NCBI RefSeq assembly: GCF_038900055.1
Contig: NZ_JBBMQM010000001.1
Span: forward strand, 1,240,001-1,304,000
Length of the DNA stretch: 64,000 nucleotides
Direction: 5' to 3'
Origin: Henriciella sp. AS95
Lineage (GTDB): Bacteria; Pseudomonadota; Alphaproteobacteria; Caulobacterales; Hyphomonadaceae
Position numbers and translations under genes: made by a program. The notes beneath the pieces are model-generated. The model made no database searches. It was not told the origin of the DNA and worked only from the letters and a program-made list of their open reading frames with translations. Below are positions 1 through 64,000 of the stretch, piece after piece (positions within the stretch are counted from its first letter, which is position 1; the number at the start of each line of letters is the position of its first letter).

Positions 1-339
1 ACGGGCACAGCGCACATGCTGGAGCAGATAGAGGCGCAGCTCCTGCGGCTCGTGCCGGTGGCGGCTGTGATCGACATCACAAAGTCCAAGCGCGGCATCG
101 AACGCGAACTGGCGCTCGTCAAGGTTGCCGGGTCCGGGGATCCACGTGTTGAGGCGCTGCGCATTGCCGAGATTTTCCGCGCGCGCGTCATCGATACGAC
201 GAATGAAAGCTTCATCTTCGAGATCACCGGCGCCTCCGACAAGATCGACCAGTTCACCGAACTGATGGAACCGCTCGGCCTCGTCGAAGTGAGCCGCACC
301 GGCGTGCTCAGCATCCGCCGCGGGAAGGATGCGGGATGA
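1..339 (+). CDS. ilvN: Acetolactate synthase small (regulatory) subunit, 5' end missing
   Basis: The frame is open from base 1, so the gene starts upstream of the window and only the last 112 residues are seen. The visible part covers the end of the N-terminal ACT region (GTAHMLEQIEAQL, then RLVPVAAVIDIT) and the C-terminal domain with ERELALVKV, both typical of IlvN. The protein is the regulatory subunit of acetohydroxyacid synthase, which controls feedback inhibition of the catalytic IlvB chain in valine, leucine and isoleucine synthesis. ilvB is presumably just upstream. The stop overlaps the next start (ATGA at 336-339), so the following unknown gene is translationally coupled to it. Confidence 0.92.
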   Translation, partial: TGTAHMLEQIEAQLLRLVPVAAVIDITKSKRGIERELALVKVAGSGDPRVEALRIAEIFRARVIDTTNESFIFEITGASDKIDQFTELMEPLGLVEVSRTGVLSIRRGKDAG

Positions 340-869
340 GCAGCAGTAATCTTGATGCGACAGCGGCAATGCATTTCAGAGAAGCTGAATCGTCAGCTCT
401 TCAAATTATGAGTGTCACGTATGCTTTGTTGCCTCGGGAATTCCGCGACGAGCTAGGATTGATCGTTGCGCCTCTCATTTATCGCTTCGCGTTTCACTTC
501 CGGGCGCTCGCAGAGCGTATTAGACTTGATCTATCGGCTCACAAGCTGCCCCAGAAAAGCATCGTTATTATCAACGAGCATGTTGAAGTGGATGATAACA
601 TCGGAAGGTCCCTAAACAGGATCATCCATTCGGACGCGATTGCGTACAATTGGGCGCCACCACACCAGCCTCAGTTTACATTCGATATCAACGGCTTCGT
701 GATGTTGTCGTACATCAAGGCAAACACCGATCGATACAAAGACCAAAAGGTCGTGCCGCTGCGGGAAATCAGCAGAACATTCTTGGAGAGCCGCGAAAGT
801 ATTAAACGAGGAAGTCCGCCTCGCCTTAAATCTGTGAAATGGGTCCATCCTGAACCAGTCAATCTATAG
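336..869 (+). CDS. Hypothetical protein inserted between ilvN and ilvC
   Basis: A 177-residue protein that I do not recognise. It has no signal peptide, membrane segment or familiar motif. It appears soluble and moderately basic at the C-terminus (ESRESIKRGSPPRLKSVKW). Its start overlaps the ilvN stop by four bases. Three 60-base lines that I counted within it (481-540, 541-600, 661-720) have 55, 42 and 47% GC, against 68% for a line of ilvC (1021-1080). Codon choice is also less biased than in its neighbours. This suggests a recent insertion that nevertheless sits in frame with operon transcription. The start could lie further inside (for example the Met at residue 12), but the ATGA overlap favours the one given. 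Confidence 0.7.
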   Translation: MSSSNLDATAAMHFREAESSALQIMSVTYALLPREFRDELGLIVAPLIYRFAFHFRALAERIRLDLSAHKLPQKSIVIINEHVEVDDNIGRSLNRIIHSDAIAYNWAPPHQPQFTFDINGFVMLSYIKANTDRYKDQKVVPLREISRTFLESRESIKRGSPPRLKSVKWVHPEPVNL

Positions 870-888
870 TTCAAATAAATCGGAGTAA

Positions 889-1911
<1,023 letters not shown>

Positions 1912-1926
1912 GGTCACTCCGGGCCG

Positions 1927-3654
1927 ATGAGCGACAAGAGCGAAGCGGATCGCTCATCCGCAGGCGAAACGAAGGGCGGTGCGGCGAGGCAGCCGACCGC
2001 CCTTCAAAGCCTTATTGCTGAGCTGCGTTTCGTTTTCGCGCCGACGGCCTTTTCTATCATAACGGCGCTGGCGGCGGTGCTGGTCATGGTCGCACTGACC
2101 GTGCCGGCCGCCGCTGAGCGCATTCCGGGCGGTCTGCCCGTTCCGGTGCTGGAAGCGTCGCACTTTGTGTCGTCCTTTGCGGCGACGGTTTTGTTGCTGC
2201 TCTCCTTTGGCATTCGCCGGCGTCTTCATATGGCATGGCTGATCACAGTCGCTGTCTATGGCCTGTTGGCGGCGACCAGCTTCCTGGTTGGGCATCATAT
2301 CCTTCTGACGGCCGGGCTTGTCCTTGCCGGTCTCGGCCTTTTCGCTAGTCGGGATGCCTTTTACCGGCGCGGGACTGTCGCCGGAGCGGGCGTATCGATC
2401 CCGACCATCATCAGCCTGATCATCATTGTGTCTGGCATCGCCTGGCTGGGTTTCTTCGCGTATCGCAATGTCGAATACCGCGATGATCTCTGGTGGACCT
2501 TCGCCACCGATGCTGATGCCTCCCGCTTCCTGCGCGCGCTCGTCATCATCGTCTCGACGCTGGTTCTTTTTGTTTTCTGGCGTGTGCTGAGCCAGTCGAC
2601 CTCGCCGGCGCTGCCTGAGCGGACGCCGGAACTGGACCGCAAGATCGCAGCGGTCGTCAGCGATCCGCGTACCCCGCAACCGGATGCGGCCCTCGCCTTC
2701 CTTCCCGACAAGCACTTCCACTTCACCGATGAGGGCGACGCCTTCGCCATGTTCGGCGTGCGCGGGCGCAACTGGATCGTGATGGGCCCGCCCATGGGGC
2801 CGCCGGACAGGGCGCGCACCCTCGCTTTCGACCTAATGCGCCGGGCCGACCGGGCCAGGGCCAACCTTGTCTTCTATGCTGTGCCGACGGGCTTTCTGCC
2901 GATCGCGCTCGACCTTGGTCTGTCGGCGAGAAAGATTGGCGAGACGGCGATCATTCCGCTCGAGACCTTCACCCTTGCCGGTCCGGCCCGCGCCAAGCTT
3001 CGCCATGCCGTCAGCCGGATGGAGCGGGAGAATGGCCGCTTCGAAATGCTGCCTCCGGGCAGTATGAGCCAGCACGGCGCGGCCATGAAATCGATTTCGG
3101 ACGCTTGGCTCGCGCACCATTCGGGCGCGGAGAAACGCTTTACCCTCGGCGCCTTTGATGAAGCCTATCTCGACCGGCAGTTCATCGCGACCATCTGGTA
3201 TGGCGACGACCTCGCCGCCTTCGCCAATGTCTGGCAGTCCGGCGATGGAAAAACGCTCTGTATCGACCTGATGCGCAACCGGCCTGACGCGCTCGCCGTC
3301 ACCATGGACGCGCTGTTCACGCAGCTCGCCTTGTGGGGGCGTGAGCAGGGTGCGGTGCGGCTCGACCTCGGCATGGCGCCGCTTTCAGGACTTGCGACGG
3401 AGCGCGAGGCGAATGCGCTGAGCCGGCTTGGCAATTTCATCTATTCGCACGGAGAAGATGTCTATGGGTTCGAGGGGCTGCGCCGCTACAAGAACAAGTT
3501 CGACCCTGTCTGGGAGCCGCTTTATCTCTGCGGCCCGGAGCGCCAGAACCTTGCTATTGCGCTGGCGGATGTCGCCATTCTGACGAGCGGTGGCCTGCGC
3601 GGCATGATTTATCGGCCCAAGAAAGACGGGCAGACCGGTGCGTCACGCGCCTGA
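1927..3654 (+). CDS. MprF-like membrane protein with phosphatidylglycerol lysyltransferase (DUF2156) domain
   Basis: A 575-residue protein. About six hydrophobic segments lie between residues 35 and 220, followed by a cytoplasmic domain (about 250-560) with the DUF2156/LPG-synthase pattern, including FAMFGVRGRNWIVMGPPMGPPD and the late GFEGLRRYKNKFDP. MprF-type enzymes transfer an amino acid from aminoacyl-tRNA to phosphatidylglycerol and flip the product, lowering the negative surface charge. Full-length MprF is about 850 residues with some 14 membrane helices, so most of the flippase part is absent here. No acvB/virJ partner, as found beside rhizobial lpiA, follows. The amino acid transferred cannot be told from sequence. 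Confidence 0.8.
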   Translation: MSDKSEADRSSAGETKGGAARQPTALQSLIAELRFVFAPTAFSIITALAAVLVMVALTVPAAAERIPGGLPVPVLEASHFVSSFAATVLLLLSFGIRRRLHMAWLITVAVYGLLAATSFLVGHHILLTAGLVLAGLGLFASRDAFYRRGTVAGAGVSIPTIISLIIIVSGIAWLGFFAYRNVEYRDDLWWTFATDADASRFLRALVIIVSTLVLFVFWRVLSQSTSPALPERTPELDRKIAAVVSDPRTPQPDAALAFLPDKHFHFTDEGDAFAMFGVRGRNWIVMGPPMGPPDRARTLAFDLMRRADRARANLVFYAVPTGFLPIALDLGLSARKIGETAIIPLETFTLAGPARAKLRHAVSRMERENGRFEMLPPGSMSQHGAAMKSISDAWLAHHSGAEKRFTLGAFDEAYLDRQFIATIWYGDDLAAFANVWQSGDGKTLCIDLMRNRPDALAVTMDALFTQLALWGREQGAVRLDLGMAPLSGLATEREANALSRLGNFIYSHGEDVYGFEGLRRYKNKFDPVWEPLYLCGPERQNLAIALADVAILTSGGLRGMIYRPKKDGQTGASRA

Positions 3655-3704
3655 TTGACGAACCTTTCCGGCATTTAATAGCCGTGCGATCTGTAATGGC
3701 GCCG

Positions 3705-3730
3705 CCGGATTGAGGACTTTCCGGTTTTTT
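3705..3730 (+). terminator. Probable intrinsic terminator after the MprF-like gene
   Basis: A short stem (CCGGA at 3705-3709 with TCCGG at 3720-3724) is followed directly by six T residues at 3725-3730. The stem is only five base pairs, so this is a weak call. Its position 50 bases after the stop at 3654 fits. Confidence 0.45.
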
Positions 3731-3803
3731 GAATCGATGGCTCTGGTTGATGATGCGGCGGGAGTATGCCACGCAGAATCTTCGTTAAACGGGGACGTCA
3801 CAC

Positions 3804-4454
3804 ATGCGATCATCACTTCTTCTGGCCAGCGTTCTGGCGGGGTTTGCGCTTGCTGCTTGCGGGGGCGGCGACAGCGACGCTGAGCCATCAGAGACCACAA
3901 CGACCAAAGCTCCATCAGCGTCGAGCGAGACTGCGGCAGCGGCGAGTGGGCGCGTTGTCACCGAGATTGCCGACGTTGACGCGAAAGGGACGCGGCGCGA
4001 GACGTTTGAAAGCGCAGCGATCCTGCGGTGCGCTTATGATCTGAGCGATGAGCGTTTCGTCTTTGAAGAAGACACCGCAAACGTGATCGAAGCCTCGTTC
4101 ACGCTGACGCGGACCGGCCAGTGCGAGTCAGATGATGATCTGGACGCGCGCGTCACCGGCATGGACACCGATCAGGTGCTACCATCGACGATTTCAGTCA
4201 AAACGACGGGCATCAATTTCAAGGAAAAGGACATGACGCCCGAGACCGGCGACACGGTTTTGAAGGCGGAGTTCACAGCGGCGGGAAAGACGTCGCCGAA
4301 CGAACTGGCCTGCCGGTCTTATACGCAGCGCGGCGCGCTCGGCATTTCGTGCGATCTTGACGGTGTAAGGCTCGAGTCTCATGAGCTTCCAGCGACCGAA
4401 GGGTCTGGCCGGGAAGAGATCCGGATTACGTTGCAAGGCAAGCCGCAATTCTAG
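3804..4454 (+). CDS. Hypothetical lipoprotein
   Basis: A 216-residue protein with a lipoprotein signal sequence. A hydrophobic stretch ends in FALAAC with the lipidated Cys at residue 19, followed by GGGDSD and a Ser/Thr/Ala-rich linker. The mature domain is rich in acidic and Thr residues and has three widely spaced Cys residues that could form disulfides in the periplasm. I do not recognise a family. The first residues after the lipobox (CGGGDSD) recur in the unrelated-looking lipoprotein at 49444-49830. The gene converges with the outer membrane protein gene at 4479. An inverted repeat (GACGGT/ACCGTC, 4453-4475) lies between them without a T tract. Confidence 0.75.
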   Translation: MRSSLLLASVLAGFALAACGGGDSDAEPSETTTTKAPSASSETAAAASGRVVTEIADVDAKGTRRETFESAAILRCAYDLSDERFVFEEDTANVIEASFTLTRTGQCESDDDLDARVTGMDTDQVLPSTISVKTTGINFKEKDMTPETGDTVLKAEFTAAGKTSPNELACRSYTQRGALGISCDLDGVRLESHELPATEGSGREEIRITLQGKPQF

Positions 4455-4478
4455 ACGGTCAAGGCGACTAACCGTCGA

Positions 4479-5144
4479 TCAGAAGCGGTAAGACAGGCCG
4501 ACCTGGACGACGGGGTGGACGGTCTTCGCCGGGTCTTCAGTGTCGAATTGCTGGCGTTGACGGTCGAGCTGCAGGCGCACAATCGAATCGGAGGATTGCG
4601 GGCCACTGCGCGAGGTCATGGCGACTTCCGGCGTTCCCGAGAAGAGGGCGCCGGCCATCACTTTCACGCCCCAGCGCCTGTCGCTATTATAGGTCGTGTC
4701 ATATCCGAAGCCGACAAATGGCGCGACATCGTCACCCTTCACAGCCATTTTCAGTTTGCCGTTCTGTTCAGGGAGATAGCGCGTGGTATCGCCATTCGTT
4801 GTGGTGCCCGAAGTGGCAGCATCGATTCGCGAGCGGTCGCCGGAATAGAGGCCGCCGGTGATGACGAAACTGTTCTGGAACGGTCGCACATCGACAAATG
4901 TGCCAAGGCTCTCGAATTCGAGTTCGGTTTCGGTGTCCCGCTCGTTGAGAGCATGAGCGGGTTTGACGGCGATCACTTCCGCATTGGCGCGAACGTCGAC
5001 GAAGTCATTCACCTTGATCTGGCGCTCGAGGGTTCCGCGATTGAGCTCTGATGTGCCCTGTATATCGAACTGCGCCGACGCGTTGCCCGCCAGGACGGCG
5101 GCAACACCACAAATTGATGCCAGTTTTAATCTGCCCAAGGTCAT
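4479..5144 (-). CDS. Predicted outer membrane beta-barrel protein
   Basis: A 221-residue exported protein. The signal peptide (MTLGRLKLASICGVAAV and following) ends at NASA/Q. The rest alternates hydrophobic and polar residues and ends with VGLSYRF, the terminal aromatic signature recognised by the BAM complex. The window VGFGYDTTYNSDRRWGVKVMAG resembles small OmpW-like or outer-membrane-barrel families. I chose the ATG at 5144 over one eight codons upstream because AAGGGAG lies six bases before it. Function is unknown. A divergent DUF3617 gene starts at 5416. Confidence 0.75.
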   Translation of the reverse strand: MTLGRLKLASICGVAAVLAGNASAQFDIQGTSELNRGTLERQIKVNDFVDVRANAEVIAVKPAHALNERDTETELEFESLGTFVDVRPFQNSFVITGGLYSGDRSRIDAATSGTTTNGDTTRYLPEQNGKLKMAVKGDDVAPFVGFGYDTTYNSDRRWGVKVMAGALFSGTPEVAMTSRSGPQSSDSIVRLQLDRQRQQFDTEDPAKTVHPVVQVGLSYRF

Positions 5145-5278
5145 GTGCGCTCCCTTGCTGATGCGCATGTCCTGAGGTCAAATTTGCTTAAGGTTAGTGA
5201 AGAAAAGGTTACCGGCAGTCCAGACACGCCCGTCACCATTGGGAATCAAGGCGCCTGTCAGGCATGGCCGCCACGCGT

Positions 5279-5302
5279 ATTGTGTAGGGGCTGCTACACA
5301 AT
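5279..5302. repeat. Nine-base-pair inverted repeat between divergent genes
   Basis: ATTGTGTAG (5279-5287) and CTACACAAT (5294-5302) are perfect inverted copies separated by six bases. They lie between the minus-strand barrel protein gene and the plus-strand DUF3617 gene. No T tract follows, so an operator is more likely than a terminator. Confidence 0.5.
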
Positions 5303-5415
5303 CATAGCGGTTCGAGGCCAATCTGAATTCGCGCTGAACGATGAATTAAATTACTTTGTGTTGAGCTGTCGACGAGAGTTCGGGACACTCCGGATCGTCA
5401 GCAATGGGATCGAAA

Positions 5416-5832
5416 ATGAAGATTATCTGTGCGTGTATCGCCGTCAGCGTTCTTGCCCCGGTCGCGGCGCAGGCTGAAGAAAGTGTATCACCGGGCCTCT
5501 GGTCTTATGAAGCGCGCGCCGCGATGGGGCCGATCCCGATGAATGATGCAGGCACGCACTGTGTCGATCCGGCCTTCGCAGACTCTTCGTTCGAGGCCAT
5601 GTTGAACGACATCAATCCTGACTGCCAAGTCGCTGACGGGGCGTATGAGGGGGCTGGATACCGGTTCACTCTGCAGTGTACCGGCGCGCCAACCGGTGAG
5701 TTGAAAGGCCTGCTGAGCATGAGCGGAGACACCGCTCAGCTTAATGCAACAGGCTGGACAGGCACCGCGGAAAGCCAGGTTCCCGTGATCGTATCCGCCT
5801 CTGCAAAAAAACTGAGCCCCACTTGCAGCTGA
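5416..5832 (+). CDS. DUF3617-like periplasmic protein
   Basis: A 138-residue protein with a signal peptide cleaved near AQAEE. It continues with SPGLWSYEARAAMGPIPM, the N-terminal pattern of DUF3617 proteins (PGLW...), and has several Cys residues (HCVDP, DCQV, LQCTG, TCS) placed as expected for disulfides in that family. Its function is not known. ATG at 5416 was preferred to ATG at 5404 because GGGA lies seven bases before it and the upstream ATG has no ribosome site. Confidence 0.7.
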   Translation: MKIICACIAVSVLAPVAAQAEESVSPGLWSYEARAAMGPIPMNDAGTHCVDPAFADSSFEAMLNDINPDCQVADGAYEGAGYRFTLQCTGAPTGELKGLLSMSGDTAQLNATGWTGTAESQVPVIVSASAKKLSPTCS

Positions 5833-5857
5833 GGCAACAGCCATTGGGGTCGCGACA

Positions 5858-5894
5858 TTGCAAAATCGTGCAAGCTCAATGCAAAAATGGGCAA
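5858..5894. promoter_or_regulatory. Helically phased GCAA repeats upstream of the Entner-Doudoroff operon
   Basis: The core GCAA starts at 5860, 5870, 5881 and 5891, spaced 10, 11 and 10 bases, which places all copies on one face of the helix. The first two copies also form the inverted repeat TTGCA-6-TGCAA (5858-5873). The cluster lies about 120-150 bases before zwf, where an operator for a sugar-responsive regulator would be expected. No regulator gene is adjacent. Confidence 0.4.
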
Positions 5895-6011
5895 GGATTT
5901 CGGTAGACCTGACCCGGTTCTGGCATTAGAAGCTGGGCGTGCAAGCAAACGTAACTGGATGCTGCGGCTTCGACTTGTCGCCGCCGCGGCACCGCAAGCA
6001 CGCTGGGGCAT

Positions 6012-7481
6012 ATGGCCAAATTTATCCCTGTTGATACGTTCGATATCGTCATCTTTGGCGGTACGGGTGACCTCTCACAACGAAAACTCCTTCCGGCGCT
6101 CTACCACCGCTTTCTGGATGGACAGATTCCTGAAGACTCGCGCCTGATCGGCGTGTCCCGGACGGAGATGACCGACAAGGCATTCCGCGAATTCGCGCTG
6201 AAAGCCTGCAAGGCCTCGACGGGAAAGGACTTCAAACCTGAGGAGTGGAAGGCCTTTGAGACGCTTCTGTCTTATGTCGGCATGGATGCGACCGATCCGG
6301 ATGCCGATTGGAGCGCCCTGAAAGACAAGCTGGGTAGCGACGACCGTCCGACCATCTTCTATCTCGCAGTGACGCCGAAAATCTACGTTCCGATCTGTGA
6401 GGCGCTCGGCAAGGCGGGGCTGTCGAAGGGCGATACTCGTGTGGTGCTGGAAAAGCCGATCGGGACCGATCTGGAATCGGCGCGGGCGATCAATAAGGGT
6501 GTTGGCGCCGTGTTCGATGAGGACCGGATTTACCGTATCGATCACTATCTCGGAAAAGAAACGGTCCAGAACCTTCTCGTACTTCGCTTCGGCAACACGC
6601 TGTTCGAGCCGCTCTGGAACCGCACTGCGATCGACCATATCCAGATCACCGTGTCGGAAAGCGTCGGCGTGGGTGACCGTGCTGGCTATTATGACAGCGC
6701 TGGCGCTGTACGCGACATGGTCCAGAACCACTTGCTTCAGCTGCTCTGCCTGATCGCGATGGAGCCACCAAATTCGGTCGAGGCAGACGAAATTCGTACC
6801 GAAAAGATCAAGGTCCTGAATGCGCTGCGGCCGCTTGATGCCAAATGCGCTGACCGGGAGACCGTTCGCGCGCAATACAAGGCAGGCACTGTCGATGGCA
6901 AATCGGTAAAAGGCTACCTTGAGGAGCTTGAAGACGGCGAGAGCGACACGGAAACCTTCGTTGCCGTCAAGGCGTGGGTCGACAATTGGCGCTGGGCGCG
7001 CGTGCCTTTCTATCTGCGCACGGGCAAGCGCATGAAGAGCCGTCACTCGGAAATTGTCGTCCAGTTTCGAGCCGCGCCGCACGCAATGTTCGGCGAAGAA
7101 CAGGCCCATTCCAACCGCCTGATCATTCGTCTGCAACCAGACGAGGGCGTGCAGTTATACGTCCAGATCAAGGAGCCGGGACCGGGCGGCCTGCGGGTGC
7201 AATCGCTGCCGCTGAACCTGTCTTATGCGGAGAGTTTCCAGGTCCGCTACCCGGATGCTTATGAGCGCCTGCTCATGGATGTGGTCCGAGGTAATCTTGC
7301 GCTCTTCATGCGCCGCGAAGAGGTTGAGGAAGCCTGGGAGTGGGTGGATGGCCTGCTCGACGCCTGGGCCGCTTCCAAGACGCCAATGCAGACTTACTCG
7401 GCGGGTCTCGAAGATGGCCCGGTTGAAGCGCGCATGTTGTTGCGCGAGGATGACCGCGACTGGTGGAGCAACGGAAAATGA
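6012..7481 (+). CDS. zwf: Glucose-6-phosphate 1-dehydrogenase
   Basis: The 489-residue enzyme oxidises glucose-6-phosphate to 6-phosphogluconolactone with NAD(P)+. GGTGDLSQRKLLPALY near the N-terminus is the dinucleotide-binding loop, and RIYRIDHYLGKE is the family signature carrying the catalytic His and substrate Lys. It is the first gene of an operon with edd, glk and eda. Its TGA overlaps the edd ATG by four bases. A 6-phosphogluconolactonase gene (pgl), often found between zwf and edd, is absent from the operon. Confidence 0.97.
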   Translation: MAKFIPVDTFDIVIFGGTGDLSQRKLLPALYHRFLDGQIPEDSRLIGVSRTEMTDKAFREFALKACKASTGKDFKPEEWKAFETLLSYVGMDATDPDADWSALKDKLGSDDRPTIFYLAVTPKIYVPICEALGKAGLSKGDTRVVLEKPIGTDLESARAINKGVGAVFDEDRIYRIDHYLGKETVQNLLVLRFGNTLFEPLWNRTAIDHIQITVSESVGVGDRAGYYDSAGAVRDMVQNHLLQLLCLIAMEPPNSVEADEIRTEKIKVLNALRPLDAKCADRETVRAQYKAGTVDGKSVKGYLEELEDGESDTETFVAVKAWVDNWRWARVPFYLRTGKRMKSRHSEIVVQFRAAPHAMFGEEQAHSNRLIIRLQPDEGVQLYVQIKEPGPGGLRVQSLPLNLSYAESFQVRYPDAYERLLMDVVRGNLALFMRREEVEEAWEWVDGLLDAWAASKTPMQTYSAGLEDGPVEARMLLREDDRDWWSNGK

Positions 7482-9316
7482 CAAGCCTGCACCCCAAGCT
7501 GAAAGAGGTCACTGAGCGGATCGAAGCGCGCTCAGCGGAGACTCGTGCGGCCTATCTTGAGCTGATACGGTCACGAAAGCCGAGCGGTTTTGCCCGTGAA
7601 AAGCTCGCGGACGGTAACCTTGCGCATGCCTCTGCCGGCTGCGCAGTCATCGACAAGACGCAGCTTCTCGGTGCGAGCTGGCCAAACATTGGCATCATCA
7701 CCGCCTATAATGACATGCTCTCAGCCCATGCGCCTTATGAGCACTATCCTGAAATCATCCGCGACGCGGCCCGCAAGGTAAATGCGACGGCGCAGGTGGC
7801 AGGCGGCGTGCCAGCCATGTGCGATGGCGTCACCCAGGGCCAGGAGGGCATGGAGCTTTCGCTCTTCTCCCGCGACGTGATTGCACTCGCCTCGGCTGTC
7901 TCGCTCAGCCACGACATGTTCGACGGCGCGTTACACCTTGGGATCTGCGACAAGATCGTGCCCGGCCTGATGATCGCTGCGCTGCGCTTTGGTTGGCTGC
8001 CGCATGTCTTTGTGCCCGGCGGCCCGATGCCGTCAGGCCTGCCGAACCCTGAAAAGCAGCGCATTCGCCAGGAATACGCGCTCGGCAAGGTGGGCCGTGA
8101 CGCGCTGCTCAAAGCCGAGTCCGAGAGCTATCACAGCCCCGGCACCTGTACGTTCTACGGCACCGCAAATTCCAACCAGATGCTGATGGAAGTCATGGGC
8201 ATGCACCTGCCCGGTGCGGCGTTTGAGAACCCTGGCACACCGCTTCGCGACGCGCTGACGCGGGCGTCTGTCGAGCGGGCGGTCGAGCTGACCGTCAAGC
8301 GCGACTACACGCCGATGGGCGAGATGATCGATGCGAAGAGTTGGGTCAACGCGCTGGTCGGCCTTATGGCGACAGGCGGCTCGACCAATCATGCGCTTCA
8401 TATCCCTGCGATGGCTGCCGCTTCCGGCTATCAGATCACGCTGGAAGACTTTGAGGATGTCAGCGCCGTTACGCCGCTGCTCTGCCGTATCTATCCGAAC
8501 GGGCCAGCCGACGTGAACCATTTCCAGGCCGCGGGCGGTATGAGCTTCGTCATGCGCGAGCTGCTGGATGCCGGGCTGATGAATGCTGACGCAAAAGGCG
8601 TGATGGGACCGATCGCCGAGCACGCCAGGGAGCCGTGGCTCGATGACGGCAAACTCGCTTTCCGCGATGCGCCGACGGTGAGCGGCGACACAGACATTGT
8701 GAGGCCGGTGTCTGACCCGTTTCAGGCCGAAGGGGGCTTGCGCATGCTGGAAGGCCCGCTTGGGCGCGGCGTGATCAAGGTGTCATCGGTCAAGGAAGAC
8801 CGGCGTGTGATCACCGCGCCAGCGCGCGTTTTCGACAATCAGGAAGCGCTGAAGGAAGCCTTCAAGGCCGGTGAGCTCGACAAGGATGTCGTCGCCGTGG
8901 TGCGCTTCCAGGGGCCAGCGGCCAATGGTATGCCCGAGCTACATGCACTGTCGCCGGCGCTTGGCGCGCTTCAGGACAAGGGCTTCCGGGTTGCGCTCGT
9001 CACCGATGGTAGGATGTCAGGCGCGAGCGGCAAGATCCCGGCGGCGATCCATGTGGGCCCCGAAGCGGCCCGCGGCGGACCACTTGCGCGTGTGCAGGAC
9101 GGAGATGTCATTACGCTCGACGCTGAAACGGGGCGTCTGGACGTTGATATCGATCCGAGCGTCTTTGAGGCGCGTGAACCGGCGCAGTTCCGTCCGAACA
9201 TTTCAGGCCAAGGGCTTGGCCGCGAACTATTTTCCGCCTTCCGGGACAATGCTGACCGGCCTGAATCCGGAGGCAGCCTGTTCGACTTCTTTCTGCCGGG
9301 AAGCCTGAAGGCATGA
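7478..9316 (+). CDS. edd: Phosphogluconate dehydratase
   Basis: The 612-residue [4Fe-4S] dehydratase converts 6-phosphogluconate into 2-keto-3-deoxy-6-phosphogluconate. Cluster cysteines are visible in VPAMCDGVTQGQ, LGICDKIVPG and SPGTCTFYGTANSN, and the IlvD/Edd fold signature continues with GRMSGASGKIPAAIH. The frame is open upstream, but ATG at 7478 gives the typical N-terminus, overlaps the zwf stop (ATGA) and follows GGAGCAACGG. The stop overlaps glk by four bases. Confidence 0.97.
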   Translation: MTSLHPKLKEVTERIEARSAETRAAYLELIRSRKPSGFAREKLADGNLAHASAGCAVIDKTQLLGASWPNIGIITAYNDMLSAHAPYEHYPEIIRDAARKVNATAQVAGGVPAMCDGVTQGQEGMELSLFSRDVIALASAVSLSHDMFDGALHLGICDKIVPGLMIAALRFGWLPHVFVPGGPMPSGLPNPEKQRIRQEYALGKVGRDALLKAESESYHSPGTCTFYGTANSNQMLMEVMGMHLPGAAFENPGTPLRDALTRASVERAVELTVKRDYTPMGEMIDAKSWVNALVGLMATGGSTNHALHIPAMAAASGYQITLEDFEDVSAVTPLLCRIYPNGPADVNHFQAAGGMSFVMRELLDAGLMNADAKGVMGPIAEHAREPWLDDGKLAFRDAPTVSGDTDIVRPVSDPFQAEGGLRMLEGPLGRGVIKVSSVKEDRRVITAPARVFDNQEALKEAFKAGELDKDVVAVVRFQGPAANGMPELHALSPALGALQDKGFRVALVTDGRMSGASGKIPAAIHVGPEAARGGPLARVQDGDVITLDAETGRLDVDIDPSVFEAREPAQFRPNISGQGLGRELFSAFRDNADRPESGGSLFDFFLPGSLKA

Positions 9317-10293
9317 GCGAGCAGGTCCTTGTTGGTGATATTGGCGGCACCAATGTCCGCTTCGCGCTCGCCCGCCGGGGTTTTGCGGGACATCCGGTCG
9401 TTTCAGATGTGTCGGTCATGCCGGGCGATGATTTCGAAACCTTCGACCTCGCTCTCGCGACCTATTGCACCGAAATCGGGCACAAGAAACCAGAGCATGC
9501 GCTGATTGCCATTGCCGGTCCGGTTGAGGATGGCGTGGTCAAGCTGACCAATCGCGACTGGATCGTGGATTCGCGGCGCCTCGCCGAAGCGTGCGGGCTG
9601 AACCGGGTGCAGCTGGTCAATGATTACGCCGCCATGGCGCGCGCCATTCCCGAGCTTCCCGATAGTGCCTTCAGGGTTATCCACCCTGGGGATGAAGAGG
9701 ATGATGGCCGCGAGCCCATTCTGGTGTCGGGCCCCGGAACCGGGGTTGGCATGGCCACGCTGATCCCGGTTGGCCGCACCGGCTGGCGCGTGCTGACGGG
9801 CGAGGGCGGTCACGCGGCCTTTGCACCGTACAATGAACGCGAGTGGGCGCTGTACGAGAAACTGCTCGAGACTCATGGATATGTTTCACGCGAGCTTGTC
9901 CTGTCGGGATCGGGCCTCAACGCCGTGCACAAGGCGCTTTGCGACATCGACGGCGTTGAGTGGCAGGAAATTCCGCCCGGTGACATGCTGGACCTTGCGC
10001 GCAAGGGTGATCCGATCTGCAAGGACATCTGTGAAATCCGCGCCCGTGGGACCCTTTATGCCCTTGGCGATGCAGCGCTTATGAACGGGACCAAGGGCGG
10101 CGTCGTGGTGACCGGCGGTGTGGCCGAACGGCTTGAAGAGTGGCTGCTTGCACCAGAGGCTCTGGCCAGGTTCATGCAACGCGGACCCATGAGCGATTAC
10201 ATGCCACCTATCTCTGTACGCCTCTTGCTTGCTGGTGAAGCGGCGCTAGTCGGCGCAGCAGCGCTCTATTTCGATGAAGGACGGGACGAATGA
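9313..10293 (+). CDS. glk: Glucokinase
   Basis: The 326-residue protein phosphorylates glucose with ATP, feeding zwf in the same operon. GDIGGTNVRFALA at the N-terminus is the ATP phosphate-binding motif of the Glk family, LVNDYAAMARAIPEL carries the substrate-binding Asn-Asp, and GEGGHAAFAP is the usual catalytic-region motif. It overlaps edd before it and eda after it by four bases each (ATGA). The lack of a ROK-type zinc Cys cluster places it in the proteobacterial Glk family. Confidence 0.96.
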   Translation: MSEQVLVGDIGGTNVRFALARRGFAGHPVVSDVSVMPGDDFETFDLALATYCTEIGHKKPEHALIAIAGPVEDGVVKLTNRDWIVDSRRLAEACGLNRVQLVNDYAAMARAIPELPDSAFRVIHPGDEEDDGREPILVSGPGTGVGMATLIPVGRTGWRVLTGEGGHAAFAPYNEREWALYEKLLETHGYVSRELVLSGSGLNAVHKALCDIDGVEWQEIPPGDMLDLARKGDPICKDICEIRARGTLYALGDAALMNGTKGGVVVTGGVAERLEEWLLAPEALARFMQRGPMSDYMPPISVRLLLAGEAALVGAAALYFDEGRDE

Positions 10294-10931
10294 AGAATAT
10301 GACAGCCTTCCGGGCGGCGATCGAAGCAGCACCGATCGTTCCGGTCCTCACAGTGCACGAAGCCGCCCATGCCGAACCGCTCGCCGAAGCGCTGATTAAA
10401 GGCGGCATGACCAGTGTCGAGATTACACTGCGCACGCCAGCCGCGCTCGAAGTCATCCGGCGGATGAGCGAAGCACAAAAGGATCTGCTCGTCGGCGCAG
10501 GCACGATTATATCGGAAGGCGATGTCGATGCGGCGCTGAAGGCAGGGTCGGATTTCCTCGTAACGCCAGGCACATCGCCGCTTTTGCTGGAGGCTCTGTC
10601 CAGTCACGATGGCATCATCCTACCGGGCGTGGCGTCGGCGAGCGAAGCCATGGCGCGCTTTGACGAGGGCTATGGCGTTCTCAAGTTCTTCCCGGCGGAA
10701 GCTGCTGGTGGTGCGAAGTTCCTGAAAGCACTTGCGGGCCCTTTGCCCCATATGGATTTCATGCCGACCGGTGGAATCACCCCGCAGAACGCGTCTGACT
10801 ATCTCGGGCTGCCGAACGTGATTGCGGTCGGCGGTTCGTGGATCGCGACCAAGGACGAAATGGCGAATGGCGATTGGGCGGCGATCACCGACAAAGCCAG
10901 AGATGCCGTGAAGATCGGCCGCGGGGCGTAA
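10290..10931 (+). CDS. eda: KDPG aldolase (2-dehydro-3-deoxyphosphogluconate aldolase)
   Basis: The 213-residue TIM-barrel aldolase splits KDPG into pyruvate and glyceraldehyde-3-phosphate, ending the Entner-Doudoroff branch. VEITLRTPAALE carries the catalytic Glu region, GAGTI the next strand, and VLKFFPAEAAGG the Schiff-base Lys at residue 132. PTGGI near the C-terminus binds phosphate. It is the last gene of the zwf-edd-glk-eda operon and converges with the EamA gene that ends three bases later at 10935. Confidence 0.96.
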   Translation: MKNMTAFRAAIEAAPIVPVLTVHEAAHAEPLAEALIKGGMTSVEITLRTPAALEVIRRMSEAQKDLLVGAGTIISEGDVDAALKAGSDFLVTPGTSPLLLEALSSHDGIILPGVASASEAMARFDEGYGVLKFFPAEAAGGAKFLKALAGPLPHMDFMPTGGITPQNASDYLGLPNVIAVGGSWIATKDEMANGDWAAITDKARDAVKIGRGA

Positions 10932-10934
10932 GCT

Positions 10935-11894
10935 TCATTCTGGAATGTCGCTGGCAGGAAGGCCCGCTTCCCGGCGTGTGCGGAAGTGGCCATCGACAGC
11001 GACAATCATACAGCTGGCGATAATGATGACGGCGCCCGCCCAGAGCTGCCAGCCCGGCCATTCGTCGAAGAAGACGAGCCCCAGGATCGCGCTCCAGATG
11101 AGCGCTGTGTATTCGATCGGCGCGAGGCGCTGGGCTGGAGCCTTGGCATAAGCCAGCGTCATCAGGAACCAGACGGAATATCCGGCCAGCCCGAACAACA
11201 GGAAAATCGGCAGCAAGCTGAGCGTGGTAAAGCCGAACAGGCCAAACGTGACTGGCAATAGAGCAATGGCGGGCACGACATTGGTGAACATCGCGATCGT
11301 GGTCGCGTCTTCTTTTGTCGCCCGCATGCGCAGCAGGACGAGGACAAAAGCATAGCCAATTGTCGAGGAAAACAGAGCGACAAGGCCGAGCGTGCGATTG
11401 TTTCCGGCTTCGACCGCGCCGGTCTGGCCTGACCCTGCGACAGCAAGCAGGACACCCAGAAATCCGATTATCGCTGCACCCACAGCGACGGGGCTAATCT
11501 TCTCGCCGATCACAAGCCGAGCGACAGGTGCCACCATCAGGGCAGCGGTGAAGCCGAGCGCTGTTGCTTCGGCCAGGCGTAGCTGCGTCAGCGCATAGAA
11601 GAATGTAAAGGCACAGAACAGCTGCAGCAGTCCGCGCAGGGTGTGGAAGCGTATGGCCTCCGCTTTGGGGGCAGGTCTTCTCTTTGCTTTGAAGACCGCA
11701 AAAGCAATGATTCCCCCGAACAGAAAACGCCACGCCAGAAGGTGCTGCAGCCCCGCATCAGGCGCGACGCCTTTTACCGCCGCATCGATGCCGGTCCCCA
11801 TCGCAATTGCGACGACGGCAATAAGCATAGGGGCGGCGAGGAGGCGTGCGAGCATAGCGCCCGCTTCTATCGCTGATCGCGCGCCGCTGACCAT
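10935..11894 (-). CDS. EamA/DMT-family transporter
   Basis: An integral membrane protein of about 319 residues with roughly ten hydrophobic helices in two similar halves, as in the drug/metabolite transporter superfamily. The second half ends with APAQRLAPIEYTALIWSAILG, a common EamA pattern. The substrate cannot be predicted. The open frame runs to 12086, but the extra 64 residues are unlike an EamA N-terminus, so I place the start at 11894. ATG at 11855, giving 306 residues, is also possible and has a GCGGGC element before it. Confidence 0.8.
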   Translation of the reverse strand: MVSGARSAIEAGAMLARLLAAPMLIAVVAIAMGTGIDAAVKGVAPDAGLQHLLAWRFLFGGIIAFAVFKAKRRPAPKAEAIRFHTLRGLLQLFCAFTFFYALTQLRLAEATALGFTAALMVAPVARLVIGEKISPVAVGAAIIGFLGVLLAVAGSGQTGAVEAGNNRTLGLVALFSSTIGYAFVLVLLRMRATKEDATTIAMFTNVVPAIALLPVTFGLFGFTTLSLLPIFLLFGLAGYSVWFLMTLAYAKAPAQRLAPIEYTALIWSAILGLVFFDEWPGWQLWAGAVIIIASCMIVAVDGHFRTRREAGLPASDIPE

Positions 11895-12040
11895 AGAAAA
11901 TCTGGCGCCGCGAATGTTATTTTCCGTTTTTCGATAAATAATGCTTGGCAGCGGACGCCAAATTTGATATCGATAAACGACAACAGGGGAAGTGAACAGC
12001 GACAGACCAACTCGGGAAACCGAACACAGACACGGAACAT

Positions 12041-13021
12041 ATGAATATGCCAAAATCACTTTGGAAAGCGGTATCAGCCGCAGCAATTATGAGCTTTATC
12101 TGCGCGCCTTCAACGATGGCTGCAGCGCAGGACGGCGCCACAAACGAAGCGCCAGTCGACCAGACCGAGGAAGCCAGCGAAGAGGCGCCGCTCGTAAACG
12201 AGCGCGTTGTGGTCACCGCGCGCCGGATGGATGAAGCACAGCAATTTGTTGAGCAGCTTTCGGCCGCGCCGCGTTTTGCCGAGCAACTCTCGCGCTGGAA
12301 CAAGAAGATCTGTCCGACGGTCGTCGGCCTGCCAGCCGAGCAGGGCCAACTCATCGTCGATCAGATTGCGTTGCGGGCGATGGACATTGGTCTGCGCCCG
12401 GAAAAGCCGGGTTGCGACGGAAACATCATCGTTTTCGTCACTGCGGACGGCAACGAACTCGCGCAGGGCATGTTCGAAAAGGACAGCTCAGTTTTCGCCT
12501 ATTATGATAACGACAACACCTCCACCATGGGCCGCGATGCGTTCGACGATTTCCTGAATACGCCCCGCGCCGTGCGTTGGTGGCACGTGTCACAAACGGT
12601 CTCGAAGGACGGTATTCCTCTGAAGGGTGATGCAATCGCCAGTGGCTTCGGCGATGGCTTTTCGAACGCGCCGACCGTGCGGTCAAACGGCTCGCGGCTC
12701 GAAGCAAGCGTCCGTCAGGACCTCGCCCGTGTGATCATCATCGTCGATGCAAGCAAGACGCAAGGCGTGTCGCTGTCGACGCTGGCAGACTACATTTCGA
12801 TGGTGGCTCTTGCCCAGATCGACCCTAATGCAAATACGCGCGGCCTTGAGACGGTGATGAACCTGTTCGAGACCGGCGAAGAAGCTGATACGAACGTGAA
12901 GGGCATGACCCAATGGGATGTTGCCTATCTGGACTCGCTCTATAAAGCGAAACGCAACGCGGTGAATATTGACCGCCAGCGCAACGAAATCGCGATGCGT
13001 ATCCAGAAGTCGCCTTCCTAG
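12041..13021 (+). CDS. Secreted hypothetical protein with a TonB-plug-like N-terminal motif
   Basis: A 326-residue protein with a signal peptide (cleavage near TMAAAQ/D), then an acidic linker and NERVVVTARRMDEAQQF. That motif resembles the segment after the TonB box in TonB-dependent receptors (VVVTARR). The remainder contains no receptor barrel. It has RWNKKICPTVVGL with a possible disulfide to PGCDGNI, then mixed alpha/beta sequence including ARVIIIVDASKTQGVSLSTLADYISMVALAQI. I do not recognise the family. The gene stands alone between minus-strand genes and ends at a strong terminator. Confidence 0.7.
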   Translation: MNMPKSLWKAVSAAAIMSFICAPSTMAAAQDGATNEAPVDQTEEASEEAPLVNERVVVTARRMDEAQQFVEQLSAAPRFAEQLSRWNKKICPTVVGLPAEQGQLIVDQIALRAMDIGLRPEKPGCDGNIIVFVTADGNELAQGMFEKDSSVFAYYDNDNTSTMGRDAFDDFLNTPRAVRWWHVSQTVSKDGIPLKGDAIASGFGDGFSNAPTVRSNGSRLEASVRQDLARVIIIVDASKTQGVSLSTLADYISMVALAQIDPNANTRGLETVMNLFETGEEADTNVKGMTQWDVAYLDSLYKAKRNAVNIDRQRNEIAMRIQKSPS

Positions 13022-13053
13022 GAAGCGGACAGACTTTCCAAGTCAACGAAATG

Positions 13054-13083
13054 TCGGCGGGGCTATGCCTCGCCGATTTTTTT
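13054..13083 (+). terminator. Intrinsic terminator
   Basis: A nine-pair stem CGGCGGGGC/GCCTCGCCG (one G-T pair, three-base loop, 13055-13075) is followed by seven T residues at 13077-13083. It lies 33 bases after the stop of the secreted protein gene and runs into the last codons of the converging LLM oxidoreductase gene. Confidence 0.85.
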
Positions 13084-14092
13084 ATTCGGCAGCTTTCGCA
13101 GGCGTCAGGCTTTCGCGCACGTCCGCGGCGATTTCATAGGAGCGGTGGCGCGCTGTCTCATCGAAGATATGGGCTGAAAGGATGAGTTCATCCGCGCCGG
13201 TGCGTTTGACGAATGCGTCGACCTTGTCCTTCACGGTCTGGGCCGAACCGACCGCCGAGCAGGACAGGATCGTTTCAAGCATGACATGTTCGTGTGGCTG
13301 GATTTCTTCATCGAAGGACGGGTCAGGTGGGGCCAGACGGGTTGGCGTTCCCCGGCGAAGATTGACGAATGTCCGCCGCAGGGATGAGGCGAGGTGCTCT
13401 GCCTCTGCGTCCGTGTCTGCTGCGATCATGTTGTAGCCGAGCATGACATAGGGCTGTTTCAGCTGCGCTGATGGCTGAAACGTCTCGCGGTAAATCTGGA
13501 CGGCTCGCTCCATCTGCTGTGGCGCGAAGTGAGATGCGAAAGCGTATGGCAGGCCGAGATGCGCGGCCAGCTGTGCCCCGAAAGTCGAGGAGCCGAGAAT
13601 CCAGAGCGGAATCTTGGTGCCGCTGCCGGGCACGGCCTGAATTCGCTGGCCGGGTTGAACGTCGTCAAGCCAGGCCTGAAGCTCGACCACTTCTTTAGGA
13701 AACCGGTCTTCGCCGCCCACAAGGGTTCGGCGTAGCGCGTGAGCCACGGCCTGGTCTCCGCCGGGTGCCCGTCCAAGACCAAGATCAATACGGCCGGGAT
13801 AGATCGCCTCCAGCGTACCGAATTGTTCAGCGACCATGATTGGGGCGTGGTTCGGCAGCATGATGCCACCGGCGCCGAGGCGGATGTCTTTTGTGTCCTG
13901 ACCCGCATGAGAAATCATGACGGCGGTCGCCGCACTCGCGATGCCGGGCATATTATGGTGCTCGGCAAGCCAGTATCGCTTGTACCCAAGCCTGTCTGCA
14001 TGGGTTGCCAGGCGCCGCGCACGTGCCAGGGCCTCCTGAGGGTTACTACCTTCAACGATGGGGGCGAGGTCGAGAACAGAAAACGGTATCAT
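13082..14092 (-). CDS. LLM-class (luciferase-like) flavin-dependent oxidoreductase
   Basis: The 336-residue protein belongs to the bacterial luciferase-like TIM-barrel family, close to the YhbW/MsnO8 group. It begins with [19 protein letters not shown], followed by [33 protein letters not shown] and [15 protein letters not shown], which are the usual FMN- and substrate-binding segments. Such enzymes use reduced FMN to oxidise varied substrates. The substrate here is unknown. Its stop lies in the T tract of the terminator of the converging gene. Confidence 0.9.
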
Positions 14093-14157
14093 GCCCTAAC
14101 ATGTAGGGGGGCTCAGCCGGTCCGCAATCAAATGAACGCAACAGTCGCCGCTTCGCG

Positions 14158-14934
14158 TCAGGCGGCGTCGCGAGCACCGGGGGCGACGGTGACCTGGTTA
14201 CGGCCACGCCCTTTGGCCTGGTAAAGCAATTCGTCGGCGCGCTCGAGGCTCGCAGCCAGACCCGCGACTGGATCGAGCGGCGCAATGCCGAAACTGGCGG
14301 TGACGCTGGCGGTCTTGCCTTTGTACAACATCCGGGAGGTTTCAATGCGCATGCGGAGGCGTTCGCAAACGCCGACGGCCTGATCGATCGACAAATTGCT
14401 CAGCAGAACCACGAATTCCTCGCCACCCCAGCGACCAATCTTGTCAAACGGTCCTCGAAGCTGGCCGTGACTGATAGCAGCTATTTCCGTCAGGACGTGG
14501 TCGCCAAAGGCGTGTCCATAGCTGTCGTTAAAGGCCTTGAAATTGTCGAGGTCAAAAATGGCAATAACCGACTCGTGGCCGGTGCGTTTGATGCGTTCCA
14601 GCTCTTCTCCGGCAAACCGTTCGAAAGACCGACGGTTGAACAGGCCTGTGAGTGGGTCAGTCGACGCCATTGCGTGCAAGGTCGAATGGTAGCGGTCCAG
14701 TTGGTACTGGTTCTGCGCCGCCATGGCGCCCATCGGCGCGGATACGCAGGCAGAAATCGCAATTACGGAAATGATGAAATCAGCGCGTTCATGTGGGAGC
14801 CCACCAAACGCGATCATGCAGACCGCGAAAATTGTCGCGAGCGACAGAGCGGTCAGCAGAACGAACGCGAAGAATTTGAGCGCGCGCAATGCGGCACCCG
14901 AACTCGCATTCACAAGCTTATAGTCCTTCGGCAT
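14158..14934 (-). CDS. Membrane-bound diguanylate cyclase (GGDEF domain)
   Basis: A 258-residue protein. Two membrane helices lie at about 17-43 and 52-74, then a GGDEF domain starts at STDPLTGLFNRRSFE. The active-site motif GGEEF is at residues 170-174, and the metal-binding IFDLDNFKAFND is intact, so it should make cyclic di-GMP. The allosteric RxxD inhibitory site expected just before GGEEF is absent (the sequence there is RGPFDKIGRW), which suggests no product inhibition through that site. There is no sensory domain beyond the short membrane module. Confidence 0.93.
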   Translation of the reverse strand: MPKDYKLVNASSGAALRALKFFAFVLLTALSLATIFAVCMIAFGGLPHERADFIISVIAISACVSAPMGAMAAQNQYQLDRYHSTLHAMASTDPLTGLFNRRSFERFAGEELERIKRTGHESVIAIFDLDNFKAFNDSYGHAFGDHVLTEIAAISHGQLRGPFDKIGRWGGEEFVVLLSNLSIDQAVGVCERLRMRIETSRMLYKGKTASVTASFGIAPLDPVAGLAASLERADELLYQAKGRGRNQVTVAPGARDAA

Positions 14935-15043
14935 GAGGTATGTGTACGCCGATAATGCAAAGATGTGCGTAATGTCGTATCGAAAATTTTATGCAATTTG
15001 AGCGGCTTAACAGGTCTGGACGCTGCATATGCCGCTCAATTAG

Positions 15044-15637
15044 CTACAATCCCTGGCGCTCTGGAAGGCCGAAGCCGCGTGCCCGTTCACACGCCCATTC
15101 ATCTCCGGCGGCGCAAGCGTTCTGAATGTATCGCTTGCCTTCATTGCGTTGCATGGCTCCACCCTGTCCACGGTACAGCATCGAGCCATATCCGGCGCAG
15201 GATGTCTGGTCACCCAGATCGCAAGCGGCTTTGTACAATTTGCGGGCATAGGGCAGGTCGACCTCGCCATTGTTTCCCTTGAAGGAGACATGCGCCTGTT
15301 GGCTGCAGGCGGCCGCATCATCGCCTTCGAAACAGGCGCGGTCATACAGCGCTTCGGCCTTGGCATAATCCTGCGGGATGCCGTTTCCCATTCTGTAGAT
15401 GTTCGCGAGCTTGCGGCAATTGCGAGCCCACACCGCTTTCTGGCGGGACTCATCTTCGCAAGCCGGTGTGTAACGCTCGACGGCATCGTCAATCCAGCCT
15501 CTTTGTACGGCGCGGTCGGCATAGAGCTCGTCGGCGTCAGGGCGCGCGACCTGCTCGCGGCCAAACTGGGCGGAGACGGGCAGGGTGACACAACCGGCGA
15601 GGAGGGTCGCGGCGGCAAACAGTTTCAGGCGGGTCAT
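15044..15637 (-). CDS. Sel1-repeat lipoprotein
   Basis: A 197-residue protein. The signal sequence ends in LLAGC (Cys 16). The body holds Sel1-like helical repeats: CRKLANIYRMGNGIPQDYAKAEALYDRAC, then DLPYARKLYKAACDLGDQTSC and NEGKRYIQNACAAGDEWAC. Cys residues are regularly placed between repeats, as in the Cys-rich secreted Sel1 proteins, where they form disulfides. It probably acts as a protein-binding scaffold in the envelope. The start at 15637 has AAGGAG seven bases before it. Confidence 0.82.
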   Translation of the reverse strand: MTRLKLFAAATLLAGCVTLPVSAQFGREQVARPDADELYADRAVQRGWIDDAVERYTPACEDESRQKAVWARNCRKLANIYRMGNGIPQDYAKAEALYDRACFEGDDAAACSQQAHVSFKGNNGEVDLPYARKLYKAACDLGDQTSCAGYGSMLYRGQGGAMQRNEGKRYIQNACAAGDEWACERARGFGLPERQGL

Positions 15638-15778
15638 GGTCTGGCTCCTTGGGCGAGGATGTCTTGTAACTCAATAACACGCCGCGAATGTGGCGGTTTC
15701 CTGTCGGGCACTGTATTGAACGATGGGGCTGGCGGCACCGTCAAGAATCGGTACCAATCGTCGCCAGGGGGACAATCC

Positions 15779-16624
15779 ATGCGCATAATCCTTGGCTGCA
15801 TCGTACCGCTCATCGCCATCTTCCTGGTCTGGTCGATCGGATCGCCGCCGCCAAAAGCGGTGTTCTGGGACACCGCAAGCGCCAATGTCACTGGCTATTC
15901 GGAAGAGGCATTGGAGACCGGCTTCGGCATGGCGGACTTCACCTATCCGGAGGCCACGACTGCAGCAGGTGAGGTCTACCGCATCCAGATCGAAGCGCCG
16001 CATGATGGCGATGCGGTGAAGGCCGCCTGGCCGGTTGGCAGCGCCGTCGAGCTTCGTCTCAAGCCCTCTGGATCTAAAGCCTTCGCCGCTGACGACCCGC
16101 GCCTCAAACTCTGGACGGCCGTGGTCGTGACGGGCGGGGCGATCGTGATCCTTGGCTTCTTCATCGCGTCTTTCTTTTCCGAGACCGGCGGCACGCGCCT
16201 TTTCCTCGCCGGCGTCGGCACCTGTTTCATTGTCCTTCCCCTGATCCTGCTGCGGTTCATGTGGGGGTTCGGCGATCCGCCGCCGACCTCGCTGTTCTGG
16301 CCGAATGAGGAGGTTGAGGCCGTTTCGAACGAGATCACGTCCAGCCCATGGGCCGGCGGACGGCTTGCTTACACCGCCCATATCGTTGTCGAGCGCGCGG
16401 ATGGGGCAGAGGTGCCGCTCAATACGCGTGGCAGCGCCAATCGCGTCGCGGAAAAGTTCAGCCCGGGCAGCCGCCACAGCGTCAAGCGCGCTCCCGATGG
16501 AGAGCTGTATGAGCGCAGTTTCAAGTTTCCCTTCCTGATCGCCATCTTCATGAGCGTGATCGGTCCGCTGGCGATGTGCGCCGGCCTCTGGGTGATCGTG
16601 CGGAGCGTCCGGCCCGCCTCCTAG
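15779..16624 (+). CDS. Membrane protein with two DUF3592-like modules
   Basis: A 281-residue protein that starts at ATG 15779 (GGGGGA eight bases before). The frame is open much further upstream, but only over sequence antisense to the Sel1 gene. It has three membrane helices (about 1-19, 116-140 and 150-172) plus one near the C-terminus (about 250-275). Two extracytoplasmic segments begin alike, with SPPPKAVFWDTA and DPPPTSLFWPNE, and each continues as a beta-rich region. The first ends with WPVGSAVELRLKP, a DUF3592 pattern. Internal duplication is likely. The function is unknown. Confidence 0.65.
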   Translation: MRIILGCIVPLIAIFLVWSIGSPPPKAVFWDTASANVTGYSEEALETGFGMADFTYPEATTAAGEVYRIQIEAPHDGDAVKAAWPVGSAVELRLKPSGSKAFAADDPRLKLWTAVVVTGGAIVILGFFIASFFSETGGTRLFLAGVGTCFIVLPLILLRFMWGFGDPPPTSLFWPNEEVEAVSNEITSSPWAGGRLAYTAHIVVERADGAEVPLNTRGSANRVAEKFSPGSRHSVKRAPDGELYERSFKFPFLIAIFMSVIGPLAMCAGLWVIVRSVRPAS

Positions 16625-16711
16625 GCCCCGCGCATCCCCGATCGGTCTCTGCTTGCAACGCGGGGTGCTATGCGCCACTTTCGCCGAAAAGAAGGATGAA
16701 GGGAGACGTGG

Positions 16712-17683
16712 ATGGCTGCGAAGGACCAGTTGCCCGTAGGGTCAGGGTTTCATGCCAAGAGCACGGCGAAAGAGGTGCTGGAAGGGATCGACCTTTCCGG
16801 GATGAATGCCATCGTGACGGGCGGATATAGCGGTATCGGGCTGGAAATGGTGCGTGCGCTTTCCGAAGCGGGGGCACATGTCACGGTGCCGGCACGGCGC
16901 CTGGACGTCGCCAGGGCGGCGCTTGCGGACCTATCCGAAGAAATTGCCATTGCGGAAATCGACCTTGCGGATATCGCCAGTGTGCGGGCATTCGCCGGAG
17001 ATTACGTTGCGTCTGAGCGTCCACTCCACATCCTGATCAACAATGCTGGCGTCATGGCGTCCCCGCTCAACAGGGTAGGGCCGGGCTGGGAGTCACAGTT
17101 CGGGATCAATCATCTCGGGCATATGGCGCTGACGCTGGCGCTCGAGCCGGCCATCGACAAGGCAAATCAGACGCGCGTCGTCAGCCTGTCCTCGTCGGCG
17201 CATATTCGAAGCGACGTGATCTGGGATGACCCCAATTATGAGACGCGCGACTATGACAAGTGGGAAGCCTATGGTCAGGCAAAGTCGGCTGACGCCCTCT
17301 TTGCAAATGCGCTCGACCGGAAGTGGAAGCATAAGGACGTGACAGCGTTCTCTGTTCATCCGGGCGGTATTTTTACGCCGCTGCAGCGCCACTTGCCTGA
17401 AGAGGAACTGGTCGCCCTCGGCTGGAAAAATGCTGACGGCACGATCCCGGAGGCCGTGAAAGCCATGTTCAAAACGCCTGAGCAGGGCGCCTCGACAGCC
17501 GTCTGGGCAGCGACGTCGCCGAAGCTGGAAGGGCGCGGCGGCGAGTATTGCGAGGATTGTGACATCGCGACGCTCGCAGACGAGAACAGCCCGCGCTGGC
17601 AGCATGCGCGCGTCTGGATCACCGATGAAACCAAGGCGGACCGGCTTTGGCAGATGAGCGAAGGCATGCTGGCGAGGGTTTGA
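16712..17683 (+). CDS. SDR-family oxidoreductase
   Basis: The 323-residue protein is a short-chain dehydrogenase/reductase of the retinol-dehydrogenase/WWOX-like type. TGGYSGIG (36-43) binds NAD(P), ILINNAGVMASP follows, SLSSSAHIRS carries the catalytic Ser, and YGQAKSADALFA the Tyr-Lys pair (187 and 191). VHPGGIFTPLQRHL is the usual post-active-site segment. The substrate is unknown. The start has GGGAGA six bases upstream. Confidence 0.92.
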   Translation: MAAKDQLPVGSGFHAKSTAKEVLEGIDLSGMNAIVTGGYSGIGLEMVRALSEAGAHVTVPARRLDVARAALADLSEEIAIAEIDLADIASVRAFAGDYVASERPLHILINNAGVMASPLNRVGPGWESQFGINHLGHMALTLALEPAIDKANQTRVVSLSSSAHIRSDVIWDDPNYETRDYDKWEAYGQAKSADALFANALDRKWKHKDVTAFSVHPGGIFTPLQRHLPEEELVALGWKNADGTIPEAVKAMFKTPEQGASTAVWAATSPKLEGRGGEYCEDCDIATLADENSPRWQHARVWITDETKADRLWQMSEGMLARV

Positions 17684-17800
17684 TCCGCTGCGATCTTGAA
17701 CATTCGCTCTGGCGAAGACCTGTTTGGCGGTCCAATATGGGGCCGAGGCGTCGATAATTGGATGCGCCGTCGCGTCAGCTGCGGCAACCGGGAGGAAGAC

Positions 17801-18619
17801 ATGAAGTGCAAAGTGATGATGGGTGCTGCGGCAGTCCTGCTGGCGACGGCATGTGCCGCCACGAATGAGGAAGCCGGGCTTGCGCCCGCTGACGTGCCGA
17901 TGCCGCCGACTGAGGCAACGGTCGACGCGAATGCTGAGCGTATCAATGCGGCGATCATCAACGATGCGCGTCCCGAAACCGACATTGAGCGTGACACGCT
18001 GCGCAATCCGGCGGCGGTCATCGAGTTCATGGACCTCCAGCCAGGCGACACATTGCTCGAGCTCGAAGCTGGGGGCGGTTATTTCACTGAGATCTTTTCG
18101 CGCTATCTGAACGATGACGCGAAGCTATACATGCAGAACCCTGCAGCGTTTGACGCATTTCTCGGTAACAGCCTTGAAAGCCGTCTCGATGGTCTCGGCA
18201 ATGTCGAATATCTGAAGGTCAATTTCGACGAGATGATGCTGGATGACGCATCGATCGATGTCGCGACCTGGTTCCAGGGACCGCACGAGCTCTGGTACAC
18301 GCCGGAGAGCGGTACAAAGCTGGTGACCAATCCTGACAATGCGTTTCCTGAGATTTTTCGCGTATTGAAGCCGGGTGCAACTCTGGTTGTGATCGACCAC
18401 ACCGCACCTGCCGGGGCACCCGCGAGCAACGGTGGAGATACGCATCGCATCGATCCGCAGATCATCAAGGACATGGCGAGAGAGGCGGGCTTCGTCCTCG
18501 TTGCCGAAAGCGATCTCTTCGACAATCCGGACGATGATCTCACCGTTAATGTCTTTGACGAAAAAGTCCGCGGCATGACCGACCAGTTCATGATCAAGTT
18601 CGAGAAGCCAGCTGGCTGA
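17801..18619 (+). CDS. Methyltransferase-like lipoprotein (COG4798 type)
   Basis: A 272-residue protein beginning at ATG 17801, preceded by GGGAGGAAG. Its N-terminus is a lipoprotein signal (LLATAC, Cys 18). A class I methyltransferase-like fold follows: LLELEAGGGYFTEIFSRYL in the SAM-loop position, IDVATWFQGPHELWY, EIFRVLKPGATLVVIDH and a late helix-strand pair. Related proteins are annotated as predicted methyltransferases, yet the signal would put the domain outside the cytoplasm, where no SAM is expected. The role is unclear. The acidic SAM loop E-A-G-G-G is kept. Confidence 0.8.
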   Translation: MKCKVMMGAAAVLLATACAATNEEAGLAPADVPMPPTEATVDANAERINAAIINDARPETDIERDTLRNPAAVIEFMDLQPGDTLLELEAGGGYFTEIFSRYLNDDAKLYMQNPAAFDAFLGNSLESRLDGLGNVEYLKVNFDEMMLDDASIDVATWFQGPHELWYTPESGTKLVTNPDNAFPEIFRVLKPGATLVVIDHTAPAGAPASNGGDTHRIDPQIIKDMAREAGFVLVAESDLFDNPDDDLTVNVFDEKVRGMTDQFMIKFEKPAG

Positions 18620-18688
18620 TCGGGGCGAACCGGAGAGGTCTGCCGGTCTCGCTTGACGCGAGGCGCGGTCTGAAACAAAGGAGCGGCG

Positions 18689-19432
18689 ATGCAGCCTGAG
18701 AGCCCCTCTCTTCCCGCGCGCCGTTCCCGTAAGGCGCTGTGGTTCGGCCTCGCGCTCGGCGCGGCGGTCATTCTTCTGTTCATTCTCGGCAAGACGGGCG
18801 TGCTCGGCTCGCTGGAGCAGTTTATCGGCCGGATGCAGGATCTTGCCGATACGCCTTGGGCGCTGCCTGCGGTTATCGCGCTATTTTGTGGGGCTGCCTT
18901 TGTCGGCTTTCCGCAGTTCGGGCTGATTGGCGCGGCCGTCGTCGCATTCGGTCCTGTTTACGGTGCGCTTTACTCGTGGATTGCGACCCTCGTGTCTGGT
19001 GCGATTACGTTCTGGCTGGGGCGGTTCAGCGGAGAGGCCGCTATCGCGCGCCTGTCTGGTCGCCGGACCCAGAAATTCACTGAGTTTGTTTCCAAGAACG
19101 CTTTCGCGGCAAGCGCCATCGTGCGCAATGTTCCGACTGGCCCATTCCTGATCGTGAACATGGCTTTCGGCGCCGTTCGTGCCAGATTCATTGCATTTTT
19201 TTTGGGAATGGCGGTGGGTATTATCCCTAAAATCCTGCTGGTCACCTTTGCGGGCCAAAGCCTGATGGCGGCCATAAAGGGGTCACCGCTTCTTGCGCTG
19301 GGGCTTGCGCTGGCCGCCGGTGTCGTTTTTGGCGCCGTCTGGCTCTATGCCCGCCAGCGTCGACGGGCGGGCAAGATTGTTGCGGTTGACGTGGTTGAAT
19401 CGGTTGACACGCGGCGTGAGAAATCTGATTAG
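18689..19432 (+). CDS. TVP38/TMEM64-like (VTT/DedA superfamily) membrane protein
   Basis: A 247-residue protein with an N-terminal helix (about 15-35) and the SNARE-associated/VTT core. GFPQFGLIGAAVVAFGPVYGALYSWIATLVSG is followed by FWLGRFSG, IVRNVPTGPFLIVNMAFGAVRARFIAFFLG and a C-terminal helix with a basic tail. Members of this superfamily are proposed or shown to be lipid scramblases or transporters. No specific substrate can be assigned. The gene ends only eight bases before the leuA leader peptide, so the leuA promoter must lie within its last codons. Confidence 0.85.
   Translation: MQPESPSLPARRSRKALWFGLALGAAVILLFILGKTGVLGSLEQFIGRMQDLADTPWALPAVIALFCGAAFVGFPQFGLIGAAVVAFGPVYGALYSWIATLVSGAITFWLGRFSGEAAIARLSGRRTQKFTEFVSKNAFAASAIVRNVPTGPFLIVNMAFGAVRARFIAFFLGMAVGIIPKILLVTFAGQSLMAAIKGSPLLALGLALAAGVVFGAVWLYARQRRRAGKIVAVDVVESVDTRREKSD
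19404..19431 (+). promoter_or_regulatory. Predicted sigma70-type promoter of the leuA leader
   Basis: TTGACA at 19404-19409, a perfect -35 box, is followed 16 bases later by TGATTA (19426-19431) as a plausible -10 box. Transcription would start around 19437-19440, at or next to the ATG of the leader peptide. The leader therefore may be leaderless, as described for the trp leader of Sinorhizobium meliloti. Confidence 0.5.
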
Positions 19433-19439
19433 TCTGCTT

Positions 19440-19517
19440 ATGCGCAAGAAATTGCCCCTGCTGTCGCTATCTAACCTGCTGCTTATCGGCCCCTGGCCGG
19501 TCGCCGCCGGACACTAG
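19440..19517 (+). CDS. Leucine-rich leader peptide of leuA (putative attenuator)
   Basis: A 25-codon reading frame, ATG to TAG, with seven Leu codons. They are dense at residues 5-15 (LPLLSLSNLLL), then IGPWPVAAGH ends the peptide. It ends 79 bases before leuA, the committed leucine-pathway gene. No ribosome site precedes it. Ribosome stalling at Leu codons 13-15 when charged tRNA-Leu is scarce would cover the 5' arm of the hairpin at 19490-19539, the logic of classical attenuation. Leader-peptide control of amino acid operons is well known. The assignment here rests on position and composition alone. Confidence 0.75.
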   Translation: MRKKLPLLSLSNLLLIGPWPVAAGH

Positions 19518-19539
19518 TTGTCTGGCGCCTGGTCAGGGG
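19490..19539 (+). promoter_or_regulatory. Stem-loop overlapping the end of the leuA leader peptide
   Basis: The inner stem CGCCGGACA (19505-19513) pairs with TGTCTGGCG (19519-19527) around a five-base loop that contains the leader stop codon. An outer stem CCCCTGGCC (19490-19498) pairs with GGTCAGGGG (19531-19539). A stalled or terminating ribosome would prevent parts of this pairing. No T tract follows before leuA, so either translation or Rho-dependent termination is controlled, or the true terminator pairing is different. Confidence 0.6.
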
Positions 19540-19596
19540 AACGCTTCAAGCCTCGTACACACCGTACCAGCCCCCAAGTTTCCAACAGGTCAGACC

Positions 19597-21132
19597 ATGA
19601 CGACAGATAAAGACAGAATCCTTATTTTTGATACTACCATGCGCGACGGCGAACAGTCGCCCGGCGCCTCCATGACGCACAATGAAAAGCTGGATCTCGC
19701 CGACCTGCTCGAAACCATGGGCGTGGATGTCATCGAGGCCGGTTTCCCGGCGTCTTCACAGGGCGATTTTGCCGCTGTGCAGGAGATTGCCCGCCGATCC
19801 AAATCCTCGGTGATTACGGGACTTGCCCGCTCCACGCCCGGTGACATTGACCGTTGCGGTGAAGCTGTGCGCGCCGCTGCCCGCCCGCGCATCCATACCT
19901 TCATTTCGACCAGCCCGGTCCACATGAAGCACAAGCTGAAAATGGGCCCGAATGCCGTGCTTGAAGCGGTTGGCCGCTCTGTTGCCCAAGCGCGTAATCT
20001 GGTCGATGACGTGGAATGGAGCGCCGAAGACGCAACGCGGACCGAGTTCGAATTTCTCTGCAAATGTATCGATGCGGCCATCACGTCCGGGGCGACCACA
20101 ATCAATGTGCCCGACACAGTCGGCTACACGCATCCTGATGAGTATGGCGCGCTGATCCGTAGCTTGCGGGAGAATATCCCGAACTCCGACAAGGTGGTCT
20201 GGTCAACGCACTGCCACAATGATCTGGGGCTTGCCGTGGCCAATTCGATTGCCGGGGCTGCGAACGGCGCACGCCAGATCGAGTGCACAATAAACGGTCT
20301 CGGCGAGCGGGCAGGGAATGCCTCACTCGAAGAGGTTGTCATGGCCTTCAAGGTGCGCGGCGACAGCCTGCCATTTGAAACGGGTATCGACACGACCCGT
20401 CTTGCGCGAGCTAGCCAGATGGTCAGCCGGATTACTGGTTTTCCGATCCAGTACAACAAGGCCATCGTCGGCAAGAACGCGTTCGCGCATGAAAGCGGCA
20501 TCCACCAGGATGGCATGCTGAAGAACACCGAGACCTATGAGATCATGAAGCCGGAAGACGTCGGCGTCTCGAAGTCTTCGCTGGTCATGGGCAAGCTGTC
20601 CGGGCGCAATGCCTTCCGCGACAAGCTGCAGTCTCTGGGGTATGAGCTCGATCCGGAGTCGCTGAACGAGGCTTTCAAGCGGTTCAAGGCGCTCGCCGAC
20701 AAGAAAAAGCACGTCTTCGACGATGACATTCTGGCCCTGGTCGATGACCAGCTGTCCGCCATGGGAGAGCGGGTTGCTTTCAAGCGCCTGCGCGTCGTGG
20801 CTGGGTCCGAAGGCCCTCAGACCGCCGATCTTACGCTGATTGTTGATGGTGAAGAGAGCGCTGCGAGCTGCGAAGGCAATGGTCCGGTTGATGCGGTCTT
20901 CATCGCCATCCGGTCCATCGTGAAACATGACGCCAAGCTGGATCTCTATCAGGTGCACGCGGTGACAGGTGGCACCGATGCCCAGGCAGAGGTGAGTGTG
21001 CGGCTCAAGGGCGAAGGCATCATGGCTGTGGGGCGGGCTTCCGATCCCGATACGCTCGTCGCGAGCGCCAAGGCCTATATCCACGCGCTCAACAAGCTTG
21101 AAGCGCGTCGGATGAAGCGCATGGCGGCCTGA
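19597..21132 (+). CDS. leuA: 2-Isopropylmalate synthase
   Basis: The 511-residue enzyme condenses acetyl-CoA with 2-ketoisovalerate in the first committed step of leucine synthesis. FDTTMRDGEQSPGASMT is the N-terminal signature with the catalytic Arg-Asp, HCHNDLGLAVANS carries the metal His residues, and GLGERAGNASLEEVVM follows. HESGIHQDGMLK begins the subdomain linker, and the last 120 or so residues form the leucine-binding regulatory domain, so feedback inhibition is expected in addition to leader control. Start ATG 19597 lies behind CAGGTCAGACC, a modest ribosome site. Confidence 0.97.
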   Translation: MTTDKDRILIFDTTMRDGEQSPGASMTHNEKLDLADLLETMGVDVIEAGFPASSQGDFAAVQEIARRSKSSVITGLARSTPGDIDRCGEAVRAAARPRIHTFISTSPVHMKHKLKMGPNAVLEAVGRSVAQARNLVDDVEWSAEDATRTEFEFLCKCIDAAITSGATTINVPDTVGYTHPDEYGALIRSLRENIPNSDKVVWSTHCHNDLGLAVANSIAGAANGARQIECTINGLGERAGNASLEEVVMAFKVRGDSLPFETGIDTTRLARASQMVSRITGFPIQYNKAIVGKNAFAHESGIHQDGMLKNTETYEIMKPEDVGVSKSSLVMGKLSGRNAFRDKLQSLGYELDPESLNEAFKRFKALADKKKHVFDDDILALVDDQLSAMGERVAFKRLRVVAGSEGPQTADLTLIVDGEESAASCEGNGPVDAVFIAIRSIVKHDAKLDLYQVHAVTGGTDAQAEVSVRLKGEGIMAVGRASDPDTLVASAKAYIHALNKLEARRMKRMAA

Positions 21133-21277
21133 AGTAATCGTCCGCCAGCGGTGGATGAGCCCTTACATTGACCGGCTGGGTTCCCCAATTCAGGAGCTGG
21201 CGCCGACCCCTATGGGCCGGATCCCGGACGGACGCCCCTTTGCCTTTCGGGTTGCCGTATGACAAGGACGACCACCC

Positions 21278-21631
21278 ATGAAAACCTATCATCTGATGGC
21301 TGCCGCCGCCGCCCTCCTGACACTTACCGGCGGCTGCGCCGGCTTTTCCAACTCTGCACCTAAGACGCCGATCCAGATCGCAGAGGCGAAAGTCGCCCAT
21401 GATGACGACCGCCTGCAGGATGCCCGTAATGACCTGCGCGACGCGCGCAAGGATCTCGACCATGCCGAACAGGCACTCGAAAAGGCCGAGGACCGGGTCA
21501 ACCGCGCGCGGCGTGACGAGGCCAAGGCGGCCAGGCAGATGAAGGATGCCAGCCGGGATTTCAACGCGGCGCGGATTGGCCTCGGGGAAACACTCGAGGA
21601 GGAAGGCGTGCCCGGATCGTCTCCGAGCTGA
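21278..21631 (+). CDS. Small coiled-coil lipoprotein
   Basis: A 117-residue protein with a lipobox LTGGC (Cys 20). Beyond the lipobox, residues 35-95 form one long charged helix of heptad-like repeats (DDDRLQDARNDLRDARKDLD, then HAEQALEKAEDRVNRARRDE), predicted to be a coiled coil. Small lipoproteins of this build act as periplasmic spacers or oligomeric envelope factors. No specific family is recognised. It lies between leuA and the mre cluster and probably has its own promoter. Confidence 0.72.
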   Translation: MKTYHLMAAAAALLTLTGGCAGFSNSAPKTPIQIAEAKVAHDDDRLQDARNDLRDARKDLDHAEQALEKAEDRVNRARRDEAKAARQMKDASRDFNAARIGLGETLEEEGVPGSSPS

Positions 21632-21825
21632 GCTTAAGACTTCCTGAAACGGGGCCTGCGGGGTACCGAACGTTTCGTTTCTGAAACGATATTGCTCTTT
21701 CCCCGCACTTGCCCGGATCGCCCGTCACTACTGTCATATCCCTTGAGGGAACGATGAGTTCCGTCTGTCAACAGTGTTTCACTTGCGTTAACGGAGTGGA
21801 AACGGCATTGGTGTTAAGGGGCTGA

Positions 21826-22929
<1,104 letters not shown>

Positions 22930-23013
22930 GAGCAGCAACGCTGATTTGCCGGTTGCGAAACCAGCCGGATCAATTCAGGATTAATCGAGTGGTCGGAGCC
23001 AGAAGGGACGTCC

Positions 23014-23913
23014 ATGCCCCGTGTGCGAGGAAAGCGTCTAAAGGGTCGCCCATTGCGGCGATACGCCCTTTTTATTGCTCTCGTGGGCCTTTTCGGCGTG
23101 CTACTTCTCCAGACATCTCCAAGACTGCGTGCGATGGTCGACCCGACGCGCGCCATGGCAGCTGATCAGCTAGCAAGCTCGGCGCGGCCTGGTCTCTGGG
23201 ACAAGATTACCGGAAAGGCGGCGCGTGAAGCGCGGATCGTCGAACTGGAAGCGCAGGTCCGCGAACTGACGCGCTATCGCTCTGTTGCGATCTCCATGGC
23301 GGCGCGTCTTGAGGCTTATGAGGACATGCTCAATGTGATGGGCGAACCTCCCGTACGTGGTGTCACGGCGCGGATTACGTCTGAGACCAATGGGCCATTC
23401 CGCGAAGCCATTCTTGTCAATGCTGGCCGGCTTCAGGGCGTCGAAGGCGGAGCCTATGCCGAGAATGAAGGCGGCCTGGTGGGCCGGGTGGTGCAGCTTG
23501 GCGAACGCTCGGCGCGGGTGCTGTTGGTGACGGATTTCAATTCGCGCGTGCCTGTCATGGGTGAGGCGAGCGGGCTTCGTGGCATCCTGTTTGGGGACCG
23601 CGATGACCTCGGAACGCTGACCGACCTGCCCGAGCGAGGCGAGTTCATTCTGGGCGAGCGCGTACTGACGTCAGGTGAGGGCGGTATCTTCCCGCGCGGT
23701 GTTGTCGTGGGAGAGATTGTGCAGCGCGGCGGCGCTCGGCGCGTGGAGTTCTCAATGCTGGAGTCGCAAGGCGGCTTTGTGCGCCTGATGCCGAGCATGA
23801 AGATTCCGACACCGGAAGAATTCCCAATCGAAGAAGAGCCGATCGACGAAACCGAGACAGCCGCATCCGACGGGTCAGAACCAGAGGGCGCGCAGAACCC
23901 GGGGGCGCCGTAG
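23014..23913 (+). CDS. mreC: Rod-shape determining protein MreC
   Basis: A 299-residue protein with a basic N-terminus, one membrane helix (about 17-33), a periplasmic coiled coil (about 68-100, EARIVELEAQVRELTRYRS), and then the MreC beta domains (REAILVNAGRLQGVEGG, GLVGRVVQLGERSARVLLVTDFNSRVPV). It connects MreB filaments to the periplasmic wall synthases PBP2 and RodA. The last 35 residues are acidic and Pro/Glu-rich. It lies between mreB and mreD, with three bases between its stop and the mreD start. Confidence 0.95.
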   Translation: MPRVRGKRLKGRPLRRYALFIALVGLFGVLLLQTSPRLRAMVDPTRAMAADQLASSARPGLWDKITGKAAREARIVELEAQVRELTRYRSVAISMAARLEAYEDMLNVMGEPPVRGVTARITSETNGPFREAILVNAGRLQGVEGGAYAENEGGLVGRVVQLGERSARVLLVTDFNSRVPVMGEASGLRGILFGDRDDLGTLTDLPERGEFILGERVLTSGEGGIFPRGVVVGEIVQRGGARRVEFSMLESQGGFVRLMPSMKIPTPEEFPIEEEPIDETETAASDGSEPEGAQNPGAP

Positions 23914-23916
23914 CTC

Positions 23917-24477
23917 ATGGCCAACCGTCAAAAACAGGGCCCATTCTCTGGCATATCCCGTCTCTGGCATGAGGCAGGACCGACCAGCCGTCTGATTGTC
24001 GGCACGTTGATTGTGGCGTTGATCGGGATCGTCGGGCTGACGCCCAAGACGCTTTTCAGCCAGGAACTGATCTGGCCGTATGCCGCCTTGGTGGCCGCCA
24101 TTGGGTGGGGCCGTAGCGGCGTTGCCTTTCGCCCCATGGTCATTCTGGTCATCCTCGGCGTGGCGCAGGATGTCAGTGCCTATGCGCCGCTGGGTTGCTT
24201 CGGCTTCATCAATCTCAGCGTCTTCGGCATGAGCGCGGCACTCAGCCGGGCGTTCGACCGTGAGCGTGCACCGATCATAACAATGCTTGCTCCGATCCTG
24301 CTTTATTCAGCAGCCTTCGGCCTGGTCTGGTTACTTGCGAGCTTTGCGTCCGGACATATGGTGCAACTGTCACCCCTCGTCGGCGCTTTCGTCGTGACCT
24401 ACATAATGCATATGCTGGTGGCGCCGGTATTTGATCTCGGACGCCGCATCACTCCCATGACAGGAAGCATGGTATGA
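23917..24477 (+). CDS. mreD: Rod-shape determining protein MreD
   Basis: A 186-residue membrane protein with about five to six helices (starting near residue 25), matching the size and hydropathy of MreD. QDVSAYAPLGCFGFINLSVFGMSAALSRAF covers the conserved central Asp region. It is identified chiefly by position between mreC and mrdA. It belongs to the elongation complex. Its last four bases overlap the mrdA start (ATGA, 24474-24477). Confidence 0.92.
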   Translation: MANRQKQGPFSGISRLWHEAGPTSRLIVGTLIVALIGIVGLTPKTLFSQELIWPYAALVAAIGWGRSGVAFRPMVILVILGVAQDVSAYAPLGCFGFINLSVFGMSAALSRAFDRERAPIITMLAPILLYSAAFGLVWLLASFASGHMVQLSPLVGAFVVTYIMHMLVAPVFDLGRRITPMTGSMV

Positions 24478-26393
24478 GTTCTCCCAAGGATTTTGATGAT
24501 CGACTGAACCGGCGAACGGTCGCCACCGGGATTGCCGGTGGTCTTATGTTTTCGGGTCTGGTCGCGCGCCTCGCACAGCTGCAGCTGTTCGAAGGCAAAC
24601 GCTATATGGAGATCGCCAAGGAGAACGGGGTCAAGCTGGATCTTGCCCCGCCCCTCCGGGGTACAATCTATGACCGCTTCGGCGTGCCGCTCGCATCGCA
24701 CCGTCAGGCAGGGCGTGTCTCCATCGTGCGCGAGCAGACCCCCAATCTCGAAGCATCGCTCGCCGAGATCGCGAAACACATTGATCTGCCGCCTGAGCAG
24801 CAGGCGCGAATTGCGCGTCAGGCGCGCCAGCAGGCCTCGTTCCAGTCGGCCATTGTGCGCAGCGAGCTATCGTATGAAGATTTTGCGCGCATGTCGCTTA
24901 TCGCAGCGAATATTCCCGGGGTGCAGGTCGATATGGCTGCAACGCGCTCCTATCCGCGCGGGCGGGATTTCGCCCATGTGCTCGGTTATGTCGCCAAGGC
25001 GAGTCAGGATGATCTGGCCCGTCTGACTGAAGAGCTTGGCGACGAAGAGACTCGGTTGCTGACGCGGCTGTTCAAACATCCCGACATGCGCACCGGGCGT
25101 TCAGGCGTCGAGCGTCATGCCGAGAGCTGGTTGCGCGGTGAGCCGGGGTTCAGGCGGCTGGAAACGAATGCAGCCGGCCGCGTCATTCGTGAACTGGACA
25201 GTGACGATCTCGCGCCGACGCCCGGCAAGGATATCGGCCTGACCGTGGACGCCGAACTCCAGCGGGCGGCAATTGACCGGTTCGGTGAGGAAAGCGGCGC
25301 GGCCGTCGTCCTCGATATCGAGACCGGCGCCATTCTCGCTTTCGTGTCGACGCCAGCCTTCGACCCGAATGACTTCGTCAACGGCATCTCTTACGCAGAC
25401 TATAATCTGCTTCGTGAGAATGATCGCTCGCCGCTCTATCACAAGGCCTATGACGGGACCTATCCGCCCGGTTCGACGTTCAAGATGGTCGTGGCAACGG
25501 CTGCGCTTGAATCGGGTATCGACCCGAACATGCGTGTGCATTGCAATCGTTACTATCGTTTCGGCAATCGGACATGGCACTGCTGGAAGCGCGGCGGCCA
25601 CGGGTCGGTCAACATGCATTGGGCCATCAAGGGCAGTTGCGACGTCTATTTCTATGAGATCGCACGCCGCGTGGGCGTCGAGAAGATTGCTGAAGTGTCC
25701 AAGAAGTTTGGCTTTGGTCAACGCTGGGAGCTCGGTCTGACCGGTGGCCGTTCCGGCACCGTCCCGAACGATGAATGGAAGCGCAAGGCGCTTGGCGAGC
25801 CATGGTATGAAGGCGAGACGCTGAACTATGGTATCGGCCAGGGCTATCTCTCGACGACTCCGCTTCAACTGGCACTGATGTCGGCGCGGATCGCTGCGAA
25901 GGGCCGCATCATCGAGCCTTATATCATCGGTGACGGTCCACGCCCTGACGAGCCGATCAAGGAAGATGCGCCGCTCGATCCGGAGATGATGGAACGGATG
26001 ATGGCCGGCATGTATGGTGTCACATCCGAGGCGGGTGGCACCGCCTGGCGGTCCGGTGACCTTGGTCTCGGCGGGCCGCGCCTTGCGGGCAAGACGGGTA
26101 CGGCGCAGGTGCGCCGCATCTCCGAGGCTGAACGCCGGTCTGGTGTTCTCAAGGGTGACCAGATTGACCGCAAGCTTCGCGACCATGCCTTGTTCGTGGC
26201 CTATGCGCCGGCTGACGATCCCAAATACGCGATTTCCGTAGTTGTCGAGCACGGCGAGGGTGGTTCGAGTACGGCCGCCCCTGTCGCACGCGACATTCTC
26301 GCTGAAGCGATCCGCCGCGATTCCCGCAAAGCCGCAAAGTGGCAGCAGACGGCCGGGCGTCCATCCGGCGGCAGTGACCGCGGCGCCCCCTGA
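24474..26393 (+). CDS. mrdA: Penicillin-binding protein 2 (elongasome transpeptidase)
   Basis: A 639-residue class B PBP. It has a cytoplasmic tail, one membrane helix (about 15-35) and a pedestal domain (PPLRGTIYDRFGVPLA). The transpeptidase domain has SxxK in YPPGSTFKMVV (Ser about 334), SCD as the second motif and KTGTAQV as the third (about residue 540). It cross-links glycan made by RodA during cell elongation. It is coupled to mreD by a four-base overlap and to rodA by a one-base overlap (TGATG). Confidence 0.96.
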   Translation: MSSPKDFDDRLNRRTVATGIAGGLMFSGLVARLAQLQLFEGKRYMEIAKENGVKLDLAPPLRGTIYDRFGVPLASHRQAGRVSIVREQTPNLEASLAEIAKHIDLPPEQQARIARQARQQASFQSAIVRSELSYEDFARMSLIAANIPGVQVDMAATRSYPRGRDFAHVLGYVAKASQDDLARLTEELGDEETRLLTRLFKHPDMRTGRSGVERHAESWLRGEPGFRRLETNAAGRVIRELDSDDLAPTPGKDIGLTVDAELQRAAIDRFGEESGAAVVLDIETGAILAFVSTPAFDPNDFVNGISYADYNLLRENDRSPLYHKAYDGTYPPGSTFKMVVATAALESGIDPNMRVHCNRYYRFGNRTWHCWKRGGHGSVNMHWAIKGSCDVYFYEIARRVGVEKIAEVSKKFGFGQRWELGLTGGRSGTVPNDEWKRKALGEPWYEGETLNYGIGQGYLSTTPLQLALMSARIAAKGRIIEPYIIGDGPRPDEPIKEDAPLDPEMMERMMAGMYGVTSEAGGTAWRSGDLGLGGPRLAGKTGTAQVRRISEAERRSGVLKGDQIDRKLRDHALFVAYAPADDPKYAISVVVEHGEGGSSTAAPVARDILAEAIRRDSRKAAKWQQTAGRPSGGSDRGAP

Positions 26394-27565
26394 TGGCCTG
26401 GACATCCAGCGCCTCTTCGGTCCGCGTTGAGGACCGCGACTTCGGCAAGACGCTCGCGTCATTGCCGTGGGGCCTCATCCTGCTTCTGGTGATGGTCGCC
26501 TGCATCGGCACGGCGGCTCTGTTCAGTGCCACATTCACAAACCCGGATGAAGCAGCGCTTCCCGCGCGACATGCGGTCCGTTTCGCGATTGCGCTCGGCC
26601 TGATGTTTGTGGTGGCGCTGGTGCCCATACGCGTATGGCTGCAGGCCGCGTGGCCGGCTTATTTCGTCACGCTCGCCATGCTGGTTGGTGTCGAATTGTT
26701 TGGCGTGACACGCGGTGGGGCGCAGCGCTGGCTGCCGCTCGGGCCGATCGCCGTGCAACCGTCCGAGTTCATGAAGCTCGCGCTGACACTGGCGCTTGCC
26801 CGCTATTATCACAACAATCTCAGCTATCAGTCAGGCCGGCTTCTCATACATTTTCCGCCGCTGCTGATGATCCTCGTGCCGGCGGCGCTGATTTTCAAAC
26901 AGCCGGACTTCGGCACCACGCTCGCTCTGTTCGCGTCGGGCTTTGTGCTGATTTATCTCGGCGGCCTCTGGTACCGCGTCATCATTTCTGTGGTCGTCGC
27001 CGCGCTTCTCAGCGCGTGGCCGGTGTACCAGTTCGTGCTTGAGCCATACCAGCAGGAGCGCGTCGATACGTTCGTTGCGCAGCTGACGGGCGAGTCCGTC
27101 AACACGTTGGATGACGGCTACCAGATCGAGCAGGCCAAGATCGCCATTGGTTCGGGCGGCTGGGAAGGGCGGGGCTTCATGGAAGGCACGCAAGCCCAGC
27201 TCGACTATATCCCGGAGCAGCACACAGACTTCATTTTGACGGTAATCGCCGAAGAGTTCGGATTTCTCGGCGCGTCGGGGCTGCTGCTGATCTGGGGAAT
27301 CATCCTGTCCTGGGGACTCTATATTGCGGGGCGTTCGACCAGTGTGTTCGGCCGGTTTGCAGCCGTAGGGTCGGTCGCGACGGTGGCTTTCTTCATCCTG
27401 TTTAATGTCGCAATGGTTCTCGGACTCGTGCCCGTGGTGGGAGTACCCTTGCCGCTCGTCTCCTATGGCGGCACCGTGATGTTCACGACAATGGCGTGCT
27501 TCGGTATTATCATCTCAGTCCATCTGGGACGTGGAGAGCGGTTGGCGGCGCAGGGGGGAATTTAA
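26393..27565 (+). CDS. rodA: RodA, SEDS-family peptidoglycan glycosyltransferase
   Basis: A 390-residue polytopic protein with about ten helices and the SEDS hallmarks. These are FGVTRGGAQRWLPLGPIAVQPSEFMKLAL, the HTDFILTVIAEEFGFLGA loop carrying the catalytic-region acidic residues, and GVPLPLVSYGGTVMFTTM near the C-terminus. It polymerises lipid II into glycan with PBP2 as partner. An N-terminal extension of about 25 polar residues precedes the first helix. It ends the mre operon. Confidence 0.96.
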   Translation: MAWTSSASSVRVEDRDFGKTLASLPWGLILLLVMVACIGTAALFSATFTNPDEAALPARHAVRFAIALGLMFVVALVPIRVWLQAAWPAYFVTLAMLVGVELFGVTRGGAQRWLPLGPIAVQPSEFMKLALTLALARYYHNNLSYQSGRLLIHFPPLLMILVPAALIFKQPDFGTTLALFASGFVLIYLGGLWYRVIISVVVAALLSAWPVYQFVLEPYQQERVDTFVAQLTGESVNTLDDGYQIEQAKIAIGSGGWEGRGFMEGTQAQLDYIPEQHTDFILTVIAEEFGFLGASGLLLIWGIILSWGLYIAGRSTSVFGRFAAVGSVATVAFFILFNVAMVLGLVPVVGVPLPLVSYGGTVMFTTMACFGIIISVHLGRGERLAAQGGI

Positions 27566-27646
27566 CCCCGAAGCGCGACCAAGCGTTGACCTTTATCCCG
27601 CCGTGGATACTGTCCGGCGAAAATCATTTCCTTGAGGGAGCGAAAT

Positions 27647-29062
27647 ATGGAAATTGGCCGCAAGACAGAGACCTGGGGCTCGAAGTTCGGCTTCATCATG
27701 GCCGCCGTGGGGTCTTCGGTTGGCCTCGGCAATTTCTGGCGCTTTCCTTACACGGCCGGTGAAAACGGCGGTGGGGCTTTCATTATCATCTACTTGGTCT
27801 GTGTGGCCCTCATCGGTCTACCCTTGCTGATGGCTGAGTACGCCATGGGCCGAAAGTCGGGCATGTCGGCTGTAGAAGGTGTGGAATCGCTCGCCCGCGC
27901 CGAAGGAAAAAGCCTCAACTGGGGCATTGTCGGCTGGGTCGGCACGCTCACGGCGTCGTTTATTCTCAGCTTCTATGTTGTGATCTCCGCCTGGTTGATG
28001 GCGTTCACGACGCAGGCGGTGCAGGGCAAATTCACCGACATGGATGCCGCCGCTTCCGGCACCAATTTCGCCGACGTTATCGGCATCGGTGCGCACCCGA
28101 TGACATCGAAATGGTATATCCTCTTCCTTCTTGCGCTGTTCCTTGCCGCGAATGTCTGGATCGTCGGACGCGGTGTGAAAGGCGGTATTGAGCGAGCGGC
28201 GACCGTGCTGATGCCGGCTTTCTTCATCATGCTTGTCGTGGTCGTGGGCTTCTCGCTCGCCAATGGCGATGGCGGTGCGGCTGCTGAATTCCTTCTGACG
28301 CCCAAATGGGAGGATGTTGGTTTCAACACGTTCCTGGAAGCGATTGGCCAGGCGTTCTTCTCGATTGGCGTCGGGGTTGGCCTGATGATCACCTATGGTG
28401 CCTATCTTGCGCGCGATACGGACATCCCGCGGGCATCCGGCATTGTGGCGGGCTCAGATACGCTTGTCGCGCTGATTGCCGGTTTCGCGATCTTCCCGAT
28501 CGTCTTCGCAGCCGGACTCGACCCGGCTGGCGGTCCAAGCCTCTTCTTCGTCTCCATGCCCGTCGCCTTTGGCAGCATCCCGGGCGGTGAGCTGATGGCC
28601 GTGATCTTCTTTGGTCTCGCCCTGTTCGCAGCGTTCACCTCCTCGATTTCGCTTATGGAGGTGTCGGTGTCATGGCTTGAAGAGCGCCAGGGCGTCACGC
28701 GGTTCGGGGCCTCGCTGGGTATGGGCGTGATCCTGTTCGTTGTCGGGGCGGCCTATGTCTTCTCGCTCGATTATCTCGACTTCGTGGACTTCCTGACGGG
28801 CAATCTGCTGTTGCCGCTCGGCGGCTTGCTGGCGGTCATCTTCGCAGGCTGGATTCTCTCGCGAGACATGCTGGAAAGCGAAATCGGTGAAGGCACGGTG
28901 ATGAATATCTGGCGCTTCCTGATGCGCTGGCCTGTGCCAATCTTCCTCGCCTTCGTTCTGTTCTTTGGCTTCTTCGACAAGATCCAGCAGCAATACAACG
29001 TCCAGCTGCCGGGCTTCATGACGAGCTTCCTCGGCCCGAACAATGAGCTGCCGGCGGAGTAG
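27647..29062 (+). CDS. Sodium-dependent transporter, NSS (neurotransmitter:sodium symporter) family
   Basis: A 471-residue protein with about 11-12 membrane helices. AVGSSVGLGNFWRFPYTAGE in the first helix is the NSS signature for Na+ and substrate binding, and NGGGAFIIIYLVCVALIGLPLLMAEYAMGR continues it. Substrates of bacterial NSS proteins are mostly amino acids. Which one is used here is not predictable. The start at 27647 follows GAGGGAG, so I reject a frame extension of five codons. A bidirectional terminator follows. Confidence 0.94.
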   Translation: MEIGRKTETWGSKFGFIMAAVGSSVGLGNFWRFPYTAGENGGGAFIIIYLVCVALIGLPLLMAEYAMGRKSGMSAVEGVESLARAEGKSLNWGIVGWVGTLTASFILSFYVVISAWLMAFTTQAVQGKFTDMDAAASGTNFADVIGIGAHPMTSKWYILFLLALFLAANVWIVGRGVKGGIERAATVLMPAFFIMLVVVVGFSLANGDGGAAAEFLLTPKWEDVGFNTFLEAIGQAFFSIGVGVGLMITYGAYLARDTDIPRASGIVAGSDTLVALIAGFAIFPIVFAAGLDPAGGPSLFFVSMPVAFGSIPGGELMAVIFFGLALFAAFTSSISLMEVSVSWLEERQGVTRFGASLGMGVILFVVGAAYVFSLDYLDFVDFLTGNLLLPLGGLLAVIFAGWILSRDMLESEIGEGTVMNIWRFLMRWPVPIFLAFVLFFGFFDKIQQQYNVQLPGFMTSFLGPNNELPAE

Positions 29063-29083
29063 GGCAGGGTACAGGCAAAAGAA

Positions 29084-29118
29084 AAGGGCGCCCATATCGC
29101 GGCGCCCTTATTCTTTAT
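29084..29118. terminator. Bidirectional intrinsic terminator between converging genes
   Basis: A perfect nine-pair stem AAGGGCGCC (29084-29092)/GGCGCCCTT (29101-29109) with an eight-base loop. On the plus strand ATTCTTTAT follows. On the minus strand the stem is followed by TTCTTTTGCC. It serves the NSS gene and the converging gene at 29134. Confidence 0.85.
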
Positions 29119-29133
29119 GTTGTTGGGCCGAGC

Positions 29134-29559
29134 CTACTCAGCCTTCAGCTTTTCGCTGAGTGCCAGATAGGGGGCGCCTGCCTCGACATTGCCCATGGCA
29201 CGATAAAGCTGTCCGATATTGTAAGCGGTCCGTGCACGCTCTTCGCGCGGCTGGCTCTCATCAGAGACGATAGGGTCCAGTAAGGAGATGGCGTTCCCGA
29301 AGTCCTTGAGTTCGACGAAGACAGCCGCCCGCAGCTTGCGGACGGAATCGCGTTCAAAACAGTTGAGGTTGGACGTCCAAAGCGCCGTGGTGATGGGCAG
29401 CGCCGCTGCCGGATCGTTTTTCTCCATTAGCGCAGTCTCGGCTTCGAGATAGGCCTCTCCGGTCTTACTGCTAAACGTCGACTTGTTGCACGGTTCGGCC
29501 TGTGCGACGGCCCCGACCAGAATGGCCAGGCCTGCGAAGGTGACGAGTGGCTTCATCAT
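29134..29559 (-). CDS. Small exported TPR-like protein
   Basis: A 141-residue protein with a signal peptide cleaved near AQAEP. The rest is helical, with repeats resembling tetratricopeptides (EAYLEAETALMEKNDPAAALPI, RTAYNIGQLYRAMGNVEAGAPYLAL). Two Cys residues (PCNKS and NCFERD) may form a disulfide. The function is not known. AGGGAA lies before the start at 29559. A 14-base palindrome lies 14 bases upstream. Confidence 0.72.
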   Translation of the reverse strand: MMKPLVTFAGLAILVGAVAQAEPCNKSTFSSKTGEAYLEAETALMEKNDPAAALPITTALWTSNLNCFERDSVRKLRAAVFVELKDFGNAISLLDPIVSDESQPREERARTAYNIGQLYRAMGNVEAGAPYLALSEKLKAE

Positions 29560-29572
29560 GCTTCCCTATGTG

Positions 29573-29586
29573 ATATGATATCATAT
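29573..29586. repeat. Fourteen-base palindrome upstream of the TPR-like gene
   Basis: ATATGATATCATAT is a perfect palindrome 14-27 bases before the start at 29559, on the promoter side. It could be an operator. It is AT-rich within a high-GC genome. Confidence 0.4.
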
Positions 29587-29646
29587 ACCACGGGGGTGGT
29601 GCGGCCTCAATTGGTGATAGCTTTGTTGTCACCGGTTGGAGACGTC

Positions 29647-30603
29647 TTATCCGAACTTCTTCGCAAAGCTCCGCGTTGCGCGGATCAGCTGGTCGATGAT
29701 GCCATTGTCGAGGCTGGAGTGTCCTGCGTCCGGCACGATGTGCAGCTCTGCATCCGGCCAGACCTTGGTGAGTGCCCAGGCGGTCGACAGCGGCGTGACG
29801 ACATCATACCGGCCATGCACGATGACGCCGGGAATGCCTTGGAGCTTCTCTTCAGCCTGCTTCAGCAGCCAGCCATCTTCATCAAAGAAACCCTTATTGA
29901 CGAAGTAGTGGCACTCAATGCGAGCGAATGCATCCGCGAAGGCATCCTCTTCGAATTTGGCTGGTCGTGATGATGGGCCCTGAATCGAAATCGTCTCACC
30001 TTCCCAGCAGGCCCACGCCTTGGCGGCCGTGATCCGTTCTTGCCGGTCATCACTGGTGAGGCGCTTATGGAAGGCGTGCAACAGGTCGCCGCGCTCGTCC
30101 TCGGGAATAGGGGCGACATAGCGGTCGTAAGCATCGGGGAAGAGCCGGCTGGCGCCATCCTGATAGAACCACTGGATCTCTGCTTCAGTGATCAGGAAGA
30201 TGCCGCGCAGGATCAGGCCAAGCACGCGGTCTGTATGGGTGACCGCATAAGACAATGACAGGGTAGAGCCCCAGGAGCCGCCGAAAACGACCCATTTGTC
30301 GATTCTGAGATGCGTGCGGATCTCCTCCATGTCGCTGACAAGAGCCCAGGTATCGTTTTCGCGTAGCTCTGAATGCGGTGTCGAGCGGCCACAGCCGCGC
30401 TGATCGAAGAGAATGATGCGGTAAAGTTCTGGATCAAAGAAGCGGCGCATTTCGGGGTTTGAGCCGCCACCAGGTCCACCATGTAGCGCGATGACTGGCA
30501 GGCCGTCAGGGTTGCCCGACTCTTCCCAGTAGATCTCGTGGAGGTCGGAAACTTTCAGGCGCCCGGTTTTGCGCGCTTCAATTGGTGGATAAAGTTTTAA
30601 CAT
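29647..30603 (-). CDS. pip: Proline iminopeptidase
   Basis: A 318-residue alpha/beta hydrolase of peptidase family S33 that removes N-terminal proline from peptides. HGGPGGGSNPEM (41-52) forms the oxyanion region, DQRGCGRSTPH follows at 67-77, and GGSWGSTLSLSYA holds the nucleophile Ser 110. Asp about 267 (GRYDVVTP) and His 295 (DAGHSS) complete the triad. The length matches the family. It is cytoplasmic and has no signal peptide. It is a single gene, divergent from the lipoprotein at 30730. Confidence 0.96.
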   Translation of the reverse strand: MLKLYPPIEARKTGRLKVSDLHEIYWEESGNPDGLPVIALHGGPGGGSNPEMRRFFDPELYRIILFDQRGCGRSTPHSELRENDTWALVSDMEEIRTHLRIDKWVVFGGSWGSTLSLSYAVTHTDRVLGLILRGIFLITEAEIQWFYQDGASRLFPDAYDRYVAPIPEDERGDLLHAFHKRLTSDDRQERITAAKAWACWEGETISIQGPSSRPAKFEEDAFADAFARIECHYFVNKGFFDEDGWLLKQAEEKLQGIPGVIVHGRYDVVTPLSTAWALTKVWPDAELHIVPDAGHSSLDNGIIDQLIRATRSFAKKFG

Positions 30604-30729
30604 TGTAATCCTTTGTTCACGCCCTCTTCACACAATTGCAATTCTATATGGGATTAAGGTCTGGACGCGTAATGGCCAATCTGTAATCCTCAGTGCGGGG
30701 TTGCGTAATTTACGGGCGATCAATTGTCG

Positions 30730-31347
30730 ATGATGAAAGTGCTTTCTTCTCTGTCAGTCCTGCTTCTGTCAGGATGCGCGACCGTTTCCATGGTCTCGAA
30801 GCAAGCCATCGTTGAAACCGAAATTGCAGCCGAGCAATCAGCGCTTCGCGACTCTGCTGACGCTTTCAAGACCAGCGCCGAAACCCAGGGCTGGGTGTCT
30901 GAGTCCAGAGGTCTTGCCGACTTTGCCAATATTCTGTTTGGCGGCGCCTCTGAGCAGACCGACCGCGCGCCAGCGTCTTATAGCGACAAGATCGGAGCGG
31001 GTGACGAGGATGTCGATGCCGTCTTCCAGACCATCGAGACCGATGCGCGCCAGGCCGCGACGTCCCTGACGGAACTTGATGTTCTTGCCGGCGAATTGCT
31101 GCTCAGCGGTGAGGTCTCTCGCGCTGATGTCATCAGTTTCGAAAGCGCCCTCGTGGTGGCTCAAAAAAGCTATCGCAGCTTTTCCGAAGCGGCAGGCATT
31201 GCAGGCGGCCGCGGGAATACGGGTCTGACCGGCGCTGAACTCGCCCTCGCGCAGCTGGCGTCGTCCATTGACGAAGCCCGTTTGTCAGCAGACCAGCTGG
31301 CGAGCGCTTATGCCGACGATACACCTGCTCAGACCGCCAGCAGCTGA
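30730..31347 (+). CDS. Hypothetical lipoprotein
   Basis: A protein of about 205 residues whose signal ends in LLLSGC. The mature part is helical and Ala/Glu/Ser-rich (AEQSALRDSADAFKTSAETQGW, then EVSRADVISFESALVVAQKSY). I do not recognise a family. Possible starts are ATG at 30730 or 30733. A TTG at 30724 also keeps the frame open but is less likely. The divergent intergenic region contains AATTGCAATT, a short palindrome. A GC-rich hairpin (GGCGCG/CGCGCC) lies between this gene and the converging DUF262 gene. Confidence 0.72.
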   Translation: MMKVLSSLSVLLLSGCATVSMVSKQAIVETEIAAEQSALRDSADAFKTSAETQGWVSESRGLADFANILFGGASEQTDRAPASYSDKIGAGDEDVDAVFQTIETDARQAATSLTELDVLAGELLLSGEVSRADVISFESALVVAQKSYRSFSEAAGIAGGRGNTGLTGAELALAQLASSIDEARLSADQLASAYADDTPAQTASS

Positions 31348-31390
31348 TTAGCAATCAATCGGCACGGCGCGTTGACGCGCGCCTGTCTGC

Positions 31391-33049
31391 CTAACCGTCC
31401 TGATCCGAGAACCAGGCCATCATCAGGATGTCCACCAATTGTTCGGTGCGGGCGCGAACATCTTCGGCCGTCCAGCTCTGGCGTGTGCGCAGGTCTTCCG
31501 TGAGAGAGAAGATCTGTCCGCCCTGTTCGAAGAAAATCTTCTTCTTCTCACGAAAATCCTTTCGGTCGGCTGCGCGGTTGATGTGCTGCGGCACGATCAC
31601 AAAGTTGCCGATGGTCTCGCAGAGTTCGCGTTGAACCGGACCTTTGGGCCAGACTGTGTTCCAGAAGGAATCCTCCGGGACCGCGCGGGGCAATACATGT
31701 TCGACCGTGGCGTCGTCTTCCGGGGTAATCGATTGCCCGTTTTCCAAGGCCGCGTTCAGGCGCAAGGCGATGGCCCGGCGCTGCGAGAAATTGCCAAAAC
31801 GTCCCCCCAGGCGGTCGCGGACCTTTTTCTGGTCTTCCTTCGAGAAGTACAGGACGCTCTTGCCGTCGAACAGCTGTTTGCCGCCCAGCACGCTCTGGGT
31901 GAGCTTGGTGTATCGCTTCTGCCGGGGCGTGCGGTCGGTGATGTGCAGCATCATCACGAAGGCAAATCGTTCCAGCAGGCGAAAGAACTTCAGGGCTTCT
32001 TCGCTGTCATGGCCATTGTTGTACAGGTAGGCGACGGCCGGCACGCGCCAAAGCCCGTGATCGATCAGGCGCAAATGATCCAGCGCTGTCTTGATCTCTT
32101 CGCTATGTGAGCCGAATTCCGGGTCTCCCTTCAGGACGGTGCGGTACGCTTCCACGTATCGCGGCAGCTCCTTCTCGAGGAAGGTTTTCGCGTCCACTTT
32201 TGACAGGACAACCTTTGCGAAGTCAGACGACTTGCCGCGCTGGCCCTTGCTGTAGATTTGCCGGATGATGTTCATCAGGTCATTGAGGCCGCTACCGCCA
32301 AGCTGGGCTTCGAAGTCCAGCCAGTCGCGGGCATACTTTCCGGCCTGCTCGAGCGGAACGTCGGCTTTCTGGAGAATCTCGGTCTTGATGATGTCGTGGG
32401 CGTTTGGCGCCTTGCCGCGCGTGTTGAGAACGCGAAACACCTCATTGCCTTCGTTGCGATTGGGAACGGTGACGCGAACGACGACCACTTGGTCGCGGAT
32501 CGTCTGAAACAGGGCAGACCGCTGCGCGGCCGACAGTTTTTTCAGTTCGGTCTCAAGGAATTGCAGGTTCTTCTGAATGCGGTTGTGGTTGGAGGTCTCG
32601 TCCGTCTCTATGTCGCGGCGCTGGGTGGCCCCTTCCTCCTGAACAGCCTCGCGAAAAAATGGGTTGTCGACATGGTTGAGGGTGAGGCGCCAGGCGCGTC
32701 CCTGGCCATTTCTGGCCCGGTCGCGATCGCCAATCATGCTGTGAATATTGGTTGTCGTGGCTTCGTCATCTTCCATATCGCGCAGTACTGCGAGGATCAT
32801 GGTCAACGTTGTCAGCCGTTGCTGGCCGTCGACGACAAGCGAGGTGTACTGGTCGAGGTCGACTAGAACGATCGCGCCGATGAAGTGATGACGCATGTCG
32901 CCCGACGCCTCCTTCAAATCCCCCAGAAGTTCGCCGACTTCTTCCTTGTCCCAGACATAGCTGCGCTGGTAGGGGGGCATTTTGAGTTCGACATCTCGTG
33001 CAAGCAGCTCTGCGAGGCTGCAGGTCTGCGCCTTTATCCCTGAATCCAT
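31391..33049 (-). CDS. DUF262/DUF1524 protein (GmrSD-like), possible anti-phage nuclease
   Basis: A 552-residue cytoplasmic protein. The N-terminus has MPPYQRSYVWD (24-34) and VVDGQQRLTTLTM (72-84), hallmarks of DUF262, a ParB-like NTPase fold. The C-terminal part has TVEHVLPRAV, then FWNTVWP and ETIGNFVIVPQHINRAADRKDF, the His-Me/HNH-type DUF1524 pattern. The same two domains form GmrS-GmrD and related type IV restriction enzymes that cut modified DNA, and several single-chain members defend against phage. The gene stands alone without recognisable methyltransferase or defence partners. Its function is inferred from family only. Confidence 0.85.
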   Translation of the reverse strand: MDSGIKAQTCSLAELLARDVELKMPPYQRSYVWDKEEVGELLGDLKEASGDMRHHFIGAIVLVDLDQYTSLVVDGQQRLTTLTMILAVLRDMEDDEATTTNIHSMIGDRDRARNGQGRAWRLTLNHVDNPFFREAVQEEGATQRRDIETDETSNHNRIQKNLQFLETELKKLSAAQRSALFQTIRDQVVVVRVTVPNRNEGNEVFRVLNTRGKAPNAHDIIKTEILQKADVPLEQAGKYARDWLDFEAQLGGSGLNDLMNIIRQIYSKGQRGKSSDFAKVVLSKVDAKTFLEKELPRYVEAYRTVLKGDPEFGSHSEEIKTALDHLRLIDHGLWRVPAVAYLYNNGHDSEEALKFFRLLERFAFVMMLHITDRTPRQKRYTKLTQSVLGGKQLFDGKSVLYFSKEDQKKVRDRLGGRFGNFSQRRAIALRLNAALENGQSITPEDDATVEHVLPRAVPEDSFWNTVWPKGPVQRELCETIGNFVIVPQHINRAADRKDFREKKKIFFEQGGQIFSLTEDLRTRQSWTAEDVRARTEQLVDILMMAWFSDQDG

Positions 33050-33167
33050 TGATATCCCCGATAGACTTAGTAGACGTTAGATACGCTCGGATTAGCGTCC
33101 AGGAGTCATTGAATACACTCTTGGTTCGGACGTTTTCGAACAGGTGTGTCGGGAGGGCAACGAACAG

Positions 33168-34034
33168 ATGAAATGGGTGAACTTCGAGGTTGACGGGAAA
33201 TTATGGTGCGGACTGCTGAATAATCAACGGGTTCATCCGGTTGAACCGTGTTGCCTCAGTCATTTTCTAGGCGATCTTCCGTCCAAAAAAAACGCAGCGC
33301 TCACTGCTGAGCCGCTCAAGCTAGAAAGTGTGAGACTTCGCCAGCCGGTTATCCGGCCGGGAAAAATTCTGGCGATCGGGCTCAATTACGCCGCGCATGT
33401 CGCTGAAAGTGCGAGCTTTGTCGACACAGAAAAACCGAGCGCCCAGATATGGTTCAACAAACAGGTAACAGCGGCGTCCGGGCCGGGCGATCCGATCCAT
33501 GTTCCCCGGGTCTCCAGCATGCTCGACTACGAGGCTGAGCTGGTCGTGGTGATCGGTCAAAGCGGTCGCCATGTCCCGGCTGACCGCGCGATGGATATCA
33601 TTGCGGGATTTACGTGCGGGTGTGACGCATCCGTGCGCGACTGGCAGAAAGCGAGCCCGACAATGATGATGGGCAAGGGCTTCGACACGCATGCGCCTTT
33701 TGGGCCTGCGCTCGTTACACCAGACGAGGTCGGCCCGCTGGAGCAGCTGAGCATAAAGGGTTTTGTCAACGATGAGCTGCGCCAGAATGCCAAGCTCGGT
33801 GACATGATCCACAATATCGCGGAACAGATTGCACACTTGAGCGCTGCCTTCACTCTGGAACCGGGCGATATTATTTTCACCGGGACGCCCGCGGGCGTCG
33901 CGATCGGTCATACGCCGCCGAAGTGGTTGAAGGCCGGAGACCGGTTCCGGGTTGAGATCGAAAATGTAGGCGTATTGGAGAACCCAGTGATCGACGAGCC
34001 AGATACCGCAGAAATCGGCGGGGTGCCCTTGTGA
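33168..34034 (+). CDS. Fumarylacetoacetate hydrolase (FAH) family protein
   Basis: A 288-residue protein with the FAH fold: GKILAIGLNYAAHVAES, then DYEAELVVVIG with metal-binding acidic residues, GFTCGCDASVRDWQ, KGFDTHAPFGPAL and FTGTPAGVAIG. Members cleave or decarboxylate C-C bonds in diketo acids, acylpyruvates or homoprotocatechuate intermediates using Mg2+. The exact substrate is unknown. ATG 33168 is chosen over an upstream GTG at 33144, as the GGGAGGG element sits 11-12 bases before the ATG. The stop overlaps the next start (GTGA). Confidence 0.92.
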   Translation: MKWVNFEVDGKLWCGLLNNQRVHPVEPCCLSHFLGDLPSKKNAALTAEPLKLESVRLRQPVIRPGKILAIGLNYAAHVAESASFVDTEKPSAQIWFNKQVTAASGPGDPIHVPRVSSMLDYEAELVVVIGQSGRHVPADRAMDIIAGFTCGCDASVRDWQKASPTMMMGKGFDTHAPFGPALVTPDEVGPLEQLSIKGFVNDELRQNAKLGDMIHNIAEQIAHLSAAFTLEPGDIIFTGTPAGVAIGHTPPKWLKAGDRFRVEIENVGVLENPVIDEPDTAEIGGVPL

Positions 34035-34786
34035 AGTGGGCGGTTTGCCTATTTCTGCCGCTAAGTCTTCTCGCCGCGTGCGACAGCGGCTCAACAGAAG
34101 CAATTGCCGTTTCCGCCGAACCGCCCGCCGAGGTCGTGATCAGCTCGAACGATTTCGCACTCGTGCCATGTGGTGCCTCGCAGGATGCCGCGTGCGTGCT
34201 TGTGTTCGCAGGTGGCAAGGGCTTGTTGTTTGGAGCGCCTGCCGGCCTCTCGAATGGCATATCTGAAGACAGGCTTGCCAGTCTCGACAGCACGTTCCTG
34301 TTTTCGCTGATGCCGCGCGATGTCGAAGGACTTGATGAGGTGCGCAATCGAGGCTGGAGAGCGGGCCGCGCCGATGCGTTGATTGTTGCCGGACCTGAAG
34401 GCGTGGGCGACATGATTACGGCGCTTAATCTGGCTTTCGAGCAGCCCGACGCACTGAGTTATGTGGAGGAGGGTGCCCCGCGCGGGGGCTTCAATGCGGC
34501 GCTTCTTCAAGCTGGTGTTGAGGTCGTGTCCGAAGCGGCTGCTTTCGATTCCGGAGATCTGAAAGTGTCGGGTGTGTCTGGCCCGGGCTCACACCTGACG
34601 TACCGAATAGGTTACCGTGATCTTGCTGGTAACTGGCATGATCTGGTTCTCAAGCCGTGTTCCGGGCCCGAGCCGGCCGCGCCAAATTATGATGCAGAGC
34701 CGCGATCCGTAACTGTCATTGCGTGTGATGGCGAAGACGCCGACCTTAACTGGCCGATCCGGGACGTTATCAAAATCACGAAATAA
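34031..34786 (+). CDS. Lipoprotein resembling a metallo-beta-lactamase fold without metal ligands
   Basis: A 251-residue protein beginning with GTG at 34031 that overlaps the FAH stop by four bases. The lipobox is LLAAC (Cys 17). The middle part, FLFSLMPRDVEGLDEVRNRG followed by WRAGR and IVAGPEGVGDMITALNLAFEQ, aligns by eye with RNase Z-like metallo-beta-lactamase hydrolases. Their order is THxHxDH...W..GR...V.GP.G...V...N.A, followed by a YR..HHG segment. Here HxHxDH is replaced by SLMPRD and the HHG segment by VEEG. It would therefore be a catalytically dead relative, possibly a binding protein. The homology is my inference and needs a profile search. Confidence 0.6.
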   Translation: MKWAVCLFLPLSLLAACDSGSTEAIAVSAEPPAEVVISSNDFALVPCGASQDAACVLVFAGGKGLLFGAPAGLSNGISEDRLASLDSTFLFSLMPRDVEGLDEVRNRGWRAGRADALIVAGPEGVGDMITALNLAFEQPDALSYVEEGAPRGGFNAALLQAGVEVVSEAAAFDSGDLKVSGVSGPGSHLTYRIGYRDLAGNWHDLVLKPCSGPEPAAPNYDAEPRSVTVIACDGEDADLNWPIRDVIKITK

Positions 34787-35096
34787 TCTGGCCTGAAAAA
34801 GCTACGGGGTCCCGCCTTGGCAGGACCCCGGTCTCCCCCGAGACGCCCCCGTCCGGCCAAATAGGCCGCGGACATCAAGGCGCGGGTCACCTTTTATGAG
34901 TACCGCCGTTCGGTCTTGAGTCAAACTTCTTGTCGTCTTGTTCCGCATGCGGCGGGAAAGTGTGTCCTATGCGACACGCTGTGGGCAACTCTGCTGAGAA
35001 CATTGGCAAGGACCCCAAATCAGGCCTATTGCTACCAATTCGTTAACTCTTGGCACATAGCTGTTAAGGTTAAGCGAGTTTGGGGCTGCCGAATTA
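34787..35096. other. Intergenic region of 310 bases with a strong hairpin
   Basis: No gene is seen. The stem CGGGGTCC (34805-34812)/GGACCCCG (34823-34830), with an inner GCC-TT-GGC stem, forms a very stable hairpin 20 bases after the preceding stop. No T tract follows on the plus strand. On the minus strand CTTTTTC comes three bases after it. The rest contains the unassigned upstream region of the TipF-like gene, with TTAAGGTTAA at 35064-35073. Confidence 0.5.
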
Positions 35097-36323
35097 ATGA
35101 TTGGAATATTGTTCTTTTTCTATGTTGCGATTGGCGCTGCGCTGGGCTTCGGCCTGCACTCCTATGCCGGTTTCACCATTCCTGTGTCTGTTGCGCTGGG
35201 CGCCGTCGCCACGGCAATTCTGGGCCAATTTCACCTGCTGATCGCGCACGTCACCAAGACCGGCGACGCTGAAGACCGGATCGAGCACCTGGAAAAGACG
35301 CAATCGGCTGCGCGTGAGCGAATTGAGATGATCGAGGCGCGCACTGAGAGCGTGGAATCGACCCTGAAGCATGAACTCACCGAGCGGCGCGATGCGCTGG
35401 TCTCCGAGATGCGCCAGCTTGAAGGACTCATTGATCGGCTCTCGCGCAATTTCGAAAACAAGCTTTCCGAGACCAGCCCAGCAGAGGTGAAACCCCAGGA
35501 AGACGCCGTCCTGCGCAACGTGAAAGATGCGCTACAGGATGGCCGTGTCGACCTCCATCTCCAGCCGATCGTGTCGCTGCCGCAGCGCCGCGTGGCTTTT
35601 TACGAAGGCTTCACGCGCCTGCGCCGCCCGGATGGCTCCCTGATCCTGCCGGCTGAATTCCTTGACGCAGCCCGCCGCGCGCGCCTGATGGGTGTGATCG
35701 ACAACATGCTCTTGTTCCGCTGCGTACAGATCGTCCGCCGCTTGTCAGAGCGCGATCGGCGCGTTGGGGTGTTCTGCAACATCTCCACCCATTCGCTCAC
35801 GGATGAGCACTTCTTCCCGCAATTCCTCGAATTCATGCAGGAGAACCGTGACCTCTCCGGTGCGCTCATTTTTGAGATCCCAGCAGACCGGTTCGAAAAC
35901 CGCTCGCGCGAATTGCGGGCAAGCATGGAGAAGCTGACTGCGCTTGGCTTCCGCTTCTCGATCGATCATGCAAGCGATCTCGCGCTCGACCTGCCACGCA
36001 TGCAGGATGCAGGTGTCCGGTTTGTGAAAATGAGGGGCGGCGACCTCATCGACCAGCTTCGCGACCCGTCCGGTCCGCGTCCGATCTCGAATGTTGAGCG
36101 GCGCATTCAGGGCGAAGAGGTTTCGGCAGTATGTTCGCGCTTTGGCGTGACGCTGGTTGCCGAAAAGATCGAAGAAGAAGTGAGCGTGGTGGAAATTCTC
36201 GAATATGAGATCCCATACGGTCAGGGGCATGTGTTTGGTGCGCCGAAACCGATCAAGTCTTCCCTGATGGAAGAGACGGCACCGCCCGCCAACTTCATCG
36301 CGAAGCTGTCTGCATTCGGCTGA
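35097..36323 (+). CDS. tipF: TipF-like membrane protein with a degenerate EAL domain
   Basis: A 408-residue protein with two membrane helices (1-21, about 28-50), a coiled coil (about 60-120) and an EAL-type domain (about 145-395). The order matches Caulobacter TipF, a c-di-GMP-binding flagellar assembly factor. The EAL motif reads FYEGF, Asn in CNIS and Lys in VKM are kept, but the second acidic residue of the DDFG-type motif is changed (SIDHAS) and the usual E after FEI is lost (FEIPADR). Catalysis is therefore unlikely and a receptor role likely. Adjacent flagellar genes are absent, so the symbol is provisional. Confidence 0.65.
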   Translation: MIGILFFFYVAIGAALGFGLHSYAGFTIPVSVALGAVATAILGQFHLLIAHVTKTGDAEDRIEHLEKTQSAARERIEMIEARTESVESTLKHELTERRDALVSEMRQLEGLIDRLSRNFENKLSETSPAEVKPQEDAVLRNVKDALQDGRVDLHLQPIVSLPQRRVAFYEGFTRLRRPDGSLILPAEFLDAARRARLMGVIDNMLLFRCVQIVRRLSERDRRVGVFCNISTHSLTDEHFFPQFLEFMQENRDLSGALIFEIPADRFENRSRELRASMEKLTALGFRFSIDHASDLALDLPRMQDAGVRFVKMRGGDLIDQLRDPSGPRPISNVERRIQGEEVSAVCSRFGVTLVAEKIEEEVSVVEILEYEIPYGQGHVFGAPKPIKSSLMEETAPPANFIAKLSAFG

Positions 36324-36375
36324 AGTGGCGCCGGGGTTTGACCGCTGGTGCAGCGCTCACTACTGAGCTTTCCGC

Positions 36376-37230
36376 ATGACCCAACCAGATTTTCCTGCCG
36401 GCCTGTCCGAAATCGCGTCCCGCTATGACACCGTCTTTTGCGATGTGTGGGGCGTGATCCATAATGGCCGCCGGGCTTTCGAACCCGCCTGTGAGGCGCT
36501 TCAGAATTTCCGGAAACAAGGCGGCACCGTGGTGTTGATCACCAATGCGCCGGTGCCAAAGGCGCAGGTCATCTCCTATTTCAAGCCGATGGGCGTTCCG
36601 GCGGATGCATTCGACGATTGTGTCTCGTCTGGTGACGCGACACGCGAAGAGCTGAACAAGCGGCGGCATGAAAAGATCTGGCGGCTCGGCGTCGACTCAG
36701 GCTGGGAGCGCGATGCGTTTCTCTATAAGGGGCTCGACCTCGACTTCGTCGAACCCGATGAGGCAGAGACGCTGTTGTGTATTGGCTTGCGTGACCAGGT
36801 GAATGATGATCCGGAAGATTATCGCGAGATGCTGAAGCAAGGCGTCGAGCGGAATATGCCGATGATTTGTGCAAACCCGGATATAAAGGTTCGCATCGGT
36901 GACCAACTCGTCTGGTGTGCCGGGGCCCTGGCCAAAATCTACGAAGAAGAGGGCGGCCGGGTTATCTATCCGGGCAAGCCGCACGAGGCGATCTATCAGC
37001 TGGCGGCGGAGCGCGCGTCCTCCATTCGCGGGAGGGCTCCCGAAAAGGTGCTGTGTATCGGAGACAGTCCTGCGACGGATATGCGCGGGGCGATCATGCA
37101 CGGCCATGACGGGCTTTATGTCGGCACCGGACTTGCTGAGCACGGGGAGAATTTCAGGCAGGAACTGGTTTCGCTGCTTGAGCAGTATGACACAACGGCG
37201 CGATGGGCGATGCCCGCGCTCAGGTGGTGA
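36376..37230 (+). CDS. HAD-superfamily phosphatase (TIGR01459 type)
   Basis: A 284-residue protein of the NagD/TIGR01459 group common in alphaproteobacteria. FCDVWGVIHNGRRAF carries the nucleophile Asp, LITNAPVPKAQV the second motif, YPGKPHEAIY the Lys motif, and CIGDSPATDMRGAIMHGHD the Mg-binding acidic motif. The substrate is unknown. It precedes maoC, ribF and ileS, an order often kept in alphaproteobacteria. Confidence 0.93.
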   Translation: MTQPDFPAGLSEIASRYDTVFCDVWGVIHNGRRAFEPACEALQNFRKQGGTVVLITNAPVPKAQVISYFKPMGVPADAFDDCVSSGDATREELNKRRHEKIWRLGVDSGWERDAFLYKGLDLDFVEPDEAETLLCIGLRDQVNDDPEDYREMLKQGVERNMPMICANPDIKVRIGDQLVWCAGALAKIYEEEGGRVIYPGKPHEAIYQLAAERASSIRGRAPEKVLCIGDSPATDMRGAIMHGHDGLYVGTGLAEHGENFRQELVSLLEQYDTTARWAMPALRW

Positions 37231-37285
37231 CGGCACGTCCGTCGCATTGTAACAGTAACAGGTTTTGAAATTCGGAGTACCGCTG

Positions 37286-37717
37286 ATGAGCGTCAAGGAC
37301 GGTTACAAATTTGAGGAATTGAGTGTGGGCATGGCGCATGAGACCCACCACACGATTACCGAAGAAGACATTGAAATGTTCGCCAAGGTATCGGGTGATT
37401 ACAACCCGATTCACATGGATGAGGAGTTTGCCAAGAAGACGCCCTTCGGTCAGCGGATTGCTCACGGCGCCCTCACGGCGAGCTATATCTCAGGCATTCT
37501 CGGCAATGACCTTCCCGGTCCAGGCGCCATTTTCACCCATCTTGAAATGCGTTTCCGGCGTCCGGTCTTTATCGGTTCCACCGTTACCGCACGCGCAGAA
37601 ATCACGGAAATGTTCGAGCGCGGCAACCGCGTGACGCTCAAGATCACCTGCAGCGTGGATGGCAAGGCGGTTGTGGCCGGAGAAGCCAAGGTCATGGTGC
37701 CGGGCAAGGACGATTGA
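37286..37717 (+). CDS. MaoC-family (R)-specific enoyl-CoA hydratase
   Basis: A 143-residue hot-dog-fold protein. AKVSGDYNPIHMDEEFAKKTPFG contains the catalytic Asp 38 and His 43 of the hydratase-2 motif, followed by RIAHGALTASYISGILG. Such enzymes hydrate trans-2-enoyl-CoA to (R)-3-hydroxyacyl-CoA, linking fatty acid oxidation to polyhydroxyalkanoate or other lipids. ATG 37286 (GGAG eight bases before) is preferred over a TTG at 37265. Its stop overlaps the ribF start by one base (TGATG). Confidence 0.9.
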   Translation: MSVKDGYKFEELSVGMAHETHHTITEEDIEMFAKVSGDYNPIHMDEEFAKKTPFGQRIAHGALTASYISGILGNDLPGPGAIFTHLEMRFRRPVFIGSTVTARAEITEMFERGNRVTLKITCSVDGKAVVAGEAKVMVPGKDD

Positions 37718-38637
37718 TGCCCGTCTTCGCCGACTTTCGCGGCCTACCGGAGTCCGCCAGGGGCCACTCGATTGCGCTCGGCAATTTCGACGGTGTGCAT
37801 GCCGGTCACCAGGCCGTCATTGAAGCCGCGCGGATCGACGCTGCGCCGCTTGGCGTGGCAACGTTCGAGCCGCCACCGCGCGCCTATTTCCGGCCGAACG
37901 ATCCGCCGTTCAGAATTTACCGGCCCAGCAGGCGCAACGACCGGCTGATCGAACTCGGTGCCGATGCGGTGTACGAGTTACCGTTCAATGGCGAAATGGC
38001 CTCCATGACGGATGAGGAATTCTGTCGGGTGGTGCTTCACGACGGACTGGGTGTTCGTCATGTCGCGGTGGGTTTCGATTTCCGGTTCGGCCGAGGGCGG
38101 ATGGGCGATGCGACCAGACTCTCCTCATTAGGGCGCTCGCTCGGTTTTGATGTCAGCATTGTCGACCGTGTCGAGGGCGTTGATGTCATCAAGGCCTCTT
38201 CCACGGCGATACGTGAAGCCTTGATCTCCGGCGATCCTCAGAAAGCCGCGACGATGCTGGGTCACCCCTGGATCGCCGATGGTTCGGTCGAGCATGGCGA
38301 GAAGCGCGGGCGAACCCTGGGCTTCCCAACGGCCAATATCCATCTCGGGACCCTCATTCACCCCAGACACGGTGTCTATGCCGTCAAGCTCAGAATTGAT
38401 CGTGACGGAGAGTGGCTACCGGGCGTCGCAAATTTCGGACGGACACCGACCACAGGTGTCCGCGACCCGCTGCTCGAAACATTCATTTTCGACTTTGATC
38501 GCGACATCTACGGCCATTTCGTCGAAGTCGAACTCCACCACTATCTGAGACCCGAGCTCGCCTTTCCATCTGTCGATGACATGGTCGAGCAGATGAAGGC
38601 TGACTGCGAGGATGCCAAAGCGCTCCTTGCAAGTTGA
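37717..38637 (+). CDS. ribF: Bifunctional riboflavin kinase/FAD synthetase
   Basis: A 306-residue protein. The N-terminal nucleotidyltransferase half (ALGNFDGVHAGHQAVIEAAR, then GFDFRFGRGRMGD and KASSTAIREAL) makes FAD from FMN. The C-terminal riboflavin kinase half begins at VEHGEKRGRTLGFPTANI and has GVYAVKL and the VANFGRTPT motif. It makes FMN from riboflavin. It is coupled to maoC by a one-base overlap. Confidence 0.96.
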   Translation: MPVFADFRGLPESARGHSIALGNFDGVHAGHQAVIEAARIDAAPLGVATFEPPPRAYFRPNDPPFRIYRPSRRNDRLIELGADAVYELPFNGEMASMTDEEFCRVVLHDGLGVRHVAVGFDFRFGRGRMGDATRLSSLGRSLGFDVSIVDRVEGVDVIKASSTAIREALISGDPQKAATMLGHPWIADGSVEHGEKRGRTLGFPTANIHLGTLIHPRHGVYAVKLRIDRDGEWLPGVANFGRTPTTGVRDPLLETFIFDFDRDIYGHFVEVELHHYLRPELAFPSVDDMVEQMKADCEDAKALLAS

Positions 38638-38708
38638 GCCGGCTGCGCGGGGTGACAAACCGGCGAAGCGGCTTAAACATTACCAATCTCGAAGGAGAGG
38701 GGAAGATA

Positions 38709-39173
38709 ATGAAATTCACAACACTTGTTGCAGCAGCGATGGCCGTGTCGCTGCCGGCTATGGCGCAGGACGCAGGGCTGATCTCGTCGGTGACGGAGGA
38801 CAGCCTCGCTGCTTTCGCAGAGGCGCAGGGCCATGAAGTTCTGGGGTATGGTGAAGCGGGCGAGGTTTCCGTGCGCGCGGAGAGCGCTGACGGGATCGTC
38901 TACTATCTCACGGGCACTGCCTGCACGGACGGGACCTGTACCGGCATCAATATGAGCGCGCGTTTCGACGCGAACGAGCAGGTGACACTGGAAACGATCA
39001 ATGACGCCAATATCCGGCGGGCCGCCGTCAGCGTCTGGCTGCTGGACAATACGCTTGGCATTTCGCGCTATGTGATCCTCGATGGCGGGATGACTGAGGA
39101 AAACATCCAGATCAATTTTGATAATTTCATCGCGATCGTTCCTGCCGTGATCGACATGTTCTACGAAGAGTAG
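38709..39173 (+). CDS. YbjN-domain protein, exported
   Basis: A 154-residue protein with a signal peptide (cleaved near AMAQ/D). The remainder matches YbjN/type III secretion chaperone-like folds (GVYYLTGT region, FDANEQVTLETINDANIRRA, then SRYVILDGGMTEENIQINFDNFIAIVPAVID). E. coli YbjN is a poorly understood sensory-type regulator, but that protein is cytoplasmic while this one is exported. ATG at 38709 is selected because GGAGAGGGGAAG precedes it. The upstream extension to 38634 overlaps ribF. Confidence 0.8.
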   Translation: MKFTTLVAAAMAVSLPAMAQDAGLISSVTEDSLAAFAEAQGHEVLGYGEAGEVSVRAESADGIVYYLTGTACTDGTCTGINMSARFDANEQVTLETINDANIRRAAVSVWLLDNTLGISRYVILDGGMTEENIQINFDNFIAIVPAVIDMFYEE

Positions 39174-39376
39174 GGCGCGACTTGCTGTCGGGAAGATGAC
39201 ATTGCCGGAAGGCTCTGCTAGACGCCAGACGTGATGACGAACCCGGCCAAATATTCCGCGATTCGAATTAGCCGCCCGGCTTTGCTATGACCTGCCTCGA
39301 ATAGAGGCGTCATGCGAAGCCGGGGCTATCCCGTGCGACCTGAGGACAACTGCTAATTCGAGACTGATCAGAGACA

Positions 39377-42370
39377 ATGAGTAACGAAACGACGAGCGAC
39401 GCGGGCAATGACTACCGCGACACGCTCTTTCTTCCGAAAACCGAATTCCCGATGCGCGGCGGCCTGCCAAAAGCGGAGCCCAAATGGATCGAGCGCTGGG
39501 ATGAGATGAAGCTGTATGAGCGCATGCGGGCCGATGCGAAGGCGCGTGGCGCTGAGCCCTTCATCCTGCATGACGGCCCACCCTATGCGAACGGCCCGAT
39601 CCACCTCGGCACCGCGATGAACAAGATCCTCAAGGACCTTGTCGTGCGCGGCCACCAGATGCTGGGCTATGACGCCTCCTACATCCCCGGCTGGGATTGC
39701 CATGGCCTGCCGATCGAATGGAAGGTCGAGGAGGAGTTCCGCTCAAAGGGCCGCACCAAGGATGATGTGCCGGGCGACGAGTTCCGCCGCGCCTGCCGCG
39801 CCTATGCCGAGAAATGGATCGAGGTCCAGAAGCAGGGCTTCCGCCGCTGCGGCGTTGAGGGTGACTGGGACCATCCGTACCTGACGATGAATTACGAGTC
39901 CGAAGCCGCCACGGTGCGCGAATTCTTGAGCGTCGCCATGTCCGGCCGCCTCGTGCGCGGCTCCAAGCCGATCATGTGGAGCCCTGTGGAGCGTACCGCG
40001 CTTGCCGAAGCCGAAGTCGAATATTACGACCGCAAGGTGCCGGTGATCTGGGTGAAGTTTCCGATCAAGACCGATGCTGAGCATTGGGGTGATATCGGCT
40101 CGAAGGAAGAGATCGATGCGCTGGTCGGCGCGTCGGTGATCATCTGGACGACCACGCCCTGGACGATCCCGGCCAACCAGGCCGTCAGCTTCAATCCTTC
40201 TATCGATTACGGTCTCTACGAAGTCGAGACCGTGATGAGCGAGGAAGAACTAGGCTTCGCACCGTTCGCTGCGCCCGGTGATAAATATGTGCTGGCAGAT
40301 GCGCTCGCGCAGGGCGTCATGGACAGCGCTAAAGTGTCGTCTTTCAAGCGCGTCTCGGACGTCAATCCGGAAGGCTGGGTGCTTTCTCACCCGCTCCATG
40401 ATCTCTCGGACTTCTACAAGCACGACATTCCCATGCTCGCTGGTGACCATGTCACCGATGATGCGGGTACCGGCTTCGTGCACACAGCGCCGGCCCATGG
40501 CGAGGACGACTTCCTTGTCTGGATCGCGTCGGGTCACAAGGCGTCGGACATCCGCGACATCGTCAACCAGGACGGCGTCTACGAGCATGACGACCTGCCG
40601 GAAGCCTTGCAGGGCCTCGATATCATCCGCACGTCCGGCAAGAAGCGAGGCGAGCAGGGCAAGGCCAATCAGGAGGTCATGCGTCTCCTGACAGAGGCCG
40701 GAAACCTCCTCTCGCGCGGCGTCACCATGATCCGCGATGCGCATTCCTGGCGCTCCAAGGCCCCCGTCATCCGCCGCGCGACGCCGCAATGGTTCATCGC
40801 AATGGACAAGACGGCCTCTGATGGCTCCAAACCGCTGCGCGATCTCGCGCTGAACGCGCTGGAGGACACGGCCTTCGTGCCGCCGCAACTGCGCAACCGG
40901 ATCACAAGCATGGTCGCAGACCGGCCAGACTGGCTGATCTCACGCCAGCGCAATTGGGGCGTGCCGATCACGCTGCTCGTCAGCCCTGATGGCGAGCCGC
41001 ATACGGTCTCCCTGCCGCAAGACAAGGCAATGGACGTCAACAAACGGATCCTCGATGCCATCGCAGCCGAGGGGGTCGAAGCCTGGTTCTCCGCCGACGC
41101 TGCCAAATTCCTCGATGGGATCGTGGACCCGGCGGGCTGGGAGAAGGTCAACGACGTGCTCGATGTCTGGTTCGACAGCGGCACGACCCACGCCTTCACC
41201 CTGCGCGATCGCGGCATCATCGACGAAGACACCGGTCAGGCCGATGTCTATCTTGAAGGGTCCGACCAGCATCGTGGCTGGTTCCAGTCATCGCTTCTGG
41301 AGAACTGTGCCACACGCGGTATGGCGCCTTACAAGACGGTCGTCACCCACGGTTTCATCGTCGACGCTGACGGGAAAAAGATGTCCAAGTCGCTCGGCAA
41401 CACGGTCGAGCCGCAAAAGGTCGCTGACCAGTTCGGGATCGAGATCCTGCGTCTCTGGACGGCGTCTTCGGACTTCACCGAAGACCTCCGCATCTCCGAC
41501 GACATCCTGAAGACCAATGCGGAGTCCTATCGCCGCCTGCGCAATACGCTGCGCTATCTGCTCGGCGCGCTGGACGGCTATAGCGAAGATGAAACGGTTT
41601 CGCGCGACGAGATGCCGGGCCTTGAAAAATGGGTCCTGCATCGTCTGGCCGAAAGCGACGCGCTGGTGCGAAAATCCTACGAGAATTTCGACTTCAAACG
41701 CGTCATGTCCGCCATGCTGAACTTCTGCGGTGTGGACCTGTCGGCGATCTATTTTGATATCCGGAAAGACAGCCTCTACTGCGATGCGCCATCGGACGTC
41801 CGTCGCCGCGCCACGCGCACGGTGATGAGCTTGGTGCTTGAGCGCCTGCTGACCTGGCTTGCGCCAATCATGCCGTTTACCACTGAAGAGGCCTTTCTGA
41901 TGAGCCACTTCGCTGACAAGGCAGACAGCGTCCACTTGCTGACATTCCCGGAGACGCCAGACAGTTGGCTCGATCCTGAATTGGCGGCGCGCTGGGAGAA
42001 GATCTTCAAGGTCCGCCGGGTCGTCACAGGGGCGCTCGAGATCGAACGCCGCGAAAAGCGGATCGGGGCATCGCTTGAGGCGGCGCCTGAGGTTTATGTT
42101 GAGAATGCTGACCTGATCGCGGCCTTTGAGGGTGAAAACCCGGCTGACCTGTTCATCACGTCGGGCGCCAAGCTCATCGAGGGGTCCGGGCCTGCAGATG
42201 CCTACAGGCTGGACGATACGGCTGGTGTCAGCGTTGTGCCGACCAAGGCAGAGGGTATCAAATGCGCGCGCAGCTGGAAGTACTTCGACCCTGCGACGGC
42301 AGATCCGGCCTATCCGGACATCACGCCGCGCGATGCGGCCGCTGTTAAAGCCATAAGGAGCGCTGCCTGA
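39377..42370 (+). CDS. ileS: Isoleucyl-tRNA synthetase
   Basis: The 997-residue class I synthetase charges tRNA-Ile. DGPPYANGPIHLGTAMNK near residue 75 holds the HIGH motif (HLGT), KMSKSLGN near 667-674 is the KMSKS motif, and WTTTPWTIPANQAV belongs to the CP1 editing domain that hydrolyses Val-tRNA-Ile. The C-terminal end reads KCARSWKYFDPATA without the CxxC pairs of the zinc domain seen in many bacterial IleRS, which suggests that the zinc site is lost. Its stop overlaps lspA by one base. Confidence 0.97.
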   Translation: MSNETTSDAGNDYRDTLFLPKTEFPMRGGLPKAEPKWIERWDEMKLYERMRADAKARGAEPFILHDGPPYANGPIHLGTAMNKILKDLVVRGHQMLGYDASYIPGWDCHGLPIEWKVEEEFRSKGRTKDDVPGDEFRRACRAYAEKWIEVQKQGFRRCGVEGDWDHPYLTMNYESEAATVREFLSVAMSGRLVRGSKPIMWSPVERTALAEAEVEYYDRKVPVIWVKFPIKTDAEHWGDIGSKEEIDALVGASVIIWTTTPWTIPANQAVSFNPSIDYGLYEVETVMSEEELGFAPFAAPGDKYVLADALAQGVMDSAKVSSFKRVSDVNPEGWVLSHPLHDLSDFYKHDIPMLAGDHVTDDAGTGFVHTAPAHGEDDFLVWIASGHKASDIRDIVNQDGVYEHDDLPEALQGLDIIRTSGKKRGEQGKANQEVMRLLTEAGNLLSRGVTMIRDAHSWRSKAPVIRRATPQWFIAMDKTASDGSKPLRDLALNALEDTAFVPPQLRNRITSMVADRPDWLISRQRNWGVPITLLVSPDGEPHTVSLPQDKAMDVNKRILDAIAAEGVEAWFSADAAKFLDGIVDPAGWEKVNDVLDVWFDSGTTHAFTLRDRGIIDEDTGQADVYLEGSDQHRGWFQSSLLENCATRGMAPYKTVVTHGFIVDADGKKMSKSLGNTVEPQKVADQFGIEILRLWTASSDFTEDLRISDDILKTNAESYRRLRNTLRYLLGALDGYSEDETVSRDEMPGLEKWVLHRLAESDALVRKSYENFDFKRVMSAMLNFCGVDLSAIYFDIRKDSLYCDAPSDVRRRATRTVMSLVLERLLTWLAPIMPFTTEEAFLMSHFADKADSVHLLTFPETPDSWLDPELAARWEKIFKVRRVVTGALEIERREKRIGASLEAAPEVYVENADLIAAFEGENPADLFITSGAKLIEGSGPADAYRLDDTAGVSVVPTKAEGIKCARSWKYFDPATADPAYPDITPRDAAAVKAIRSAA

Positions 42371-42927
42371 TGGCGTCTGCACGGAATAGGGCGATCTGGC
42401 TGGCGGTCATCGCCGCGGTCATCATCTCGGATCAGCTGACAAAATGGCTCATTCTTAATGAGCCGGCGTTCAATGCCATCAATTGTCTTCCCGATCGAAG
42501 CCAGTGCGGCAAGATCGAGATATCGTCAGTGTTCGATCTCACCATGCTCTGGAATTTCGGTATCAGTTTCGGCACGCTTCAGTCCGACGGCCTGATGCGC
42601 TGGGTTCTGGTCCTGGTGACGACCGGCATTGCTGCAGCCTTTGGCTATTGGCTATTGCGGGCTGAGCGGTGGCTGACCTCCCTGTCACTGGCGCTCGTCA
42701 TCGGCGGCGCAATTGGCAACCTGATCGACCGTATCCGCTTTGGCGCCGTCGTCGATTTTCTGGATTTCTCGGGACCCTGGTTCGGCGCTTATATCGGCAA
42801 CTGGCCCGTCGGCTTCCCGTGGGTCTTCAATATCGCAGACGCCGGGATTACTGTCGGCGCGGTCTTGCTGTTTTTCGATCAGTTTTTAATGTCTCGAAAC
42901 GAGACCGGCGATGCGACCGGTGTTTAG
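42370..42927 (+). CDS. lspA: Lipoprotein signal peptidase (signal peptidase II)
   Basis: A 185-residue protein with four membrane helices that removes the signal from prolipoproteins, of which several are encoded in this window. ISDQLTKWLI opens the family pattern. The catalytic Asp pair is in NLIDRIRFGAVVDFLDF and FNIADAGITVG. ileS-lspA coupling (TGATG) is common in proteobacteria. It is followed 27 bases later by the BamF-type lipoprotein, a likely substrate. Confidence 0.96.
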   Translation: MASARNRAIWLAVIAAVIISDQLTKWLILNEPAFNAINCLPDRSQCGKIEISSVFDLTMLWNFGISFGTLQSDGLMRWVLVLVTTGIAAAFGYWLLRAERWLTSLSLALVIGGAIGNLIDRIRFGAVVDFLDFSGPWFGAYIGNWPVGFPWVFNIADAGITVGAVLLFFDQFLMSRNETGDATGV

Positions 42928-42953
42928 AACGTGTTTTTGAAGTGAGGACGCCA

Positions 42954-43430
42954 ATGAATAAGGCAATTATGACCAGCGCGGCATTGGGGGCGCTCCTTGC
43001 GACCAGTGGATGCTCCATTTTTCGGGGTGGCAGTGCGCCCGGTCCAGACGAATTTCGTGTCGTGACCAAAGCTCCGCTTTCGGTCCCGCCGGAATATAGC
43101 CTTCGTCCACCGGCAGCCGGCAAGACCATTCCTGCCGAAGCCGATGCGACCCGCGCACCGGTTGCAACGGCTTTCGGGACCTCAATGGGCCAGGATGCGA
43201 GCCCTGTTGAACGCGCGCTTGTCACAGCGGCTGGCGCCAATGCCGTGAACCCGATGATCCGCTCAGTGATCGACTATGAAGAAGCCGGTATCGTGCGCAA
43301 GACGCGCGACAGTGCCGACACCATCCTGACTAACAATGGTGACGGCGTGACCGACGATTCCGCAACCGGCGGAGCAGACGTGTCCATTGCGCGCGGCAGC
43401 GGCGAACGCATCAAACTGCCAGGAACGTAA
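42954..43430 (+). CDS. bamF: BamF-type (DUF3035) outer membrane lipoprotein
   Basis: A 158-residue protein with a lipobox ATSGC (Cys 20), followed by PDEFRVVTKAPLSVPPEYSLRPP, the diagnostic DUF3035 segment. In Caulobacter the family member BamF is a component of the beta-barrel assembly machine. The long open frame upstream (from 42669) is antisense-like sequence within lspA, so the ATG at 42954 with GTGAGGA before it is chosen. It lies between lspA and the M16 peptidase pair, an arrangement often kept in alphaproteobacteria. Confidence 0.82.
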   Translation: MNKAIMTSAALGALLATSGCSIFRGGSAPGPDEFRVVTKAPLSVPPEYSLRPPAAGKTIPAEADATRAPVATAFGTSMGQDASPVERALVTAAGANAVNPMIRSVIDYEEAGIVRKTRDSADTILTNNGDGVTDDSATGGADVSIARGSGERIKLPGT

Positions 43431-43480
43431 GCGGCCTATCCAATCTATCTGTTAGCCCAGACAAATACCGGAGTAAGAAT

Positions 43481-44854
43481 ATGAGAGCATTTCTTGCGGG
43501 GGGTCTGGTGGCAACGGTCGCATTTGCGGTCGCACCTGCCCAAGCCGACACAGCAGAGGCTGAAGCGGCGCCGTCGACGTTCGAATTGTCGAACGGGATG
43601 GAAGTTGTCGTCATCCCCGACCATCGCGCACCTGTCGTGACGCATATGGTCTGGTACAAGGTTGGCGCCGTCGATGAAGACCCCGGCAAATCCGGTATCG
43701 CCCACCTCTTTGAGCACGTCATGTTCAAGGAAACCGACGATATCGGCCCGGAAGAGTTTACGACGATCGTTCAACGCAATGGTGGCCAGCTGAACGCCTT
43801 CACCTCGTGGGACTACACAGCCTACTACGAACGCGTCGCCAAACAGCACCTTGAAAAGATGATGGAGCTCGAAGTCGAGCGCATGACGGATCTCATCATC
43901 AATGATGATCCGGAAGGGCCGTTCATTTCCGAGCGCGACGTTGTGAAAGAAGAGCGCCGCCAGCGGATCGACAGCAATCCGGGCGTTATTCTGCAGGAGC
44001 AGGTGATGTCCGCGCTCTATCAGGATCATCCCTACCACATCACGGTCATTGGCAATATGGATGAGGTCGCCGCGCTGACCCCGCAGGACGGCCTCGATTT
44101 TTACAAGAAATGGTACACGCCATCTGAAGCGATCCTTGTGGTCGCCGGTGATGTGACAGCCGATGAGGTCCGGACCCTGGCGGAAAAGACCTATGGTCAG
44201 GTCGAGGTCGCCAGCACAGAAATCCCGACCCGCGGATGGCAGGAGGTTCAGCCCCTTGCTGAAACCCAGACGATCGAGCACCGCGACCCGAAAGTCCGCC
44301 AGCCGGAATGGGACCGTTGGTACCTGTCGACCTCCTATCAGGAGGACAAGGAATTCGCCTACGCCCTGGATGTGGCGCTGGATGTTCTTGGCGGTGGGCG
44401 AACCAGCCGTCTTTATCAGGCACTTGTTGAAGACCAGAAGATCGCGGTCAGCGCCTCAGCTGGCGCCTGGCTGTCCCTGCACGATACCGCGCCGACGGTT
44501 TTGTCCGCGTCGCCGTCTGATGGCGTGAGCCTGGACGAGCTGGAGGCGGCTTATATGGCCGTGGTGGCAGACGTCCTCGAAAACGGCTTTACCGAGGCCG
44601 AGGTGGAACGGTCTCGCAATTCCCTCGCAGCGAGCGCCATCTATCAGCGCGACAGTCAGGCCAGCATGGCAAACAATTACGGGCAGACGCTTGCGATCGG
44701 CGGCTCGATTGAAGACGTGCTCGATTATCCTGACGACATTCGCGCTGTGACAGCCGACGACGCGATTGCCGCCCTGCGCCGCGTTCTCGCGGAAGACAAG
44801 AATTACATTGAAGCCCACCTGCTTCCGGAAGAGGAGAGCCAGGATGATGAATAA
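43481..44854 (+). CDS. M16-family zinc metallopeptidase, active subunit
   Basis: A 457-residue exported protein (signal cleaved near AQADT). H75LFEH79 in GIAHLFEHVMFK is the inverted zincin HxxEH motif, and RDVVKEERRQRID carries the distal Glu ligand. The usual two-domain M16 repeat follows (SGGGRTSRLYQAL-like GGGRTSRL). Bacterial M16B peptidases work as pairs in which one chain has the zinc site. The partner follows immediately and overlaps by 11 bases. It likely degrades peptides or small proteins in the periplasm. Confidence 0.93.
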   Translation: MRAFLAGGLVATVAFAVAPAQADTAEAEAAPSTFELSNGMEVVVIPDHRAPVVTHMVWYKVGAVDEDPGKSGIAHLFEHVMFKETDDIGPEEFTTIVQRNGGQLNAFTSWDYTAYYERVAKQHLEKMMELEVERMTDLIINDDPEGPFISERDVVKEERRQRIDSNPGVILQEQVMSALYQDHPYHITVIGNMDEVAALTPQDGLDFYKKWYTPSEAILVVAGDVTADEVRTLAEKTYGQVEVASTEIPTRGWQEVQPLAETQTIEHRDPKVRQPEWDRWYLSTSYQEDKEFAYALDVALDVLGGGRTSRLYQALVEDQKIAVSASAGAWLSLHDTAPTVLSASPSDGVSLDELEAAYMAVVADVLENGFTEAEVERSRNSLAASAIYQRDSQASMANNYGQTLAIGGSIEDVLDYPDDIRAVTADDAIAALRRVLAEDKNYIEAHLLPEEESQDDE

Positions 44855-46358
44855 GTTCAAACTCGGTCTTGGAGCCAGTGTCGCAGTTTCGCTGCTTCTG
44901 GCCGCGTGCCAGGTGCCAGCAGAAACCGCAGACACGACGACGGCGATGGATGTGGTCGCGCCTGATAGCGATGAGCTGGCCGTCACGGTTCATGAAGGCG
45001 ATTTCGCAACGATCCAGCAGTTCACCACGCCAGGCGGCATTTCCGTCTGGCTGGTTGAAGAGCCCTCCATCCCGATCATGGCGCTGCGAATGGCGTGGGA
45101 GACAGGCGCCGCGACGGATCCGGAAGGCCTTGAGGGGCTAACCAATGCGACGACTTACATGATGAATGAGGGGGCGGGCGACCTCGACTCGCTGGCCTTC
45201 GCAACCCGCATGGAAGAACTCAATATGAGCTTCGGGTGCGGTTCCGACAATGAGGCGACGTATTGCTCAGCCAGCATGCTGACTGACAATGCCGATGACG
45301 CCATGGGGCTTGTCGCTCTGGCCATGACGGAGCCGCGTTTCGATACCGACCCGATCGAGCGCTTCAAGCGCGAGGAACTCATTGGCATTCGCACGCGTGA
45401 GACCAATGACGGCTATCTGGCTGCCCGGGCGCGCGATCAGGCGCTGATGCCTGACCATCCATTCTCCCGCGAGACAAGCGAAGACAGCATCACGGCAATC
45501 ACCCAGGATCTGATAATGGCCCGCAAGGATCAGATCATGGTGCAGGACGGGCTTCTGGTGACGGCTGTCGGCGCGATGTCACCGGATGAGCTTGCGCCAT
45601 TGCTCGATGCGGCCCTGTCTGGTCTGCCGGAAAGCTCTGAATTGCCGGCGATCCAGGATGTGACACTCAACGCGCCGCTCCAGGCACCGATCGTGGTCGA
45701 CCTGCCGCAGCCGCAAAGTCTCGTCAGCTTCACGGCGACGGGGCCTGCCCGTGATGATCCCGACTTTTTCGGCGCTTACGTACTGAACTACACATTTGGC
45801 GGCGGCGGCTTCGAAAGCCGCCTGATGAAGGATCTTCGGGTTGAGAAAGGCCTCACCTATGGCGTCTCAACGGGCATTTCGACGGGAGATCACCTGAACA
45901 CCTGGCGCGGTGGTGGCCGTACCAAGAATGAGAGCGCCGGTGAGTTCATTGAAGGCATCAAGACCGAGATGAACGACATCGTCGCCAATGGTGTGACCGA
46001 GCAGGAACTGTCGGACGCAAAAGCTTATCTTACAGGCTCTTATCCGCTTTCCTTCGATAGCAACTCCAAGATTGCGTCCAATCTGATGGGCGTTCGGCTG
46101 GAGGAACTCGGTGTCGACTATTTCGACAAGCGCAATTCGCTTGTTGAGGCGGTGACGCTGGACGATGTGAACCGGATCGCGGCGGAGTATCTGCAGCCCG
46201 AGAATTTCACATTCATCGTGGTTGGTGAGCCGGACGGCATCGAAGAAACCGCGTTGACGTTGGACGCCGGCGAGGTTGTCACGCTGGATGAGGCCGGTGA
46301 CATGGAAGAGCACGAGGCGGAGGAAACCGACGCCATGCCGGACCCGGATCACGGCTAG
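44844..46358 (+). CDS. M16-family peptidase-like lipoprotein, zinc-less partner
   Basis: A 504-residue protein starting at ATG 44844 within the end of the preceding peptidase (GGAGAG before it). The lipobox is LLAAC (Cys 22), so it is anchored to a membrane. It has the M16 fold (GLEGLTNATTYMMNEGAG where HxxEH should be, and FGGGGFESRLMKDLRVEKGLTYG later). The HxxEH residues are replaced, so it is the non-catalytic subunit that shapes the cavity. The last 40 residues are acidic. The long upstream frame to 44766 is rejected. Confidence 0.9.
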   Translation: MMNKFKLGLGASVAVSLLLAACQVPAETADTTTAMDVVAPDSDELAVTVHEGDFATIQQFTTPGGISVWLVEEPSIPIMALRMAWETGAATDPEGLEGLTNATTYMMNEGAGDLDSLAFATRMEELNMSFGCGSDNEATYCSASMLTDNADDAMGLVALAMTEPRFDTDPIERFKREELIGIRTRETNDGYLAARARDQALMPDHPFSRETSEDSITAITQDLIMARKDQIMVQDGLLVTAVGAMSPDELAPLLDAALSGLPESSELPAIQDVTLNAPLQAPIVVDLPQPQSLVSFTATGPARDDPDFFGAYVLNYTFGGGGFESRLMKDLRVEKGLTYGVSTGISTGDHLNTWRGGGRTKNESAGEFIEGIKTEMNDIVANGVTEQELSDAKAYLTGSYPLSFDSNSKIASNLMGVRLEELGVDYFDKRNSLVEAVTLDDVNRIAAEYLQPENFTFIVVGEPDGIEETALTLDAGEVVTLDEAGDMEEHEAEETDAMPDPDHG

Positions 46359-46420
46359 GCCATTGGCAATATGTGGATGAGCGGTCCGCGCGACAGGCTG
46401 CTCCATGGACGAGAAATGTA

Positions 46421-47482
46421 ATGACGACCGCAGAAGCACAGACAGAGATCGAGAGGCTGGAGTCACTGTTCGCGCAGAATGACCTTGAGGCAGGCTTGCA
46501 GCTTTCTTCCGTCCTCGCTGAAAACAACCAGCCTGAGCGCAGCTTTGAGGTGATCGTGGCGACCGCGAAGGCTGGGCATCCTCAAGCTGCGGTCGAAATG
46601 GGGTTCCGGCTCGTTAGCGGACTGGACGCGCCAATCGATCCCGAAAACGGTTTCAAGTGGGTGCAGATGGCCGCGCGCGCCGGGTACTTGCCAGCCATGC
46701 GGGCGCTCGCGATGCTGCGTATTTCTGGCGTCGGCTGTGAACGTGCTCCTCGGCGTGCGCTGGCGCTGCTGACCGATGCGGCCAGGGCCGGTGATGTCCA
46801 TGCAGCGACGCAGATTAACCTGCTGTTGCAGTCTGGCATCCGCAATGACGAGGCGCTGGAAGCCTTCCTGAGCCCCGGACAAGCGCAAACTCGCAGCGAG
46901 TCTCCGCGGATCGTCACGCTGGAGGATTGCCTGCCAGCGCCGATGTGCCAGTGGTGGATCGAGATAGCGCGCACCCGTCTTCAGCGCGCAACGGTCTGGG
47001 ACGCAGAGCAGGGTGGCACGCGTCCCGATGACGTTCGCACCAATATGAATGCGGGGCTGCGCTTCACGCACACCGACTTTGTTACGCAGGCCTGCATGGT
47101 CAGAATTGCGGGAGCAGCTGGTCATCCATTCGCGCATCATGAGCCGCCAAATGTCCTGCGATATCAGCCTGGCGAAGAGTATTCGTCGCACTACGACTTT
47201 TTCGATCCCCAAAATCCTGCCTTCGCAGATGCCATCAAGGTGCACGGTCAGCGCGTCGCGACGGCACTCGTCTATCTGAATGACGCATTTGAAGGCGGTG
47301 AAACGGGCTTTGATCGGCTCGACCAGGCAATCCGTATGCCCGCTGGTGGCATGCTCGCATTCGACAGTGTGAGCAATGGCCAGCCAGATGAGCGCACGCT
47401 TCATAGTGGGCGCACACCTACGAGCGGAGAAAAGTGGCTCCTTTCAATCTGGTTCCGAGATCGTCCACAACTGGCGCTCTGA
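46421..47482 (+). CDS. Prolyl 4-hydroxylase-like 2-oxoglutarate/Fe(II) dioxygenase with N-terminal Sel1 repeats
   Basis: A 353-residue protein, probably cytoplasmic, with no signal. Residues about 20-150 form Sel1-like repeats (GFKWVQMAARAGYLPAMRALAM, then RRALALLTDAARAGDVHAATQ). The C-terminal half is a prolyl 4-hydroxylase domain: YSSHYDFFDP gives HxD (about 256-258), and RTLHSGRTPTSGEKWLLSIWFR the distal His (about 327) and the 2-oxoglutarate-binding Lys. It should hydroxylate a protein or peptide, which the repeats may select. ATG 46421 is preferred over GTG 46373. Confidence 0.85.
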   Translation: MTTAEAQTEIERLESLFAQNDLEAGLQLSSVLAENNQPERSFEVIVATAKAGHPQAAVEMGFRLVSGLDAPIDPENGFKWVQMAARAGYLPAMRALAMLRISGVGCERAPRRALALLTDAARAGDVHAATQINLLLQSGIRNDEALEAFLSPGQAQTRSESPRIVTLEDCLPAPMCQWWIEIARTRLQRATVWDAEQGGTRPDDVRTNMNAGLRFTHTDFVTQACMVRIAGAAGHPFAHHEPPNVLRYQPGEEYSSHYDFFDPQNPAFADAIKVHGQRVATALVYLNDAFEGGETGFDRLDQAIRMPAGGMLAFDSVSNGQPDERTLHSGRTPTSGEKWLLSIWFRDRPQLAL

Positions 47483-47529
47483 CCAGCCGTTCGGGCGACA
47501 GGCGGCTGTGCATACTGTAAACTGACCTC

Positions 47530-49428
47530 ATGCCTGATTCTGCGCGCCTTCCAGACCGTCCGGTCATCCGCCAGCTGCCGCCTGACGCGGTCAACCGCAT
47601 TGCGGCCGGCGAAGTCGTCGAGCGCCCGGCAGCGGTCGTGAAGGAGCTTGTCGAAAACGCGCTCGATGCGGGTGCGCGCGCCATTTCCATCAGCATCGAG
47701 GATGGCGGACTCAAACGCCTCCTCGTTGAAGACAATGGTTGCGGCATGAGCGCCGACGACATGCTGATGGCGCTGGAGCGACACGCGACATCGAAGCTCG
47801 TTCCCGGCGATGATGGCCTGATTGACCTTCTCAATATTCACACAATGGGCTTTCGCGGAGAGGCGTTGCCGTCGATTGCCAGCGTCTCACGCATGACGAT
47901 CACGTCGAGAGCAGCCGGTGAAGATGCTGCCGAAGTCTTCGTTGAAGCCGGGCGTGTCGAAGGCCCGAAACCAGCCGCCTGGACCGGTAAAGGAGAGACG
48001 GGGACACGCATTGAGGTTCGCGATCTTTTTCACGCAACGCCTGCGCGCCTGAAATTCATGAAGTCGGAGCGCTCCGAGACCATGGCGGTGACGGACGCGG
48101 TCAAGCGCCTTGCCATGGCGAATGCGCATGTGTCCTTCTCTCTCGAGAGCAATGGCCGCAACACGTTTCGCTATTCCGCGCATAGTGCCACACCTGAGGG
48201 TCATCTCGAGCGCCTGGGCGCCATCATGGGGCGTGACTTTCGTGAGAATGCGATCCCCATCGAGTCCGAGCGCGATGGGGTGCAGCTGTCCGGGTTTGCC
48301 GGCTTGCCGACATTGAACCGCGGGAACGGGTCGTACCAGTATCTCTTCGTGAATGGGCGCCCGGTAAAGGACAGGATGCTGACAGGAGTCATTCGCGCCG
48401 CCTATCAGGATTTCCTGGCGCGAGATCGTCACCCCATGGCGGCGCTGTTTGTTGATTGCGACCCGGAGCTGGTCGATGTGAACGTCCACCCGGCCAAGAC
48501 CGAAGTGCGCTTTCGCGATGCCGGCAATGTGCGCGGCCTGATCATTGGGTCACTGCGCCACTCGCTCGCGGCTGCAGGCCATCGTGCCAGCACGACGGTG
48601 GCGGGCTATGCGCTTGGCAAGATGCAGGCAGAGCAGGGTGTGCAGCGCGATGCACCGCTGCCGCAGCCTTCGGTCTGGGACAGAAGCTCGCTATTCCGGG
48701 ACAGCTATGGTGCGACGCCGCCGCGTCAGCAGCCGCAATCTTTCGAACCCGCGCCGCCCGCTGGAGTGGCTGAAAATGAAGCGCGGTATGACGCGCCGTC
48801 GGTGCGTATGGAGGACACTCCCGCTGCCGAGGCGCCGACGCATGATTTTCCGCTTGGTGTTGCGCGGGCGCAGCTCCACGAAACCTATATCGTTGCCCAG
48901 ACCCGCGACGGCATCGTTATCGTCGACCAGCACGCGGCGCATGAACGCCTCGTCTACGAGCAGATGAAAACCCAGATGGCGGGAGACGGCGTGAAGCGAC
49001 AGGCGCTGCTCATTCCTGAAGTAGTTGAACTGGGTGAGGATGAGGCGGCGAGGATTATCGAACGCGCCGACGAACTCTCTGAAATGGGGCTGGAAGTCGA
49101 GGCGTTCGGGGCTGGGGCAGTCTGCGTCCGGGCGACACCGGCCCTGTTTGGCAATATGGATGCTGCCAGCCTGATCAAGGATCTGGCTGATGACTTTGCT
49201 GAGTATGATGAAGGCCTGGCCCTGAAGGAGCGGTTTGAAGACGTCATGGGCAATATGGCCTGCAGCGGCGGGGCCGTGCGCGCCGGGCGCCGTCTCAATG
49301 CCGAAGAGATGAATGCGCTGCTCCGCCAGATGGAAGCAACGCCCTATTCAGGCCAGTGCAACCATGGCCGCCCGACCTATGTCGAGCTGAAACTCGCCGA
49401 CATCGAACGCCTCTTCGGACGGCGCTAG
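47530..49428 (+). CDS. mutL: DNA mismatch repair protein MutL (endonuclease type)
   Basis: A 632-residue protein. The N-terminal GHKL ATPase has [31 protein letters not shown] and [16 protein letters not shown]. The middle is Pro/Gln-rich (about 395-430). The C-terminal dimerisation domain contains [15 protein letters not shown] (about 465-478), the DQHA(x)2E(x)4E endonuclease motif, and [11 protein letters not shown] and [12 protein letters not shown] supply further metal residues. This MutL therefore probably nicks DNA itself, as in bacteria without MutH. Confidence 0.97.
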
Positions 49429-49443
49429 GCTTGCCGAGCCGCC

Positions 49444-49830
49444 CTACTCAACACCGCCGACATCGCCTTCGATCACGGTGTAGATTTCAGGGGTGCAGGT
49501 GCCCTCGGTGATCAGCTCCGCCTTGATCGTGTAGTCGGCGCCGGCTTCCGGGACAGAGGGAAAGTCCTCGACCGGCATGTAGAAGCTCTCGCTGTCCGTC
49601 CCAGCAAGCTCGACGATGCCATCCTCGATGGTGATAACGTGCGCATCGATGACGCTGTCATCGTAGCTGCATGGACCGCCGACGATCGGCATGTCGGTTT
49701 CGCTTTCGTCGACAATACTGGTTTCGGCTGGCGGGGTGGGCGCGGCCATATCGTCGGCGGGCAGGTCACTGTCGCCGCCTCCGCAGGCAGATGCGAGGAG
49801 GGCAAGGGCGGGTAGCATAATGAGGCGCAT
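49444..49830 (-). CDS. Small hypothetical lipoprotein
   Basis: A 128-residue protein with a lipobox ASAC (Cys 16), followed by GGGDSDLPADD and an acidic linker. The mature part is a likely beta-rich domain (HVITIEDGIVELAGTDSESFYM) with two Cys that may pair (GPCSYDD and GTCTPEI). The first residues after the Cys match those of the lipoprotein at 3804 (CGGGDSD). No family is recognised. It converges with mutL 16 bases away. Confidence 0.72.
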   Translation of the reverse strand: MRLIMLPALALLASACGGGDSDLPADDMAAPTPPAETSIVDESETDMPIVGGPCSYDDSVIDAHVITIEDGIVELAGTDSESFYMPVEDFPSVPEAGADYTIKAELITEGTCTPEIYTVIEGDVGGVE

Positions 49831-49992
49831 TTGGGCTGTCTCCTTGAGTCGGGCTAGAGACTACACGGTCTACGCGCGCTCGCTAGTGCGTGCCGCAAAC
49901 CTTGCGATAAGAGGAAAATTGACGCGGAGGCCATCAAGCCGGTACTGCTTGCCTGCGGTCGAAGAGCCGCAGGGGCCGGGAGGGCTTGAGCG

Positions 49993-51147
49993 ATGAAACT
50001 CAAACAGGCGCTCAATATTGACGACCTGCGCACTATGGCGAAGCGTAAGCTTCCTCGCATGGTGTTCGATTATATCGATGGCGGCGCGGATGATGAGGTG
50101 ACGCTTCGCGAATCGGTTCGCCGGTTTGACGACTATCAGCTGACCTGGCGGGCCCTGCGAGATGTCACAAAGATCGACACATCGACGTCTATCATGGGGC
50201 AGCAGACCAAGCTTCCATTCTTCATCTCACCGACAGCTTCGACGCGCCTGTTTCATCCGGCCGAGGGCGAACTTGCCATGGCGCGAGCGGCCGAAGCGCG
50301 CGAGGTGATTTATTCATGCTCCACGCTGGCGTCGCAAACGGTGGAGGATATCGCCGATGCGACCTCTGGGCCGAAATGGGTGCAGATCTATGTCTGGAAG
50401 GACAAGGAGATCGTCAGAAACTTCCTTGCCCGCGCCAAGGAGGCGGGATTTACGGGCTGCATCCTGACGGTCGATCTGCCAGTGGGCGGCAATCGCGAAC
50501 GCGATCCGCGCAATCGGTTTTCAGTGCCGCCCAAGCCAAATTTCAGCCTGGCAAGGCAGGTGGCGACAAAGCCCGGTTGGGCCTGGGACCTGATGCGCAG
50601 TCCGAAGATCAAACCGGCCAACTTCAGCCACATGCGAAAACAGGGTGACCAGGGCGGGGTTGTCGGCTTTGTGAACCAACAGTTCTCGCGCGCTGTTACC
50701 TGGTCAGACGTGGAATGGATGCGCGAGTTCTGGGGGCCAGGTTTCGCGATCAAGGGCATTTCGCGAGCCGAGGACGCCAAGCGTGCGATCGATATCGGTG
50801 CGGACGCTGTCTGGGTGTCCAATCATGGCGGGCGTCAGCTCGATACCTCGGTGCCGACCATCGACCTGCTCCCCGAAATTGTCGATGCTGTGCGGGGCCG
50901 GGCGGATATCATCGCTGATGGCGGGGTGCGCCGGGGGAGCCATGTTGCAAAGCTTCTCATGCGCGGGGCGACGGGTGTCGCCTTGGGCAGGGCATCGCTC
51001 TATGGGCTAGGCGCTGGCGGACAGCCGGGCGTTGAGCGCGCGCTGAAGATCATCGAGGATGAGTTCCTGCGGACAATGGCGCTTCTCGGCGCGACGCGTA
51101 TCAGCGAACTCGACCCGGAGCTGATGCGGGGACCAGCGAGCCGCTAG
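49993..51147 (+). CDS. FMN-dependent alpha-hydroxy acid dehydrogenase (L-lactate dehydrogenase/glycolate oxidase family)
   Basis: A 384-residue TIM-barrel flavoprotein. It starts with ALNIDDLRTMAKRKLPRMVFDYIDGGADDE, then SPTASTRLFHPAEGELAMARAA, QIYVWKDKEI and the catalytic SNHGGRQLDTSVPTIDLLPE, with IIADGGVRRGSHVAKLLMRGA binding FMN phosphate. LldD-like enzymes oxidise L-lactate and pass electrons to the respiratory chain. Others in the family use glycolate or mandelate, so the substrate is open. It converges with the YaiI gene, overlapping by four bases. Confidence 0.92.
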   Translation: MKLKQALNIDDLRTMAKRKLPRMVFDYIDGGADDEVTLRESVRRFDDYQLTWRALRDVTKIDTSTSIMGQQTKLPFFISPTASTRLFHPAEGELAMARAAEAREVIYSCSTLASQTVEDIADATSGPKWVQIYVWKDKEIVRNFLARAKEAGFTGCILTVDLPVGGNRERDPRNRFSVPPKPNFSLARQVATKPGWAWDLMRSPKIKPANFSHMRKQGDQGGVVGFVNQQFSRAVTWSDVEWMREFWGPGFAIKGISRAEDAKRAIDIGADAVWVSNHGGRQLDTSVPTIDLLPEIVDAVRGRADIIADGGVRRGSHVAKLLMRGATGVALGRASLYGLGAGGQPGVERALKIIEDEFLRTMALLGATRISELDPELMRGPASR

Positions 51148-51599
51148 CGCCCGCGCTTAACCTTCTGGATTTCGACTTCCAGCGCTGACAGGAAATTCGA
51201 GCGGTCGGCAGGCTTGAAGGGCGCTGGCCCGCTCGTCTGTTCGCCTGTCGAGCGCAGATCCTCCATGATGGCGCGCGTGGCGACCTGCTGGCCGATGGAG
51301 TTCGCCGTGAAGGCCCTGCCTTTCGGTGAAAGCACGCGCGCGCCATTCTGCAGGCAGCGTTCGGCGAGCAGGATATCCGCGGTGATCACAACCGAGCTTG
51401 CATCCGCCCGCTCGGCGATCCAGTCATCGGCGACATCGGGCCCGTCCGGCACCATGATGAATTTGAACAGCGGGTTCTGCGGCACGCGAATGAAACTGTT
51501 GGCCACGATATTGACGGGCAGTCGATGGCGAAGCGCCACCTTGTAGACCTCATCCTTTACAGGGCAGGCATCGGCATCGACATGAATGACAAGGCTCAA
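51144..51599 (-). CDS. YaiI/YqxD (DUF188) family protein
   Basis: A 151-residue protein. HVDADACPVKDEV at the N-terminus is the acidic PIN-like motif of the family, VANSFIRVP follows, and later PDVADDWIAERADASSVVITADILLAERC and GRAFTANSIGQ complete the signature. The function is not established. A nuclease-like fold is inferred from the acidic residues. The start codon is TTG at 51599, four bases inside the end of the preceding gene (TTGA), since no later ATG would retain the DADACP motif. Confidence 0.9.
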   Translation of the reverse strand: MSLVIHVDADACPVKDEVYKVALRHRLPVNIVANSFIRVPQNPLFKFIMVPDGPDVADDWIAERADASSVVITADILLAERCLQNGARVLSPKGRAFTANSIGQQVATRAIMEDLRSTGEQTSGPAPFKPADRSNFLSALEVEIQKVKRGR

Positions 51600-52765
51600 G
51601 GCAGGTCCGTTTCCGGCTCCATCCAGCCTGCGAGCATGACGAAATTCGGCGCGCCGGAACTGGCAAAGACGAGATCAGGCAAACCGTCACTGTTCATGTC
51701 GCCAATTGCGACGCCATACGTGTCCTCTGCCTCGTCCTCGAGTGTGAACACTGTGAAGTTTGCCGCGCCATCATTGATGTAGAACCGGTTGTTCTTCTCC
51801 TCCAGCCCGGCGACGAAATCGAGATCGCCATCGCCATCAAGATCGGCGGCTGCTAGCGCCTGGATCGGCAGGTCTTCGGGGGAGGGCGGCAACGGCCCGG
51901 CATCGTCAATCGACCCGCCCGGCGTGAACCTCCGCTCTGACCCGCCAAGCAGGACATGCAGGCCGCCATCGACCGCGCCCAGAATGACATCGGCGTACCT
52001 GTCGCCGTTGAAGTCACCCGCAACGATCTGGCGGTGATCGCCTTCGCTGCCGGCCAGTGCTTCAGCGGTCCAGCCACGTCCGGCGAGGTTCATCAGCAGA
52101 TAGCTCGGGCCACCATCGCGGCAGGCGACCGCCAGATCCGGCCGGCCATCGCCGTTGAAGTCGCCCATGTCGATACCGGTTGAGCCGCGCAGGTCGCCCG
52201 GCATCTGGTAGGGGGCATCGAAACTTCCGTCGCCGAGGCCGGCAAACATCCGAACGCCGCCCCTCCGCTGTACGGTGACGAGGTCCAGCGCGCTGTCGCC
52301 ATTGAGGTCTTCCAGCAAGGCATTGCGCGCGGGTCCATCGCTGCCTTCGATTTCTCCAAGCAGCGTGAAAACACCCGTCCCGTCATTGGTGAACACTTTT
52401 GCCGGAACACCGTCGCCGACAATGACCGCGTCCATGTCGCCATCCGCGTCGAGATCGCCTGCGCGCACGATGTAGCTCGGCCCATGCACGTCGCCGAGCT
52501 GGCGCGCCGTGGTCAGTCGGCCATTGCCCGTGTTGTAGTAGACGACATCCGGCTGCGCCCAGTGCCGGCCATTGGCGACCAGCACGTCGAGGTCGCCGTC
52601 CCCGTCCACATCGGCCAGCTCTACCCCCGCCGTGAGCCGCTCGTCCCAGTCGAACACAAAGAACGGGTTGGTCTCATAAGACAGCCTCTGCGCGAGGGCA
52701 GGCGAAACCGCGACAAGGCTGGCGACCAGGGTTGCCACGGCATATCTGGTGGAGGTGGCTGTCAT
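51596..52765 (-). CDS. Secreted FG-GAP/VCBS-repeat protein
   Basis: A 389-residue protein with a signal peptide (cleaved near ALAQ/R). At least seven Ca2+-binding DxDGDGxxD-type repeats are seen, including DVDGDGDLD, DLDADGDMD, DFNGDGRPD and DLDGDGDLD, typical of a seven-bladed beta-propeller of the integrin/FG-GAP type. It is probably extracytoplasmic and Ca2+-stabilised, binding a ligand or polymer. It lies two bases after the amidohydrolase gene in a minus-strand operon. Confidence 0.87.
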   Translation of the reverse strand: MTATSTRYAVATLVASLVAVSPALAQRLSYETNPFFVFDWDERLTAGVELADVDGDGDLDVLVANGRHWAQPDVVYYNTGNGRLTTARQLGDVHGPSYIVRAGDLDADGDMDAVIVGDGVPAKVFTNDGTGVFTLLGEIEGSDGPARNALLEDLNGDSALDLVTVQRRGGVRMFAGLGDGSFDAPYQMPGDLRGSTGIDMGDFNGDGRPDLAVACRDGGPSYLLMNLAGRGWTAEALAGSEGDHRQIVAGDFNGDRYADVILGAVDGGLHVLLGGSERRFTPGGSIDDAGPLPPSPEDLPIQALAAADLDGDGDLDFVAGLEEKNNRFYINDGAANFTVFTLEDEAEDTYGVAIGDMNSDGLPDLVFASSGAPNFVMLAGWMEPETDLP

Positions 52766-52767
52766 GT

Positions 52768-54837
52768 CTACTCCTCTGGCGCCTCAATCACCGGCACGTC
52801 CGTAAAGGGTTCGATACCGAAGGACGGATATATCTCTGTCGGGAAGTAGGCGACGCCGTCTTTCATGACCATCCGGATCGTCTTGATCGCCTTCAGGTCT
52901 TCAACAGGGTTGCCCTGAATGAGGAAGAAGTCGGCGAGCTTGCCCTCTTCGATTGAACCGACCTCATCGCCCATTCCAAGATAATCAGCGGCATCCTGTG
53001 TGGAGCGCCGCAGGATCTCGCCCGGCGTAAATCCGATGGTCTGGTAAAGCTCAAGCTCACGGTGAAGCGTGAGCGCGCCGCCGAGATCGGTCCCGAAGAG
53101 GATCAGGATACCGCGATCCTTCATCATCTGCAGAGTCTCGGTGATTTGATCGAAGGCACCGGCATAGGCGGCGTCGTCTTCGGGCGTTTCAATGTTCGAC
53201 CAGGCCTGACGGGCACTGCGCTGTACGCCGACTGGCATGTTGTCGATATAGTCCACCATGCCCGGGTTGAGTTCGCCATTGCGTGACAGCAGCAGGGATT
53301 CGTGGATCGCGAAGGTCGGATCGATTGCAACATCGTTCTCCACCATCAGGTCCAGAGTGTGCTGAACCGCGTCGGATGAGAGATCGAGCTTCGGCAGGCG
53401 CTGCAGGGCTGTCAGGCGCAGCAGGGTTCGCGTGTCCTCGTCTGCATCAAGCACCCATCCCAGCATCACCTGGTTGATGTGGGTCAGCTCATCATATCCG
53501 GCTTGGATCATCGTGTCGGCGCGAGAGAAAGCCGGAACGTGTCCGGCGACGCGCAGACCGCATTCGTGCGCCAGGTCCACCATTTCGGGCACCCATTCGC
53601 CCTTCATGGAATTGTAGATCTTGATCTGGTTGAAGACGCCCATCTCACAGGATTTGCGGACGGCGTCATTTGCCTCCTCCTGGCTGGTGACGATCATGCC
53701 ATTGTTCGAGTTGTATGGGCTTTTGCCCTCGATGAAGCTCGAGCGGACAATGCGTGGCCCCGCGAGCGTGCCGGCTTCGATCTTCTCGATCAGGTCCCCG
53801 AGGACGTCATTGTCATTGCCCATGTCGCGCACGAAAGTGACGCCGGCCGCCAGGTTCTGCATGGCTGCGTCCTGTCCCATATGACCATGCATGTCCGACA
53901 GGCCCGGCACCAGCGTGCCGCCCGCGCCATCAATGACATACTCGCCAGCGGCCGATGCGCCAGCCGCATCGATCGACACGATCCGCTCACCGTCCACGAG
54001 CACCGACGCGGGGGGTGTGAGGTCCATGGTGTTAGGATCGAAGATGCGGACATTTGTAATGCGGACGGGCGCATCGAATGAATGAGCCGTGTCCGCCTGC
54101 AATTGCTCAAACCGGGCCGTTGAATACTCGACGGCCTTTTCGCGCAAGCGGACGTCTTCGCTCTCATAGCCTTCCTTCACGATCAGGAATTCCGGGGAGA
54201 TCAGCGCGAACAGATCATCCTGATCATCGAGCAGAAAGTAGGTCGGATCGAGTTCCGGCCCGATCAGCGCATAGGATGTCACCGTCTCCTCTTCAGGTCC
54301 ACTGACAGGGAAGTCCTCGAGCTTTTGAAGGGACAGGGAGCCACCGGGCAATGCTGGTAGCGACTGGTCAGGGTCAGCAAGCAATGCATCGGAATACACA
54401 GCGAGAGAATAGGGCGTACCGGACTGGGCGATGTACATTGAAGGTTCGGTGATTTCAGCAGACCCATCGCCTGTCGAGTCTGTCCAGCTGGCCGACGAGC
54501 CGTCGAGCGTGAAGGTCTCATTGATCGCATTTCCGAACGTTGAGTTGCCTTTGACCGTCCACGAAACCGGAATACCGTTCTCACCAATCTCGACAGTTTC
54601 CAGCATGGTCGGACCGCGTCCATTATTGCGGTATTCGTAGTCGACACTGATCGTGTCATCGGCTTCGGTGACGACCATGTCGCCAATCTTCGTGCCGCTG
54701 ACGAGGATCGTATAAACCATGTCCGAAGGCGTGGCCGCTTCAGGCGCAATGGCGGGAGCCGTTTCGGAGTCGGTCGGCGAACTGCTGCATGCCGCCAAAG
54801 CGAGAATGCCAAGGCTGGCGGTGAGTGTCTTTTTCAT
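52768..54837 (-). CDS. Amidohydrolase-family lipoprotein with extra N-terminal domain
   Basis: A 689-residue protein starting at ATG 54837 (GAGGA nine bases before). The lipobox is ALAAC (Cys 17). Residues about 40-240 form a beta-rich domain without a known motif. The amidohydrolase barrel follows: LVPGLSDMHGHMG has the first metal HxH, AGHVPAFSRA, THINQVM and LFGTDLGGALTLHRELE the remaining metal ligands and catalytic Asp, and GEILRRSTQDAADYLGMGDEVGSIEEGKLADFF ends it. It resembles imidazolonepropionase-like secreted amidohydrolases. The substrate is unknown. It is the first gene before the FG-GAP and YaiI genes. Confidence 0.88.
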   Translation of the reverse strand: MKKTLTASLGILALAACSSSPTDSETAPAIAPEAATPSDMVYTILVSGTKIGDMVVTEADDTISVDYEYRNNGRGPTMLETVEIGENGIPVSWTVKGNSTFGNAINETFTLDGSSASWTDSTGDGSAEITEPSMYIAQSGTPYSLAVYSDALLADPDQSLPALPGGSLSLQKLEDFPVSGPEEETVTSYALIGPELDPTYFLLDDQDDLFALISPEFLIVKEGYESEDVRLREKAVEYSTARFEQLQADTAHSFDAPVRITNVRIFDPNTMDLTPPASVLVDGERIVSIDAAGASAAGEYVIDGAGGTLVPGLSDMHGHMGQDAAMQNLAAGVTFVRDMGNDNDVLGDLIEKIEAGTLAGPRIVRSSFIEGKSPYNSNNGMIVTSQEEANDAVRKSCEMGVFNQIKIYNSMKGEWVPEMVDLAHECGLRVAGHVPAFSRADTMIQAGYDELTHINQVMLGWVLDADEDTRTLLRLTALQRLPKLDLSSDAVQHTLDLMVENDVAIDPTFAIHESLLLSRNGELNPGMVDYIDNMPVGVQRSARQAWSNIETPEDDAAYAGAFDQITETLQMMKDRGILILFGTDLGGALTLHRELELYQTIGFTPGEILRRSTQDAADYLGMGDEVGSIEEGKLADFFLIQGNPVEDLKAIKTIRMVMKDGVAYFPTEIYPSFGIEPFTDVPVIEAPEE

Positions 54838-55006
54838 TGTCGTTTTCCTCATGCTGGCCGCACGCTTTTCGGTGCTCTGACTCAGTGCTGGCTGGCAACA
54901 AAGCACTCTCCTGCTCGGAAGGCGAGAGGTTGGGATTGAAACTTTTCAGTTCGGTCGATTTGTCATGTATTGTTCCTGGGTCAGTGAAACTGGCCGGACT
55001 GACAAG

Positions 55007-55019
55007 CTTGCATTGCAAG
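55007..55019. repeat. Thirteen-base inverted repeat overlapping the protease ribosome site
   Basis: CTTGCA-T-TGCAAG forms a perfect dyad directly before the AAGGGG ribosome site of the protease gene at 55030. It resembles a regulator binding site. Its central single base makes an RNA hairpin unlikely. Confidence 0.35.
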
Positions 55020-55029
55020 GGGACGCGAC

Positions 55030-55962
55030 ATGAAACGAATTGACGGTAAAAGTTCTGTTCTGCTGGGAGCGGCGCTGCTGCTGGCCGCTTCCTGTGTGGT
55101 TGAAGGTGAAGATGCGCTGGCCGAAGACTGGCCGGGCATTGCCTCTCTGCAGTTTGCGCAAGGCCGGTCAATGATGCACGAATGCGGCGCTTCGGTCATT
55201 GCAGAGCGATGGGTCCTGACCGCAGCCCATTGCGTAGACGAGGCCCGGATCGAGCGAAGTGGCAAAGCGGCTCAATTCCGGCGGCGCGAAGACGGCATGA
55301 TGCAGCGGCTCGGCCCCATGCGGGTTGCAATCGGGCGCACCGACCTTGCCGCCGACGAAGATGTCAAAACCTATGCGGTGACCGGCATTCACATCCATCC
55401 CGATTATGTCGCCGGAGAGTTCGAGCGTGGCAGTGACATTGCCCTGCTGCAGATCGAGGCAGGCTATAAAGGTCCATATATGCGTGTCGACGGGCTGGAC
55501 TCTGGGCCGGTCGATCTGGTCGAGGGCTCGTACGGTTACGTTGCCGGCTATGGAAATACAGAGGAGATGGACGCTTCGGAAGGCAGCCTGAATGCGCGTG
55601 GGCGCGCTGTCTACGCGCCGAGCCTGAGACTTCAGCAAGCGGCGCTCCTGCTCATAGGTCCTGATGAATGCAAAGCCGCCCTCGATGATGTCATCGAACG
55701 ACATGAGCTGGGGGGGATTTATGGTGATTACAGTATCGGTGAGACCACTGTGTGCGCGGGCGGTGGACAGACAGATTCCTGTTACGGTGATAGTGGCGGT
55801 CCGCTGGTGATGCGCGACGATTATGGCGAGCCGACCCAGATTGGTATTGTCAGCTGGGGGCTTGGTTGCGCCCGCGCCGGCAGCCCCGGTGTCTATACGC
55901 GGGCGGACCATTTTACGCCGTGGATCGAGCAAATAACGCAGCTGCAGTCGCCACCGGGCTAG
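55030..55962 (+). CDS. Trypsin-like serine protease (S1 family), exported
   Basis: A 310-residue protein. The N-terminal hydrophobic segment ends in AASC (Cys 22), a weak lipobox. The S1 catalytic triad is His 67 (WVLTAAHCVDE), Asp 136 (GSDIALLQIE) and Ser 255 (CYGDSGGPLV). Asp 249, six residues before the Ser, predicts trypsin-like cleavage after Arg/Lys. Cys pairs (HECG, AHC and ETTVCAG, LGCARAG) are placed as in secreted chymotrypsin-fold enzymes. There is no long propeptide. The gene is divergent from the amidohydrolase gene. Confidence 0.94.
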   Translation: MKRIDGKSSVLLGAALLLAASCVVEGEDALAEDWPGIASLQFAQGRSMMHECGASVIAERWVLTAAHCVDEARIERSGKAAQFRRREDGMMQRLGPMRVAIGRTDLAADEDVKTYAVTGIHIHPDYVAGEFERGSDIALLQIEAGYKGPYMRVDGLDSGPVDLVEGSYGYVAGYGNTEEMDASEGSLNARGRAVYAPSLRLQQAALLLIGPDECKAALDDVIERHELGGIYGDYSIGETTVCAGGGQTDSCYGDSGGPLVMRDDYGEPTQIGIVSWGLGCARAGSPGVYTRADHFTPWIEQITQLQSPPG

Positions 55963-56022
55963 ACGTGCGGGAACATCGCTCCAGCTTCATCGCTATTGCC
56001 CTAGCGATGCCCAGGAGTCCCC

Positions 56023-57333
56023 ATGCGCCAGATGTCCCCCATTCTCATAGTTTCGATTGCGGCGCTTTGCGTCGGTTGCGCAGGCAAGGCCGATGCGCCT
56101 GTCTCGATTGGTTACGGCGCGTCACCCGTGCTGCCGAAGCCGGAAAACAAGCTGATCCCGACGGTAAAGGTCGCCGATGCGACGGGCTGGCCGGCCGGCG
56201 AGATGCCGATTGCCGCTGACGGGCTGGAGGTACAGGCCTTCGCAAGCGGGCTCGACCATCCGCGCTGGCTCCACGTTCTGCCGAATGGCGATGTGCTGGT
56301 CGCAGAAACCAATGCGCCGCCACGGCCAGAGAATGGCGGGGGTATTCGAGGCTTCTTCATGAAACAGGCGATGGAGAAAGCCGGTGCCGCCGTGCCGAGC
56401 GCCAACAGGATCACGCTACTGCGCGACACCGACAGCGACGGCGTGGCCGATGAAAGCCATGCCTTTCTCACCGATCTCAATTCGCCCTTCGGCATGCAGC
56501 TTGTCGGCGACACGCTCTATGTGGCCAACACAGATGCGATTGTCGGTTTTCCCTATGAGGAGGGTGCAACAAGTATTAGCGCGCTCGGCGAAACGCTGAC
56601 GGAACTGCCGGCCGGCGAGATCAATCATCACTGGACGAAAAACATCCTCGCCTCTGAAGACGGCACGAAACTTTATGCGACCGTGGGCTCCAATTCGAAC
56701 GTGGCCGAGAACGGCATCGACGCCGAAGAGGGCCGCGCCGCGATCTGGGAAGTCGATATCGAAACCGGCGAGAAACGCCTCTTTGCAACGGGCCTGCGCA
56801 ATCCCAATGGCATGGACTGGAATCCCTCATCCGGCATGCTCTGGACCGCCGTCAATGAACGCGACGAACTCGGCGACAATCTGGTGCCTGACTATATGAC
56901 CTCGGTTCAGGATGGCGCCTTCTATGGCTGGCCGTGGAGCTATTATGGTGACACCGTCGACACGCGGGTCAAGCCGGCCAGGCCGGACATGGTCGCCAAG
57001 GCGATCGCGCCTGACTATGGGCTCGGCAGCCACACGGCCTCTCTCGGTCTCGAATTTTCCGAAGAGACAGATCTCGGCGCTGACTACGCCTCAGGCGCCT
57101 TTATCGGCCAGCACGGCTCCTGGAACCGGAAACCCCGAAGCGGCTACAAGGTCGTCTTCGTCCCGTTTGACGGCGCCCAGCCCTCGGGCCAGCCGCAGGA
57201 CGTGCTGACCGGCTTCCTCGATGGCAACAAGGCACGCGGCCGTCCGGTCGATGTCGCGACCGCAAAAGATGGCGCGCTTCTGGTGACCGATGATGTCGGC
57301 AACACCGTCTGGCGGATCAGCAAAGCGGACTAG
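56023..57333 (+). CDS. Sorbosone dehydrogenase-like, PQQ-dependent sugar dehydrogenase family protein
   Basis: A 436-residue exported protein (Cys 16 and Cys 19 near the end of the signal, so probably a lipoprotein). It has the six-bladed propeller pattern of L-sorbosone/soluble glucose dehydrogenases: GLDHPRWLHVLPNGDVLVAET, NSPFGMQLVGDTLYVANTD, TGLRNPNGMDWNPSSGMLW and IGQHGSWNRKPRSGYKVVFVPF. Such proteins may use PQQ, though the enzyme activity of most members is unproven. No PQQ synthesis genes are nearby. The start is supported by GGAG five bases before. Confidence 0.88.
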   Translation: MRQMSPILIVSIAALCVGCAGKADAPVSIGYGASPVLPKPENKLIPTVKVADATGWPAGEMPIAADGLEVQAFASGLDHPRWLHVLPNGDVLVAETNAPPRPENGGGIRGFFMKQAMEKAGAAVPSANRITLLRDTDSDGVADESHAFLTDLNSPFGMQLVGDTLYVANTDAIVGFPYEEGATSISALGETLTELPAGEINHHWTKNILASEDGTKLYATVGSNSNVAENGIDAEEGRAAIWEVDIETGEKRLFATGLRNPNGMDWNPSSGMLWTAVNERDELGDNLVPDYMTSVQDGAFYGWPWSYYGDTVDTRVKPARPDMVAKAIAPDYGLGSHTASLGLEFSEETDLGADYASGAFIGQHGSWNRKPRSGYKVVFVPFDGAQPSGQPQDVLTGFLDGNKARGRPVDVATAKDGALLVTDDVGNTVWRISKAD

Positions 57334-57357
57334 GGCAGGGCGACGTACTTGTAAAAA

Positions 57358-57412
57358 ATATTTGACAGTCAAAAATTTTTGACTATCTATCGTGTCAGAT
57401 ATTTTTGACACG
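57358..57412. promoter_or_regulatory. Promoter and operator array with repeated ATTTTTGACA half-sites
   Basis: The -35 box TTGACA (57362-57367) and TATCTA (57384-57389) are separated by 16 bases. Overlapping this are the perfect palindrome AGTCAAAAATTTTTGACT (57367-57384) and a second dyad with arms CGTGTCA (57391-57397) and TGACACG (57406-57412). The half-site resembling ATTTTTGACA occurs five times in alternating orientation (57358-57367, 57367-57376, 57375-57384, 57393-57402, 57401-57410). The AT-rich block is striking in its GC-rich surroundings. The XRE protein at 58332 is the likely binder. Confidence 0.65.
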
Positions 57413-57427
57413 GAGAGAAGACACGTC

Positions 57428-57850
57428 ATGTCATTCCACGAGAAATCGTCCTGGGCGATGGCCGCCGTCATGCTGGCTGGCCTCATCTACTATTTCAGCC
57501 TGGTTGACCGCATGTCGAAGGGCATGGAGACGCTCGCGCCGCCCGTCCTGCCGGTCGTGGTGACCTATGTGGTCGTCATCGTCATCCTGTCGATTGCGAG
57601 CCATATCCTGATCGCCATCTCCAAACCGTCCGAAGCCGACGACACGATGGATGAGCGCGACAAGCTGATCGCCGCCCGCGCCGGAAACATCGCTGGCGTG
57701 CTGCTCGGGCTCGGCGTGCTGGGCGGGCTGGGCGCCTACCTCTTCACCTATGATGGCAACCTCATGTTCCACACTGTCTTCGGCGCGATGATGATCGCCC
57801 AGATCGCCGAATATGGCGCGCGGATCGTCTACTACCGCGGCGGCTTCTGA
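57428..57850 (+). CDS. Small membrane protein A of an XRE-linked pair (DUF2178-like)
   Basis: A 140-residue protein with four predicted helices (about 10-28, 36-58, 88-108, 112-135). Its central segment DTMDERDKLIAARAGN resembles the cytoplasmic DER motif of small DUF2178-type membrane proteins, which are often paired with a short XRE regulator. It shares this motif, length and helix order with the following protein, so they are paralogues. ATG at 57428 was selected. A frame extension to 57392 lies in the operator. Confidence 0.72.
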   Translation: MSFHEKSSWAMAAVMLAGLIYYFSLVDRMSKGMETLAPPVLPVVVTYVVVIVILSIASHILIAISKPSEADDTMDERDKLIAARAGNIAGVLLGLGVLGGLGAYLFTYDGNLMFHTVFGAMMIAQIAEYGARIVYYRGGF

Positions 57851-57891
57851 GCCGACCTGAACCCATGTCTGCCTCAAACACGGAGACTTCC

Positions 57892-58329
57892 ATGCCTTAC
57901 TGGGAACGCAATACCATCATCCTGGGGCTCGGCAGCCTGATCGGTGGTACCTACTATCTCGTCATGGTGCTCATCCAGTCGATGGCCATTGGCGCCGTCG
58001 CACCGCCCAGCCTGTTCACCTTCATCAGCTACCTCGTCCTTCAGATCGCGATTTCGGCGATTGGCGTGTCGGTTTCGACCGCTCGAGCCTCAAAAGGCGG
58101 AGAACTCGCGGGCCTGCCCGGCGGCATGGATGAACGCGATACTCTGGTGAAAACGAAATCCGAAGCCGGGTATGGCCACCTGGTCTCGGCCGTGATGTTC
58201 CTCGCCCTCGCCGCCTGGTTCATTCACCAGAATGCAAACCTGCTGTTTCACAGCGTTGTAGTGGGTCTTGTCTTCGGCGAACTCGGCCGCGCGGTTATTC
58301 AACTCGTCAATTACCGCCGAGGCGTCTGA
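57892..58329 (+). CDS. Small membrane protein B of an XRE-linked pair (paralogue of A)
   Basis: A 145-residue, four-helix membrane protein. The loop GGMDERDTLVKTKSEAGYG aligns with DTMDERDKLIAARAGN of protein A, and the C-termini also match (GRAVIQLVNYRRGV and GARIVYYRGGF). ATG 57892 has GGAG seven bases upstream, and I prefer it to ATG 57865. The stop is three bases before the XRE gene, so all three genes form one transcript. The function is unknown. Confidence 0.72.
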   Translation: MPYWERNTIILGLGSLIGGTYYLVMVLIQSMAIGAVAPPSLFTFISYLVLQIAISAIGVSVSTARASKGGELAGLPGGMDERDTLVKTKSEAGYGHLVSAVMFLALAAWFIHQNANLLFHSVVVGLVFGELGRAVIQLVNYRRGV

Positions 58330-58331
58330 CA

Positions 58332-58550
58332 ATGGCCAAACGCCCCCCGATCACCAATCGCGTGAAGGAACTGCGCGAAGCTCATGACGGCATGAGCCAG
58401 GCCGCACTCGCCAAGGCGATCGGCGTCACTCGCCAGACCGTCATCGCGATAGAGCAGGGGCGCTATTCGCCCTCGCTTGAAAGCGCCTTCCGGATATCGC
58501 GCGTGTTCGGCGTCGGTCTCGAAGATGTCTTTGGTTGGACGGAAGACTGA
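58332..58550 (+). CDS. XRE-family HTH transcriptional regulator (small, YozG-like)
   Basis: A 72-residue protein consisting only of a Cro/CI-type helix-turn-helix domain: MSQAALAKAIGVTRQTVIAIEQGRYSPSLES is the two-helix core (about 21-50), and VFGVGLEDVFGWTED ends it. It has no ligand domain, so it probably senses something through the membrane proteins or acts as a simple repressor. It is coded as the third gene of the pair's operon and likely binds the operator array at 57358-57412. Confidence 0.9.
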   Translation: MAKRPPITNRVKELREAHDGMSQAALAKAIGVTRQTVIAIEQGRYSPSLESAFRISRVFGVGLEDVFGWTED

Positions 58551-58629
58551 ACAGCCGCATCGGAGCCTTGGCGTCAGCGACGCGTTGATCAGTCAGGAAC
58601 AAACGTCCCCCTGATCAGAAGGATCGCTC

Positions 58630-59595
58630 ATGACCCGCCCAATTCTCCACCTCACTACCGCCGCGCTCGCTCTTGGTATCGCCGCGCCCGCCGCTTTGGC
58701 GTCCGTCGCCCCGGAGGATGTGAATTCGGCCAGTTATGAGGGCGGCGCGCTGCCGGATGGTCAGAGCGCCATCACTGCGAAAGTGCAGGTCATGCTCGAT
58801 CGGGCTGGCGTCTCGCCAGGCGTAATTGACGGCTACACGGGTGAGAATGTCGACAATGCCATTCGCGATTTTGAAGAGATGAATGGCTTTGAGATCGACG
58901 GCGTCATGGACGAGAAAGTCTGGGAAGCGCTCGGCGAGGCTGACACGCTCACCACGACTTACACGATCACCGAAGAAGACCTCGCCGGCCTGATGCCGGA
59001 CCTGACCCATGATTATGGCGATTTCGCCAAACGCGACCGGCTTGGCTTCCGGACTATCGAGGAACTGGTCGCAGAGGCCTACCACATGGACCGCGACCTT
59101 CTCATCGACATGAACCCGGACGCCGACTGGTCAGCCGGGTCGGAGGTGGCGGTGCTCGATCCGGGGGCCGCTCTTGAAGGCAAGGTCGCGAAGATCACCG
59201 CTGACAAGTCCAGGGCGCAGCTCCTCGCCTATGACGCTGATGACAAGCTTATCGCCAGCTATCCGGCAACGATCGGTTCCAGCGACACGCCGAGCCCGGA
59301 AGGCAGCTACAAGGTGACCGCAATCGCGATTAATCCGACCTATTCCTACAATCCGGAAAAGAACTTCCAGCAGGGCGATAATGCAGAGGCGATGACGCTT
59401 CCGCCCGGCCCGAACGGCCCCGTCGGTACGGTCTGGATCGATCTGGAAAAGGACACGTTCGGCCTCCACGGCACCGAAGATCCGCACCTTGTTGGCAAGG
59501 AACAGTCACATGGCTGTATCCGCCTGACGAACTGGGACGCGACTGAACTTGCCGGGATGGTCGATGAGGGCGTCGAAGTGACATTTAGCGATTAG
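58630..59595 (+). CDS. L,D-transpeptidase with peptidoglycan-binding domain
   Basis: A 321-residue exported protein (signal cleaved near ALAS). Residues about 50-105 form a PG-binding-1-like domain (VQVMLDRAGVSPGVIDGYTGENVDNAIRDFE). The YkuD catalytic domain follows, with the HGTED His and the SHGCIRL motif whose Cys is at about residue 296. It makes 3-3 cross-links or attaches proteins to the wall. AAGGA precedes the ATG at 58630. Confidence 0.95.
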   Translation: MTRPILHLTTAALALGIAAPAALASVAPEDVNSASYEGGALPDGQSAITAKVQVMLDRAGVSPGVIDGYTGENVDNAIRDFEEMNGFEIDGVMDEKVWEALGEADTLTTTYTITEEDLAGLMPDLTHDYGDFAKRDRLGFRTIEELVAEAYHMDRDLLIDMNPDADWSAGSEVAVLDPGAALEGKVAKITADKSRAQLLAYDADDKLIASYPATIGSSDTPSPEGSYKVTAIAINPTYSYNPEKNFQQGDNAEAMTLPPGPNGPVGTVWIDLEKDTFGLHGTEDPHLVGKEQSHGCIRLTNWDATELAGMVDEGVEVTFSD

Positions 59596-59654
59596 GAACC
59601 ATTGCCCCGGTTTCAGTCGCCAGCCTTGCGGAAACCTGCTAGGTTCACATCGTC

Positions 59655-60191
59655 ATGCAAGAGGATATCCACGAGCTGGTCGAGCGGGTTTACGCCGCGC
59701 GCCGGGACGCAAGCCCCGACGAAGCTCACGCTCTTGCCAGAGATGCACTCGAATATGCGCGCGGCGCGAATGATCCGGAACTGCTCGTCCGCGCCCTGAT
59801 GGCCAAGGGACAGTGCTATCGCGACGAAGGCCGGTTCGAGGACGCTGAAAAGCTCTATGTCGAAGCAACCAATATTTGCCGGCGCGAGCGTGTCTCGCCG
59901 CTGGTGACAGCGCATGTCATACGTCATCTTGGCGATGTCACCGCCGAGCTTGGCCGGTTCGGCCTCGCCCAGACCCATTATGAGGAAGCGCTCGATCTAT
60001 ATCGCGAGATTGACGATCTGCCGCCTGCGACGCTGGCGAATGCGATCCGGCCGCTCGCCCGCCTTCTGGATATTCTCGACCACCGCGCCGAAGCTGTCGA
60101 CCACTGGCGCGAAGCGCTTGATCTCTATGAGGAAGCGAATGTCCGCGCTGGCGTCGAGGAATGTACGCGGCGTCTCAACGGCGCAGCTTAG
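59655..60191 (+). CDS. TPR-repeat protein
   Basis: A 178-residue cytoplasmic protein with at least four helical tetratricopeptide-like repeats: PELLVRALMAKGQCYRDEGRFEDAEKLYVEA, HVIRHLGDVTAELGRFGLAQTHYEEALDLY and LRPLARLLDILDHRAEAVDHW-like segments. No other domain is present. Its partner and function are unknown. The gene converges with ttcA. Confidence 0.8.
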   Translation: MQEDIHELVERVYAARRDASPDEAHALARDALEYARGANDPELLVRALMAKGQCYRDEGRFEDAEKLYVEATNICRRERVSPLVTAHVIRHLGDVTAELGRFGLAQTHYEEALDLYREIDDLPPATLANAIRPLARLLDILDHRAEAVDHWREALDLYEEANVRAGVEECTRRLNGAA

Positions 60192-60203
60192 GGCGGGAGC
60201 CGC

Positions 60204-61079
60204 CTAGAAAGGCACGTTCGGATCGTCCTCGCCGGTCCCACCAAGTGCCAGGCCCGCAAAGTCAAACACGCGCGGGTCATGCAGGTGGCTCGGGCGCACG
60301 GTGGCCAGCGCATGTGCCATGACCTGCCGCACGCCCGGCTTCTTGCGCTCCCACTCATCCAGCATCTGCTTCATCGCAACGCGCTGGAGCCCATCCTGAG
60401 AGCCGCAGAGATTGCACGGGATGATCGGGAAGTTCATCGCCTCGGCAAACTTCGCCAGGTCGTCCTCGGCGCAGGTGATCAGCGGCCGCAGCACGAACAT
60501 GTCGCCGGCATCATTGAGCAGCTTTGGCGGCATCGCCGCCATCCGCCCGCCATGCACAAGGTTCATCATGAAGGTCTCAAGCGCATCGTCGCGGTGATGG
60601 CCGAGCACGATCGCCTCACAGCCTTGCTCGCGCGCGATACGGTAGAGGATCCCCCGGCGCAGACGCGAACACATCGAGCAGAAAGTCCGCCCCTCCGGCA
60701 CCTTCTCCGTCACGATGGAATAGGTGTCCTCGGTCTCGATCCGATATTTCACGCCGACCTTGTCGAGCCATTCCGGCAGGACATGTTTCGGAAAACCCGG
60801 CTGGCCCTGATCGAGATTGCAGGCGATCAGCTCGACCGGCAGCGCGCCCTGCCATTGCAGGTCCAGCAGTGCGGCGAGCAGGCCATAAGAGTCCTTGCCA
60901 CCTGACAGGCAGACCAGCCATTTCGGCTTGTCGGCGCGCGCTCGGTCGACCATGCCGAAATCGTCAATCGCCTGCAGCGCATTGCGCACGATCCGCTTGC
61001 GCAGCTTCTTGAAGGTCACGCTCTTGGGCACATCAGCAAAGAGCGGCGGGACCATGCCCGTCATCATATCGTCAGCCAT
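60204..61079 (-). CDS. ttcA: tRNA 2-thiocytidine biosynthesis protein TtcA
   Basis: The 291-residue enzyme thiolates cytidine 32 of certain tRNAs. [19 protein letters not shown] (SGGKDS 59-64) is the PP-loop for ATP, and CSMC (134-137) and CNLC (222-225) are the conserved CxxC pairs that bind the [4Fe-4S] cluster. The start at 61079 (AGAAGG before) overlaps the end of the LtrA-like gene by eight bases. The open frame continues to 61148, but that would lie inside the LtrA-like gene. Confidence 0.95.
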
Positions 61080-62256
61080 GACGGCCTTCTGCCATGCCTT
61101 GCCCCTCTGACGCCAGAGGCGGTGGCACCCGCCAGACGAGCGCGCCAAATGCGATCAGCGCGAACATCCAGCTCGGAGATCCCAGGAAGGACGCAATAAG
61201 CGCGACCAGCGCCATGACCGGCAAGGCGACCTGCCGGTTGCCCAGGGAATGGTACCGATCCCGAACGAACCAGAGTGACAGGAAGTAGACCGCCAAAGGT
61301 CCGCCCATCCACCAGGCAACATAGTCCTGTGTGGTGTGGCTATGATGAGTCGCCAAGTCGAGCTCGGCCGCAATGCCAGCGCCAATGGCGGCGATCGACC
61401 CAAAAACGAGGAGGTGGCCATAGCCCCAGCTAAATGCCGTTGCAAAGTCGCTCGACACCAGATGGTCGCCTTTGCAGAAATAGAGGCTGAACAGGCAGAA
61501 GACGAGCACGAGTGCAGCGACCGCCGTGATCACGGGACCGATGGCGGCGTGTTCTCCGTAAAGCGCGCCAAAGCCGAGACTGATTGCCAGCACGACTTCA
61601 CCGAGCGAGATGATGGTCAGCAGGCCATAGCGCTCGATCATGTGATGGCGGTGGAATGGTGTTTGTCTTGCCCGCTCGGCGAAGAGTGGCACTGCAAATT
61701 CAACAAGAAAAATGGCGATGCCCGCGGCGTAGAATAAAGGACTTCCGGGCACAGTCAGGACGTAGAAGGCGATCCAGAGCAATTGTGCGAACATCACCCC
61801 GAAGCCATATCTGAGACAGGTCTTGCGATAGGCCATGTTTCCGGCGGCCCGGAACCAGAGCACGGCCATGGCAACACGCATGACGGTCCAGCCAAGAATA
61901 CCCCAGCTAAAATCGCCGGTCTCGAACATATAGGCCGCACCGCCTGCGAATAGAACTTCGCCACCCATCAGCACCATGACAAGCGTGCGATAGAACGGCC
62001 CGTCATTGTCGAAGGCAGACGCAAACCAGGTAAAGTTCATCCAGGCCCACCAGATGCCGATAAAGAGAAAGGCGAAGATGGGGAGCTTTTCGACACCATG
62101 CCCTTCGCTGATCGCGTGATGCAGGCCAGCAGTGATCGCAGCAATCGCCACGACGCTAATCAGGTCAAAGAAAAGCTCAAGAGGCGTTGCGGCCCTGTGC
62201 GGCACATCAGGATCGCGCGCCGGAAGCGGCAGGAGCGAGAAATAGCGCTGGAGCAT
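61072..62256 (-). CDS. LtrA-like (low temperature requirement A) membrane protein
   Basis: A 394-residue protein with about ten to twelve membrane helices. [20 protein letters not shown] near the N-terminus, [18 protein letters not shown] and [24 protein letters not shown] are the characteristic LtrA segments. LtrA was named for low-temperature growth of Listeria, and the biochemical function remains unknown. ATG 62256 is preferred over the TTG codon immediately before it, as GGGGGAC is best spaced for it. It is coupled to ttcA. Confidence 0.9.
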
Positions 62257-62353
62257 CAAATGTCCCCCTTCAACACGGGAGAACTCTCACCGAAGCGGTC
62301 GCAGCGCGCAAGCCTCCACTTATTCGCGTTTGCGGACAGGGTGTATTGTGCCT

Positions 62354-64000
62354 CTACTCGTACTCCACCGTCATTTCGATGCGGCGGTTGCGTAGTTCGG
62401 CGACCTCGTCGTCTGTTTCAACGGCAGGCTCGGTGTCGCCGCGCCCTTCAGCGAGGATGAAGTCTGGCTCGATGCCTGTCTCATTCACGATGTAGGCCTT
62501 GAGGGCGTCCGCCCAGGCCTTGGTTCTGGCCTGGTTCTCTTCAGGCGTGCCGACCGTGTCTGTATGGGCGCGGATCGTGATGATGGAGACGTCGCCGCGT
62601 GTGAGCGCTGGCATGAATTGCGGGGCGAAGGCTTCGGGGTCGAAATTGTCCCGGTCCTCGATATAGAGCGTCACATCAAGCGGTGGCAGGAGTCCAGGTT
62701 CCGGCGCGCTGCGCGGGGTTGTCTCTGTCTGTGTCTCTGGCGGCGGCGGTGGAGCCATCTCACGCGCTGGCTTAAAGCGGTCACCTTCGGGGGCCTCTCG
62801 CACATCGGTCAGCGGGAAGGCATCCCGGAAGAGTGAGCATTCTTCATAGCCTGGTGCGACGGCCGCATTAACGCGGTAATATTCGTCGCCATCTTCCAGC
62901 GCGCCGAAACGAAGCCGTTCGAGCGCGCGCTCTTCCGGCGCGGCCTCTGCCATTGCACAGAGCATGTCGCCGAGGATGAAGGGATTGTCTGAATAGTAAT
63001 TGTGCCCGAGGCCGAACAGCTCGGTTGCAACCCCCGTCGCATCGACCGTTTCATAGAACTCATTGCGCCGGATATAGGGCTTGTTTCCGTCCGTATCGCC
63101 GAGACGGAGCTTCTTGTTGACGATCTCGGAGACATGCAGCGCGCGGTCTGCATCGGACGTATAGATGGTCACATTGGCCTTCAGATTGTCGAGAACGCCG
63201 GTCACCTGGTCGAATATCTCGCGGTCGACATCGGCTGCGACGAGGATGATCCGGAACTCGATATCGTCTTCGCCGTGCCGCTCCAGATAGTCGGCGGCAT
63301 AGTCTTCCAGCGCCTTTGTCAGGATGCGGTTGCCCATGGAGTGGGCGACGATGTTGATCCGGTCGATGTCAGCGTTCTCAATGATGAGATCGAGAAATTC
63401 CTCCAGGTATGGAGCGGCAGCCAGTGAGCGATCCTGGTCCCCGCGATAGTCGCCCAGCGAAACCTTGCCAGCGGATGGCCAGCTGAAAAGAATGGGCACG
63501 CCGACGTCGAACAGGTCACGGCGGGAGAGGTCCACAGACAATTGCGCTGAGCGGATGAGCGCGTCTTCAAATGGTGTGTTGAAGCCGTGCACGAACAGCA
63601 GGGCCGAGTAGGAATTGTTCGCGATCAAGGCGTCATCGAGCTCGGCAAGGAACCGCTCCCGGCCCGCCTTGGTAATCCGTGTCAGGAAGACGTATTTGAC
63701 CAGTTCATTCTGCTCTTCAGGGACTTCGCCCTGCAGGAATGGCGTCTCACCGCGCTCACGGCTGCCACCTTCCTCGACAAGTTTCGGGAGCCAGACATCG
63801 GCTCGGCCGATGAGGAGTTCTCCAGCGTCTTCGCTTTTGACCCCTGTGGTATCAATTTCGCTGTCAGCGGCCGGCGCGGAGCCATCAAACTCAATCTTGC
63901 GATTGGTGCCGTAAAAAACGCGAACGCAATCGACGGCCTCTTCGGTCTGTGGTGTCAGCAGGTCGCGACAGTCATTGCCGAAATCAGGATGAAAAAGCGT
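62354..64000 (-). CDS. Alpha/beta hydrolase (DUF900 type) joined to an OmpA-like domain, 5' end outside window
   Basis: The minus-strand frame stays open to the end of the window (549 codons seen), so the start lies beyond 64000. A TTG at 63628 is only internal. The N-terminal part has VFYGTNRKIEF and ALLFVHGFNTPFEDALIR, hallmarks of DUF900 hydrolases, and the nucleophile elbow NIVAHSMGNRIL. After a proline-rich linker (AREMAPPPPPETQTE) the C-terminal about 110 residues form an OmpA-like domain (ITIRAHTDTVGTPEENQART, then RRIEMTVEYE) that would bind peptidoglycan. This suggests a wall-associated esterase or lipase. The export signal is not visible. Confidence 0.85.
   Translation of the reverse strand, partial: TLFHPDFGNDCRDLLTPQTEEAVDCVRVFYGTNRKIEFDGSAPAADSEIDTTGVKSEDAGELLIGRADVWLPKLVEEGGSRERGETPFLQGEVPEEQNELVKYVFLTRITKAGRERFLAELDDALIANNSYSALLFVHGFNTPFEDALIRSAQLSVDLSRRDLFDVGVPILFSWPSAGKVSLGDYRGDQDRSLAAAPYLEEFLDLIIENADIDRINIVAHSMGNRILTKALEDYAADYLERHGEDDIEFRIILVAADVDREIFDQVTGVLDNLKANVTIYTSDADRALHVSEIVNKKLRLGDTDGNKPYIRRNEFYETVDATGVATELFGLGHNYYSDNPFILGDMLCAMAEAAPEERALERLRFGALEDGDEYYRVNAAVAPGYEECSLFRDAFPLTDVREAPEGDRFKPAREMAPPPPPETQTETTPRSAPEPGLLPPLDVTLYIEDRDNFDPEAFAPQFMPALTRGDVSIITIRAHTDTVGTPEENQARTKAWADALKAYIVNETGIEPDFILAEGRGDTEPAVETDDEVAELRNRRIEMTVEYE

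Follow-up and report, generated by a model that had tools for sequence, protein, structure and literature searches.

The leuA leader region of Henriciella

The window, meaning the whole 64,000-nucleotide stretch of Henriciella DNA that was analyzed, carries leuA, the gene for 2-isopropylmalate synthase, at positions 19597 to 21132 of its plus strand. The product is a bacterial-type isopropylmalate synthase that scores above the cut-offs of the NCBIfam models NF002087 and TIGR00973. The nearest named LeuA among the contigs fetched, a set that may lack the window's closest records, is that of Henriciella pelagia, at 97% identity. A short leader precedes leuA, and the gene upstream of that leader encodes a VTT-domain protein. 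On the same strand, a probable leader promoter occupies 19404 to 19432, with TTGACA at 19404 to 19409, a 17-base spacer, and GATTAG at 19427 to 19432; a generic sigma-70 promoter scan of the window did not report it. TTGAC stands 35 or 36 bases 5' of the leader ATG, as picked by a codon rule, in 47 of 48 Hyphomonadaceae-type loci, against an expectation of about 0.006 per locus. In these loci, the conserved TTGAC falls within the terminal part of the gene upstream. Judged by this spacing, leader transcription would start at or near the leader ATG, and the leader mRNA may be leaderless, beginning at its own ATG.

The leader peptide open reading frame (ORF; 19440 to 19517, plus strand) opens with the ATG at 19440, contains 25 codons, seven of them for leucine, and closes with a TAG at 19515 to 19517, leaving 79 bases before the leuA start at 19597. 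Its translation is MRKKLPLLSLSNLLLIGPWPVAAGH, and its relatives are enriched both in Leu codons and in rare ones. The earlier note had described exactly this frame, together with a hairpin over its last codons and stop, and both are present. All of the hairpin's parts lie on the plus strand. Helix P1, found by folding and by covariation, has 11 pairs in the predicted fold, joining 19490 to 19500 with 19529 to 19539 (CUGGUCAGGGG). Hairpin P2 (19503 to 19528), found by folding, consists of eight pairs (19506 to 19513 with 19519 to 19526) plus two more (19503 to 19504 with 19527 to 19528); in this predicted fold, the leader stop codon sits within the P2 loop. In the alignment, P2 differs between clades. 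The segment from 19482 to 19545 has a folding energy of -37.3 kcal/mol versus -24.75 for shuffled sequences (z = -3.98), with 0 of 200 shuffles as stable, and the longer segment from 19433 to 19610 gives a z score of -3.05 versus shuffles.

Four further plus-strand features complete the region. The conserved core, CUUAUCGGCCCCUGG in the window and CUUANNNGCCCCU as RNA, spans 19482 to 19496. Before it lies the Leu-codon stretch UCUAACCUGCUG (19470 to 19481), a predicted anti-Shine-Dalgarno (anti-SD) segment of which 10 of 12 positions pair with 19583 to 19594 in the MFE fold. The 3' arm of P1/P2 (19520 to 19542) is a second candidate anti-SD segment, with a predicted duplex to 19578 to 19595 of -20.7 kcal/mol. 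The leuA translation initiation region extends from 19578 to 19596 and includes the SD sequence CAGG at 19586 to 19589.

Conservation of the core and distribution of the element

Regions upstream of leuA were gathered from relatives (matches in 43 of 61 genomes; the set used comprised 30 loci, among them the window's own) and from further genome contigs (the best 80 loci). Three paralogues (L002 to L004) and a locus without upstream DNA (L109) were omitted, identical regions were merged, and minus-strand loci were reoriented, giving 100 distinct regions. The motif CTTANNNGCCCCT occurs in 93 of them and its CTA form in one, so that 94 of 100 carry the core. At the RNA level the core is CUUANNNGCCCCU or, once, its CUAA variant, and helix P1 arises by pairing of its CCCCU with an AGGGG farther 3'; AGGGG is found downstream of the core in 93 of the 94 core-bearing regions. 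Among the six misses, L063, L064, and L068 have CCTCT instead; it is matched by AGAGG in L063 and L068, and L064 keeps AGGGG, giving a U-G pair. The other three (L065, L087, and L091) lack the motif and were left out of later tests.

The alignment of relatives that the earlier note had proposed as a check revealed conserved Leu codons and a covarying P1. Over 56 aligned sequences, P1 was paired in 97.0% of 560 cells, 48 cells had changed on both sides, and registers slid from the true one were paired in at most 59.5%. None of 500 shuffles reached the covariation score; the number of P1 pairs with double changes, five, was reached by 8 of 500. RNAalifold recovered P1 in the consensus of all five clusters. 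Conservation extends beyond the needs of pairing: among 176 regions, CUUA, a G before P1, CCCCU, and an A after AGGGG are conserved (19482 to 19489 and 19540 in the window), and this surplus leaves room for a core that is itself recognized. In L056, L057, L060, L061, L112, and most Caulobacteraceae loci, a GGGG lying close to CUUA on its 5' side could pair with GCCCC in a local hairpin and compete with P1. An alternative partner considered for AGGGG is a CCCCU located upstream in the leaders (LPL) of Hyphomonadaceae.

These 176 distinct regions comprise 94 obtained through LeuA similarity and 82 obtained through a covariance model. The eight codons before the conserved CUU contain a mean of 3.9 Leu codons versus 0.57 expected (175 regions), about a sevenfold excess. 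The mean is 4.3 in the 94 LeuA-similarity regions and 3.4 in the model-found regions, whose Leu counts are not independent of the model, which includes 24 bases before CUU. Usage within the leader is also shifted relative to leuA, with CTT at 36.8% versus 7.0%, CTA at 10.9% versus 0.9%, and CTG at 24.8% versus 56.0% of Leu codons. In 104 of the 176 regions, the leader stops directly after the CCC codon of the core, which places the stop codon within P1. In the remaining 72 it extends two to nine codons further, and 69 of those are Hyphomonadaceae-type or Caulobacteraceae loci.

The covariance model, which the earlier note had also suggested, was searched with strict filters against 387 alphaproteobacterial genomes at least 90% complete. 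It matched 87 of them, the window's genome included, once each, and every match lay upstream of a LeuA-type gene on the same strand. The model also serves to mark leuA across Alphaproteobacteria. The exact CTTANNNGCCCCT occurs in 70 of the matches and a variant in 17. The window's LeuA type, at E ≤ 1e-120, is found in 195 of the 387 genomes of the same draw; the element is therefore common but not universal, as seen with strict filters. A draw of 397 genomes from the phylum gave 86 matches, all in the same class or nearer, the share of genomes drawn from outside the class not being given. A plasmid search gave no matches.

Eighty-two of the downstream LeuA proteins are 59 to 100% identical to that of the window, and five (at L146, L156, L164, L172, and L179) only 26 to 29%. 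Of these five distant genes, two were scanned, as partial ORFs; both pass NF002991, the model of the other isopropylmalate synthase family, and fall below the leuA_yeast cut-off. The element therefore precedes two non-orthologous LeuA families. At two loci, L134 (motif at 1525) and L169, leuA lies about 445 to 460 bases downstream of the element and CCUCU replaces CCCCU, with AGAGG as its partner in L134. A small cupin gene stands between element and leuA in L134 and may be the first regulated gene there.

Predicted pairing with the leuA SD region and the proposed switch

RNAalifold recovered a stem between the leader and the SD region in none of the five clade clusters; one cluster gave a stem with its 3' side 40 to 47 bases 5' of the ATG. 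Because the consensus folds yielded no such stem, swap and chimera tests were used, the folding tests covering 165 to 168 of the 176 regions. For the Leu-codon stretch, predicted SD:leader pairing in the window was 0.566 versus 0.362, 0.126, and 0.402 in chimera, synonymous, and codon-order controls, respectively. Over 167 regions, the native mean of 0.445 compares with 0.329, 0.255, and 0.328 for the same controls, and native pairing was above its control in 106, 124, and 116 of the 167. The excess is centered on positions -10/-11 of leuA and, in the leader, on positions -8 to -1 counted back from the conserved CUU. With relatedness ignored, the leader:SD duplex swap test favored native partners in 112 of 165 regions (P = 2.1e-9), in 11 of 16 of the C18 group (P = 0.017), and in 13 of 21 of Hyphomonas and allies (P = 0.0097); Henriciella gave a weak result (16 of 26, P = 0.068), Caulobacteraceae no signal (11 of 20, P = 0.25). 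When a stalled ribosome was modeled so that its A site lay two codons 5' of the conserved CUU, mean SD:leader pairing over 168 regions fell from 0.445 to 0.186. The mean opening of the SD rose only from 0.384 to 0.503, a modest change because local pairing grows. In the window, the unpaired fraction of the SD went from 0.41 to 0.63. A ribosome modeled at the stop codon also opened the SD slightly (0.425 versus 0.384, all regions).

The 3' arm of P1/P2 gave its signal in Caulobacterales, which we take, in the GTDB sense, to be the window's order. With relatedness ignored, native arm:SD duplexes there exceeded swaps in 55 of 68 loci (P = 1.5e-9) and exceeded shuffled SDs in 58 of 68; by group, native exceeded swaps in 19 of 26 Henriciella loci (P = 0.001), in 16 of 21 of Hyphomonas and allies (P = 0.01), and in 12 of 21 Caulobacteraceae (P = 0.052). 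Where the stop lies within P1 (95 loci), no clear arm:SD signal emerged, whether against swaps (54 of 95, P = 0.083) or shuffles (50 of 95, P = 0.38). The automatic P1 end is wrong at L069, L078, and L110, and by the same flag probably at L089 and L147; the first three entered the arm:SD folding and swap tests with that wrong end. In Caulobacteraceae the arm is mostly CUUCGCGG against CCGCGAAG, with partner changes to CGUCGCGG/CCGCGACG and UUUCGCGG/CCGCGAAA and with L074 as an exception. Aligned, arm and SD were 83.6% paired, with three pairs changed on both sides and a score reached by 19 of 500 shuffles; a slide of +3 scored above the true register (0.133 versus 0.128), and P2 in that alignment has little covariation support. 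In Henriciella (P = 0.0002) and Caulobacteraceae (P = 0.016), though not in Hyphomonas (P = 0.21), modeling a terminating ribosome gave arm:SD pairing above that of across-group chimeras; it was above that of within-group chimeras in no group. In the window, arm:SD pairing with the modeled ribosome at the stop was 0.007, and the sequestering fold alone was no better than shuffles (z = -0.45). For the window, folding favors the Leu-codon stretch as the segment that would hold the SD, and the swap test favors the arm. Both designs predict the same output, in which a stall on Leu codons would turn leuA on.

On the strength of comparison and folding models, we think it probable that the region is a leucine-responsive translational attenuator of leuA and belongs to an element spread over Alphaproteobacteria. 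The comparison supplies the leader, its bias toward Leu and rare codons, P1, the missing U tract, the excess of SD complementarity, and the linkage to leuA; from these we infer that ribosomes stall and that a switch operates, as well as the direction in which it works and the signal it reads. A ribosome would translate the short leader rich in rare Leu codons and, when charged tRNA-Leu is scarce, stall on those codons just 5' of P1. It would then cover the stretch of Leu codons, whose predicted partner at other times is the SD region of leuA, and P1/P2 would remain folded during the stall, keeping the 3' arm off the SD, so that leuA would be translated. When leucine is plentiful, the ribosome would reach the stop codon and depart, and the SD would be held by the Leu-codon stretch in most lineages; in Caulobacterales the P1/P2 3' arm would hold it as well. 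Of the leucine attenuator in the earlier note, the comparison supports the leucine leader peptide, the conserved, covarying stem before leuA, and the lack of an intrinsic terminator. Control of translation start, which that note had offered as an alternative, is where the evidence now leans, through SD complementarity predicted computationally to be above controls.

Competing explanations and related leaders

The translational attenuators of the erm and cat genes work by a ribosome that stalls on a leader and so frees the SD of the next gene. The same logic is proposed here for leuA; the genes, signals, and structures differ, and no homology is claimed. The enterobacterial Leu leader is a Leu-codon leader peptide before leuA with rare Leu codons and an intrinsic terminator. 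A Leu-codon peptide thus precedes leuA in both, but no similarity to its Rfam model was detected. Rfam 15, which includes the Leu leader and T-box models, gave one chance match far below the gathering score between 19300 and 19800 of the window, and 11 leuA loci had no match at E ≤ 1; a known Rfam family was therefore rejected as the identity of the element.

Close in design is the LEU element of Actinobacteria, where, according to the part of its description available to us, an ORF with a run of Leu codons precedes leuA, a base stem pairs Leu codons with the leuA SD, and a terminator is absent (Seliverstov et al. 2005, PMC1262725). The element is described there as a pseudoknot, and when codon mutants did not behave as classical attenuation would require, its authors came to favor a binding protein (PMC1262725). 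The window element likewise has a Leu-codon leader ORF before leuA and no terminator, and a candidate counterpart of the base stem is seen in aggregate, weakly in Henriciella and not in Caulobacteraceae. The LEU element belongs to another phylum and is described as a pseudoknot, and it is likened to the leuA element here by its published description only. In the parts available of Corbino 2005, Weinberg 2010, and Schrader 2014, there is no mention of leuA (those of Schrader show only ilvIH), and those of a Sinorhizobium Ribo-seq paper mention only leuC and trp leaders. The literature surveyed, seen in part and without Vitreschak et al. 2004, where an earlier prediction would most likely stand, describes no alphaproteobacterial leuA leader element and reports no leucine response of a leuA leader. 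A broader proposal, which we consider rather unlikely, is that this is a class-wide, undescribed translation-start element of leuA, preceding two non-orthologous LeuA families, whose near-invariant CUUAnCnG and CCCCU/AGGGG core is recognized by a stalled ribosome or a dedicated factor and which shares, by descent or convergence, the Leu-codon anti-SD logic of the actinobacterial element.

Rho-dependent transcription attenuation, a distinctly less probable but serious competitor of translational attenuation, would have Rho load between P1 and leuA, where the RNA is rich in C and poor in G, once the leader is completed, with termination prevented by a ribosome stalled on the Leu codons or by a structure which that ribosome favors. 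In the window, C makes up 42% and G 13% of the bases that follow P1; of 174 regions, 131 have more C than G there, and the lack of an intrinsic terminator suits this reading. It leaves unexplained, however, the excess complementarity of leader or arm to the SD, and the C richness is not conserved as sequence, C not being above G in 43 of the 174.

That a protein or small molecule binds the conserved core (CUUAnCnG with CCCCU/AGGGG), the leader peptide being secondary, seems to us unlikely. Sequence conservation far in excess of pairing needs would suit such binding, as would the protein proposed by the authors of the actinobacterial LEU element, in the part of that paper available (PMC1262725). 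Yet the strong bias toward Leu and rare Leu codons lies right at the core, as ribosome sensing predicts. We know of no factor for this core.

Far more doubtful is an action of the peptide itself, whether its GPWP end were to arrest the ribosome or to work in trans. A precedent is peTrpL of Sinorhizobium, a leader peptide that has a function in its own right (PMC10117765). A Pro followed by a Trp is common to Hyphomonadaceae and Caulobacteraceae loci, and the codon after CCC is TGG in 68 of 94 loci, TGT in 3, and a stop in 23, so that the peptide ends before the Trp position in those 23 and, in the wider set, in 104 of 176. The in-frame core codons of the 94 loci are CTT or CTA (CTA once), ANN, NGC, and CCC. 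The second residue varies among S, T, I, R, M, and N and the third among G, R, S, and C over the fixed nucleotides CUU-A..-.GC-CCC-U; since nucleotides are constant where residues vary, the object selected is mainly RNA. The GPWP ending thus appears to reflect conserved RNA more than a conserved peptide. The idea in the earlier note that the end GPWPVAAGH has a role of its own finds no footing here, its VAAGH part also differing among relatives.

Classical attenuation through an intrinsic terminator, for which the leader peptide, regulated codons, and strong hairpin would speak, can be set aside as barely credible, since T content after P1 is at background although U tracts are present in most of the relatives' ilvI leaders that were examined. 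Five or more T in the eight bases after P1 occur in 9 of 176 regions, no excess over a background of 5.0%, and a terminator scan of the window found none at P1. The absence of a U tract that the earlier note had remarked on therefore holds in the window and in its relatives.

Translational attenuation at leuA can be set beside the attenuators before ilvI(H) of Alphaproteobacteria, which likewise combine a leader of branched-chain codons with a hairpin in the same genomes but finish with a GC stem followed by a U tract. An ilvIH attenuator of Caulobacter appears in a figure legend of Schrader 2014 (PMC4117421), which we saw in part. Among 30 ilvI leaders of relatives, a GC stem with U tract was found by script in 10 of 10 motif-bearing leaders and by visual inspection in at least 12 of the remaining 20. 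These bacteria therefore do use terminators, which makes the absence at leuA informative. If our reading is true, these cells would possess, besides the ilvI attenuator, a second design in the form of a ribosome-sensing switch working through the SD and not through a terminator, and this would offer a clean setting for studying why the outputs of two branched-chain leaders differ. The ilvI leader of the window's genome ends in CTTATTAGCCCGTGA; an end motif common to ilvI and leuA leaders was considered and, as only 10 of the 30 ilvI leaders fit and other endings occur, treated as chance. At this ilvI locus, which lies at contig position 1237327, roughly 2.7 kb ahead of the window, the short leader ORF is LRKQKVVVLISP, and it comes with a stem and U tract resembling a terminator, so that two attenuator designs lie a few genes apart in the one genome.

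Follow-up and report, generated by a model that had tools for sequence, protein, structure and literature searches.

Tandem small membrane proteins and a mini-XRE regulator behind a three-dyad operator array: a probable autoregulated module in Henriciella sp. AS95

The window analysed here, a 64-kb (64,000-nucleotide) stretch of the genome of Henriciella sp. AS95, carries an operon in which two small membrane proteins (MP1 and MP2) and a mini-XRE regulator are encoded behind an array of candidate operators. We propose with moderate confidence that the operon is a self-contained, autoregulated module whose repressor is modulated by the membrane proteins encoded with it. Its features, in window coordinates, are as follows.

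57350-57367, no strand: candidate operator O1, TGTAAAAAATATTTGACA; its right half includes the -35 element TTGACA, and it matches the operator consensus without mismatch
57362-57390, plus strand: probable promoter, with -35 TTGACA at 57362-57367 and a weak -10, either TATCTA at 57384-57389 or ATCTAT at 57385-57390
57367-57384, no strand: candidate operator O2, AGTCAAAAATTTTTGACT, a perfect 18-bp palindrome that fills the promoter spacer
57393-57410, no strand: candidate operator O3, TGTCAGATATTTTTGACA, lying over the probable transcription start
57428-57850, plus strand: MP1, 140 aa, a four-helix membrane protein according to its model, with DER at residues 75-77
57892-58329, plus strand: MP2, 145 aa, a paralogue of MP1, with DER at residues 80-82
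58332-58550, plus strand: mini-XRE regulator, 72 aa, HTH_3, CylR2-like

All three genes are real and constrained, as dN/dS against relatives is 0.15-0.17 for the membrane proteins and 0.06-0.09 for the regulator (0.06-0.17 overall). An earlier note on this DNA had outlined the same genes, two membrane proteins and a 72-residue XRE protein, and each is under purifying selection. The paralogy of MP1 and MP2 that it proposed is borne out by 28% identity (E 9.9e-8). An in-frame ATG at 57865 offers an alternative start for MP2 that adds nine residues (MSASNTETS), and this longer form may be real, since the extension is nearly identical to MSTSNTETS in the relative locus L003. Directly 3' of the operon, on the same strand, lies a gene for an L,D-transpeptidase (YkuD) with a peptidoglycan-binding domain (58630-59595). 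The gap between the regulator and this gene is 79 bases and the two could be co-transcribed; the L,D-transpeptidase gene did not emerge as a conserved neighbour of the operon in relatives.

The promoter array consists of three 18-bp dyads, that is, six half-sites, which together span the promoter from the -35 element through the entire spacer to the probable start site, with dyad centres 17 bp apart for O1-O2 and 26 bp apart for O2-O3. The 18-base palindrome described in the earlier note is present and is the sole perfect palindrome of at least 18 bp in the window; of 20000 dinucleotide shuffles made from the promoter region, 9 contained a perfect palindrome of such length. Likewise, the second dyad of the same half-site is found at 57391-57412 (CGTGTCA...TGACACG), and the -35 element and spacer are covered by sites as claimed, O1 holding the former and O2 filling the latter. 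The count of five half-sites, in contrast, has to be raised to six, as the sequence bordering the palindrome on its left forms a dyad too (57350-57367). A strict sigma-70 promoter scan did not call the operon promoter, and TTGAC is kept at the place of the -35 element in most near relatives.

Conservation of the array was assessed with a position matrix built from the six half-sites of the window alone, which was scanned over the upstream regions of related loci. At least three matrix sites were found in 27 of 34 upstream regions of the window's own family and its near kin, where dinucleotide shuffles gave a mean of 0.05. The half-site is thus conserved beside homologues, and its absence there had been one of the two grounds that the earlier note named for giving up its proposal. 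Among more distant loci, at least one site was present in 30 of 35 (0.035 in shuffles). Many distant loci show one or no site with the window's matrix, and the operator sequence therefore drifts. In the near group, start positions placed too far 5' may account for several of the low counts; when later starts were used in a second scan, the third site reappeared in L012, though not in every low-count locus. Spacing is conserved too, most near loci having sites 17-18 and then 25-28 bp apart, which makes cooperative binding of the regulator to the array plausible. The upstream regions of L054 and L073 carry four operators rather than three, spaced 23-18-23 bp, and several distant loci show a spacing of 21 bp. 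The same conservation bears on whether the palindrome could instead be the terminator of the upstream gene, whose stop lies at 57333. The palindrome does follow a gene end, and a terminator-like element was called on the minus strand. Yet the stem is A+T-rich, none was called on the plus strand, the sequence recurs three times, and it is conserved before homologous operons with different upstream genes (e.g., lysyl-tRNA synthetase-like), so that this explanation is hardly credible.

The operators appear to be private to the operon. When up to two mismatches were allowed, the consensus matched O1, O2 and O3 plus two singletons in the organism's own 3.87-Mb genome; the reversed control pattern gave two matches per strand in the same genome, which puts the two singletons at control level. 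A scan of 41 genomes of the family, with one mismatch allowed, left 15 with matches and a known operon position, and 24 of the 26 distinct sites in these lie at the operon, the exceptions being G011:C60:435734 and G105:C1:2453865. The genomes G095, G185 and G190, in which no membrane-protein homologue was found, have no operator site. As sites are essentially confined to the operon in the own genome and in the family, the simplest reading of these sequences is that the regulator has one clear target, its own operon.

The regulator belongs to the XRE (Cro-C1 type) family, its HTH_3 match scoring 61.4 bits against a curated Pfam cut-off of 23, and no match to a LytTR DNA-binding domain is listed for it. 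Its best solved relative by sequence is PDB 9k3w, "Transcriptional regulator, PbsX family" (E 1e-25), although by eye that protein is nearer the genome's other mini-XRE type (L033). The closest named relative with a known function is CylR2, matched by profile at E 3e-22 over nearly the full CylR2 length.

The proposed link between the membrane proteins and the mini-XRE regulator holds well beyond the genus, with near-constant adjacency that reaches other classes of the phylum. Of 200 genomes sampled from the order, 92 have a membrane-protein homologue (query P0003), and one or more membrane-protein genes are followed by a same-strand mini-XRE gene in 30 of 30 close loci (own included) as well as in 40 of 40 further, more remote loci from the order. 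A profile search over 398 genomes of the phylum found homologues in 30, other classes included, and at this class and phylum level a mini-XRE gene follows the membrane-protein gene everywhere except at the weak match L112. The tie between the membrane proteins and the regulator is thus a genetic link, drawn from this constant pairing. Tandem membrane-protein copies recur among the loci. In a tree with some long branches, the window's MP2 shares a clade (support 100/97) with three further second copies from the genus; other tandem pairs fall elsewhere, which suggests repeated origins of such copies. The flanking genes are lineage-specific, lysyl-tRNA synthetase-like in 26 loci and PanB-like in seven (named from their translations); they reflect synteny only and were rejected as a functional clue. 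In one relative, a transposase-like gene, again named from its translation, lies on the minus strand 5' of the operon (L010, 413-1384).

With a small membrane protein encoded before a probably autorepressing XRE protein, the operon also invites comparison with toxin-antitoxin pairs, in which case the membrane proteins would be toxic and the regulator would be the antitoxin. Gene order and the probably tight autoregulation would fit, as would the regulator's similarity to Y4mF/HipB-type antitoxins, which is below cut-off (41.2 bits for the Y4mF family antitoxin model, cut-off 71.65). However, the wide distribution in the order, the lack of any match among 72,556 plasmid records, the purifying selection and the recurrent tandem copies all speak against it, and the membrane proteins had one weak PADLOC match (E 9e-4). 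A toxin-antitoxin function is thus very improbable.

AlphaFold models of MP1 and MP2 show four helices (pLDDT 96.1 and 93.9, respectively), with DER opening the third helix, past the loop that follows helix two (the predicted TM2-TM3 loop). Of the motif's residues, D75 and R77 do not vary across 64 membrane-protein sequences, and E76 hardly does. The motif would be cytoplasmic if the N terminus is inside, an orientation favoured because most members carry a basic C-terminal YRRG; the earlier note's observation that both proteins share a DER motif thus stands, in a loop expected to be cytoplasmic. A Foldseek search with the MP1 model found no significant solved relative (best E 1.3), so the fold gives no functional clue. 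The best VIA-align Z of 7.0 for MP1 is in the range of common helical bundles, and the membrane-protein profile matched nothing meaningful among PDB sequences. TctB and pyrophosphatase were rejected as identities of MP1, their scores being far below cut-off. MP1 scored 14.2 bits against DUF2178 (PF09946), below the curated cut-off of 22.8, and MP2 had no match to it. Nonetheless, a weak profile similarity to DUF2178 was seen in 10 of 64 members at E <=0.01 (best 1.7e-4), and one distant protein (G349), followed by a mini-XRE, is matched by both profiles; no literature on DUF2178 was found.

Two other close mini-XREs occur in the same genome (query P0002). Upstream of each lie genes for small hydrophobic proteins and, at the promoter, a dyad. 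The dyads differ in sequence, reading ATGACAAG-CTTGTCAT and ATGTAACGT-ACGTTACAT.

L033 (G000:C1:43140-46313), 615-1707: second module, a membrane-protein pair and a mini-XRE with its own promoter dyad
L034 (G000:C1:694883-698074), 1062-1701: third module, a small membrane protein and a mini-XRE with promoter dyad ATGTAACGTTGACGTTACAT

Membrane proteins of the L033 type are found in 31 of 60 genomes, with a mini-XRE gene adjacent or near in all 20 of 20 loci of this family. Here, D72 and E73 are invariant and R76 is kept in at least 90% of members, giving D-E-x-x-R in the same place as DER, and hhalign aligns this family with that of MP1 (82%, E 1e-5), DE-R falling on DER. Since the motif aligns at this position in a second membrane-protein family, DE-R looks like a hallmark of the membrane partners of mini-XREs.

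A simpler account would be that the mini-XRE is a plain local autorepressor that keeps MP1 and MP2 low, while these do an unrelated job, for example as a small transporter, a chaperone or a membrane stress factor, and do not contact the regulator. This would agree with an operator found only at the operon's own promoter, which leaves the membrane proteins as the sole clear output, and with their weak, non-regulatory Pfam matches (TctB, DUF2178). Yet two membrane-protein families with very little sequence similarity keep DE-R at the same loop together with a mini-XRE partner, and in the analogous pair of Enterococcus induction requires CylR1 (PMC3709268). We therefore regard plain autorepression as unlikely, while giving it some weight.

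In the preferred reading, that of a module whose membrane proteins modulate its repressor, the 72-residue regulator would bind the three 18-bp dyads over the -35 element, spacer and start site as a CylR2-type dimer and repress its own operon, probably cooperatively. MP1 and MP2, as four-helix proteins, would present the DER loop to the cytoplasm and, through DER, bind or sequester the repressor in response to a change in the state of the membrane or in a ligand, so that repression would be relieved and the amount of membrane protein reset. We infer binding, the dimer, the contact between membrane proteins and regulator, and the signal from position, conservation and analogy. Likewise, the membrane proteins could relay an envelope signal, as suggested earlier. 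More tentatively, and with some doubt on our part, it could be speculated that such modules represent a widespread, undescribed class of proteobacterial membrane sensors, in which a small four-helix protein, defined by a cytoplasmic DE(xx)R loop, is coupled to a dedicated mini-XRE repressor with a private operator array, with several insulated copies per genome and signalling free of phosphorylation.

Among known systems, a literature search for two-gene operons of a membrane protein and an XRE protein found nothing relevant. The LytTR Regulatory Systems (HdrRM, BrsRM) resemble the present module in combining a regulator and a membrane protein in one autoregulated operon with promoter repeats, but they use another DNA-binding family, direct repeats upstream of -35 and positive feedback (PMC6193735). 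A similar feedback could be imagined here, the mini-XRE activating its own operon and the membrane protein inhibiting the mini-XRE, as the two-part layout and the autoregulation are alike and the repeats in those systems lie just upstream of -35 (PMC6193735). However, the dyads in the present module lie over the core promoter (-35, spacer and start site), and a dimer bound there should keep polymerase out; this position points to repression rather than activation and makes positive feedback improbable.

The nearest parallel is CylR1/CylR2 of the Enterococcus faecalis cytolysin locus, a membrane-protein/mini-XRE pair whose regulatory role is known while its mechanism is unresolved (PMC3709268). 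With CylR2 as the regulator's closest named relative of known function, the earlier statement that modules of this type have no known function was too strong. Both systems have a CylR2-like stand-alone HTH protein, a mini-XRE of about 66-72 residues, encoded with a neighbouring small, multi-helix integral membrane protein, and in both a repressor, presumed in the present case, would act at the promoter with no phosphorelay (PMC3709268). In layout, the present module works like CylR1/CylR2. How CylR1 signals to CylR2 is an open question, which the present family makes directly testable, being a large and simple set of conserved pairs from environmental bacteria in which the operators are clear and a candidate contact motif is invariant; if DE-R is the contact, it would define a class of phosphorylation-free membrane signalling. 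The two systems differ in that CylR2 acts as the repressor of a toxin operon whose transcription leads away from the genes of the pair, whereas the sole target seen here is the regulator's own operon, and in that three predicted helices are reported for CylR1, whereas MP1 and MP2 have four and stand in tandem.
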